This document shows, in pieces, positions 1-36,757 of a stretch of 36,757 bases of DNA (positions within the stretch are counted from its first letter, which is position 1; every line of letters begins with the position of its first letter). The notes under the pieces were generated by a model, which was given only the letters and a program-made list of their open reading frames with translations, ran no database searches and had not been told where the DNA came from. The stretch comes from Acidimicrobiia bacterium. GTDB lineage: Bacteria; Actinomycetota; Acidimicrobiia; IMCC26256; PALSA-610. The DNA is taken from the NCBI GenBank assembly GCA_017882905.1, contig JADGOO010000040.1, forward strand, positions 1-36,757, in the 5' to 3' direction. Made by a program: the position numbers and the translations under genes.

Positions 1-1
1 G

Positions 2-661
2 CCCGGTCGTCACCCCCTCGTCGTCTTCGCGCACGGCTACGCGGTCGATACAAGTACGTACTCGAGCCTCCTCGACGACTTCGCGGCCGCGGGCATGATC
101 GTGGCCGCGCCGGAGCTGCCGGGGGAGAGCAGCGCGCTCGCCGGGCCGCCCAACGAAAACGATCTGGTCAACGAGCCGTGCGACCTCAAATTCGTCGCGG
201 ACTCGATCGAGCGTGAGCCGCCGGCGGGTCTCGCGGGTGCGCTCGCCGGAGCGCCGCTCGTCTTCGCCGGCCACTCGGACGGAGCGACGGCCGCCGCCGC
301 GGGCGGCTACTCGACGAACCCCTGCCCGGGCCCGAAACCGGTCGCCGTCGTAGCGCTCTCGCCGGATGACGTCGCCGTTGCGGACCAGGCTCGCGGATCG
401 TCGCCGACGTTGCTCGCCGCAACGGGGACGGACGACGAGGTCAATCCGATCAGCCACACCATGAAGCTGTGGCTCCATGTGCCTCGTCCCGCTTGGCTCC
501 TGACCGTGCAAGGTGGAACACACCTGGGCACCTTTACGACCGACCCGGATCGAGCGCGCGTGGATGCGGTCATCGCCGCCTTCGTCCTCGCGCACACTGT
601 CGGTCCGCGCGCAGCCGCCGAGCCGTTCGCGAAGGGTCGCCTTCACCTGTACGAGCGCTGA
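2..661 (+). CDS. alpha/beta hydrolase (chlorophyllase/dienelactone-hydrolase-like), 5' end outside window
   Basis: The frame is open from the first bases, so the N-terminus lies outside the window; 219 residues are visible. The fold is recognised from an early V-V-F-A-H-G oxyanion strand, a G-H-S-D-G nucleophile elbow (Ser at visible residue 92), an acid candidate in the G-T-D-D-E stretch (about residue 144) and a late G-G-T-H-L catalytic His (about residue 174). The order Ser-Asp-His and the spacing fit an esterase/lipase-like enzyme, similar to bacterial chlorophyllase-like or PET-hydrolase-like proteins. The substrate cannot be told. An ATG occurs at 95, but it falls after the first core strand, so it is not the true start. 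The gene ends just before a short GC hairpin. Confidence 0.8.
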   Translation, partial: PGRHPLVVFAHGYAVDTSTYSSLLDDFAAAGMIVAAPELPGESSALAGPPNENDLVNEPCDLKFVADSIEREPPAGLAGALAGAPLVFAGHSDGATAAAAGGYSTNPCPGPKPVAVVALSPDDVAVADQARGSSPTLLAATGTDDEVNPISHTMKLWLHVPRPAWLLTVQGGTHLGTFTTDPDRARVDAVIAAFVLAHTVGPRAAAEPFAKGRLHLYER

Positions 662-721
662 GTCGAAGCGCGATCCCGAAGAGATCGGACAACCCCGCCG
701 CGACCGTTCCCGTCCGGCGCC

Positions 722-740
722 CGCGGTGATGCACACCGCG
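722..740 (+). terminator. possible GC hairpin terminator after the first hydrolase
   Basis: Perfect 7-bp arms CGCGGTG and CACCGCG surround a 5-nt loop, 61 nt after the stop codon at 661. No T-run follows. Similar U-less hairpins follow other genes here (1987-2030, 32132-32158). The rest of 662-936 holds no convincing gene. Confidence 0.35.
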
Positions 741-824
741 TCGACGCCGAAGAACCAGATCAGGCGCCCTTGGGACCCCGCTCTCTGCCCGTCTCGCTCC
801 TGAGAGGCCCATCGCTCGCCAACA

Positions 825-846
825 GGTGATGCGCGGGTGATGCGCG
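825..846. repeat. 11-bp tandem duplication
   Basis: GGTGATGCGCG occurs twice in direct tandem (825-835 and 836-846), about 90 bp before the next gene. It may be a slippage duplication or a regulatory direct repeat one helical turn apart; nothing decides between them. Confidence 0.4.
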
Positions 847-936
847 CCCGCTGCCATCGTCGGCAGGACACAGGGGCCACGCGTGAGCGGTCGGGCGCCA
901 TGCCCGCCGTTCACCGACCGGTACGAGGAGATCACG

Positions 937-1197
937 ATGATCACGGTGATGGTGTTCCATGAGGTCGACGACGTCGATCACTGGGTGCGCTCGCCCAAGC
1001 GCGAGGAATTCTTCGGGCCGCTCGGGATGACGGTGCGCACGTTCGTCGATCCGGACAAGACGAATCGGGTGGGGCTGATCGTCACGGTGGCCGATATGGA
1101 GACGCTGCAGGCCTCGCTGTCGACCCCGGCCGCCGCCGACGCCATGAAGTTCGACGGTGTGCGCCCCGAGACCATGGTGATGCTGGTCGAGTCGTAA
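937..1197 (+). CDS. small conserved-type protein of unknown function (86 aa)
   Basis: I chose the ATG at 937 over an upstream in-frame GTG at 883 because GAGGAG (925-930) sits 6 nt before it and the upstream 18 residues look non-coding. The protein begins with a beta-strand (I-T-V-M-V-F-H-E-V) and has a D-D-V-D-H-W segment. It continues with short strand/helix alternation, as in dimeric ferredoxin-like (ABM/YCII-type) small proteins. No catalytic residues can be named. It lies 38 bp before a VOC-like remnant with its own ribosome site, so the two were probably one transcript. Function is unknown. Confidence 0.7.
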   Translation: MITVMVFHEVDDVDHWVRSPKREEFFGPLGMTVRTFVDPDKTNRVGLIVTVADMETLQASLSTPAAADAMKFDGVRPETMVMLVES

Positions 1198-1235
1198 CGA
1201 CCGCGTCGGATCGAAGGATCACGAACAGGAGCACC

Positions 1236-1535
1236 ATGCCGGACGTCTCGGGAATCCACCATGTGTCGGTCACGGTGACCGACATCGAGCGCAGTGTGCC
1301 GTGGTACAGCGATCTGCTCGGGTTGACCAAGCTGATGGAAGAACAACACCCCGACGGCACCGGTTACGCCGTCGTGCTCGGCAAGCCCGACTGGTCGATG
1401 TGCGTCGGGCTCCACACGCACCCGACCAACGAACGTGAGCGATTCTCGGAGTCGAGGACCGGGCTCGACCACATCGGCTTCGATGGTCCAGCACCGCCTT
1501 CCCGTGTTCCCACGGACCGAGTCGCAGAATGGTGA
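1236..1535 (+). pseudogene. VOC/glyoxalase-family protein, 3'-truncated remnant
   Basis: AGGAG at 1227-1231 precedes the ATG. The first 82 residues are a clear VOC half: G-I-H-H-V-S-V-T-V-T-D, W-Y-S-D-L-L-G-L, and ending in G-L-D-H-I-G-F. Family members normally continue about 40-50 residues through the second beta-alpha-beta-beta-beta half to a D-P-D-G-x-x-x-E-L-F ending. Here the reading diverges right after G-L-D-H-I-G-F into a Pro/Arg-rich tail and stops at 99 residues. No other frame downstream carries the missing half. I infer a deletion or recombination joint near 1480. Without the second half the metal site and fold should be incomplete, although a half-size VOC dimer cannot be excluded. 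Confidence 0.65.
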
Positions 1536-1562
1536 TGGCCGCGGTGGCCACGATGGTTGGCG

Positions 1563-1946
1563 CTATTCGGGCTGGAAGATCGCGATGGTGTTGCCGTCGG
1601 GGTCCTTGAACCAGGCTGAGCGGCCGATGCCCGGCGAGGTGACGACATGGTCGACCGTCTTGAACGCGCCCATGTCGTATTCCTCGAACTCGACGCCTCG
1701 CCCGACGAGCTCGGCGACGTCCTTGTCGACGTCCGAGGTCCAGAACCGCACCTGGGTGTGGTCAGCGCTGTTGCCCTTCGGACGGCCGTAGACCAGCAGT
1801 GTCGTGCCGTTCCCGCAGTCGAACAGCAGATGGTTCTTGATCGTCTCCGGCGACAGGGTCAGACCGACCTTGTGCTCGTAGAAGTCTTGAGTCCTGTCCA
1901 AGTCGGTCGAGACCAGGACCGCCGAGATTCGGTTGTCGCCCACCAT
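1563..1946 (-). CDS. VOC-family (glyoxalase/bleomycin-resistance-like) protein
   Basis: This is a 127-residue single VOC domain. It starts at ATG 1946 because GAGGAG lies about 9 nt upstream; a longer frame to 1982 adds 12 unlikely residues. Visible family marks are S-A-V-L-V-S-T-D-L-D-R-T-Q-D-F-Y at the start and W-F-K-D-P-D-G-N-T-I-A-I-F at the end. VOC proteins act as metal-dependent lyases, dioxygenases or drug-binding proteins, and the substrate is not evident. It lies downstream of the 2040-2327 gene on the same strand, but a strong hairpin separates them, so expression may be independent or attenuated. Confidence 0.85.
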   Translation of the reverse strand: MVGDNRISAVLVSTDLDRTQDFYEHKVGLTLSPETIKNHLLFDCGNGTTLLVYGRPKGNSADHTQVRFWTSDVDKDVAELVGRGVEFEEYDMGAFKTVDHVVTSPGIGRSAWFKDPDGNTIAIFQPE

Positions 1947-1986
1947 GTTCGCCTTCTCCTCGTTGATGTTGATGCCGACCACCGCG

Positions 1987-2030
1987 CGACCCGCGATCCC
2001 CGCGTGTGTGAGTGCCGCGATCGCGGGTCG
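1987..2030 (-). terminator. strong GC-rich hairpin between two minus-strand genes
   Basis: Perfect 12-bp arms CGACCCGCGATC and GATCGCGGGTCG flank a 20-nt loop, starting 10 nt past the stop codon of the 2040-2327 gene. No U-tract follows. The placement fits a terminator or attenuator upstream of the VOC gene at 1946. Confidence 0.6.
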
Positions 2031-2039
2031 GGCGGGCCG

Positions 2040-2327
2040 TCAGGGCATGAGCTTCCACACGTCGATCTCGGTCTCCTCGGGGGGTGTCGGAAACCCGCCT
2101 TCGATGCCTTGTTGCATCCTGGGCACGAGGATGTCGTCCCGGAACCGCTCCCAGCTCTGCTGGGAGTCGTGCACGGCCATGATCGTCCATCCACCCGGCG
2201 AAGCGCCGGCCGCGTGGAAGAGCTGGCCCTCCGGCAACCGGCCATCGCTCGGGTGAACGGCCGCAATCGATGCTTCGTAGTTCTCTTTCGTTCCGCCGGG
2301 GAACCGGTGGATGATCGCAAACGCCAT
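2040..2327 (-). CDS. small alpha/beta-barrel-like protein of unknown function (95 aa)
   Basis: The protein starts M-A-F-A-I-I-H-R-F-P-G-G-T and contains W-T-I-M-A-V-H-D-S-Q-Q-S-W-E-R-F-R-D and an E-I-D-V-W-K-L end. This strand-helix pattern is typical of small dimeric ferredoxin-like (antibiotic-monooxygenase-type) proteins often annotated hypothetical in actinobacteria. I see no cofactor motif. It is divergent from the MarR gene across a 54-bp gap holding a palindrome, so MarR control is likely. Alternatively it is a simple ligand-binding or stress protein. Confidence 0.8.
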   Translation of the reverse strand: MAFAIIHRFPGGTKENYEASIAAVHPSDGRLPEGQLFHAAGASPGGWTIMAVHDSQQSWERFRDDILVPRMQQGIEGGFPTPPEETEIDVWKLMP

Positions 2328-2348
2328 GATGCCTCACTTCGGTCGTTG

Positions 2349-2372
2349 ATATTTTCCTACGAAAAGAAATAT
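2349..2372. promoter_or_regulatory. MarR-type palindromic operator
   Basis: In the divergent gap, an AT-rich inverted repeat stands out from the GC-rich surroundings: inner arms TTTTC (2352-2356) and GAAAA (2361-2365), outer ATAT/ATAT-type flanks. MarR proteins commonly bind such palindromes between their own gene and a divergent target. Binding by the adjacent regulator is inference. Confidence 0.6.
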
Positions 2373-2381
2373 ACTTGCCGC

Positions 2382-2876
2382 GTGGCGAAGTCAAGACCCC
2401 AACACGAGTTTCTCGATCCCGAAGAGTGGGAGTCGTGGGGCGCGCTGATGATGCTGCACCGCTCGGTGATCCAGCACCTCGATACCGAGTTGCGCCGCGT
2501 GCACGATCTGGCGGTCACCGAGTTCGAGGTCCTGATCACGCTGTTCAACGCGCCCGATCAGCGACTTGGCATGTCCGACCTCGCCGAGCGGGTGCTGCTC
2601 AGCCCGGCTGGTACGACGCATCTCGTGACCCGTCTCGAACGAGACCGCCTGGTTCGCCGCGAGGTCGACTCCACCGACCGGCGCAAGTGGTTCACGGTGC
2701 TCACCGCCGAGGGCGATCGCGCGCTGCAAGCCGCGCGCCACACACACAACAACGTCCTCCGACGAACGCTCTTCACCGACACAACCCCCGCCGAACGCCG
2801 AACGCTGCGCCGCATCTGGCAACGCATCGCGGAACAGCAGCCACACCCGCTCAGTCCCCCGAATGAGCCCCGATAG
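2382..2876 (+). CDS. MarR-family transcriptional regulator
   Basis: This is a 164-residue winged-helix repressor. The GTG at 2382 is the best start because upstream codons run into the operator. The core is typical: an N-terminal dimer helix (E-E-W-E-S-W-G-A-L-M-M-L-H-R), then V-T-E-F-E-V-L-I-T-L-F and D-L-A-E-R-V-L-L-S-P-A-G-T-T-H-L-V as the HTH. The wing follows with the hallmark D-S-T-D-R-R motif, and a C-terminal dimer helix closes the protein. It probably represses itself and the divergent 2040-2327 gene and responds to a small phenolic or drug ligand. It faces the SRPBCC gene convergently at its 3' end. Confidence 0.92.
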   Translation: MAKSRPQHEFLDPEEWESWGALMMLHRSVIQHLDTELRRVHDLAVTEFEVLITLFNAPDQRLGMSDLAERVLLSPAGTTHLVTRLERDRLVRREVDSTDRRKWFTVLTAEGDRALQAARHTHNNVLRRTLFTDTTPAERRTLRRIWQRIAEQQPHPLSPPNEPR

Positions 2877-2966
2877 CGGGCCCCAGATCGCAGCGCGTCG
2901 AGGGACCTCGAAAGCGAGCTCGAAGTCGGCCCGCGACGCCCGACGCCCTCGGCGCGCCTGCGGTCG

Positions 2967-3527
2967 TCAGCTCGACGCTGCCGCTTTGCGCGCCGCGGCG
3001 AGGCCTTGTTCGATGCCGGCCTTGACGAGCTTGTCGTTGTCCTTCGACAAGAAGCGGTGCACGCGCGCCTCGAGCAGTCGGCGCATCACGGGGTTGTACA
3101 CGTGGTAGCGCTCCATGAAGTGCACCCGGGTACGGCCGTCGGCCAGGCGCTCGAGACGGTGCTCGCCCTCGGCGCGTGACCACAGCGGCTTGCCGATCGC
3201 GTAGTACTTCGCCGATTCGTTCGCCACCACCTCGGTGACGTGCTCCCACGATTGCGCCACGCCGCCGGTCAGCAGGTACTTCGGCACGCGGAAGTAGCAG
3301 TGGCGAACCAGACCGCAGCCGTGCTCGTCGCCCTCGTGCAGGATCTCGATCGTCACGTCACCGTGGCGGATCGTGCGCACGATGGGCCCGTAGTCGCCCA
3401 TGGGGCGGGGCTCGGCGGCGGCCCGTGCGGGCGGCCGGCGGTGCATCACCGACCAGATCTCCTCGGGTGACGCGTCGATCTCGAACGAGTAACGGTGTTC
3501 CTGCACGGCGGTGACGTTACGGCGCAC
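2967..3527 (-). CDS. SRPBCC/polyketide-cyclase-type protein
   Basis: This is a 186-residue protein starting, as chosen, at GTG 3527; a second GTG seven codons on is equally possible because neither has a clear ribosome site. H-R-Y-S-F-E-I-D-A-S-P-E-E-I-W-S-V is the usual first strand/helix of START/Bet v1-like folds, and the long C-terminal helix (residues 150-183) fits the lipid-pocket lid. Such proteins bind hydrophobic ligands or act as cyclases. It is divergent from the aminotransferase unit, with promoter and operator signals between them, so a shared regulator is possible. Confidence 0.8.
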   Translation of the reverse strand: MRRNVTAVQEHRYSFEIDASPEEIWSVMHRRPPARAAAEPRPMGDYGPIVRTIRHGDVTIEILHEGDEHGCGLVRHCYFRVPKYLLTGGVAQSWEHVTEVVANESAKYYAIGKPLWSRAEGEHRLERLADGRTRVHFMERYHVYNPVMRRLLEARVHRFLSKDNDKLVKAGIEQGLAAARKAAASS

Positions 3528-3564
3528 CGGGGCAGGACCGACAGCCCACAGGGCCCGGAGATGG

Positions 3565-3593
3565 TTGCCTCGCGGTCTCGCCTGGGGTACGTT
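3565..3593 (+). promoter_or_regulatory. sigma-70-type promoter of the aminotransferase/FAD unit
   Basis: TTGCCT (3565-3570), a 17-bp spacer and TACGTT (3588-3593) fit an actinobacterial housekeeping promoter (-35 TTGNCN, -10 TANNNT). Transcription would start near 3600, inside the palindrome that follows, leaving a leader of about 70 nt. Confidence 0.55.
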
Positions 3594-3638
3594 ACTGACT
3601 GATCGGTCAGTAGGTTCCTGCTGAACGGTCAGTCAGTA
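3593..3638. promoter_or_regulatory. TetR-type operator with a second half-site
   Basis: Perfect 7-bp arms TACTGAC and GTCAGTA are separated by 6 bp (3593-3612). A related GGTCAGTCAGTA element follows at 3627-3638. Palindromes with ACTGAC/GTCAGT arms are characteristic of TetR-family repressors of lipid or xenobiotic catabolism. The first site covers the predicted transcription start, a classic repression position. Confidence 0.6.
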
Positions 3639-3672
3639 TCACTGGCGGAGAACTGGTTGAGAAGGTGGCCTG

Positions 3673-5058
3673 ATGGCCCTCACGCATGCACTGCCCGTCA
3701 GCGACGAGGCCGTGCTCGACGCCGTCATCGAAGAACAGGAGCGCCGCTTCTGCGAACGGATGCCGCGTTCGCAGTGGTTGCGGCGAGAAGCGCGAGGAGT
3801 GCTCGCCGGAGGCGTTGCGTCGAGTTGGCAGGCGGCACCACCGCAAACGGTGTGGCTGAGCCATGGCCTTGGCTCGAAGGTGTTCGACGTCGACGGCACC
3901 GAGTACGTCGACCTGCATGCAGGCTTTGGCGCCATGCTCGTCGGCCATGCGCACCCGGCGGTGGTGCGGGCCGTGCAGGATCGCGTGGCGCTCGGAACGC
4001 ACTTCGCGCAACCCACCGGCGACACGATCACCGTGGCGCGCGAGCTCGCCCGCCGCTTCCATCTCCCGCTGTGGCGATTCTGCAACTCCGGTACCGAAGC
4101 CACCATGAGCGCGATCCACCTCATGCGCATCGCCTCGGGCCGAGAGCGCATCATCAAGGTCGAGGGCAGCTACCACGGCCATCACGACGCCGTGCAAGTG
4201 TCGGTGTATCCCGATCTCGACGACGCGGGGCCCGCGTCGCGACCGGTCGCGGCGCGGGAGCACGGCGGTGTGCCGAGCGAAACGGCGCGGCTCACCGTGG
4301 TGGTGCCGTTCGGTGATCTCGAAGCGGTGGAGCGCGCGTTCCTCGAACATCCCGGCGAGATCGCCGGCATGATCATCGAGCCGGCGATGATGAACATCGG
4401 CATCATCGAGCCGCCGCCCGGCTACCTCGCGGCGTTGCGCGCACTCTGCCATCGCTTCGGCGCGTTCCTCACGTACGACGAGGTGAAGACCGGCCTGTCG
4501 GTCGCGCCCGGCGGCATGAGCGACCGATCAGGTGTGGTGCCCGACATCGTGTGCCTCGCTAAGGCGCTCGGCGGCGGCCTGCCCTGCGGCGCCATCGGTG
4601 GAACGTTCGAGATCATGCACCACATCGAAGACGGCAGCTACGAGCAGGTCGGCACGTTCAACGGCAACCCCCTCACGATGGCGGCGGCGCGCGCCACACT
4701 GCTCGAGGTGCTCACACCTGAGTCGTACGCGTGGCTCGACACCCTGCGCGCCGTCATGGTGCGCGGCGCCAACGACGTGATCGCCAAGTACCGGCTTCCC
4801 GCGTACGTGCAGGCGCTCGGAGCCAAGGGCTGCGTCGTGTTCTCTGCGACCCGGCTGCGCAACTACCGCGACTTCGTCGACTGCGACGGCCGCTGGGGGC
4901 ACGCCCACTGGCTCTACCAGCACAACGGTGGCGTGTTCCTCCCGCCGTGGGGCAAGTGCGAGCAGTGGACGCTCTCGGTGCAACACGACTTCGACGACGT
5001 GGAACGCTTCCGGGTCAACTTCGAACAGCTCGCGATTGCGCTGCGCGGCGCACGCTGA
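3673..5058 (+). CDS. class III PLP-dependent aminotransferase (glutamate-1-semialdehyde aminomutase-like)
   Basis: This is a 461-residue fold-type I enzyme. Residues 137-148 (C-N-S-G-T-E-A-T-M-S-A-I) bind the PLP phosphate, and D269 in T-Y-D-E-V-K-T-G contacts the ring nitrogen. K297 in C-L-A-K-A-L-G-G-G-L-P is the Schiff-base lysine. G-S-Y-H-G-H-H (165-171) resembles glutamate-1-semialdehyde 2,1-aminomutases, but the N-terminal extension and the presence of an oxidoreductase partner argue against tetrapyrrole synthesis. A GAGAAGG ribosome site precedes the ATG. The next gene starts 28 bp later, so they form one operon. It probably transfers an amino group to or from an amine, amino acid or aminoaldehyde. 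Confidence 0.9.
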   Translation: MALTHALPVSDEAVLDAVIEEQERRFCERMPRSQWLRREARGVLAGGVASSWQAAPPQTVWLSHGLGSKVFDVDGTEYVDLHAGFGAMLVGHAHPAVVRAVQDRVALGTHFAQPTGDTITVARELARRFHLPLWRFCNSGTEATMSAIHLMRIASGRERIIKVEGSYHGHHDAVQVSVYPDLDDAGPASRPVAAREHGGVPSETARLTVVVPFGDLEAVERAFLEHPGEIAGMIIEPAMMNIGIIEPPPGYLAALRALCHRFGAFLTYDEVKTGLSVAPGGMSDRSGVVPDIVCLAKALGGGLPCGAIGGTFEIMHHIEDGSYEQVGTFNGNPLTMAAARATLLEVLTPESYAWLDTLRAVMVRGANDVIAKYRLPAYVQALGAKGCVVFSATRLRNYRDFVDCDGRWGHAHWLYQHNGGVFLPPWGKCEQWTLSVQHDFDDVERFRVNFEQLAIALRGAR

Positions 5059-5086
5059 GATACCGGCTCGAGAGGAAAGCCTGCGC

Positions 5087-6676
5087 ATGCCGCCCACGGT
5101 CGCCGACCTGTTCGGCGAAGTCGGACTACCTGCACCGGTCAGCGAGCTCGCGGCCCGCTCCTGGGACGTGATCGTGGTCGGCGGTGGCCACAACGGCCTC
5201 ACGGCCGCGGCCTACCTCGCTCGCGCCGGCAAGTCGGTGCTCGTGCTCGAAGCGCGATCGCGGCTCGGCGGCGCGTGCACGCTCGAGCGACCGTTCGACG
5301 ACCGCGACTACGTGGTCAGCCCGTGCGCCTACGTGGTGGGCCTCCTCGACGAGCGGGTGGTCGACGAGCTGCAGCTGCGCAAGCACGGCTACAAGGTGTA
5401 CGTCGCGGATCCGGGGATCTGGTGCCCGTTCGACGACGGCACGTCGTATGTGCAGTTTCTCGACCACGATCGCACCGTCGCCAACCTCGAGCAGAACGGG
5501 TTCGGCGCGGCCGACATCGCCGGCCAGTTCGAGTACGAGGAGTTCTTCGACTCGATGCGGCGTGCGCTGCGCGAAGGTCCGCGTGATGCGTGGACCGGCG
5601 ATGCGCCGTCGCGCGATGAGCTCGACGCCCTGCTTGGTCACGACGAGCAGAAGATCGACGCGCTCTTCCATGCATCGATCGCCGATGTGATCGACCGCTA
5701 CTGCTCCGACGAACGGTTGCGCACCGCGCTCTACGGCCAGGGTGTGATCGGTGCGTGGGCCGGGCCCCGTGACGCTGGGACCGCGTCGATCAAGCTCATG
5801 CACTTCTCGGGGGTGCTCGAGGGTGTGCCGATGGCGTGGGGTTACGTGGAGGGGGGCATGGGGCGCATCTCGTTCGCCATCGCCGACGCGGCGCGCGAGG
5901 CGGGCGCGGTGCTCGTGGCCGGAGTTCCCGTCGGCGAGATTCTCCCCGGCGAGGGCGTGCGCCTCGCGGGCGGCGAGATCGTGCGCGCGCCCGTCGTGGT
6001 GTCGAACGCCGATCCGTCGGTCACCGTCACGCTCCTGGGCGCGGCGGCTCCTGATGCAATGCGGGCCAAGGTCGCGGGCTGGAAGCTCACGAGTCCGGTG
6101 TTGAAGCTGAACTGCGGGCTCGGGCGTCTGCCGACGTGGACCGCTGCTCCCGACGACGACTATCCGTGTCGGGCTCCGGTGTCGATCGCGCTTCCGATCG
6201 ACGAGGCTCAGGCCGCGTTCGAGGCCTGCACGCGCGGCGAGCCGTCGCCCGGTTTCGCCGAGCTCTACTTTCAGAGCGCATACGACAGCACCGTCGCGCC
6301 GCGCGGCAAGCACACGATGAGCGCGTTCGTGCAGTACGCGCCGTACGAGCTGGCCGCCGGCGACTGGGACTCTCGTCGCGATGAGATCGGCCGACGGGTG
6401 ATTGATCTGATCGCCCGCTTCGCGCCCGACATCGACGACTGCGTGGAGGAGATCGACGTGCTCGGCCCGCCCGACATCGAACGGCGCGTCGGCCTCACGG
6501 GCGGACACATCTTCCAAGGTGAGTGCACGCCCGACCAGATGTGGACGGGTCGCTTCGCGCCACGAACCGGCGCACCCGGTGTGTATCTGTGCGGAGCGGC
6601 CACGCATCCCGCTGGGAGCGTGATCGCGCTCAACGGCCGCAATGCGGCGATGGCCGTGCTGGCCGACGATCACTAG
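5087..6676 (+). CDS. FAD-dependent oxidoreductase (phytoene dehydrogenase/CrtI-like family)
   Basis: This is a 529-residue protein with ATG 5087 preceded by AGAGGAAAG. The dinucleotide-binding motif V-I-V-V-G-G-G-H-N-G-L-T-A-A (residues 28-41) is followed by E55 and R-L-G-G-A-C-T (59-65), the FAD-binding Rossmann signature. The C-terminal G-V-Y-L-C-G-A-A-T-H-P-A-G-S motif is the second FAD contact seen in phytoene desaturase and amine oxidase relatives. No carotenoid genes lie nearby, so carotenoid desaturation is unlikely. Co-transcription with an aminotransferase suggests that both act on one substrate. It may be soluble, since no membrane segment is visible. Confidence 0.9.
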   Translation: MPPTVADLFGEVGLPAPVSELAARSWDVIVVGGGHNGLTAAAYLARAGKSVLVLEARSRLGGACTLERPFDDRDYVVSPCAYVVGLLDERVVDELQLRKHGYKVYVADPGIWCPFDDGTSYVQFLDHDRTVANLEQNGFGAADIAGQFEYEEFFDSMRRALREGPRDAWTGDAPSRDELDALLGHDEQKIDALFHASIADVIDRYCSDERLRTALYGQGVIGAWAGPRDAGTASIKLMHFSGVLEGVPMAWGYVEGGMGRISFAIADAAREAGAVLVAGVPVGEILPGEGVRLAGGEIVRAPVVVSNADPSVTVTLLGAAAPDAMRAKVAGWKLTSPVLKLNCGLGRLPTWTAAPDDDYPCRAPVSIALPIDEAQAAFEACTRGEPSPGFAELYFQSAYDSTVAPRGKHTMSAFVQYAPYELAAGDWDSRRDEIGRRVIDLIARFAPDIDDCVEEIDVLGPPDIERRVGLTGGHIFQGECTPDQMWTGRFAPRTGAPGVYLCGAATHPAGSVIALNGRNAAMAVLADDH

Positions 6677-6695
6677 GGCGGCGGCGACTCGAGTC

Positions 6696-7145
6696 TCACG
6701 AACGGCTTGGCAGCCGAACGATCGTCAACCAGTAGTGCTCGATGCCGCGCACCGTCTCGAGGAACTCCTCTGAGTCGAGCGGTTTGGTGATGAAGCTGTT
6801 CGCGTGGCACGCGTAGGCGTCGGCCTTCTCGAGCGGTGAGCGCGACGAGCTCAGCACGATCACCGGGATCGCTTTCAGCTCGTTGCGTGACTTGATGTTG
6901 TCGAGGACCTCGAGACCGTCGATGCGCGGGAGGTTGAGGTCGAGGAGAATGAGCTCCGGGATGGGTCGCTCGCCGCGTGCTGCCGAGCCAAGGATGTCGA
7001 GCGCAGCTGCGCCATCGCGCGCGACGACGAGGTCGACGGCGATGCTGGCATCGTCGAATGCTTCCTCCGTCAGCACGATGTCGGGCTCGCTGTCCTCGAT
7101 CAACAGCACGAGAAGAGGACGAGCGATGAGTGGCGTGGTCTTCAC
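6696..7145 (-). CDS. single-domain response regulator (Rcp1/CheY-like)
   Basis: This is a 149-residue receiver with no output domain. Acidic residues E17-D18, phospho-acceptor D69 (L-I-L-L-D-L-N-L-P), S99/S100 and K121 (F-I-T-K-P-L) are all in place. Length and sequence match the Rcp1-like receivers that partner PAS/phytochrome histidine kinases. Its GTG start overlaps the stop of the upstream kinase gene by four bases (GTGA), so translation is coupled and the kinase is its likely phosphodonor. Output is presumably by protein-protein contact or phosphate relay. It is the last gene of the three-gene operon. Confidence 0.93.
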   Translation of the reverse strand: MKTTPLIARPLLVLLIEDSEPDIVLTEEAFDDASIAVDLVVARDGAAALDILGSAARGERPIPELILLDLNLPRIDGLEVLDNIKSRNELKAIPVIVLSSSRSPLEKADAYACHANSFITKPLDSEEFLETVRGIEHYWLTIVRLPSRS

Positions 7146-8668
7146 ACGAGCTCCTGTTGGCTTTGCACTGCCGGAAGCACGATGATCACGTCGAGGCCGC
7201 CGCCGGCGGACTCGCCGAGGGTGATCCGCCCGGCGTGCGCCTCGACGATCCGGCGCGCGACGGAGAGGCCGATGCCCGTACCCGGATAGTCATTCCCATT
7301 CAGCCGCTCGAAGATGTCGAACGCACGCTCGCGGTACGCAGGGTCGATGCCGATCCCGTTGTCTCGTACGTGGATCTTGTGACACCCATCAGTGCGGCGC
7401 TCGTGCACGATCTCCACTCGCGGTGGAATGCCCGCGCGGCCGAACTTGAGCGCGTTCGCAAGCAGGTTGACGAAGAGTCGGTACAGGAGGTCTTCGTCGC
7501 CGCTGATCCGGGGAAGCGCGTCCGTGGTGATCAACGCCTTCACCGCTTCGCCCTGAGCGGACACTGCTCGGCAGGCCGCACGCACCACTTCGTCGAGGTC
7601 GACCTCGTGGACGCGCAGGTCGTCGCGCCCGACGCGTGAGAGCTCGAGGAGCGCCTCGATGAGGGCCTGCATGCGCGTGGCGCCGTCGACCACGTAGCCG
7701 ATGTAGCGCCGGCCCTGTTCGTCGACGAGGTCGGTGTAGCGATCGGCGAGCTTCTGCACGAATGCCGAGATGTGCCGGAGCGGCTCTTGGAGGTCGTGCG
7801 AGGCCACGTACGCGAACTGCTCGAGCTCGGCGTTCGACCGGGCGAGATCGGCCGTGCGCTCGGCGAGGGCGGCCTCGACCTTCTTGCGCTCGGTGATGTC
7901 GCGCGAGACGGTCGACGCACCCACGATCACACCGTTGTCATCGCGGATCGCCGAGACGCGCAGCGACACGTCGACGAGGGACCCGTCCTTGCGAACCCGC
8001 ACCGTGTCGACCGGCTCCGAGACGTCGACGCCCTCGATCAGCGCGAGCGCGGCGAGTATCTCATCGACCTGGCCGGGTGGCAGCAGGATCGCGATGTTCT
8101 TGCCGATCACTTCCTCCGACGAGTAGCCGTAGAGCCGCGCTGCGCCATGGTTCCAGTGAGTGATCACGCCGTCGAGCGTCTTGGCGATCATGGCATCGTT
8201 GCTCGACGCGACGATGGCGGCTTCGAGCAGTGCCATCTCGGCCGCCCTACGGTCGGTGACGTCGCGGATCTCTGCCGCAACGAGGCCGGCCTGCGCCTCG
8301 ATCGGGCTCAGGGAGATCTCCACGGCGAACTCCGAGCCGTCCTTGCGGCGGCCCATCAGGTCGAGCGCGGCGCCCATGTTTCGAACTCGAGGATGCGCCG
8401 CGAAGTAGTCACGGTGTTGCGCGTGCTGGTCGCGCAGACGGTCGGGCAACAATGCCTCGACGCGCCTTCCGAGCAGCTCTTCGCGTCGATACCCGAACAA
8501 CCGCTCGGTCTGCGCGTTCACGAGATCGATACGACCTTCGGCGTCGACGATGACCATCGCGTCGGGTGCCGATTCGACGAGCGCTTCGAACTTGAGCTCG
8601 GCGCGCGCGGCCGCCGCGTCGGCCGGGTCGGGCTGGCCGACCGTTCGGGTTCGCCCGTCGAGGCTCAT
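7142..8668 (-). CDS. PAS-PAS sensor histidine kinase (soluble)
   Basis: This 508-residue protein starts at ATG 8668, whose A is shared with the preceding gene's stop (TGATG). PAS1 covers about residues 25-140 (F-E-A-L-V-E-S-A-P-D-A-M) and PAS2 about 145-262, each ending in a D-V-T-D-R/D-I-T-E-R linker. A coiled segment leads to the HisKA box with H291 (V-A-S-H-D-L-Q-E-P-L-R). The ATPase domain has N-box N401-N405, D-N-G-I-G-I-D (436-442) and G-T-G-I-G-L (463-468). There are no transmembrane segments, so the signal is cytosolic (redox, light or small molecule; PAS ligand unknown). It probably phosphorylates the receiver encoded next and perhaps the receiver domain of the upstream GGDEF-EAL protein. 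Confidence 0.93.
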   Translation of the reverse strand: MSLDGRTRTVGQPDPADAAAARAELKFEALVESAPDAMVIVDAEGRIDLVNAQTERLFGYRREELLGRRVEALLPDRLRDQHAQHRDYFAAHPRVRNMGAALDLMGRRKDGSEFAVEISLSPIEAQAGLVAAEIRDVTDRRAAEMALLEAAIVASSNDAMIAKTLDGVITHWNHGAARLYGYSSEEVIGKNIAILLPPGQVDEILAALALIEGVDVSEPVDTVRVRKDGSLVDVSLRVSAIRDDNGVIVGASTVSRDITERKKVEAALAERTADLARSNAELEQFAYVASHDLQEPLRHISAFVQKLADRYTDLVDEQGRRYIGYVVDGATRMQALIEALLELSRVGRDDLRVHEVDLDEVVRAACRAVSAQGEAVKALITTDALPRISGDEDLLYRLFVNLLANALKFGRAGIPPRVEIVHERRTDGCHKIHVRDNGIGIDPAYRERAFDIFERLNGNDYPGTGIGLSVARRIVEAHAGRITLGESAGGGLDVIIVLPAVQSQQELV

Positions 8669-11226
8669 CAGTGGGGTGCGGCCGCTGCGAGCAGGTTCGA
8701 CATCGCCGCGCTCGGCTGCGGTTTGGCGAAGTAGTAGCCCTGCGCCATGTCGCATCCGAGGGCTCGCAGCCGAGCGAGCTGCTCCTCGGTCTCGACGCCT
8801 TCGGCGATCGTCGTCAGCCCGAGCGCCTGACCTAGGCCGATCACGGCCTTGACGATCGCGTCGTCATCCGGATTGACCGGGAGACCCGACACGAACGACT
8901 TGTCGATCTTCACGAAGTCGACGGGGAAGCGGCGCAGGTACGTGAGTGACGAGTATCCGGTGCCGAAGTCGTCGACGCCGAGGTCGACGCCCAGGCTCTT
9001 GAGATCGGTGAGGCCGCGCAACGTCGATGAGGCGGAGTCCAACAGGATCGATTCCGTGAGCTCGAGCGTCAGGTGCTGCGCCGGGATGTCGCGCTCTCGC
9101 AACAGGCCGGCGATGGTCTCCGCCAGGGTCGGAAGGGCGAGCTGCCGGGCGGAGAGGTTCACGTGCACTTTGAACGGTGTCCCGTTGCCATGGTTGCGCC
9201 AGATCGAGGCCTGGTCGAGCGCCTTGCGGAGCACCACCTCGCCGAGCGGCACGATGAGCCCGGTGTCTTCTGCCGCGCCGACGAAGTCGGCCGGCATGAG
9301 CAGCCCCTGCTCCTCATCGTCGATCCGTACGAGCGCCTCGACACCGATGGTGGCGCCCGTGGTCATGTCGATCACCGGCTGGTATACAACGACGACGTTG
9401 TCGCCATCGAGTGCGCGTCGGATCGTGGTCTCGGTGCCGAGGCGCTCCATCGCCCGGGCACGGAGCGCGTCATCGAAGATCTCGTAGCGATCCTTGCCGC
9501 ACTCCTTGGCTCGGTACATCGCCATGTCGGCTTCGCGCAGCAGCGGCTCCGGTTCGCGGTGCCGATCCGTCGCAAGCGCGATCCCGATGCTCACCTGCAC
9601 GACCACGTCGGTTCCGCCGAGGCGCACCGGGGTCCTCATCGAACGACGGATCCGCTCCGCGACGGCCGACACGTCGTCGCGGCCGGCGAGGTTCTCCACC
9701 AGGATCACGAACTCGTCGCCACCGAGGCGCGCGACCGTGTCGGAGGGCCGCACGACGTCGATCAGTCGGCGTCCGATCTCTGCGAGCAGCTCGTCGCCTC
9801 GCGCGTGGCCGAGCGTGTCGTTGATCACCTTGAAGCGATCGACGTCGATGTACAGCACCCCGACCGAATCGATCGTGCGGTCGAGGCGGGCGAGTGCGTG
9901 CTCGAGCCGATCTTGGAGCAGCATCCGGTTCGGGAGACCGGTGAGGGGATCGTGCAGGGTCTGGTGCACGAGCCGTGCTTCGGCGACCTTGCGGCTCGTG
10001 ATGTCCTCGGCCTGCACGATGCTGTGCGTGTGCCGCCCGATCGCGTCGTCGACCGTGGCGCCGGAGACGAGTGCCCACACCTCGCGCTCGTCGATGCCGA
10101 TGAGGCGGCACTCGAGGCGAAACGCCTGCCGCCTGTCGCCGAGATGATCGAACGCATCGCGGAACTGCTCCACATCGTCGATGTGCACCAGATCGGAGAC
10201 GCTCATGGCGAGGAGCTGTGGACCTTGAAAGCCCAGCATCTCGATGAGTGCCGGGTTCACTTCCATGAAATGGCCGTCGAGCTCGATCAGAGCCATGCCC
10301 GTCGGCGCCGAGTCAAAGGCGTTCTGGAACCGGGTCTTCGCCTCGAGCAGCGCCGCGGCCTGCTGCTTGCGTTGGGTGACGTCGGTGACCATCGCGAGGG
10401 AGCCGATGAGCTCGCCGCGGCCGTCGAAGATCTCGGTCGTCGCCATGATCGCCCAGAGACTCGTCCCGTCGCGTCGGCGCAACACGAAGTCGTGGCGACC
10501 GTCGATCGCGCTGCGGGCGTCGAGCTGGGAGTTCGCCGCCGCGATCCGCCGACCCTCGTCGTCCATGAACGCGCCGAGCGACGCGCCGATCATCTCGTCG
10601 GCCTCGCACCCGAGGATCTCGGCCATGCGCGGATTGACGAAGGTGGTCAGACCGTCGGTGTCGAATGCCCAGATTCCCTCCTGGGCGAGCTCCACGATCT
10701 GGCGGTAGCGCTCGGTGCTGTGCCGCAGCTCGGCCTCGGCGAGCTCACGTGTGACGACCTCGACGCTCAACGCCTCCGATGCGTCGCGGAGCGCGACCCG
10801 TTGGCGTTGACGTTCGATCGCGTACGTGGCGGACCGCTCGAGAACCTTGGCGTTGAGCTCGTTCTTCACGATGTAGTCCTGGACACCGAGCTGGATCGCG
10901 GCGGCGCCGAGCGAGTTGTGCATCAGGCCGGTGAGCACGACGATCGCCACGTCGGGTGCCGCGTCGCGTACCGCTCGAACCGTCGCGAGGCCGCGAGAGT
11001 CGGGGAGCGACAGGTCGAGCACCACGCAGTCGACCTCCGCGCGCGACAGATACTCGACGGCGAACGCGAGTCGCTCGACGCGCGTCACGCGGAAGCTGTC
11101 GGCCATCACCGGGTCGTCGAAGAGCTCCATCACGAGCTCGGCGTCGGCGGCGCTGTCCTCGACCACGAGCACGTGCCACGGCTCGCGGGCGCTGTCGGTG
11201 TGCGTGAGATCGATGACGTGCGACAT
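8668..11226 (-). CDS. receiver-PAS-PAS-GGDEF-EAL bifunctional c-di-GMP protein
   Basis: Start ATG 11226 gives 852 residues. The order is receiver (about 17-135, D71 acceptor, K121), PAS (about 172-286), PAS (about 297-412), GGDEF (about 420-585) and EAL (about 595-845). The cyclase motif G-G-D-E-F is intact (502-506), and an inhibitory-site R-P-S-D lies five residues before it (493-496), which predicts product feedback. The phosphodiesterase part keeps E-A-L (630-632), D-D-F-G-T-G-Y-S-S-L (752-761) and K774, so both activities may be functional. Phosphorylation of D71 would switch synthesis against breakdown. It is first in the operon with the kinase and the small receiver. Confidence 0.95.
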   Translation of the reverse strand: MSHVIDLTHTDSAREPWHVLVVEDSAADAELVMELFDDPVMADSFRVTRVERLAFAVEYLSRAEVDCVVLDLSLPDSRGLATVRAVRDAAPDVAIVVLTGLMHNSLGAAAIQLGVQDYIVKNELNAKVLERSATYAIERQRQRVALRDASEALSVEVVTRELAEAELRHSTERYRQIVELAQEGIWAFDTDGLTTFVNPRMAEILGCEADEMIGASLGAFMDDEGRRIAAANSQLDARSAIDGRHDFVLRRRDGTSLWAIMATTEIFDGRGELIGSLAMVTDVTQRKQQAAALLEAKTRFQNAFDSAPTGMALIELDGHFMEVNPALIEMLGFQGPQLLAMSVSDLVHIDDVEQFRDAFDHLGDRRQAFRLECRLIGIDEREVWALVSGATVDDAIGRHTHSIVQAEDITSRKVAEARLVHQTLHDPLTGLPNRMLLQDRLEHALARLDRTIDSVGVLYIDVDRFKVINDTLGHARGDELLAEIGRRLIDVVRPSDTVARLGGDEFVILVENLAGRDDVSAVAERIRRSMRTPVRLGGTDVVVQVSIGIALATDRHREPEPLLREADMAMYRAKECGKDRYEIFDDALRARAMERLGTETTIRRALDGDNVVVVYQPVIDMTTGATIGVEALVRIDDEEQGLLMPADFVGAAEDTGLIVPLGEVVLRKALDQASIWRNHGNGTPFKVHVNLSARQLALPTLAETIAGLLRERDIPAQHLTLELTESILLDSASSTLRGLTDLKSLGVDLGVDDFGTGYSSLTYLRRFPVDFVKIDKSFVSGLPVNPDDDAIVKAVIGLGQALGLTTIAEGVETEEQLARLRALGCDMAQGYYFAKPQPSAAMSNLLAAAAPH

Positions 11227-11479
11227 GCCGCTCACGATCCCGCGTTCGACCTGAGATCGGCAGCGCAATCGTTGCGCAGACCTTCGAGTACCACGGGCGA
11301 CTCCAGTCGGGCGAGCAACCAGTGCGCCACCAAAGGTCTGGAGCAACGCCCCCAGGAGATGCCATCTCGGCAGCTCCGGCACGGTGTGGGTGTCGTGATC
11401 CGTGTCGAACAGAACCGTACACCCGCGCGGCGCGCGCTATTACGGCCACGCTCCGCGAAAGTTGTGCAGTCCCGGCGAG

Positions 11480-11504
11480 ACGTCGCGTGGTCTGTTCGCG
11501 ACGT
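11480..11504 (-). terminator. hairpin terminator candidate after the alpha/beta hydrolase
   Basis: Perfect 8-bp arms ACGTCGCG and CGCGACGT enclose a 9-nt loop, about 60 nt beyond the minus-strand stop at 11563. No U-tract follows, as at the other hairpins of this window. Confidence 0.45.
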
Positions 11505-11526
11505 GGTCGAGTAGTCACACTGCACC

Positions 11527-11548
11527 CGTGCGCGTGCGCGTGTGTGCG
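11527..11548. repeat. alternating purine-pyrimidine (CG/TG) tract
   Basis: Twenty-two consecutive bases alternate pyrimidine and purine (CG, TG and GC steps only), just beyond the hydrolase stop. Such tracts can adopt Z-DNA under negative supercoiling. No function can be shown. Confidence 0.4.
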
Positions 11549-11562
11549 ACCGACGCCGCGTC

Positions 11563-12405
11563 TCAGTCGGCGGTGACGAGCTGCTTTGCGAATCGGGCGA
11601 TGTGCTCGGCGACGAGACCGGGTTGGTCGAGCGGGAGCAACGTGTACGCGTCGTCGATCTGCTCGTAGCGCGCGTTCGGGATGATCTCGGCGAGCCGCCT
11701 GCCGTGGTCGGGCGGCATCACCTTGTCGTGTGCGGCCCACAGCACGAGCGCGGGTCGCTCGAAGCGAGCGAGCTCGTCGGCCGCGTCGATGAGCCCGTGG
11801 TAATCGCTCGTGCGCACGTACTTCGCGACGTCGCGGCGAACACCGCGGTTGTGGCGGATGCCCTCGAGCCAGCTCGCGATCACGGGCTTCGGGATCGGCC
11901 GTTTCGCCATCCATCCGAACGTCATCGGCATCCGGCGCATGAAGGGCACGCGCAGCGTCTGGGCCACGGGGAAGATCCCGCCCGGCATGCGTCCGGCGAT
12001 GGTGGCGAAGCGCCCCGGGAGGCCCGGCGGGATGTTGTCGAACGCTTCCTGCGACATGAGCACGATCCCGGCGATGCGTTCCGGATGTCGCACCGCGGTG
12101 ATCTGCGGGCCTCCCCAGTCGACGCTGACGAGCACCACGTCGGTGAGATCGAGCCGCTCGAGGAGCTCGGCGAGCAGCGCGGCGAGACCGTGCAGCGACT
12201 GGTCGGCGTCGGCGTGCATGGCGTGCCGATGTCCACCGAGTGGCAGGACGGGTACGACACAGCGAAATGTTGGGGCAAGCGGCGACACCACGCGCTGCCA
12301 GAGCGTCGCGTCCATCAGCAGGCCACCCACGAGCACCACGACGGCACCGTCGCCACCCGTGTCGTCGTACTCGATGATCCCGCTTGACAGCTCCACCGAC
12401 GGCAT
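11563..12405 (-). CDS. alpha/beta hydrolase, haloalkane dehalogenase/epoxide hydrolase-like, atypical triad
   Basis: This 280-residue protein starts at ATG 12405, with GGAGG 8 nt upstream. The strand V-V-V-L-V-G-G (22-28) is followed by the elbow V-S-V-D-W-G-G-P, placing D96 where haloalkane dehalogenases and epoxide hydrolases carry their Asp nucleophile. D227 (A-A-H-D-K) is the acid. At the usual catalytic His position the sequence reads D-D-A-Y-T-L-L-P (Y254), so the general base is replaced. The oxyanion H-G-x-P motif is also replaced by V-G-G-L. It may be a non-hydrolytic binding protein or use another base. It is divergent from tetR across a palindromic operator, so it is probably a target of that repressor. 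Confidence 0.85.
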   Translation of the reverse strand: MPSVELSSGIIEYDDTGGDGAVVVLVGGLLMDATLWQRVVSPLAPTFRCVVPVLPLGGHRHAMHADADQSLHGLAALLAELLERLDLTDVVLVSVDWGGPQITAVRHPERIAGIVLMSQEAFDNIPPGLPGRFATIAGRMPGGIFPVAQTLRVPFMRRMPMTFGWMAKRPIPKPVIASWLEGIRHNRGVRRDVAKYVRTSDYHGLIDAADELARFERPALVLWAAHDKVMPPDHGRRLAEIIPNARYEQIDDAYTLLPLDQPGLVAEHIARFAKQLVTAD

Positions 12406-12440
12406 TCGCTCGACCTCCGCGCTGACGACTAGAGCCATCA

Positions 12441-12469
12441 CTCTAGAAGCACTAGAGCGATCGCTCAAG
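12441..12469. promoter_or_regulatory. TetR operator region between hydrolase and tetR
   Basis: Two overlapping inverted repeats lie in the 94-bp divergent gap: CTCTAG/CTAGAG arms (12441-12457, 5-bp spacer), and a palindrome centred on the perfect 12-mer GAGCGATCGCTC (12455-12466) that extends to 18 bp with one mismatch (12452-12469). Autoregulation by the adjacent TetR is the likely role. Confidence 0.65.
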
Positions 12470-12486
12470 TCGCGCGCCACGGACAG

Positions 12487-12492
12487 TACGCT
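12487..12492 (+). promoter_or_regulatory. -10 element of tetR, probable leaderless transcript
   Basis: TACGCT (TANNNT) ends 7 nt before ATG 12500, the usual -10 to +1 distance, and no ribosome site is present. Transcription would begin at or next to the start codon. Confidence 0.5.
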
Positions 12493-12499
12493 CGACCGC

Positions 12500-13102
12500 A
12501 TGGCCACGACGACGAAGGATCGGTTGATCGAGGCGACCGCAGAGCTGTTCCGGCATCAGGGCTACTCGGCGACGGGCGTGAAGGAGATCGTCGACGCGGC
12601 CCGCGCGCCGTTCGGTTCGATGTACCACTTCTTCCCCGGCGGCAAGGAGGAGCTGGGCGCGGCCACGATCCGCTGGTCGGGTGCGATGTACGGCGAGCTG
12701 ATCGAGATCTTCTATGCCGACACGAGCGACCCGGTCGCGGCCACCCGGCAGTTCTTCGAGGCGGCCGCCGACACGGTGCGCGACACCGACTACACCGACG
12801 CCTGCCCGATCGCCACGGTCGCGCTCGAGGTGGCAAGCACGAGCGACCCGCTGCGCCGGGCCACGGCTGACGTCTTCGAAAGCTGGTTGGTCCAGCTCGA
12901 TGCCCACTTCGCGCGCAACGGCCTCACCAAGACCCAGGCCCGCAGCCTGTCGGTCTCGCTGTTCTGTCTGCTCGAGGGCGCGTTCTTGTTGGCGCGCGCC
13001 ACGCGCGAGCACCGACACATCCGAGCTGCGGGGCGTACTGCTGCGGCCGCGGTGCGTGACGCTCTCGAGCACCGCGCGAGCACCGTTGCTCGCCGCCGAT
13101 GA
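12500..13102 (+). CDS. TetR-family repressor
   Basis: This is a 200-residue protein. Residues 5-50 form the DNA-binding domain (R-L-I-E-A-T-A-E-L-F-R-H-Q-G-Y then T-G-V-K-E-I-V-D-A-A-R-A-P-F-G-S-M-Y-H-F-F). The S-M-Y-H-F-F-P-G-G-K-E-E-L motif is typical of the LmrA/YxaF-like branch, where G-K-E-E-L/Q follows the recognition helix. The C-terminal domain carries the T-D-Y-T-D-A-C-P-I-A-T-V-A-L-E-V-A region common in that branch. It probably controls itself and the divergent hydrolase through the palindromes at 12441-12469. The stop lies immediately before a truncated RibD-like remnant, so a deletion may have ended close to this gene. Confidence 0.92.
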   Translation: MATTTKDRLIEATAELFRHQGYSATGVKEIVDAARAPFGSMYHFFPGGKEELGAATIRWSGAMYGELIEIFYADTSDPVAATRQFFEAAADTVRDTDYTDACPIATVALEVASTSDPLRRATADVFESWLVQLDAHFARNGLTKTQARSLSVSLFCLLEGAFLLARATREHRHIRAAGRTAAAAVRDALEHRASTVARRR

Positions 13103-13103
13103 G

Positions 13104-13544
13104 TCGGAAGATCCGCAAGCGTCGTACTTCCGTCCTTGGGGGAGCGACGAATGGCGCGGCTGGTGGGGTCCGAATCCTCCCTACCACCACGCGGTGTTCG
13201 TGCTCGCCCACCATCCGCGCGATCTGATCGCGATGGAGGGTGGCACAACGTTCCACTTCGTGGTCGACGGCATCGATGCCGCGCTCGAGCAGGCGTTCGC
13301 GGCGGCGAACGCCACCGATGTCCGCCTCGGCGGCGGCGCATCGACCGTGCAGCAGTATCTCGCCGGCGGCCTCATCGACGAGCTGCACGCGGCCGTCGTT
13401 CCCGTGCTGCTCCGGCGTGGAGAACGACTGTTTCACAACCTCGATGGTGGACCTGAGGGATACGAGTGCGTCGACTTCGTCAGCTCGCCGTCGGCTGCGC
13501 ACTTCCGGTTCGCTCGAACGACCGCGCGTGCGAACCCCAGGTAG
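13104..13544 (+). pseudogene. RibD C-terminal/DHFR-like reductase, 5'-truncated remnant
   Basis: In the frame following the tetR stop, the sequence reads like the C-terminal two-thirds of a dihydrofolate reductase-like (RibD_C) protein. It shows W-G-x-x-x-W-R-G-W-W-G-x-N-P-P-Y-H-H, then V-F-V-L-A-H-H-P-R, G-G-T-T-F-H-F-V and D-V-R-L-G-G-G-A-S-T-V-Q-Q-Y-L. It ends with L-I-D-E-L-H-A-A-V-V-P-V-L-L. Homologues start 70 or more residues earlier with a first strand, S-L-D-G motif and G-R-x-M-F/W motif, all missing here. The first in-frame ATG is at 13233 (103 aa). The joint with tetR suggests a deletion; a short translated product is possible but should lack the NADPH fold's N-terminal half. Confidence 0.65.
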
Positions 13545-13578
13545 TGCGGCGGAGCATCCCGACTACGGTGCAGAACTC

Positions 13579-14340
13579 GTGAACGCAGTTGCGCAAGACC
13601 CCTCGCAGAAGCGCGCCGGCGTTGCCGCGCGTGCCGTCGACGCGTCGAAGGTCTACGGGCAAGGCGACAACGAAGTGCGCGCGCTCGATCACATCAACGT
13701 GGAGTTCGCGCCCGCGCAGTACTCGGCGATCATGGGCCCGTCAGGTTCGGGCAAGAGCACGCTGCTCCAATGTCTTGCCGGGCTCGACCAGCTGACGTCG
13801 GGCCAGGTGTTCCTCGGCGATCTCGACATCACGAACCTGCACGAGAAGGCACTCACTCGTGTGCGGCGCGATCGGATCGGGTTCATCTTCCAGTCGTTCA
13901 ACCTCATTCCCACGCTGACCGCGCTCGAGAACATCACGTTGCCCGAGAAGCTTGCGGGCAAGGATGCCGATCCGGCATGGCTCGATCAGGTGATCGAGAT
14001 CGTCGGCTTGCGGTCGCGGTTGCGCCATCGACCTTCTGAGCTCTCCGGCGGCCAGCAGCAGCGTGTGGCCGTGGCGCGTGCGCTCGTGAGCCGGCCCGAC
14101 ATCATCTTCGCCGACGAACCCACCGGCAACGTCGACTCCAAGGCCGGCGCCGAGATCTTGGGCTTCATGCGCCAGGTCGTGCGCGAGTTCGGCCAGACCA
14201 TCGTGATGGTCACCCACGATCCGATCGCCGCGAGCTACGCCGATCGTGTTGTGTTCCTGGCCGACGGCTCGATCGACGACGAGCTCGTCGGCCCGACCAC
14301 GGAATCGGTGCTCGATCACATGCGCCGCCTCGAGGTCTAG
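13579..14340 (+). CDS. ABC transporter ATP-binding protein (MacB/LolD-type)
   Basis: This is a 253-residue ATPase. It has Walker A G-P-S-G-S-G-K-S-T (53-61), Q-loop Q105, signature L-S-G-G-Q-Q (155-160) and Walker B I-I-F-A-D-E (175-180). An M-V-T-H-D switch histidine follows, and an A-D-R-V-V-F-L-A-D-G ending is typical of the MacB/LolD group. The start is GTG 13579; TACGGT lies 9 nt before it, so the message may be nearly leaderless. The permease starts 4 nt after its stop. Members of this group drive FtsX-type permeases that power export or envelope processes rather than uptake. Confidence 0.93.
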   Translation: MNAVAQDPSQKRAGVAARAVDASKVYGQGDNEVRALDHINVEFAPAQYSAIMGPSGSGKSTLLQCLAGLDQLTSGQVFLGDLDITNLHEKALTRVRRDRIGFIFQSFNLIPTLTALENITLPEKLAGKDADPAWLDQVIEIVGLRSRLRHRPSELSGGQQQRVAVARALVSRPDIIFADEPTGNVDSKAGAEILGFMRQVVREFGQTIVMVTHDPIAASYADRVVFLADGSIDDELVGPTTESVLDHMRRLEV

Positions 14341-14344
14341 CGCC

Positions 14345-16897
14345 GTGTGGAGAGTTGCGCTGAAGGGCATCGCAGCCAAGAAGCTGCGTGTGCTGCTCAC
14401 GTCGGTCTCGGTAGTGCTCGGCGTCGCGTTCATCACCGGCACGCTCGTGCTCTCCGACACGATCACGCGCACCTTCGACACCCTCGTCGTGAACGTGAAC
14501 GGCGGACTCTCGGCGCAGATCCGTGGCAAGTCGGCGTTCAACGACTCGCAGGGCAACGCCCAGCGCAACCGCATTGACGCGAGCCTCCTCGACGCGGTGC
14601 GCCGCGTGCCCGGCGTGCACGATGCCGACGTGAGCGTGGCCGGACTCGGCGTGATCGTCGACAAGACGGGCAAGGGCCTCAATGCCGGTCAGGGGCCGCC
14701 GCCGCTGGCGTTCGCGTGGAGCAACAACACCGCGCTCAACCCGATGCGCCTCGTGAGCGGAACACCGCCGCAGCAGCCGAACGACATCGTGATCGACAAG
14801 CGCTCGGCCGATCGCGCGCACTTCGTCGTGGGCGACCAGGTCCGGGTCGTGATCATCGCCACCAAGGGCGTGAGCGCCGTGTACCACCTTGCCGGCATCG
14901 GCAAGTTCGGATCGGCCGACAGCCCGGCCGGTGCGTCGCTCGTGTTCTTCACGACAGCCACCGCGGAACGGCTGCTCGCCCAGCCGGGCAAGGTCGACGC
15001 AATCCAGGTACAAGCCGACGCGGGCGTGTCGCAGAACACCCTCGTCAGTCGGCTGAAGACCGTGGTGCGGGGCCAGCCCGGGGTCGAGGTCGTCGGCGGC
15101 GCCGCCGTGGTGCAGGAAGGTCAGGACAACTTCCAGCGCGCGTTCGGGTTCTTCAAGACGTTCCTGCTCGTGTTCGCGTTCATCGCGCTCTTCGTCGGCA
15201 CATTCGTGATCTACAACACGTTCTCGATCACCGTCGCGCAGCGCACGCGTGAATACGCCCTGCTGCGTGCCATCGGCGCGTCGCGCCGCCAAGTGACCAC
15301 GAGCGTGTTCGCGGAGGCACTCGTCACCGGCGTCGTTGCCTCCCTCGTCGGCCTCGGTGCCGGCTTGTTGCTGGCCTCGGGCCTGAAGGCGCTCCTCGCC
15401 GCGCTCGGCATCGACATCCCAGCGGGATCCACCGTGGTCACCTCGGGCACCGTCACCGTGGCGTTGTCGGTCGGCATCATCGTGACGCTGATGGCCTCAC
15501 TGTTCCCGGCGCTGAAGGCGTCGCGGGTACGGCCGATCGCGGCGATGCGCGAGGTCGCGATCGAAGACGACCGCCCGAGCCTCCGGCGCACGATTGCCGG
15601 CGTGATCGTCACCGCGCTCGGCCTGGCCAGCTTGCTCAACGGACTGTTCGGAGGCGGCGGCAACGCGCTGGCGAACGTCGCGATCGGTGCGGTGATCATC
15701 TTCATCGGCGTCGCGATCCTCGGGCCGCTCGTGGCGCGGCCCGCCGCGCGCCTGATCGGCGCGCCGCTCCCGTCGCTGCGCGGCGTTGCCGGCCGCCTCG
15801 CCCGCGACAACGCCATGCGCAATCCGAAGCGCACGGCGTCCACCGCGTCGGCGCTCATGATCGGCGTCGGGCTCGTGGCGTTCGTGACGATCTTCGCCGC
15901 CTCGGCGCAAGCCTCGATCGATCATGTGATCGACTCCGAGATGAAGGCCGACTACATCGTGAGCACGTCGTCGCAGTTCAGCACGCTGCCGCCGGCCGTC
16001 GAGACCGACCTCCGCAAGGTTCCCGGCGTAGAACTCGTGTCGGGTGTGCGCTTCGGCTCGATGAAGTTCGCGGGATCGGTCAAACAGATCGAGGCGTTCG
16101 ACCCTACCAACATCGACCAGCTCTTCGACATCTCCGTGAGCAAGGGCCGACTCGCCGACCTCGGCCTCGACGGTCTCGGCGTGTACAAGACCACGGCTTC
16201 CGACCACGGCTGGGTCATCGGATCACGGGTGCCCGTGCAGTACGCCAAGACGGGCGTGAAGACGTTGACAGTGCGCGCCATCTACACGCAACAAGCGTTG
16301 GCCGGACCGTACGTGATCTCGCTCGCGAACTACGAGCAGAACTTCACCGAGCAGTCCGACGCGGTCGTCATCGTCAAGGCGGCGCCCGGCGCGGCGGCTT
16401 CGGTGCGTCCGGGCATCAACGCCGTGCTGAAGCGCTATCCGAACGGCAAGCTGCAGGACCGGGCCGAGTACAAGGCTGCGCAAGCGAAGCAGGTCCAGCA
16501 GCTCCTGAACCTCATCTACGCGATGCTGATGATGGCGGTGTTCATCGCGCTCTTCGGCATCGCGAACACGCTGGCGCTGTCGATCTTCGAGCGGACACGT
16601 GAGATCGGCTTGCTGCGCGCCGTGGGTGGCAGCAAGGCACAGGTGCGCTCCGTGGTGCGCTGGGAGTCGGTGATCATCGCCCTGTTCGGCACGTTGTTGG
16701 GGTTGCTCATCGGCGTGTTCTTCGGCTGGGTGTTGGTGCGTGCCCTCTCCGATCAGGGCATCGACCGGTTCAGTCTGCCGCCGGGCCAGCTCGTGGTGCT
16801 CGTGGTGCTCGGCGCATTCGTCGGCACGCTCGCCGCATGGCTCCCCGCGCGACGGGCGGCCCGCATCGACATCCTTCAGGCGATCACGACCAACTAG
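14345..16897 (+). CDS. FtsX-type ABC permease with two MacB-like periplasmic domains
   Basis: This 850-residue membrane protein starts at GTG 14345. TM1 is near residues 15-40 (V-L-L-T-S-V-S-V-V-L-G-V-A-F). A large external domain runs to about 265. A first FtsX block follows (F-L-L-V-F-A-F-I-A-L-F-V, then R-T-R-E-Y-A-L-L-R-A-I-G-A-S), then TM segments near 335-440. After another external domain a second FtsX block comes (A-L-F-G-I-A-N-T-L-A-L-S-I-F-E-R-T-R-E-I-G-L-L-R-A-V-G-G by pattern), ending at L-P-A-R-R-A-A-R-I-D-I-L-Q-A-I. Ten membrane helices and the duplicated architecture are typical of actinobacterial putative lipid/peptide exporters. Its stop overlaps the stop of the convergent gene. 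Confidence 0.92.
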   Translation: MWRVALKGIAAKKLRVLLTSVSVVLGVAFITGTLVLSDTITRTFDTLVVNVNGGLSAQIRGKSAFNDSQGNAQRNRIDASLLDAVRRVPGVHDADVSVAGLGVIVDKTGKGLNAGQGPPPLAFAWSNNTALNPMRLVSGTPPQQPNDIVIDKRSADRAHFVVGDQVRVVIIATKGVSAVYHLAGIGKFGSADSPAGASLVFFTTATAERLLAQPGKVDAIQVQADAGVSQNTLVSRLKTVVRGQPGVEVVGGAAVVQEGQDNFQRAFGFFKTFLLVFAFIALFVGTFVIYNTFSITVAQRTREYALLRAIGASRRQVTTSVFAEALVTGVVASLVGLGAGLLLASGLKALLAALGIDIPAGSTVVTSGTVTVALSVGIIVTLMASLFPALKASRVRPIAAMREVAIEDDRPSLRRTIAGVIVTALGLASLLNGLFGGGGNALANVAIGAVIIFIGVAILGPLVARPAARLIGAPLPSLRGVAGRLARDNAMRNPKRTASTASALMIGVGLVAFVTIFAASAQASIDHVIDSEMKADYIVSTSSQFSTLPPAVETDLRKVPGVELVSGVRFGSMKFAGSVKQIEAFDPTNIDQLFDISVSKGRLADLGLDGLGVYKTTASDHGWVIGSRVPVQYAKTGVKTLTVRAIYTQQALAGPYVISLANYEQNFTEQSDAVVIVKAAPGAAASVRPGINAVLKRYPNGKLQDRAEYKAAQAKQVQQLLNLIYAMLMMAVFIALFGIANTLALSIFERTREIGLLRAVGGSKAQVRSVVRWESVIIALFGTLLGLLIGVFFGWVLVRALSDQGIDRFSLPPGQLVVLVVLGAFVGTLAAWLPARRAARIDILQAITTN

Positions 16898-17487
16898 CGC
16901 TCGTCGGATCCAGGCCCGGTCGTGTGGGCCACGTCCACGGCCCGGACCGCGAGCTGTGTCGCGCTGATCGAGGCCCTGTCCGAGGGCCGATGCTCGAGGT
17001 CGTCGCGCAAGGAGCGCGCCGCGGCGCGGACCGCGTCGTGTTGCAGGTGGTCGGTTGGCGACGCGTAGCGGAAGCGCCACCGCCGAGCCCGCAGCGCGAT
17101 GCCCTGCTTGTCGGCGTCATCGAGCTCGACGCCGGCCGCGGCGAACACGCGACAGTCGTAGGTGCGACACGTGCGGGGACGGTGGTCGTAGATCGAGCAC
17201 GCGTCGTCGATCAGCATCGGGCAATGCCCGCGCTCGTCGTAACCCATCAGTACGTGGCCCGCAGGAAGTCCGGGAGCGGGGAACAGCACGGCGCGCGGGA
17301 TGTGCGCCAGCGTGTCGATCTCGTCGGGACCCACGTGCACGAACTGTGACGACGTGCAACAGGCCGTGCACGTTCCGCACGGCACGTCGGAGGCGGCGTC
17401 GCCGCGAATCGCCGCCCGCATGCCCGTGAGCCATGCCGAGAAGTCGCCGGCGGGCAGGTCGGGTGCGTCGGTGGGATCGTCAGGCAT
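16894..17487 (-). CDS. YkgJ-type cysteine-cluster protein
   Basis: This 197-residue protein starts at ATG 17487, eight bases inside the end of the sigma-factor gene, so it belongs to that operon. Cysteines occur as C-G-T-C-T-A-C-C (residues 37-44 region) and later C-P-M, A-C-S-I-Y, T-C-R-T-Y-D-C. This matches the CxxCxxxC plus C...C...C pattern of the putative zinc/iron-chelating YkgJ family (UPF0153), whose function is unknown. The I-Y-D-H-R-P-R-T-C-R motif is the family hallmark. The gene's stop shares CTAG with the FtsX stop on the other strand, so there is no room for a terminator. Confidence 0.88.
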   Translation of the reverse strand: MPDDPTDAPDLPAGDFSAWLTGMRAAIRGDAASDVPCGTCTACCTSSQFVHVGPDEIDTLAHIPRAVLFPAPGLPAGHVLMGYDERGHCPMLIDDACSIYDHRPRTCRTYDCRVFAAAGVELDDADKQGIALRARRWRFRYASPTDHLQHDAVRAAARSLRDDLEHRPSDRASISATQLAVRAVDVAHTTGPGSDER

Positions 17488-18742
17488 CGTGCTCCCGGTC
17501 GACGAGCACGATATCGGGCGGTGCCGTGAGGGCATTGAGACGCGCGGCGCGCAGCGTGAGATGGTTGCGCTCGGCGACGCTCGCCGTTCGGCGTGCCGCC
17601 GCGGAGTAGTGCGCGATCGCGGCCTCGTGGTCGCCGGCCATCTCCTGGAGGTGGCCGCGAACCGCGTCGAGCCGGTAGCTGCCGCCGAGCGCCTCGTCGA
17701 GGTCGGCCAGCTCATCGAGCCCGGCGAGCGGACCGTGGACCATCGCCACGGCGATCGCGCGGTTCAGCGTGACGACCGGGCTCGGAGCGATCCGATCGAG
17801 AATGGTGTAGAGCCCGAGGATCTGGACCCAGTCGGTGGCGCGCGTGCTCGGCGCCCCGTCGTGCAGCACCGCGATCGCGGCTTGCAGCTGGTACGTGCCC
17901 GCGCGGCCGCTCTCGAAGGATCGATCGAGGATGTCGGTTCCCTCGTCGATCTGGTGTCGATCCCAACGCGCACGGTCTTGCTCATCGAGCGGGATCAGGG
18001 CGCCGTCGGTGCCGAAGCGTGCCGGCCGGCGCGCGTCGGTGAGCAGCATGAGTGCGAGCAGGCCCGCGGCGTCGGGATCGGCGGGGAGCTGCTCGTGCAC
18101 GATCCGCGTGAGGCGGATTGCTTCGTTGCTGAGCTCGGCCCGAACGTGATCTTTGCTCGTGCTGCTCGCGTAGCCCTCGTTGAAGAGCAGGTACAGCACG
18201 TGCAGCACCCAACGCAGCGCGGTCGCGAGCTCCGGCCCCTCCGGCATCTGGAAGTGGCCGCCGGCGTCGGCGATGCGCTGCTTCGCTCGCGTGATCCGCT
18301 TCGTCATGGTCGCTTCGGGCACGAGGAACGCCGCCGCGATCTCGGCCGTCGACAATCCGGCGACCGCGCGCAGCGTCAACGGAATCGCCGCACCCGGTGT
18401 GAGCGCAGGGTGGCAGCACAGGAACATCAGCTCGAGCACGTCGTCGTTCGCCGACGCCGTGATCGGCCCCCGACCGGGTTCGCCGGCCAAGCGCACTTCG
18501 CGCTCGCGCCGCGCCGCGTCGCTGCGCAGCTGGTCGGTGAGCCGTCGGCCGGCGACGCGCACGAGCCACCCGGTGGGGTTGTCCGGCTCACCGTCTCGGG
18601 GCCATCGGTGGGCTGCAGCAACCAGCGCCTCTTGCACCGCGTCTTCGGCGTCGGCGAGCAGCGCACCTCGCCGCAGGAGCGCGACGAGGGCCTGCGGGGC
18701 GGCTTCGCGTAGCAGGCCCTCGACACGCCGTTGCGTGCTCAC
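17480..18742 (-). CDS. ECF RNA polymerase sigma factor, DUF6596 / ECF42-type
   Basis: This 420-residue protein starts at GTG 18742 and overlaps the YCII stop by GTGA. Sigma region 2 is near residues 5-75 (A-D-A-E-D-A-V-Q-E-A, R-W-P, N-P-T-G-W-L). Region 4 is near 115-170 (L-S-T-A-E-I-A-A-A-F-L-V-P-E-A-T-M-T-K-R). A long helical C-terminal extension, N-E-G-Y-A-S-S then TPR-like repeats, is characteristic of the ECF42 group. These factors are usually encoded beside YCII/DGPF proteins, as here, and lack an anti-sigma factor; the extension is thought to control activity. Regulon unknown. Confidence 0.93.
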   Translation of the reverse strand: MSTQRRVEGLLREAAPQALVALLRRGALLADAEDAVQEALVAAAHRWPRDGEPDNPTGWLVRVAGRRLTDQLRSDAARREREVRLAGEPGRGPITASANDDVLELMFLCCHPALTPGAAIPLTLRAVAGLSTAEIAAAFLVPEATMTKRITRAKQRIADAGGHFQMPEGPELATALRWVLHVLYLLFNEGYASSTSKDHVRAELSNEAIRLTRIVHEQLPADPDAAGLLALMLLTDARRPARFGTDGALIPLDEQDRARWDRHQIDEGTDILDRSFESGRAGTYQLQAAIAVLHDGAPSTRATDWVQILGLYTILDRIAPSPVVTLNRAIAVAMVHGPLAGLDELADLDEALGGSYRLDAVRGHLQEMAGDHEAAIAHYSAAARRTASVAERNHLTLRAARLNALTAPPDIVLVDREHDA

Positions 18743-19140
18743 ATCTCCGAGCTCGGAGCGTCCATCACCGGACGCACCTCGATCGGCTGCTGGATCGGCA
18801 CACCGCCAACACCCGGAGCGGCAGAGATCTCCGCTGCGATCTCGATCGCCCGTTCGAGGCTCTCCACGTCCACGATGCGCCAGCCGGCCAGGAACTCCTT
18901 CGACTCCGCGAACGGCCCGTCGGTGATCACGGGCGCGCCCGTGCCGTCGGACGTCACGATGATGGCCGTCTCGGGACCGGCCAGACCTTGGGCATCCACG
19001 AGCTCGCCCCGTTGGGCCAGCTCGTTCGCGGTGCGCATCTGGTACTCGATGTGCGCCGTGATGTCTTCCGGCGGCCACTCCGTCATCGGCACGTTGCAGC
19101 CTTCGCCGCCTTCGTACTTTGCCAACACGATGTACTTCAT
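18739..19140 (-). CDS. YCII/DGPF-domain protein, partner of the ECF sigma factor
   Basis: This 133-residue protein carries the defining D-G-P-F-A-E-S-K-E-F-L-A-G-W motif and starts M-K-Y-I-V-L-A-K-Y-E-G-G. GAGAGGAAA lies upstream of the ATG. YCII proteins are small ferredoxin-like folds with a conserved His/Asp pair in some members; this family is known mainly as the neighbour of ECF42 sigma factors. Its last codons read ATG TGA, and the sigma factor's GTG is embedded there, so the two are translationally coupled. Its role, possibly sensing a small molecule or acting as an enzyme, is unproven. Confidence 0.92.
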   Translation of the reverse strand: MKYIVLAKYEGGEGCNVPMTEWPPEDITAHIEYQMRTANELAQRGELVDAQGLAGPETAIIVTSDGTGAPVITDGPFAESKEFLAGWRIVDVESLERAIEIAAEISAAPGVGGVPIQQPIEVRPVMDAPSSEM

Positions 19141-19343
19141 GTCCGTTTCCTCTCGGTGTGCTCTCGGACGCTGCTGTCATCGAGATGTCGGAGCCGACGA
19201 CCCCGAACGGACATCCGCGCGCACAATTCCTCCGGGCATTCTCGCCGCGCTGAGCGGTCACCCTCCGCTCGGACTCCGCCGCCTCGCTCGGTCCGGTGCC
19301 TCAGTCGGGTTTGCACGTGAAGCCGTCTTCGCATTCCAGTGCG

Positions 19344-19370
19344 TGTTACATCATCCCGAGCCGGATCGTC
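19344..19370 (+). promoter_or_regulatory. ECF-type promoter candidate (TGTTACA-N16-CGTC)
   Basis: TGTTACA at 19344-19350 and CGTC at 19367-19370 are separated by 16 bp, 36 bp before the GTG of the next sigma gene. From memory, the ECF41-type autoregulated promoter reads TGTCACA...CGTC, so this differs by one base. Self-activation is inferred. The remainder of the 265-bp divergent gap shows nothing else clear. Confidence 0.45.
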
Positions 19371-19405
19371 AGTGCTATGACGAACGGCGGCAGGAGCAAG
19401 TCTCA

Positions 19406-20281
19406 GTGGACGATCACGACTGGCTGGCGGAGCGATTCGAGGAGCACCGCGCGCGCCTGCGCGCGGTGGCGTTGCGCATGCTCGGGTCATCGACCGAAGC
19501 CGACGACGCGGTGCAAGAGGCGTGGCTGCGCTTGAGCCGCTCGGACCCGAGCGGCATCGCGAACCTCGGTGGCTGGCTCACCACCGTTGTCTCGCGCGTG
19601 TCGCTCGACATGCTGCGCTCGCGCTCGTCGCGCCGCGAAGAGCCGCACGACGCGTTCCCCGTCGAGACGGTCGCCGGCTCGAGCACCGGTGGCGACCCCG
19701 AGTACGAAGCACTCCTCGCCGATTCGCTCGGTCCGGCGCTGCTCGTGGTGCTCGAGACGCTCGCTCCCGCTGAACGGCTCGCGTTCGTGCTGCACGACAT
19801 GTTCGCGGTGCCTTTCGACGAGATCGGAGCGATCCTGGCGCGTTCGCCGAACGCGGCGAAGCAGCTGGCCAGCAGGGCGCGGGGCCGGCTCCAGGGTTCG
19901 GCGGCTGCGCCGGAGACCGATGTGGCGCGCCAGCGCGAGGTGGTCGATGCGTTCCTCGCTGCATCCCGCAGCGGGAGCTTCGACGCGCTCGTCGCCGTGC
20001 TCCACCCCGAGATCGTGCTCCGCTCCGACAGCACGGCAGTCGAGATGGGTTCCGCGGCGGAGGTACACGGTGCGGAGGCGGTTGCCGGAGTGTTCTGCGG
20101 ACGCGCGCTCGGCGCACAGCCGGCGATGGTCGACGGAGCGGTCGGCGTCGTGTGGGCGCCGGGCGGTACGCCGAAGGTCGTGTGGGACGTCACGATCGAG
20201 CACGGCAAGATCGTCGCAATCGAGATGCTCGCCGCCTCCGCGACGATCGAGGCGCTCGACCTGGTCGTGCTCGAGGCCTGA
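19406..20281 (+). CDS. ECF sigma factor with C-terminal SnoaL-like domain (ECF41/ECF56-like)
   Basis: This 291-residue protein starts at GTG 19406, with AGGAG (19392-19396) 9 nt upstream. Sigma region 2 spans about 5-70 (E-A-D-D-A-V-Q-E-A-W-L-R-L, G-G-W-L-T-T-V-V-S-R). Region 4 spans about 105-160 (L-A-P-A-E-R-L-A-F-V-L-H-D-M-F, then P-F-D-E-I-G). From about 170 there is a SnoaL/NTF2-like domain (V-V-D-A-F-L-A-A-S-R-S-G-S-F-D-A-L). In these groups the fused domain replaces an anti-sigma factor and modulates activity. The D-G-G-G-K motif typical of ECF41 is absent (L-R-S-D-S-T-A), so ECF56-like is the better guess. It is divergent from the YCII/ECF42 pair. Confidence 0.9.
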   Translation: MDDHDWLAERFEEHRARLRAVALRMLGSSTEADDAVQEAWLRLSRSDPSGIANLGGWLTTVVSRVSLDMLRSRSSRREEPHDAFPVETVAGSSTGGDPEYEALLADSLGPALLVVLETLAPAERLAFVLHDMFAVPFDEIGAILARSPNAAKQLASRARGRLQGSAAAPETDVARQREVVDAFLAASRSGSFDALVAVLHPEIVLRSDSTAVEMGSAAEVHGAEAVAGVFCGRALGAQPAMVDGAVGVVWAPGGTPKVVWDVTIEHGKIVAIEMLAASATIEALDLVVLEA

Positions 20282-20287
20282 GCGCTC

Positions 20288-20458
20288 TTACTCGGTTCGC
20301 TGCCGCCGCAATCGCCTCAGGATGTGGTCGCGACTCGGCTCCGTGTGCGCGCCGCGCGGGTGTTCGTGGGTTCGTACGTGGGCTTGCACGAGCTCGACGA
20401 GCTCGTCCTCGTCGGCTCCGTGGATCTCCACGCCACAGCGCCTGCAGGTCATCATCAT
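20288..20458 (-). CDS. DUF1059-like small Cys/His protein (56 aa)
   Basis: A mini-protein starting at the first of three consecutive ATG codons (20458). C-R-R-C-G-V-E-I-H-G-A-D-E-D-E-L-V-E-L by pattern, followed by H-V-R-T-H-E-H, matches the DUF1059 layout: CxxC, an E/D-D-E-L helix and a terminal histidine pair. That gives a likely zinc site. A -10-like TAAACA lies 7 nt before the start, so it may be translated from a leaderless message. It faces tetR across an operator that overlaps its -35 and converges with the sigma gene, with 6 bp between the stops. Function unknown. Confidence 0.75.
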   Translation of the reverse strand: MMMTCRRCGVEIHGADEDELVELVQAHVRTHEHPRGAHTEPSRDHILRRLRRQRTE

Positions 20459-20465
20459 GCCATCG

Positions 20466-20494
20466 TGTTTATCAATACATAGTGTCTCTGTCAA
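20466..20494 (-). promoter_or_regulatory. promoter of the DUF1059-like gene
   Basis: On the minus strand, a consensus TTGACA (20494-20489), 17-bp spacer and TAAACA (20471-20466) end 7 nt before ATG 20458. The perfect -35 in an AT-rich island of this GC-rich sequence is notable. Confidence 0.55.
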
Positions 20495-20498
20495 GACA
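20483..20498. promoter_or_regulatory. TetR-type operator overlapping the -35
   Basis: Arms TGTCT (20483-20487) and AGACA (20494-20498) are separated by 6 bp and cover the TTGACA of the minus-strand promoter. Repression of the DUF1059-like gene, and autoregulation, by the adjacent TetR is inferred. Confidence 0.55.
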
Positions 20499-20522
20499 AG
20501 CTGTCGTAGATGCGCCGTACCG

Positions 20523-20528
20523 TATGCT
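20523..20528 (+). promoter_or_regulatory. -10 element of the second tetR, probable leaderless start
   Basis: TATGCT (TANNNT) ends 6 nt before GTG 20535 and no ribosome site is seen. No good -35 is visible at 16-18 bp. Confidence 0.45.
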
Positions 20529-20534
20529 TGTTGG

Positions 20535-21119
20535 GTGCCGCGGCTCTGGACCGACACGATCGAGACGCATCGACGCGACGTGCGCGAGGCCGTCATCGCA
20601 ACGACCGCGACCCTGATCTGCGAACACGGTCTGCTGTCGGTGACGATGTCGCGCATCGCCGAAGACGCCGGCATCGGCCGGGCCACCCTTTACAAGTACT
20701 TCCCCGATGTCGAAGCAATCCTGCTCGCTTGGCATGAACGGCAGGTCGACGCGCATCTCGACCACCTCGTTGCCGCGAGCCGGCAGGGCGGCAGTCCGCT
20801 CGAGCGACTCCGGACGGTGCTCGACGCCTATGCCGTGATGACGAACGAGTCGGCGAAGCACCACGACACCGATGTCGCCGCCCTGATCCATCGCCACGAC
20901 CAGGTGGGCACGGCCGAGCAACGGTTGCACGACCTGGTGCAAGGGCTCGTTGCCGACGCGGCCGCGAACGGTGCGATCCGCACCGATGTCAAGCCCGACG
21001 AGCTGACCGCGTATTGCCTCAGCGCGCTCGGTGCCGCCGCCGCGCTGCCGTCGAAGGCGGCAATTCGGCGCCTCGTCTCGGTGACGCTGGGCGGTCTGCG
21101 CGACCAAGACGGCTCGTGA
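20535..21119 (+). CDS. TetR-family repressor (second)
   Basis: This is a 194-residue regulator. The N-terminal HTH reads V-R-E-A-V-I-A-T-T-A-T-L-I-C-E-H-G, then S-R-I-A-E-D-A-G-I-G-R-A-T-L-Y-K-Y-F-P, a clear TetR recognition segment (about residues 30-55). The ligand domain follows, with no class-defining residues visible. The GTG start is supported by the position of P-R-L-W and the -10 element. The epimerase gene overlaps its stop by GTGA, so the two are expressed together. Likely targets are the palindrome at 20483-20498 and thus the DUF1059-like gene. Confidence 0.92.
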   Translation: MPRLWTDTIETHRRDVREAVIATTATLICEHGLLSVTMSRIAEDAGIGRATLYKYFPDVEAILLAWHERQVDAHLDHLVAASRQGGSPLERLRTVLDAYAVMTNESAKHHDTDVAALIHRHDQVGTAEQRLHDLVQGLVADAAANGAIRTDVKPDELTAYCLSALGAAAALPSKAAIRRLVSVTLGGLRDQDGS

Positions 21120-22039
21120 CGATCACGTTGCGCGACGCGCGGATCCTTGTGACCGGCGCGGCCGGGCGAGTGGGCTTCCCGATCGCGCGCGACCTCGCTG
21201 TTCCCGAGCTTGGCAACGTCGTCTACGGCGCAGCTCGTCTGTCGACGCCCGGCGACGCCGACCGGCTGCGCGCGGCCGGCGTGCAGGCGATCCGGCGCGA
21301 CTTCGCCGGCGGTGGCGACTTCGCCGATCTGCCCGATGTCGATTACGTGTTCCATGCCGCGGCCGCGCTCGGTGTCGCCGCATCTCGAGATTGGCAGTAC
21401 GCCTTCGAGGTCAACGCACAGTCGGCGGGCCGCCTCGTCGAGCGGTACGCGCGATGTCGTGGCTTCGTCTACTGCTCCACCGGATCTGCGTACGCCTATC
21501 AGGGGCCGCGACCGCTGCGGGAAGACGATCCGCCCGGCGCGCACATCGGCAGCTACAGCCTCTCGAAGATCGCGGGTGAGGCCGTCGTCACGTTCGCGTC
21601 GCGTCGATTCGGCACGCCCGTCACGATCATCCGAATCTTCTCCACGTACGGGCCGACGGGCGGTGCGCCGGCCGATCGGTTGGAGCTGATCGTGCGCGGG
21701 GCGCCGGTGCCGCTCCATCCCGACACGCCGAATCGCTACAACCCGATCTACGAAGACGATTACGTACGCCTCGGTGTACGCGCTCTCGAGGTCGCGGCGT
21801 GCCCGCCCGTCGTCGTCAACTGGAGCGGTTCCGAGACGGTGAGCCTCGAGGAGTACTGCACCTACCTCGGCGAGCTCGTCGGGCACCCGGCGCGGTTCGT
21901 GATCGACGCGTCGGCGTACTGGCCGCTGTGGCCCGACACCACGAAGATGCACGAGATCCTCGGCCGCACGCGCGTGCCGTGGCGCGAGGGATTTCGGCGC
22001 ATGGTGGCCGCGCGCCACCCCGACCTGCTCGGCTCATGA
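21116..22039 (+). CDS. NAD(P)-dependent epimerase/dehydratase (extended SDR)
   Basis: This 307-residue protein starts at GTG 21116, overlapping the tetR stop. The cofactor motif V-T-G-A-A-G-R-V-G (12-20), the active-site strand Y-C-S-T-G-S-A-Y (119-126) and catalytic Y147-x-x-x-K151 (Y-S-L-S-K) are all present, followed by R-I-F-S-T-Y-G-P. A Y-N-P-I-Y-E-D-D-Y motif matches the usual end-of-domain signature of NAD epimerases. These enzymes modify nucleotide sugars or reduce/dehydrate small carbonyl compounds. Coupling to a TetR gene rather than to sugar genes favours a small-molecule substrate. Substrate unknown. Confidence 0.9.
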   Translation: MTITLRDARILVTGAAGRVGFPIARDLAVPELGNVVYGAARLSTPGDADRLRAAGVQAIRRDFAGGGDFADLPDVDYVFHAAAALGVAASRDWQYAFEVNAQSAGRLVERYARCRGFVYCSTGSAYAYQGPRPLREDDPPGAHIGSYSLSKIAGEAVVTFASRRFGTPVTIIRIFSTYGPTGGAPADRLELIVRGAPVPLHPDTPNRYNPIYEDDYVRLGVRALEVAACPPVVVNWSGSETVSLEEYCTYLGELVGHPARFVIDASAYWPLWPDTTKMHEILGRTRVPWREGFRRMVAARHPDLLGS

Positions 22040-22175
22040 CCCGTTGAGAGCACCCGCAGGGCGGCCTGGTTCCATCGTCGTACTTCCTCTGGTCTGGTTG
22101 GCTCGACTGACCAACACGAGCCCATCTGCAATGTGCAGGCGCGCCAAGAAGTCTCCGACGACCGGCCAGCGATTC

Positions 22176-22231
22176 GGTCCCTGGGGCCGCGACGGGACCC
22201 GGTCGATGCACGTTGTGACCTAGGTCCCTGG
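22176..22231. promoter_or_regulatory. cluster of GGTCCC/GGGACC motifs, DevR/NarL-like box
   Basis: Upstream of the GAF-ANTAR gene, GGTCCCTGG occurs at 22176-22184 and 22223-22231, with GGGACC at 22194-22199. The second copy forms GTGAC-CTAG-GTCCC (22215-22228), close to the GGGACNNNNGTCCC core bound by DevR/DosR-type regulators. TACAGT at 22265-22270 could be the -10. The rest of the 22040-22303 gap shows nothing else. Confidence 0.4.
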
Positions 22232-22303
22232 TCGGACACGATCGGCTGTGGTCAGGTTGCCACCTACAGTGATCCGGCAGAACGACAGGTAGGGGAGTCG
22301 ATC

Positions 22304-23215
22304 ATGCGCCCGTTCGATCACTCGACAGTGATCTCGGCCGACCGGCACGCGGCGGCAACCAACGCCCGCGCGTTGCTCGACACCGCCCGCATCGGTGAGC
22401 TCGACGCATCGCGATCTCGCTCGCGCACGGTGGGCGATCGTGACGAGATCGCCGACGCCTGTGTGCTGCCGTGCGGTTCGATGCTCGTGCGCACCCTCGT
22501 GGAGCTGGCCGACACGCTCGTCGACGGGTTCGACGTGGTCGAGCTGCTCACGATGCTGGCCGATCGATGTGTGGAGCTGCTCGACATCGCCGCGGCCGGG
22601 GTCGTGCTCGTCGCCGAGGAGCAGGGCCTGCGCGTGATGGCGTCGGACGCGGCCGTCCAGGTCGTCGGGCTCTTCGAGCTGCAATCCGATGAAGGACCGT
22701 CGGTCGAGTGCTACCGCAGCGGCACACCGGTCGTGAACCAGGATCTCGCCGCGGCCGCGGTGCGATGGCCACGACTTGCGACGTTGGCGCTCGGGTCCGG
22801 ATATCGATCTGTGCACGCCGTTCCGCTGTGCGTGCGCGGAACGGTGATCGGCGCGCTCACGCTGTTCCGAGACGACCTCGGCACCCTCGACGGGTCGGAT
22901 GTCGTCGCCGCGCAGGCTTTGGCTGATGTCGCCGCGATCGCGATCCTCCAACACCACGCCGGGCTTGAATCGGCCGTGCTCATCACGCAGCTGAACGGAG
23001 CGCTCGCGAGCCGCATCGTGATCGAGCAGGCCAAAGGCGTCATCTCCGAGCACGCCGTGCTCGACATGGACGACGCCTATGCAGTCCTGCGCACGTACGC
23101 CCGCAACAACAACGCGAAGCTGGCCGATGTTGCGCAGCGCATCGCCCATCGCACCATGACGGTCGAGGCGTTGACAGTCACGAGCCGGGCGAATGGTGTG
23201 AACCCCGCCCGCTAG
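22304..23215 (+). CDS. GAF-ANTAR domain regulator (RNA-binding antiterminator)
   Basis: This 303-residue protein starts at ATG 22304 with GGGGAG (22292-22297) upstream. Residues 1-60 are a low-complexity N-terminus. A GAF domain spans about 65-215 (L-V-E-L-A-D-T-L-V, G-P-S-V-E-C-Y-R-S-G, A-V-P-L-C-V-R-G-T-V-I-G-A-L). An ANTAR domain spans about 225-285 (A-L-A-S-R-I-V-I-E-Q-A-K-G-V-I-S-E, then A-Y-A-V-L-R-T-Y-A-R). ANTAR domains bind paired hexaloop RNA stem-loops and prevent termination; GAF ligand binding would control this. The E-x-G-P motif is typical of the actinobacterial GAF-ANTAR class that works without a kinase. The RNA targets are unknown. Confidence 0.92.
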   Translation: MRPFDHSTVISADRHAAATNARALLDTARIGELDASRSRSRTVGDRDEIADACVLPCGSMLVRTLVELADTLVDGFDVVELLTMLADRCVELLDIAAAGVVLVAEEQGLRVMASDAAVQVVGLFELQSDEGPSVECYRSGTPVVNQDLAAAAVRWPRLATLALGSGYRSVHAVPLCVRGTVIGALTLFRDDLGTLDGSDVVAAQALADVAAIAILQHHAGLESAVLITQLNGALASRIVIEQAKGVISEHAVLDMDDAYAVLRTYARNNNAKLADVAQRIAHRTMTVEALTVTSRANGVNPAR

Positions 23216-23363
23216 CAAGCCTGGCCCCGTCCGGCGCCGTCGTAGCCCGCGCTCACGCCTCCAATCGCCGCTCCCCATTGCCGCGCCGGACCGCCCGCGG
23301 TACGTTCGCCCGTGCGGCGGCGCTCAGCAACGCGTCGGATCGCACGTGACGGGGGAGCAACGA

Positions 23364-25907
23364 GTGACTACACGAACGAATCGTTCAGTTCGCCGCGGGG
23401 CCGTTCTCGGCGTGATCGCCGTCTTGATCGGCGGCGCGCTCGTGGCGAACCCGTCGGGCGCGACGCGTGCCGTGGGCTCGGTGCATCACGGCGACCGCGC
23501 GTACTACGTGTTGCCGCCCGGCAACTACGGCGGTCTCCCGACCACGGAGCAATCGCTCGATCAGCTGCCGCTCTACGACGCGCTCACGCCGCTGCGCGGG
23601 CACGTCACCGACGCCGACATCGCCAAGGACTACCTCCCGGACAACTTCGCGCCGGTCGGGGCCACCCACGTGGAACAGACGGGGCGCACAGGAACGACGA
23701 TCGTGTACGACGCCTACGGCATCCCGCACATCACCGGCAAGACGCGCGCCGACCTTGCGTTCGGCACCGGTTGGGTCACGGCCCGTGATCGCGGTCTGTT
23801 GTTGCAGCTCGGACGAGGTCCGGCGCGCGCGGCCGTCGCCGACGTCCCGGGCATCAACGCGTTCGGTCTCGTGACCAGCGCGCAGTCGTTCGTGCCCAGC
23901 GCGCAGACCGAACAGCTGCTCGACGATCAGGTGCACCGCATCATCGCCACCTACGGCGACAAGGGTCGTCAGATCATCGCCGACGCGCAGGCCGAAGCCG
24001 ACGGCGTGAACGCGTACTACGCCGCGAACAACATCAATCAACCGCCGATGACCGTGCACGACGTGATCGCGGTCGCCGCGTTCATCGGGTCGATCTTTGG
24101 TTCCGGCGGCGGCGCCGAAGCCTCGAACGCGGAGTTCCTCTCCGAGCTGCAGAACCACATGGGCGCCGACGCGGGCCGCAAGGCCTGGGAAGACGTGATG
24201 CTCCTCGACGACGCGGAGGCGCCCACCACCATCACTCGCCGCTTCGACTACGGGTGGCGCACCGGTGGTCCGGTCACGGGATCGGCGGCCATCGACGAAG
24301 GTTCCGTGGTGTCGCTCGACCCGACCCAGCCGTTGCCATTCGCAGGTGCGGCGGCGAAGGTCGCGGGCGCGGCGCGGCTCGTCGCCGCGCAAGCGCCCAC
24401 CGAACCGTGGACGTATCCCGCCGCGGGTCCGGTGCCGTCGAAGCAGGCATCGAACTTCCTCATCGTGAACCCAGCCCGCTCGGCAACGGGCAACACGCTC
24501 GCCGTCATGGGCCCGCAGCTCGGTTACTACTACCCGGAGATCGTCGAACAGGAGCAGCTGACCGGCCCTGGCATCGAAGCGCAGGGCGTCGCCGTTCCCG
24601 GCATGTCGATGTACCTGCTCATCGGCCGCACACCCGACTACGCGTGGAGCCTCACGTCGGCCGACCACGACGTGCGCGACGTGTTCGCCGAGGAGCTCTG
24701 CAACCCCGACGGCAGCCCCGCCACGCAACACTCCGATCACTACATGTTCCGGGGCGTGTGCCGTCCGTTCACGATGTTCGATGCCGGCCTGCTCAACGGC
24801 ACGCCGGTGCGGTATCCGATGTCGGTGCACGGGCCGGTGATCGGTTGGGCAACGTCGCACGGTCGCGCCATCGCGCTCACACGGCAACGCTCCACGTTCG
24901 GGCTTGACGGTCTCAACCTCGCTGCGCTCAAGGACATGACCGAGAACAAGGCGACCACGCCCGACAAGTTCTTCACCGCGGCGAACGAGTTCGGCTTCAC
25001 GTTCAACTGGGGGTACGCATCGCGGCACGCCACGGCATACTTCTCCTCGGGCCTCCTGCCGCGCCGGGCCCCGGGTCTCGATCGCCGTCTCCCGACACTG
25101 GGCACCGGTGCGTACGAGTGGCGCGGTTTCCTCTCCCGCGACGAGCACCCGCACGACATCACCGGACCAGGTGGCATCCTCCTCAACTGGAACAACCGAT
25201 CCGCGCCGGGCTTCATGCACGGCGACGACACCCCGTTCGGCTCCGTCCATCGCGTCGAGATGTTCGATCAGTTCGCTTCGAAGGTCACGCTCGCCGGTGA
25301 CGTGAGCGTGATGAACCGTGCGGCTACCGAAGACACGCGGTCGATCGTGTGGCCGGTGGTGAGCGAGGTGCTGCACGGCAGTGCCGCGCCGGATTCCCTC
25401 GACGCGAAGGTCGTGAGCTTGCTCGATCGGTGGGTGCACGACGATGCACCTCGACTCGATGCCGACAACAACGGTCTCTATGACAGCGCCGGGCCGACGA
25501 TCATGGACGCGCTGTGGCCGGCTGTGGCGAACGCCGTGATGAGCCCCGTGTTCGGCGCGCTCACCACGGATCTCAACGCGATCCGTGGTCTGAACGGGCT
25601 GTCGGGCGAGTCGTATGTGGACAAGGATCTGCGCACGCTGCTCGGCCAGGCCGTGAAGAGCCCATTCCACCTGCGCTACTGCGGCGACGGCTCGCTCGCG
25701 GCGTGCCGCGCGTCGCTGTGGGCCGTGGTCGACCAGGTCGCTGCGAGCCTCGCGGCGACGAACGGCGCGGATCCGGCCACGTGGTTGAGTGCGGCGTCGC
25801 GCACCGGCTTCGTGCCCGGGCTGATCCCCGACACGATGCGCACCACCAACCGCTCTACGTTCCAGCAGGTGCTGGAGCTCGACGGTCTCGAACCGGAGCC
25901 GCGCTAG
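23364..25907 (+). CDS. penicillin acylase-family Ntn hydrolase (secreted/membrane-anchored)
   Basis: This 847-residue protein starts at GTG 23364 (GGGGGAG 7 nt upstream; a GTG at 23346 is the alternative). Residues 12-28 are a hydrophobic export or anchor segment after R-R. The N-terminal chain includes V-Y-D-A-Y-G-I-P-H-I-T-G (115-125). Autocatalytic cleavage would expose S363 (Q-A-S-N-F-L-I-V), the Ntn nucleophile. G-I-E-A-Q-G-V-A-V-P-G and F-N-W-G-Y-A-S are family motifs of the beta chain. Family members deacylate beta-lactams, acyl-homoserine lactones or lipopeptides; the real substrate is unknown. It converges on the exporter gene 18 bp away. Confidence 0.93.
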   Translation: MTTRTNRSVRRGAVLGVIAVLIGGALVANPSGATRAVGSVHHGDRAYYVLPPGNYGGLPTTEQSLDQLPLYDALTPLRGHVTDADIAKDYLPDNFAPVGATHVEQTGRTGTTIVYDAYGIPHITGKTRADLAFGTGWVTARDRGLLLQLGRGPARAAVADVPGINAFGLVTSAQSFVPSAQTEQLLDDQVHRIIATYGDKGRQIIADAQAEADGVNAYYAANNINQPPMTVHDVIAVAAFIGSIFGSGGGAEASNAEFLSELQNHMGADAGRKAWEDVMLLDDAEAPTTITRRFDYGWRTGGPVTGSAAIDEGSVVSLDPTQPLPFAGAAAKVAGAARLVAAQAPTEPWTYPAAGPVPSKQASNFLIVNPARSATGNTLAVMGPQLGYYYPEIVEQEQLTGPGIEAQGVAVPGMSMYLLIGRTPDYAWSLTSADHDVRDVFAEELCNPDGSPATQHSDHYMFRGVCRPFTMFDAGLLNGTPVRYPMSVHGPVIGWATSHGRAIALTRQRSTFGLDGLNLAALKDMTENKATTPDKFFTAANEFGFTFNWGYASRHATAYFSSGLLPRRAPGLDRRLPTLGTGAYEWRGFLSRDEHPHDITGPGGILLNWNNRSAPGFMHGDDTPFGSVHRVEMFDQFASKVTLAGDVSVMNRAATEDTRSIVWPVVSEVLHGSAAPDSLDAKVVSLLDRWVHDDAPRLDADNNGLYDSAGPTIMDALWPAVANAVMSPVFGALTTDLNAIRGLNGLSGESYVDKDLRTLLGQAVKSPFHLRYCGDGSLAACRASLWAVVDQVAASLAATNGADPATWLSAASRTGFVPGLIPDTMRTTNRSTFQQVLELDGLEPEPR

Positions 25908-25925
25908 CGGCAGGCATGCGGTGGC

Positions 25926-27458
25926 TCACGCCACGTCAATCGCTTCGAAGACTGTCTCGTCGGGCGCGGCGCCGCTCGCCACGCTGACGCGCGGGATGAG
26001 GAGCGAGAGCAGCGCGCCGAACGCGACGATGCCCGCGGCGAAGAACATCGCCGGCCGCGCGCCGTGAGCCACCGTGGCGGCCGATCCTGTGCTGCCCGAC
26101 GCGTCGATGAACGACGCGAACGTCGCGATGCCGAGCGCGAGGCCGACCTGGCGGACGGTGGTGTTGGCGCCGCTCGCGACTCCCGTCCTGGCCGGATCGA
26201 TGTCGGAGAGGATCACGTTCGTGAGCTGCGAGCTGGCCAAGCCCACGCCGAGCCCGAACACCGTCATGCCCGGCAGCAGATCGAAGAACGAGACGTGGGC
26301 GGAGATGGCCACCGCCACCAGCAACAGCCCGATCGATTCGAACACGAGACCGCTGCGCACGATGCTCGTGGTGCTCACGTGCTGCGTGAGGCGGCCGGCG
26401 ACCGGCGCGGCGAACGCGATCAGGATCCCCTGCGGCAACAGCCATTCGCCGGCGTGCAGGGCCGAGAGATGCTCTCCGTTCTGCAAGAGCACGGGCAGGA
26501 TGAACAAGAGCCCGAACTGGCCCATCGCGAGCACCATCGTCGTCAGGAGGCCGTAGCGGAAGCCGAGGTGGTGCAGCTGGCCGAACTCGAACAAGGGCTG
26601 GCGGTCGTTGCGCTCCATCGAGCGTTCGATGAGCACGAACACCGTGAACACGACGATGGCCACCACGAACGCGAACGGGATGATCGACACGGCTCGCGTG
26701 GCCGGCCAGGCCGTTGCGCTCCCAAGTGCAACGTCCTTGATCGGCCGCCACCAGCCGTAGGTCGTGCCCTCGCTCAACCCGAAGATCAAGCTGAACGAGC
26801 CGATGGCGATGAGCGCGGCACCCCGCGCGTCGAGGCGCGGACGGCGACCGCTGCGCTCGTCGCGGTGCATGAACGCGAACGCGCCCGCCACCAGTACCGG
26901 GGCAAGGATCACGTTGATCCGAAAGCCCCACCGCCACGAGTAGTCGCTCGTGAGCCAACCGCCGAGCACCGGGCCGAACGCAACCGACGCGCCGGCGACT
27001 GCACCCCATGCGGCAAACGCCTTCGGCCGCTCGGCGCCAGTGAACGTGGTTGACAGGATCGACAGCGTTGCCGGGATCATCATCGACGCGCCGATGCCTT
27101 CGATCAACGCCTCACCGACGAAGAGCGACGGCACCGAGGTGGAGATCGACGCGAGCAGCGATCCCACTCCGAAGATGCCGGCGCCGAACACGAACATGTG
27201 GCGGTGCCCGAACATGTCGCCGAGGCGACCGCCGATGATGAGCAGCGTCGCGAACGTGAGCGAGTATCCGGTGATCACCCACTGCAGGCTCGCGAGCTGC
27301 GTGTGGAACTCCCGCAGGATCGTCGGTACCGCCAGGTTGAGGATCGAGTTGTCGAGCACGGGGATCGCGACCGACACGATCGCCACCGATGCCGCGAACC
27401 AGCGCCTCGGATCGAGCGATTCGTCGACTGAGTCCGAGGCCGAGATCAGGATCACCAC
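25926..27458 (-). CDS. MFS multidrug exporter, DHA2-type (14 TM)
   Basis: This is a 510-residue transporter with about 14 hydrophobic helices. V-L-D-N-S-I-L-N-L-A-V-P-T-I-L in TM1 is the DHA motif D1 (LDxTxxNVALP). G-G-R-L-G-D-M-F-G-H-R-H is motif A. G-A-V-A-G-A-S-V-A-F-G-P-V-L-G-G is antiporter motif C. It probably exports a hydrophobic drug or metabolite using the proton gradient. Start GTG 27458 (a second GTG follows directly) has no strong ribosome site. It is divergent from the cyclase-STAND regulator, which may control it, and convergent with the acylase. Confidence 0.92.
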   Translation of the reverse strand: MVILISASDSVDESLDPRRWFAASVAIVSVAIPVLDNSILNLAVPTILREFHTQLASLQWVITGYSLTFATLLIIGGRLGDMFGHRHMFVFGAGIFGVGSLLASISTSVPSLFVGEALIEGIGASMMIPATLSILSTTFTGAERPKAFAAWGAVAGASVAFGPVLGGWLTSDYSWRWGFRINVILAPVLVAGAFAFMHRDERSGRRPRLDARGAALIAIGSFSLIFGLSEGTTYGWWRPIKDVALGSATAWPATRAVSIIPFAFVVAIVVFTVFVLIERSMERNDRQPLFEFGQLHHLGFRYGLLTTMVLAMGQFGLLFILPVLLQNGEHLSALHAGEWLLPQGILIAFAAPVAGRLTQHVSTTSIVRSGLVFESIGLLLVAVAISAHVSFFDLLPGMTVFGLGVGLASSQLTNVILSDIDPARTGVASGANTTVRQVGLALGIATFASFIDASGSTGSAATVAHGARPAMFFAAGIVAFGALLSLLIPRVSVASGAAPDETVFEAIDVA

Positions 27459-27583
27459 CTGTGAGGAGGGCGATCAGGGCGGGCCGCCTGACGCTGTCAT
27501 CCTCGTCGTTCGCGGTTCTATCAAACCTCCCGGTCGCTGAGCTCGAATGCGTAGCCTTGGCCGCGATGGGGAGCGCCGCTTCG

Positions 27584-30217
27584 ATGGTGCCGTCGGGCAC
27601 GGTGACGTTCTTGTTCTCCGACGTCGTGGGCTCGACGCGACTCTGGGCAAAGCAACCCGCGGCGATGTCGGTGGCGCTTCGCGTGCACGATCAAGTGATT
27701 CGAGAGGCCGTTGCCGCCCACGACGGCTACGTGTTCGCCACAGCCGGTGATGGGTACTCGGTCGCGTTCGATCGCGCGACCTCCGCGATCGATTGCGCGA
27801 CCGCGATCCAAGCCGTCCTTGCCACGCACGAATGGGGAAGCGGTCCGGCGCTCACCGTGCGCATCGGGCTGCATCTCGGTCAGGCCGAGGAACGCGAAGG
27901 AAACTTCTTCGGCCCGACGGTCAACCTGACCGCTCGTGTCGCGGCGGCCGCCCACGGCTGCCAGTGCGTGATGACCGAAGCGGTCCGCGACGCGGCCGCC
28001 GTTGTCGCGAGCGATCTCGGTATGCATTTCCTGCGCGATATCGACGCCCCGGTGCACCTGTACCAGATTGGCGATGACACATTCCCGCCGCTGTGGAGTC
28101 TCGGGAACGGAATCGTCTCGTTGCCGGCGCAGCGCACGCCGTTGATCGGCCGCGCGGATGATGTTATCGCCGTGCGCCGGTTGCTCGCCGACGCGCGGCT
28201 GGTGACCCTCACCGGTGTCGGTGGATGCGGCAAGACCCGGCTCGCCGTCGAAGTTGCCCATGACGAGGTGTCTGCGAACCCGGGGGGTGTGTGGTTCGTG
28301 GATCTTGCCGCGATCGCCGACGATGCGGCCGTCGGCGGTGCCTTTGCCACGGCGCTCGACCTGGCCGTTGACCGTTCCGTCGATGTCGCCCGGCAGATCG
28401 CCGCGTATCTCGCGCCGCGCAAGGCCGTGCTCGTGGTCGACAACTGCGAGCACGTGATCGACTGCGTTGCCCAGCTGCTCGACGAGCTGCTCGAAGGCTG
28501 CCCTCGGCTGCAGGTGCTGGCGACGAGTCGCGAATCGCTCGAGATCGCCGGCGAGCACACATGGAAGGTTCCTTCGCTCGCGACCGGCGCAGGTTCGGCC
28601 GCGGTCGAACTGTTCATGAGCCGCGCTACGGCCGCGGGAGCGAACCTCGTGCGTGACGAGGAGAGCATGGCGATCGTCGGCGACATCGTCGAGCAACTCG
28701 ACGGGATACCTCTTGCCATCGAGCTTGCTGCGGCGCGGGCGCGCAGCGTCGATCTCGAGGAGCTCCGCGATCGACTCGACGATCGGTTCCGGTTCCTTTC
28801 TGGTGGGAAACGCCGATCGCGCCAGCGCCAAGCGACGCTCGAAGCCGCGATGCAGTGGTCGTACGACCTGTTGGACGATGGCGAGACATCGATGCTGCGT
28901 TGCCTGTCGGTGTTCCAAGGTGGCTTCGCTCTCGCCGACGTGGCCGCAGTCGCGGGTGTCGATGAGAACGTTGCCATCGACCTCGTTGACGCATTGGCCG
29001 CGAAGTCGCTGATCGACGTATTGCGCGACAGCCGGGGGCAGCTGCGTTACCAGCTGCTTGAGACGATCCGCCTGTTCGCCCTCTCCCGCCTCATCGAAAC
29101 CGACGAGATCGCAGAAGTGCGCGACCGTCATCTCGATCACTTCGTGAACGATTCGATCGGAGCGTCGTGGAACGACCGGCTGGACATCCGTTCGATGCTC
29201 CGCATAGATCGAGAGTTCGACAATCTCCGTTCCGCTGCTACGTGGGCGCTCGAACGTGGCCGGCCCGACGCGACGGTGAGGCTCGCAGCCGCAGCTGCCG
29301 ACGCGTTCGTCTCTCGCGGCGAGAGGCAGCTCGCGCTCGAGTGGCTTCAGCTACCAGCCGACCTGCATGGCCGCCAGCTCGTGTTCGCGCGTGCGGTGCT
29401 CGCCTACTTCCTACAATCGAACGGCGATATCGAGAGCGCGTGCCGCGCGGCGCGCGAAGCCATCGCCGAAGGCGAACGGTCTTCGTGCGATGACGTCGTG
29501 GCCGCGATGCTTGTGCTCAATTCCTCCGAGAGTGTTCGCGGCAACCACGATCTCGCGCAGGAGCTTCTGAGCGCGGCACGCATTGCGGCGCGATCATTCG
29601 GGGCCAACGCGCGCGCCATGACCGAGCTTGCGTGGCTCGAGTCATGCATCGAGCGCGGAACAACCGAAGAAGCGCTCGCCGTCGCGATCGACATTTGCGA
29701 CCATGCGCCGACGCTGGGCTGGCGCTACTGGGTCGAGGCAACGCGGGCGTCATTGCTGCTGATGCTCGACCGCATCGCCGAGGCCGCCGAAGTCGTCGGG
29801 TCCTTCAGTGAAGTGCCGCCGACGTCGCAGTGGGGGCACATGATGGACGTGACGAGACACGCGGTGATGGTCCACACCGACGGACCCGACGTCGCGGCGC
29901 GATCGCTGGCGGCCGTGGCCCGGGAGTCGGTCGCGCGCCGACCGGAGCTGTGCGTCGACTTTCTTCAGTGCTTTGCGTACGCCGCGTACTTCGGCGGCGA
30001 CCACGAGCGTGCGCGCGAGATGTCGTTCAACACGTTGCCGGTCGGCGCGGGTTGGATACAGGCATGGCTCGTCGGTCAGCTCTACGGCACCACGAGCGAC
30101 GACAGCGTGCAGATCCGCCGGGAGTTCGACGCCGAACACCCCTGGAACGAGCTCCGGGCATTCACCGAAGAACACGGCGCTCGCCTCTTCGTCGAGGAGC
30201 TCGCCCGCTGGTCATGA
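27584..30217 (+). CDS. class III nucleotidyl cyclase fused to STAND (AAA/NB-ARC-like) ATPase
   Basis: The 877-residue reading starts at ATG 27584 (GGGGAG 10 nt upstream); ATG 27566 adds six residues. The cyclase domain (about 1-165) keeps metal D13 (F-S-D-V-V-G-S-T), D56 (T-A-G-D-G), N114 and R118 (V-N-L-T-A-R), but the substrate-specifying Lys is absent (A-T-A-G-D-G), so activity may be altered. The ATPase has Walker A G-V-G-G-C-G-K-T (211-218), Walker B V-L-V-V-D-N (282-287) and an A-T-S-R sensor. A helical TPR-like C-terminus follows. The LuxR-type HTH common to such regulators is missing at the C-terminal end. Confidence 0.9.
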   Translation: MVPSGTVTFLFSDVVGSTRLWAKQPAAMSVALRVHDQVIREAVAAHDGYVFATAGDGYSVAFDRATSAIDCATAIQAVLATHEWGSGPALTVRIGLHLGQAEEREGNFFGPTVNLTARVAAAAHGCQCVMTEAVRDAAAVVASDLGMHFLRDIDAPVHLYQIGDDTFPPLWSLGNGIVSLPAQRTPLIGRADDVIAVRRLLADARLVTLTGVGGCGKTRLAVEVAHDEVSANPGGVWFVDLAAIADDAAVGGAFATALDLAVDRSVDVARQIAAYLAPRKAVLVVDNCEHVIDCVAQLLDELLEGCPRLQVLATSRESLEIAGEHTWKVPSLATGAGSAAVELFMSRATAAGANLVRDEESMAIVGDIVEQLDGIPLAIELAAARARSVDLEELRDRLDDRFRFLSGGKRRSRQRQATLEAAMQWSYDLLDDGETSMLRCLSVFQGGFALADVAAVAGVDENVAIDLVDALAAKSLIDVLRDSRGQLRYQLLETIRLFALSRLIETDEIAEVRDRHLDHFVNDSIGASWNDRLDIRSMLRIDREFDNLRSAATWALERGRPDATVRLAAAAADAFVSRGERQLALEWLQLPADLHGRQLVFARAVLAYFLQSNGDIESACRAAREAIAEGERSSCDDVVAAMLVLNSSESVRGNHDLAQELLSAARIAARSFGANARAMTELAWLESCIERGTTEEALAVAIDICDHAPTLGWRYWVEATRASLLLMLDRIAEAAEVVGSFSEVPPTSQWGHMMDVTRHAVMVHTDGPDVAARSLAAVARESVARRPELCVDFLQCFAYAAYFGGDHERAREMSFNTLPVGAGWIQAWLVGQLYGTTSDDSVQIRREFDAEHPWNELRAFTEEHGARLFVEELARWS

Positions 30218-30241
30218 CACACCAGAAGCGGCGTCAGGCCG

Positions 30242-31036
30242 TCAGATGATCTTGATCCTGTCGAGAACGCGTCCCGCGTAGTCGGTGTCGCCGGTGATGG
30301 TCGTGAGTAGCGCCCAGGGCCGGCGTTGCGTTCCCCAGATCACGAAGTCGTGCGATTCCGACGTGATCGCCGCGACGGCCTGCGGCGCCGTGCCAGCGCT
30401 CACGAGCACGCGACCGCCTTCACCGCCCGGTCCGATCGACCATGTTCCGCCGCCGACCCCCGTGAGCACGAGGGTCATCGGCCTGTCGACGAACTCCAAC
30501 TGCTCGGCGCACATCCACGGCAGCCCCGCGAGCATCCATTCGATCGTCGGCTGGAGCCGCATTTCGTCACGCGGCGGCTCTGGCCTCGCGATTGGTCCGT
30601 TGGGCTCGAGGATGTCGTTGCGAAGGTGGCAGTACGTGTCGAACAGGAACGTACTCGGCATGATCGACATTGGATGTGTGCCGAGGTCACCCATGGGCAG
30701 GGGCGTCTCCGACATCGGCGGATCCTGCAGCGTCGCGCCGAGGTCGGCCACCTGCGCGCTGTACGTCGCGAACTCCGCGAGCACTTGCTCGGTGGTCCAG
30801 GAACGGCGAGCGGCAACCGGCGCCTCCATTGCGTCCTCCGTGCCACCGCTCAGGTCGGGCATCATTGCCGGGTCGACCACGCCGTGCAGGATGCTCGCCA
30901 TGTGCGCGATCACGTCGCGCACTGCCCAACCCACGCAGTCCGACGGAGCGTCCCACTCGTCGGCGCTGAACGTCCTGGCCAGGCTGACAACGGCCTCACT
31001 CTCGGCGCGCAGTCCCTCCACACCCAATGTGCTCAT
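30242..31036 (-). CDS. DinB-like/maleylpyruvate isomerase N-terminal domain protein (TIGR03083-type)
   Basis: This 264-residue protein starts at ATG 31036, with GGGAGG upstream. The N-terminal four-helix bundle has W-D-A-P-S-D-C-V-G-W-A-V-R-D-V-I-A-H-M, where W...P...C.GW and V-I-A-H are the family marks. A further D-T-Y-C-H-L-R-N-D contributes the second metal histidine. Members are thiol (mycothiol)-dependent metalloenzymes or hypothetical. The C-terminal half has the small SCP2-like domain expected (V-L-T-G-V-G-G-G-T-W-S). Substrate unknown. It is divergent from the esterase across 150 bp. Confidence 0.88.
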   Translation of the reverse strand: MSTLGVEGLRAESEAVVSLARTFSADEWDAPSDCVGWAVRDVIAHMASILHGVVDPAMMPDLSGGTEDAMEAPVAARRSWTTEQVLAEFATYSAQVADLGATLQDPPMSETPLPMGDLGTHPMSIMPSTFLFDTYCHLRNDILEPNGPIARPEPPRDEMRLQPTIEWMLAGLPWMCAEQLEFVDRPMTLVLTGVGGGTWSIGPGGEGGRVLVSAGTAPQAVAAITSESHDFVIWGTQRRPWALLTTITGDTDYAGRVLDRIKII

Positions 31037-31186
31037 GATGTGCCTCCCGCTGTGCTGCCATCTTGGCGCAGATCCGGACGGTGCCGCACGGCGACCGTGG
31101 TCGGGCGGCTCACGTTGACGCGATCCGCCGAGGTGTGTTCACGTGTCGGCGGGAGATACCCCTGGCCTCGCTGCGCAAGGAGACTC

Positions 31187-32131
31187 GTGGTGGACGAAGC
31201 TGTGCTCGACCCGGAGTTGGCGTCCCTCGCCGCGAACGCACCGGCGTTCGAGCTCACGAACGAGTTCCTGGCCGCGGCGCGGCGCGGCGATCAGGCGAGC
31301 CAGCTGTTCGGCCCGCAGCCGCTCAGCGACGCGGTGGAGCGCACCGACCACGTGGTCGAGGGCGATCCGAACGTGGTGATCCGCGTGCACCGTCCGAAGG
31401 GCATGACCGGCTTGCTGCCGTGCGTGTACTCGATCCACGGCGGCGGCTACGTGCTCGGTAGCTACGAGATGGACGACCCGGTCTTCGATCGTTGGTGCCC
31501 CGAGCTCGGCTGCGTGGGCGTGTCGGTCGAGTACCGCCTGGCCCCGGAGACCTCGTTTCCCGGCCCGCTCGAAGACTGCTACGCCGGGCTCCGCTTCACC
31601 GCCGAGCACGCCGACGAGCTCGGCGTCGACGCCCGCCGAATCGGCATCATGGGCACGAGCGCCGGAGGCGGGCTCGCCGCGGCACTCGCCCTGATGGCCC
31701 GTGACCGCGGTGAGGTGCCGGTGCAGTTCCAGATCCTCGACTCGCCGATGCTCGATGATCGCCAGAGCACCGCGTCGAGCCGGCGCGACGGGATGATCAT
31801 CTGGAGCCGGTCGTCGAACACGTTCGGATGGAAGGCTTACCTCGGAGATCTCTACGGTGCTGCGGAGCTGTCGCCGTACGCGGCCGCGGCGCGCGCCACG
31901 GATCTGTCGGGTCTCCCACCCGCGTTCATCATCGTGGGTGGCGCCGACGGGTTCCGTGACGAAGACATCGTGTACGCACTGCGCCTCGGTGAGGCGGGCG
32001 TGCCGACTGAGCTGCACGTGCTCCCCGGTGCTCCCCACGGCGTGCAGCTCTTCATCGGGACCGAGATCGCGACGCGGTACAACCGCCTCAAGCACGACGG
32101 TCTGCGGCGCGCGCTCGAACAAACTCGATGA
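31187..32131 (+). CDS. alpha/beta hydrolase, HSL-type esterase
   Basis: This 314-residue esterase starts at GTG 31187 (AAGGAG upstream; a second GTG is adjacent). Oxyanion motif H-G-G-G (84-87), nucleophile G-T-S-A-G-G with S158, acid near D254 (G-G-A-D-G) and H284 (G-A-P-H-G) form the complete hormone-sensitive-lipase triad, and V-E-Y-R-L-A-P-E is the family linker. It likely hydrolyses short- to medium-chain acyl esters in the cytoplasm. It sits next to an acyl-CoA ligase and other lipid/aromatic enzymes. The stop codon is immediately followed by a hairpin. Confidence 0.95.
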   Translation: MVDEAVLDPELASLAANAPAFELTNEFLAAARRGDQASQLFGPQPLSDAVERTDHVVEGDPNVVIRVHRPKGMTGLLPCVYSIHGGGYVLGSYEMDDPVFDRWCPELGCVGVSVEYRLAPETSFPGPLEDCYAGLRFTAEHADELGVDARRIGIMGTSAGGGLAAALALMARDRGEVPVQFQILDSPMLDDRQSTASSRRDGMIIWSRSSNTFGWKAYLGDLYGAAELSPYAAAARATDLSGLPPAFIIVGGADGFRDEDIVYALRLGEAGVPTELHVLPGAPHGVQLFIGTEIATRYNRLKHDGLRRALEQTR

Positions 32132-32158
32132 GCCGGCGCGGCGCAGCTCGGCGCCGGC
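32132..32158. terminator. bidirectional hairpin between convergent genes
   Basis: Perfect 8-bp arms GCCGGCGC and GCGCCGGC with an 11-nt loop fill the 30-bp space between the esterase stop (32131) and the ligase stop (32162). It can serve both strands. No U-tract. Confidence 0.6.
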
Positions 32159-32161
32159 GGG

Positions 32162-33724
32162 CTACACGGCCGGGTGCTCGTCGGCCATCTCCCGCAGCTT
32201 GTTCTTGAGGATCTTGTCGAGCGTGCCGAGCGGGAACTCCTCGACGAAGTAGACCGCGCGCGGCACCTTGAAGTCGGCGAGCCGGGCGCGGCACGCGTCG
32301 ATCACGGCGCGCTCGAGCGTCTCGTCGTCGCTCGCTCCTGCGCCTTTGATCACGAACGCCACGACGACTTCGTCGAGGAATTCGTGGCGCTTGCCCACGA
32401 CGGCGACGGAACCGACGCCGGCAACACCGCCGATGGCGTCTTCCACCTCTCGAGCCGACACGTTCTCGCCGCCGACCTTCAACAGGTCCTTGTCGCGCTC
32501 GCGGTAAAAGACGTTGCCACCTTCGCCCATCACGACCATGTCGCCCGTCTTGAACCAACCGTCTTCGAACGACTTCGCGTTCGCCTCGGGGTTGTCGTAG
32601 TACTCGAGGAACAGCTGGATCCCGCGTGTGCCGCGCATCCACAGCTCACCGGTCTCGCCCGGCGCGCACAGGTTGCCCGTCTCCTTGTCGACGATCGCGA
32701 TCTCGTAGCCGGGGGTGGCGTGACCCATCGACCGTTCCGGCAGGCGCTCCTCGGGCTTGCCCGAGATGGCGTGGGTGACCGTCTCGGTCATGCCGTAGGC
32801 GGCGTAGACCTTGATCCCGAACATCTGGTCGAGCATCGGCAGGATCAACCCGAACACGCCCACGCGCAGATCGGTCGTGGGCCGATCGGGGCTGCCGAGC
32901 GCGCCCATCACGAACGGCATCAGCGAGATGTGCGTGATGTGCCGGCGTTCGACCACGTCCCAGAAGCGGCTCGTCGACCACTTCGGCATGAGCACGGCCG
33001 TGGCACCCACACCGAGCACCGAGAAGAACGACCAGCTCTGCGCGTTCACGTGGAAGAGGGGCAGGTAGATCAGGTAGCGGTCGTCGGTGCCGAGGTCGAT
33101 CGTGCGCGGCCCGCTTCGGCTCGCCCAGATCGCGTTGGCGTGCGTGTGCACCACGGCCTTGGGCTTGCTCGTGGTGCCCGACGTGAACATGATGCCGAAC
33201 GGCAGCATGGGCTCGATCGATCGGCCCGGCCAGGCCGACACCTCGCCGTGGAGTGATGCGAACGTGGTGGAGTCGGGGCGGGCCGTCCCCTCGCCGATCG
33301 TCACGATCCACTGCAGTGCGTCGCCACACTCGGCGATGTGCGCGGCGAACTTCGCTTCGGTGATCGCACCGACGCACTTCGTGTGCTGCGCGAAGTACGC
33401 CACCTCGGTGGGCGCCGAGCGCGTGTTCGTGGTGACGGCGACCGCGCCCACCGTGGCGCACGCGAGCCACGAGAGGAGCATCTCCGGACAGTTGTCGGCG
33501 TGGATCAGGACCTTGTCGCCGCGGCCCACGCCGCGCGCCGTGAGCCCGACGGCGATGCGGCGCATGTCGTCGAGCAGATCGGAGTAGGTCCAGGTGCGCT
33601 CGGCGCCCTCGGGCGGGTCCCAGATCAAGGCCGGGTGTTCGGGCTTGGCTTGTGCCCAGTGCTCGACCAGCCAGGGAATGTCCTGGCCGTGCATCTGGAG
33701 TGCCTCGATTGCGTCGCGATCCAT
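32162..33724 (-). CDS. AMP-dependent acyl-CoA synthetase (CaiC-like branch)
   Basis: This is a 520-residue ANL enzyme. The ATP-binding P-loop T-S-G-T-T-S-K-P-K (181-189), A5-type Y-G-M-T-E-T, G-D-M-V-V-M-G-E-G-G, the K-V-G-G-E-N-V-S hinge and C-terminal catalytic lysine K504 (G-T-L-D-K-I-L-K) are all intact. The order is the N-terminal adenylation domain (1-400) followed by the mobile C-terminal domain. It activates a carboxylic acid as acyl-CoA; sequence character is closest to crotonobetaine/carnitine-CoA ligase-like or medium-chain ligases. It is divergent from the amidohydrolase, and a strong palindrome lies between them. Confidence 0.93.
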   Translation of the reverse strand: MDRDAIEALQMHGQDIPWLVEHWAQAKPEHPALIWDPPEGAERTWTYSDLLDDMRRIAVGLTARGVGRGDKVLIHADNCPEMLLSWLACATVGAVAVTTNTRSAPTEVAYFAQHTKCVGAITEAKFAAHIAECGDALQWIVTIGEGTARPDSTTFASLHGEVSAWPGRSIEPMLPFGIMFTSGTTSKPKAVVHTHANAIWASRSGPRTIDLGTDDRYLIYLPLFHVNAQSWSFFSVLGVGATAVLMPKWSTSRFWDVVERRHITHISLMPFVMGALGSPDRPTTDLRVGVFGLILPMLDQMFGIKVYAAYGMTETVTHAISGKPEERLPERSMGHATPGYEIAIVDKETGNLCAPGETGELWMRGTRGIQLFLEYYDNPEANAKSFEDGWFKTGDMVVMGEGGNVFYRERDKDLLKVGGENVSAREVEDAIGGVAGVGSVAVVGKRHEFLDEVVVAFVIKGAGASDDETLERAVIDACRARLADFKVPRAVYFVEEFPLGTLDKILKNKLREMADEHPAV

Positions 33725-33815
33725 CTCGGTCCTCGGTCGTCTCGGTTCCCCTTGACCCTAGAGAGGTCGCGTGCACGCGCGCCTCTCGCGCGCCTGCGCG
33801 CCCGGTGTCGCACTT

Positions 33816-33836
33816 GCGCCGGTGCGCCACCGGCGC
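33816..33836. promoter_or_regulatory. 21-bp perfect palindrome in divergent promoter
   Basis: Arms GCGCCGGTG (33816-33824) and CACCGGCGC (33828-33836) have only a 3-bp spacer, in the 170-bp gap between ligase and amidohydrolase genes. It may be an operator or a leader hairpin. No regulator gene lies adjacent. Confidence 0.5.
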
Positions 33837-33847
33837 GCACGCTGGTG

Positions 33848-33869
33848 CAGGGTCGTGCCAGGGTCGTGC
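33848..33869. repeat. 11-bp tandem repeat before the amidohydrolase
   Basis: CAGGGTCGTGC is repeated exactly in tandem (33848-33858 and 33859-33869), ending 25 bp before the ATG. The 11-bp period places both copies on the same helix face, as direct-repeat regulator sites do; slippage is the alternative. Confidence 0.45.
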
Positions 33870-33894
33870 GGCGCGACGGTCGGGAGGCGACGTC

Positions 33895-34890
33895 ATGAGC
33901 ATTGCGGCACCGGGAACTGAGGCGTGGCGAGCGCAGGTCGCCGAGCCGGTGATCGACCCCGACCAGCGCATCATCGATCCGCATCACCACCTCTGGCCCA
34001 CGGGCGGTGTCCTGCCCTACACGCTCGATGATCTCCTCGCCGACGTGCGCTGTGGCCACCGTGTGGAGCACACCGTCTTCATGGAATGCCGCACGATGTA
34101 CCGCGCCGACGGCCCGGCTCACCTCGCGCCCGTGGGGGAGACCGAGTTCGTGGCCGCCGCCGCCGAACAGAGCGGGGGTGTGATCGCCGGCATCGTCGGG
34201 CACGCCGATCTCCGGCTCGCCGAGCTCGACGAGGTGCTCGACGCGCACGTCGAAGCCGGGCGCGGACTGTTCCGCGGCATCCGCGATGCGCTGTGCCGTG
34301 CCGATCCGTCGGAGGGTCTGATGATCCGGGGTGGCGCTCCGGCCGGACTGTTCGAAGATCCCGCGTTTCGGGCCGGGGTCAAGCGGCTGGGCGATCGGGG
34401 ATTCACCTACGACACGTGGCAGTACCACTTCCAGGCTCACGAGCTCCTCGCCCTCGCGCGCGCGGTGCCCGACACGGTGATCGTCCTCGACCACCTCTGC
34501 ACGCCGATCGGGATCGGTCGCTTTGCCGATCAGCGCGACGCGATCTTCGAGCAGTGGAAGCTCGACATGGTCGAGGTCGCGCGTTGCGAGAACGTGGTCG
34601 CGAAGCTCGGTGGCATGGCGATGCCCGACAACGGCTTCGGTTGGCACACGGCCGAGCGGCCTCCCACATCCGACGAGTTCGTTGCCGTGCAGGGCCGCTA
34701 CTACGCGCACATGATCGAGTGCTTCGGTGCCGATCGATGCATGTTCGAGTCGAACTTCCCGGTCGATCGGATGTCGCTGTCGTACGGCGTGCTGTGGAAT
34801 GCGCTGAAGAAGATCGCGAAGCCGTGCTCGCCCGACGAGCGAGCGGCGCTGTTCGCCGGTACCGCGAGCCGCGTGTACAAGCTGGCCTGA
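33895..34890 (+). CDS. amidohydrolase (Amidohydrolase_2 / TIM-barrel lactonase-like)
   Basis: This 331-residue protein starts at ATG 33895, with GGGAGG 7 nt upstream. D-P-H-H-H-L-W-P (28-35) supplies the first metal histidines. Further metal-site candidates are V-L-D-H-L-C-T-P (about 199-206) and the F-E-S-N-F-P-V-D motif near the C-terminus, which contains the conserved Asp. The pattern matches the 2-pyrone-4,6-dicarboxylate lactonase/decarboxylase-like branch of the superfamily, which act on lactones or carboxylated aromatics. It begins an apparent operon with the hydroxylase 22 bp downstream. Confidence 0.92.
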   Translation: MSIAAPGTEAWRAQVAEPVIDPDQRIIDPHHHLWPTGGVLPYTLDDLLADVRCGHRVEHTVFMECRTMYRADGPAHLAPVGETEFVAAAAEQSGGVIAGIVGHADLRLAELDEVLDAHVEAGRGLFRGIRDALCRADPSEGLMIRGGAPAGLFEDPAFRAGVKRLGDRGFTYDTWQYHFQAHELLALARAVPDTVIVLDHLCTPIGIGRFADQRDAIFEQWKLDMVEVARCENVVAKLGGMAMPDNGFGWHTAERPPTSDEFVAVQGRYYAHMIECFGADRCMFESNFPVDRMSLSYGVLWNALKKIAKPCSPDERAALFAGTASRVYKLA

Positions 34891-34912
34891 GCCCGATCGC
34901 CGCCTTCACGCC

Positions 34913-35968
34913 ATGGACTCGACGGTTGCCGCCATTCCCGTGTTCTTCGGCACGATGGGTGCTGAGCATCTGTGGCTGCGCGCGCATGCCGAGCAACGCG
35001 GACCTACACCGGCCGACTACGAGTGGCGTGACACGGTCGCCAGTCTCACGATGGGTGTTGGCAGCCTGGTGGCGCCATTCGTGCTGCCGAAGCTGCTCGC
35101 ACCGTTCACGCCCGGCAAGGGCAAGTACGGCAAGGCACTCGTGGTCACGGCGGCCGCCGCCGTCGCCGCTACCAGCGTCGCTGATGTCGTGGCCCGGCGC
35201 ACCACTGCACGACGCGTGGCGCGCCGGATCGCGAGCGCCGGCGGTGTGGTGGCGGTGGTCACGGGCGGGATCGCGATCACGTCGACGTTGGCGTCGCGCA
35301 CGACCGGCAACCGCATGTGGAACCGCAGGCTCGTGCGCGATCTCGGCCGCGGCCCGGTCGCGCTCGCGGCGGCCACGCTCGGCTGGGACTTCATCTACTA
35401 CTGGAACCACCGGTTCATGCACGAGAGCCGGTACATGTGGGCGATCCACGTGGTGCACCACTCGAGTGAGCGCTACAACCTGTCGACCGCACTGCGTCAA
35501 CCCGTGGCCGACGCGCTTGGCACGTTCGTGCCGTACAGCCTGCTCGCGTTGGTCGGCTTGCACCCGGACCTGATCGCGGATGCCCGTGGCATCAACCTGC
35601 TCTATCAGTACTGGATCCACACCGACACGATCCGGCGCCTCGGACCCTTCGAGAAGGTCCTCAACACGCCATCGCACCACCGCGTGCACCACGGCAGCAA
35701 CCAGCAGTACATCGATCGCAACCACGGCAGCATCCTGATCTGCTGGGACCGGCTGTTCGGCACGTTCGAGGCCGAGGCCGAACCGGTCGTGTACGGCCTC
35801 ACGAAGAACCTCGACACGTTCAACCCGGCGCGGGTGGCCGGCCACGAGCACTTCGAGATGCTGCGCGACGTCGCCCGATCCGAGACCTGGCGCGAACGGC
35901 TGTCGTTCGTGGTGCGAGGTCCCGGATGGGCGTATCGCCGGCACGCGAGCGGGGCGCGTGAGAGCTGA
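34913..35968 (+). CDS. sterol desaturase/fatty acid hydroxylase-family membrane di-iron enzyme
   Basis: This is a 351-residue membrane protein. The di-iron histidine boxes are complete: H166-x3-H170 (N-H-R-F-M-H), H179-x2-H182-H183 (H-V-V-H-H) and H255-H256-x2-H259-H260 (S-H-H-R-V-H-H-G), with H271 in N-H-G-S. Hydrophobic helices are visible at about 45-65, 75-92, 108-127 and 147-163. Such enzymes hydroxylate or desaturate lipids, sterols or alkyl chains using O2. A short leader follows the amidohydrolase stop, so co-transcription is likely. Its stop lies 3 bp from the convergent YCII gene. Confidence 0.93.
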   Translation: MDSTVAAIPVFFGTMGAEHLWLRAHAEQRGPTPADYEWRDTVASLTMGVGSLVAPFVLPKLLAPFTPGKGKYGKALVVTAAAAVAATSVADVVARRTTARRVARRIASAGGVVAVVTGGIAITSTLASRTTGNRMWNRRLVRDLGRGPVALAAATLGWDFIYYWNHRFMHESRYMWAIHVVHHSSERYNLSTALRQPVADALGTFVPYSLLALVGLHPDLIADARGINLLYQYWIHTDTIRRLGPFEKVLNTPSHHRVHHGSNQQYIDRNHGSILICWDRLFGTFEAEAEPVVYGLTKNLDTFNPARVAGHEHFEMLRDVARSETWRERLSFVVRGPGWAYRRHASGARES

Positions 35969-35971
35969 GCG

Positions 35972-36274
35972 TCAGGCGCGCGGGTAGATCGCGGTGAGCA
36001 TGCCGACCTCGACGCCGGCTCCGCCCGCGATCGCCGGGCAGCCCTTGGCGAGCGCCACGGCGCTCTCGAGGTCGTCGGCCGCGATGATCGAGTAGCCGCC
36101 GAGCTTGGTCCCCTCGCCGCAGCTCCCGAGGGCCGTTGCCTCGAATGCCGGGTTGCCGATGTCGACGAGCGCGCCGCCGAGGCTCTCGAACCAAGCGCCC
36201 CAGGCTTGCGCGGCGCCGGGCCCTCCCGGCTCGTAACTCGTGGGCATGCGGTAGGCGAAGACGAAGTGGGTCAT
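35972..36274 (-). CDS. YCII-domain protein (second copy of this family)
   Basis: This 100-residue protein starts at ATG 36274, with GAGGAG upstream. It begins M-T-H-F-V-F-A-Y-R-M-P-T-S-Y and has W-G-A-W-F-E-S-L-G and L-G-G-Y-S-I-I-A-A-D-D-L-E-S-A, the usual shorter YCII form without the D-G-P-F motif. These small proteins frequently neighbour ECF sigma factors; here a damaged one lies divergently 208 bp away. Function unproven. Confidence 0.88.
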   Translation of the reverse strand: MTHFVFAYRMPTSYEPGGPGAAQAWGAWFESLGGALVDIGNPAFEATALGSCGEGTKLGGYSIIAADDLESAVALAKGCPAIAGGAGVEVGMLTAIYPRA

Positions 36275-36481
36275 GATTGCTCCTCGTGTGGTCGGCCGCG
36301 AGGGCCAGGCTGGTATGCGGTCCGGCGGTTGCCGGGCACAACCGGTTCGACACCGGCGTCGTCCCCAACTGGGCGCGTCGGGCCGCGCCCACTTCGCGGC
36401 GCCGGCGGTGTCGAAGACAAGAGTGACGGTGCTCGGGACCGACACGGTGACGACCATGACGACGACAACGGGGAGGTACCG

Positions 36482-36757
36482 GTGAGCGAGGCCTTGCTCG
36501 TTCGCGCGCGTGCGGGCGACGGCGACGCGTTCGGTGCGCTCACCGACCCGCACCGCCGCGAGCTGCACCTGCACTGCTACCGGATCCTTGGTTCGCTCCA
36601 GGACGCCGAGGACGCGGTGCAGGACACGCTGCTCGCCGCGTGGCGGGGTCTCGACGGGTTCTCGACGCCGGCCCTCCGGGACCCGAGGCGCGCTACGAGA
36701 CGAGCGAATCGATCTCGCTCGCGTTCGTGACCGTGTTGCAGCTCCTCCCGCCCCGCC
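36482..36757 (+). pseudogene. ECF sigma factor with internal deletion and frameshift, cut by window end
   Basis: GGGAGG (36471-36476) precedes GTG 36482. The first 59 residues are a normal sigma region 2 (R-A-G-D-G-D-A-F, H-C-Y-R-I-L-G-S-L-Q-D-A-E-D-A-V-Q-D, then A-W-R-G-L-D-G-F). Reading then becomes Arg-rich and stops at 36728-36730. In another frame, G-P-E-A-R-Y-E-T-S-E-S-I-S-L-A-F-V-T then L-Q-L-L-P-P-R is recognisable from about 36678. That text normally lies roughly 90-100 residues further on, just before region 4 of SigX5/TIGR02960-type factors. So the DNA between region 2 and region 4 is lost and the frame shifted. The damage may be real or an assembly join. Confidence 0.75.

Follow-up and report, generated by a model that had tools for sequence, protein, structure and literature searches.

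What signal is read by a histidine kinase encoded between a c-di-GMP enzyme and a stand-alone receiver, and what does the second receiver contribute? These questions are raised by three minus-strand genes in a 36,757-nucleotide stretch of contig JADGOO010000040.1 of an Acidimicrobiia bacterium (assembly GCA_017882905.1), the whole of which is referred to here as the window. The genes follow one another in the order effector (P0001), kinase (P0002) and receiver (P0003), with successive overlaps of 1 and 4 bases:

8668..11226, minus strand: CDS P0001, 852 aa, from ATG at 11226 to TGA at 8668, predicted REC-PAS-PAS-GGDEF-EAL c-di-GMP enzyme
7142..8668, minus strand: CDS P0002, 508 aa, soluble PAS-PAS-HisKA-HATPase_c histidine kinase
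6696..7145, minus strand: CDS P0003, 149 aa, GTG start, Rcp1-type single-domain receiver
8666..8670, minus strand: TGATG in the sequence, stop of P0001 and start of P0002 overlapping by 1 base
7142..7145, minus strand: GTGA in the sequence, start of P0003 and stop of P0002 overlapping by 4 bases

The coordinates bear out the initial annotation, which had described three genes joined by overlaps of 1-4 bases at TGATG and GTGA, and Pfam returned the domains it had named: a receiver, two PAS, GGDEF and EAL in the first protein, a PAS-PAS kinase in the second and a stand-alone receiver in the third. E-values ranged from 1.3e-9 (HisKA) to 1.5e-72 (EAL), far beyond chance; such domains are not rare in this genome, with 35 GGDEF and 34 receiver matches. 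Pfam named no DNA-binding domain in P0001, P0002 or P0003, in agreement with the proposal of an operon without a DNA-binding output; VieA of the VieSAB system, discussed below, is an EAL protein with DNA binding and in this respect unlike the window effector. Promoter and terminator scans of positions 6400-11700 found nothing. It should be added that the P0001 ATG at 11226, the start chosen in the initial annotation, is preceded by an in-frame GTG at a distance of 9 bases.

The effector is composed as follows:

10846..11172, minus strand: receiver domain, aa 19-127 (Pfam), with E23/D24, D71, T99 and K121
10378..10713, minus strand: PAS domain 1, aa 172-283, without a heme-type His
9997..10305, minus strand: PAS domain 2, aa 308-410, without a heme-type His
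9490..9957, minus strand: GGDEF domain, aa 424-579 (Pfam), with RPSD at 493-496 and GGDEF at 502-506
8719..9426, minus strand: EAL domain, aa 601-836 (Pfam), motifs present

The catalytic motifs of both the GGDEF and the EAL domain are present (in the latter EAL 630, NLS 690, ELTE 722, DDFG 752, K773 in VKID, AEGVE 808 and QGY 829), and they are conserved in alignments with MucR and MorA. The catalytic roles of these residues, and of H291 in P0002, are those generally assigned to them. The catalytic residues thus appear intact, as had been claimed, judging by the expected motifs in GGDEF, EAL, kinase and receivers, and P0001 may both make and break c-di-GMP. A phospho-acceptor Asp (D71), GGDEF and EAL in one chain place it among REC-GGDEF-EAL response regulators. 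A dual enzyme with its own receiver was previously regarded as the interesting part of the locus; regulators of this type are already known (CfcR, RavR, Lpl0329). The pairs Lpl0329/Lpl0330, RavR/RavS and CfcR/CfcA resemble the window in pairing a histidine kinase with a GGDEF-EAL enzyme under receiver control; they differ in that the accessible parts of the accounts of Lpl0329, RavR and CfcR do not mention a co-encoded Rcp1-type receiver, and in that the window effector carries two PAS domains that separate its receiver from GGDEF.

A more specific clue to the input of the operon, and one new relative to the initial annotation, was found in the kinase:

8243..8578, minus strand: PAS1, aa 31-142, heme-PAS type, with His82 (8423-8425) and Met98 (8375-8377) at FG214 heme-ligand positions
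7889..8197, minus strand: PAS2, aa 158-260 (Pfam), without a heme-type His
7631..7825, minus strand: HisKA, aa 282-346 (Pfam), with H291 in SHDLQEP
7169..7501, minus strand: HATPase_c, aa 390-500 (Pfam)

The location of H291 in SHDLQEP inside HisKA agrees with the earlier description of a soluble PAS-PAS kinase. The best PDB sequence match of PAS1 was 10jx, the FG214 heme PAS (E 1e-18), followed by FixL and DosP. In FG214, His156 is the proximal heme ligand and His175 or Met172 the ligand on the other side, Met being seen in reduced crystals; by sequence alignment and residue spacing, His156 corresponds to His82 of the kinase and Met172 to Met98. PAS1 thus carries a proximal His at the FixL/FG214 position and a known distal ligand, and resembles FixL, DosP and FG214 in sequence, predicted fold and proximal His. 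It differs from them in that FixL distal Arg220 and FG214 His175 are not conserved (Ala101 stands at the His175 position), and in belonging to a kinase encoded next to a c-di-GMP enzyme. Heme binding is what we infer from these features, and the operon is probably heme-sensing, with PAS1 as its heme-type input.

It is unlikely that PAS1 does not bind heme and that its conserved His and Met are structural, the domain having another ligand or acting as a dimer spacer. In the predicted fold (mean pLDDT 86.8), FixL, FG214 and DosP are among the top structural matches, and non-heme PAS, LOV and NifL PAS domains match closely too, just behind, which would suit this alternative. Against it stand the closest solved relative, heme-bound through His156/Met172 at aligned positions, and the joint conservation of both residues: among 28 such PAS domains, the window included (from 18 of the 41 genomes searched), His is kept in 27 and Met in 26, both ligands being kept in 26, both lost in one and Met alone lost in one other. 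A heme-type PAS is not common to the clade kinases compared, in which Pfam finds CHASE (L130) or other PAS domains (L060, L129); since these carry other sensor domains, we take the heme-type PAS to be a local input.

Receivers of Rcp1 type are common, and for many of them no output is known. P0003 holds a single Response_reg domain (Pfam) with E17/D18, the phospho-acceptor D69, S99 and K121; the roles of these residues, and of their counterparts in P0001, are presumably those generally known. Its best PDB matches were 5te9, 6xvu, the bacteriophytochrome-receiver fusion 8avv, Rcp1 and RcpA, and a single receiver domain with closest solved relatives of Rcp1 type makes it an Rcp1/bacteriophytochrome-type receiver. 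The core of P0002 is likewise close to bacteriophytochrome kinases by PDB sequence matches. The window differs from Cph1-Rcp1 in its additional effector gene and in its kinase, in which Pfam found only PAS-type, HisKA and HATPase_c families and no chromophore domain; the partner of P0003 is not a phytochrome.

The two receivers of the operon have a kinase-facing helix in common. P0001 and P0003 are identical at 9 of 17 alpha-1 residues and at 3 of the five positions generally taken to set specificity, with 20% identity over the remainder. None of the other 32 receiver matches in this genome exceeded 5 of 17 alpha-1 residues or 2 of 5 specificity positions with either operon receiver (27 were compared at first and five added later, which raised the best score with P0003 from 4 to 5 of 17). 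Across 57 trios, within-trio alpha-1 identity was 7.63, against 6.94 (sd 0.17) after shuffling of partners within layouts, a procedure that leaves any effect of co-inheritance in place, and none of 2000 shuffles reached the observed value; two misaligned trios (L076, L131) were entered as zero. Because of this common helix, one kinase for both receivers is favoured.

How regularly is such a set encoded together? The kinase lies directly upstream of the Rcp1-type receiver in 68 of 88 loci. Of 68 kinase-Rcp1 loci studied across the phylum, 57 have a linked REC gene, with PP2C, GGDEF(-EAL) or kinase outputs and with GGDEF in 14 of the 57; the receiver remains with the kinase in loci of differing effector type. 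In the other 11 pairs no linked REC gene is visible, and some of these pairs lie close to the end of a contig. Conservation of the three-gene order had been proposed as a check: the set of genes is recurrent, and the exact window order with a GGDEF output was found in 3/68 pairs only (the window, L129 and L130). In several phyla, kinases of this kind are followed by an Rcp1-type receiver, and the third genes are of several different types.

Phylogenetic analysis placed the window kinase variously. In the careful tree, calculated without four long or odd rows (L066, L080, L144, L181), it falls in a clade where GGDEF is present in 8 of the 10 linked REC genes. An initial quick tree, built from 27 kinases, put it outside the PP2C clade, its own position being unsupported; a quick tree of the 68 kinase rows, two of which were too short and left out, put it inside the PP2C kinases. 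A module swap from a REC-PP2C cassette, considered from the latter tree, was not upheld by the careful tree; the AU test did not reject placement inside the PP2C kinases (p 0.387). In the Rcp1-receiver tree the position of the window was weak, since long branches met there. The REC tree, in which bootstrap had not settled, paired the window with L127 only.

Among published accounts of the three-gene module, in largely open-access literature, the RsfSR system of M. smegmatis was the sole direct case. As the accessible part of its report describes, rsfR-rsfS-MSMEG_6128 has the window order of REC-effector, histidine kinase and receiver gene, the kinase phosphorylated the effector and not the third receiver, and deletion of the third gene left the reporter unchanged (PMC10950880). 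The systems differ in effector (PP2C phosphatase versus GGDEF-EAL; the window encodes no PP2C effector) and in kinase sensor (membrane CHASE3 versus soluble PAS). MSMEG_6128 is moreover given a helix-turn-helix motif in the same part of the report (PMC10950880), which Pfam does not find in the window receiver, the two being compared here by gene position. We also tried to tie MSMEG_6128 to the Rcp1-type receiver via the neighbouring rsfB-rsbW2; simple motif scans, which can miss such genes, showed no RsbW-like gene adjoining the receiver in 21 loci, of which 18 were of mycobacterial type, or in 20 more. In VieSAB of V. cholerae, a single operon likewise encodes a kinase, a receiver-bearing c-di-GMP effector and an auxiliary receiver protein, where VieB, in the accessible part of the account, binds VieS and inhibits its autophosphorylation and phosphotransfer non-competitively, tuned by its own Asp (PMC4352251). 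VieB is more than a bare receiver of Rcp1 type, tetratricopeptide repeat being among the keywords of that account (PMC4352251).

Taken together, we consider it fairly probable that the operon encodes a heme redox- or gas-sensing kinase that controls a c-di-GMP enzyme, with an auxiliary receiver; RsfS-RsfR, RavS-RavR and CfcA-CfcR, as far as the accessible parts of their accounts go, were counted as precedents. PAS1 would bind heme b via His82 and Met98 and respond to redox conditions or to a gas (O2, NO or CO), and its heme state would alter autophosphorylation at H291. We infer phosphotransfer from H291 to D71 of the effector receiver and a direction of effect, such that phosphorylation would shift the balance between c-di-GMP synthesis by the GGDEF domain, subject to product inhibition at RPSD, and c-di-GMP breakdown by the EAL domain; the two PAS domains of the effector may supply a second input. 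The Rcp1-type receiver, co-made with the kinase, would dock on the same kinase surface as the effector receiver and most likely modulate the activity of the kinase or the flow of phosphate, without driving an output of its own.

Several roles of P0003 have to be weighed here. It could possibly, though short of an even chance, act allosterically, binding to the kinase and altering its autophosphorylation like VieB, without being the main phosphate acceptor; the inhibition of VieS by VieB, the sparing of the third receiver by RsfS and the retention of the receiver beside kinases with differing effectors all point this way, while VieB is of another build than P0003 and support for Rcp1-type receivers comes by analogy. 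The initial annotation had instead proposed that one kinase feeds two receivers, with the small one as phosphate sink or competitor limiting phosphate on the c-di-GMP enzyme. The first half of this proposal fits the common helix, and D69 and K121 of P0003, the kinase directly upstream in most loci and LovR, a sink in the MrrA network according to the accessible part of its account (PMC5964349), would agree with the second. The sink role as stated is nevertheless rather doubtful and was not supported, as the analogous cases go otherwise: the positional counterpart in M. smegmatis received no phosphate from RsfS, and VieB acts non-competitively. Still less likely is a kinase and P0003 forming their own pathway with a target elsewhere, as Cph1-Rcp1, and a merely co-transcribed c-di-GMP enzyme served by another kinase or none. 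The varied third genes across phyla and the 11 pairs without linked REC would be expected under such a pathway; the 57 pairs with one, the helix common to both receivers and the phosphorylation of the effector by the M. smegmatis kinase speak against it.

The operon adds one more example to a common type of signalling arrangement, and its input is predicted with unusual clarity. We suggest tentatively that it belongs to a widespread three-part module, in which effectors of different output (PP2C, GGDEF-EAL or a second kinase) can replace one another, the kinase-Rcp1 pair is constant and the Rcp1-type receiver would be an allosteric partner of the kinase and not an output, the window representing a His/Met heme redox sensor coupled to c-di-GMP. 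The frequent association of Rcp1-type receivers with a kinase and an exchangeable REC-effector makes the question of whether the receiver steers the kinase testable. The window adds an input that can be checked (heme, with His82 and Met98) and an output that can be measured (c-di-GMP), and the three proteins should purify easily, since Pfam names no membrane sensor in them.

The three genes of the operon and their catalytic motifs, as described in the initial annotation, were confirmed on the window sequence at their reported places.

Genes of the operon and its flanks (domains from Pfam)
11563-12507, minus strand: alpha/beta hydrolase gene, upstream flank
11226-8668, minus strand: first protein (effector); REC, PAS, PAS, GGDEF, EAL
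8668-7142, minus strand: second protein (kinase); PAS, PAS, HisKA, HATPase_c
7145-6696, minus strand: third protein (small receiver); one receiver domain
ending at 6676, convergent to the operon: FAD-dependent oxidoreductase gene, downstream flank

By Pfam, none of the three proteins has a DNA-binding domain, in agreement with the proposed lack of such an output. The GGDEF-EAL part of the effector aligned over its full length with MucR and MorA. Since the source draft genome (4.36 Mb, 259 contigs) holds 35 GGDEF and 34 receiver matches, a GGDEF-EAL enzyme is as such unremarkable in this host. Elsewhere in the window, the plus strand encodes a protein of the penicillin-amidase family (23346-25904) and one in which NB-ARC comes after a guanylate/adenylate cyclase catalytic domain (27389-30214), the latter being a second nucleotide-signalling type of gene.

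The nearest solved relatives of the small receiver were 5te9, 6xvu, 8avv (a bacteriophytochrome-receiver fusion), Rcp1 (1i3c) and RcpA (1k68), and it carries the C-terminal W...LP segment common to nine aligned relatives. The kinase core was closest to 8f71, followed by bacteriophytochrome kinases. Distribution of Rcp1-type receivers was patchy, with presence in 26 of 395 genomes of the class (E 1e-18) and in 74 of 396 genomes drawn from the phylum (E 1e-25).

For comparison, 88 loci were used: the window, 27 from genome and class searches and 60 of 84 further places from the phylum search. A kinase directly upstream of the Rcp1-type receiver (same strand, centres at most 1 kb apart) was present in 68 of them.

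Same-strand REC genes linked to the 68 kinase-receiver pairs
REC-PP2C upstream: 24
REC-GGDEF-EAL upstream: 2 (window, L129)
REC-GGDEF upstream: 1 (L130)
REC-GGDEF-EAL downstream: 9
REC-GGDEF downstream: 2
REC-kinase downstream: 12
REC-PP2C downstream: 1
REC truncated at a contig end or lacking a recognised output: 6
none: 11

Conservation of the three-gene order, suggested earlier as a check, was thus found for the set itself (57/68), the window's own order, with REC-GGDEF(-EAL) upstream, occurring in 3/68 pairs. In a second sample with organism names, the best 80 of at least 584 loci, the receiver followed the kinase within 1 kb in 62; among these, 45 had the order REC-PP2C, kinase, receiver and five the order kinase, receiver, REC-GGDEF-EAL (four Betaproteobacteria, one Leptospirillum). 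Both counts point to a widespread set, in which effector type and place vary around the kinase-receiver pair. In a genus that is probably Mycobacterium, judged by its receiver helix, the same as in named Mycobacterium loci (L145, L199), the receiver was present in 141 of 198 genomes, and 17 of 20 hand-picked loci, second copies included, had REC-PP2C, kinase and receiver; in the other three (L362, L363 and L372, from three two-copy genomes) neither kinase nor REC-effector was found within the 8 kb taken. Variant layouts were also observed: a kinase preceded by an opposite-strand Rcp1-type match and followed by REC-PP2C (L185, L196, L200, L201, L209 and L212; Streptomyces, Actinacidiphila), and a kinase and Rcp1-type receiver accompanied by two REC-GGDEF-EAL genes in a row (betaproteobacterial L194, L225 and L239).

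When 62 kinase cores were placed in a careful tree, the window kinase joined L130 (100/91) within a clade of ten (98/91), separate from a clade of 25 PP2C kinases (100/99). Linked REC genes carried GGDEF in eight of the ten (in L061 on the opposite strand); that of L125 is cut off by the contig end and that of L165 is a REC-kinase. A quick tree including long branches placed the window kinase and L130 among the PP2C kinases, and as the AU test did not reject this placement (p 0.387), no lineage is claimed. A same-family genome has kinase, receiver and REC-GGDEF-EAL at L035 (G007:C25), with the kinase in a different clade from that of the window kinase.

That one kinase could feed both receivers, as initially proposed, is compatible with their common docking helix. 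Counted over the 17 residues that begin with the acidic pair and take in helix alpha-1, the operon's receivers are identical at nine (24/120 in the rest of the domain); none of the genome's 32 other receiver matches has more than five in common with either. At the five specificity positions, the operon's receivers have three in common and the 32 others at most two. Over 57 trios, mean within-trio identity was 7.63 vs 6.94 (sd 0.17) with partners exchanged within layout, and none of 2000 shuffles reached it; co-inheritance could account for part of this. The helix data fit docking on the same kinase and are not proof of it.

The nearest experimental case is rsfR-rsfS-MSMEG_6128. According to PMC10950880, RsfS phosphorylates RsfR at Asp74, lowering its phosphatase activity; no phosphorylation of MSMEG_6128 was seen, and the reporter stayed the same when this gene was deleted. 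A helix-turn-helix is described in MSMEG_6128, which therefore may not be Rcp1-type. In two further accounts, the auxiliary receiver of VieSAB binds and inhibits its kinase (PMC4352251) and the single-domain receiver MrrA acts as a phosphate hub (PMC5964349). By analogy with the unphosphorylated MSMEG_6128 and the inhibitory VieSAB receiver, we rank a putative role of the small receiver as allosteric tuner above the phosphate sink envisaged initially.

The first PAS domain of the kinase (PAS1) had its best sequence match among solved structures in 10jx (E 1e-18), the heme-binding PAS of FG214 according to VIA-align and Foldseek, followed by FixL and DosP; heme PAS domains were among the top fold matches with both tools, non-heme PAS and LOV domains being close behind. 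A preprint (PMC13060918) assigns the role of proximal ligand in FG214 to His156 and that of distal ligand to His175 or, in reduced crystals, to Met172. By sequence alignment and residue spacing, the window kinase has His82 at the place of His156, Met98 at that of Met172 and Ala101 at that of His175. PAS1-type domains came from 18 of 41 genomes, 28 in all with that of the window; the putative-ligand His was kept in 27 and the Met in 26; L320 has His and Leu for Met, and L313 lacks both. The latter (G027:C896), with Tyr and Thr instead, is a natural control for heme binding. The heme-type His is absent from the operon's other three PAS domains. The putative heme PAS input looks particular to the window, because the kinases inspected from its clade have different sensors (CHASE in L130, PAS of another kind in L060 and L129), as does the one PP2C-type kinase run through Pfam (L145, CHASE3 with HAMP).

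The operon is intact, and as a c-di-GMP two-component system with a recurrent helper receiver it is of an ordinary kind. Its specific new element is the testable prediction that PAS1 is a heme-based sensor, which bears on what the kinase senses.
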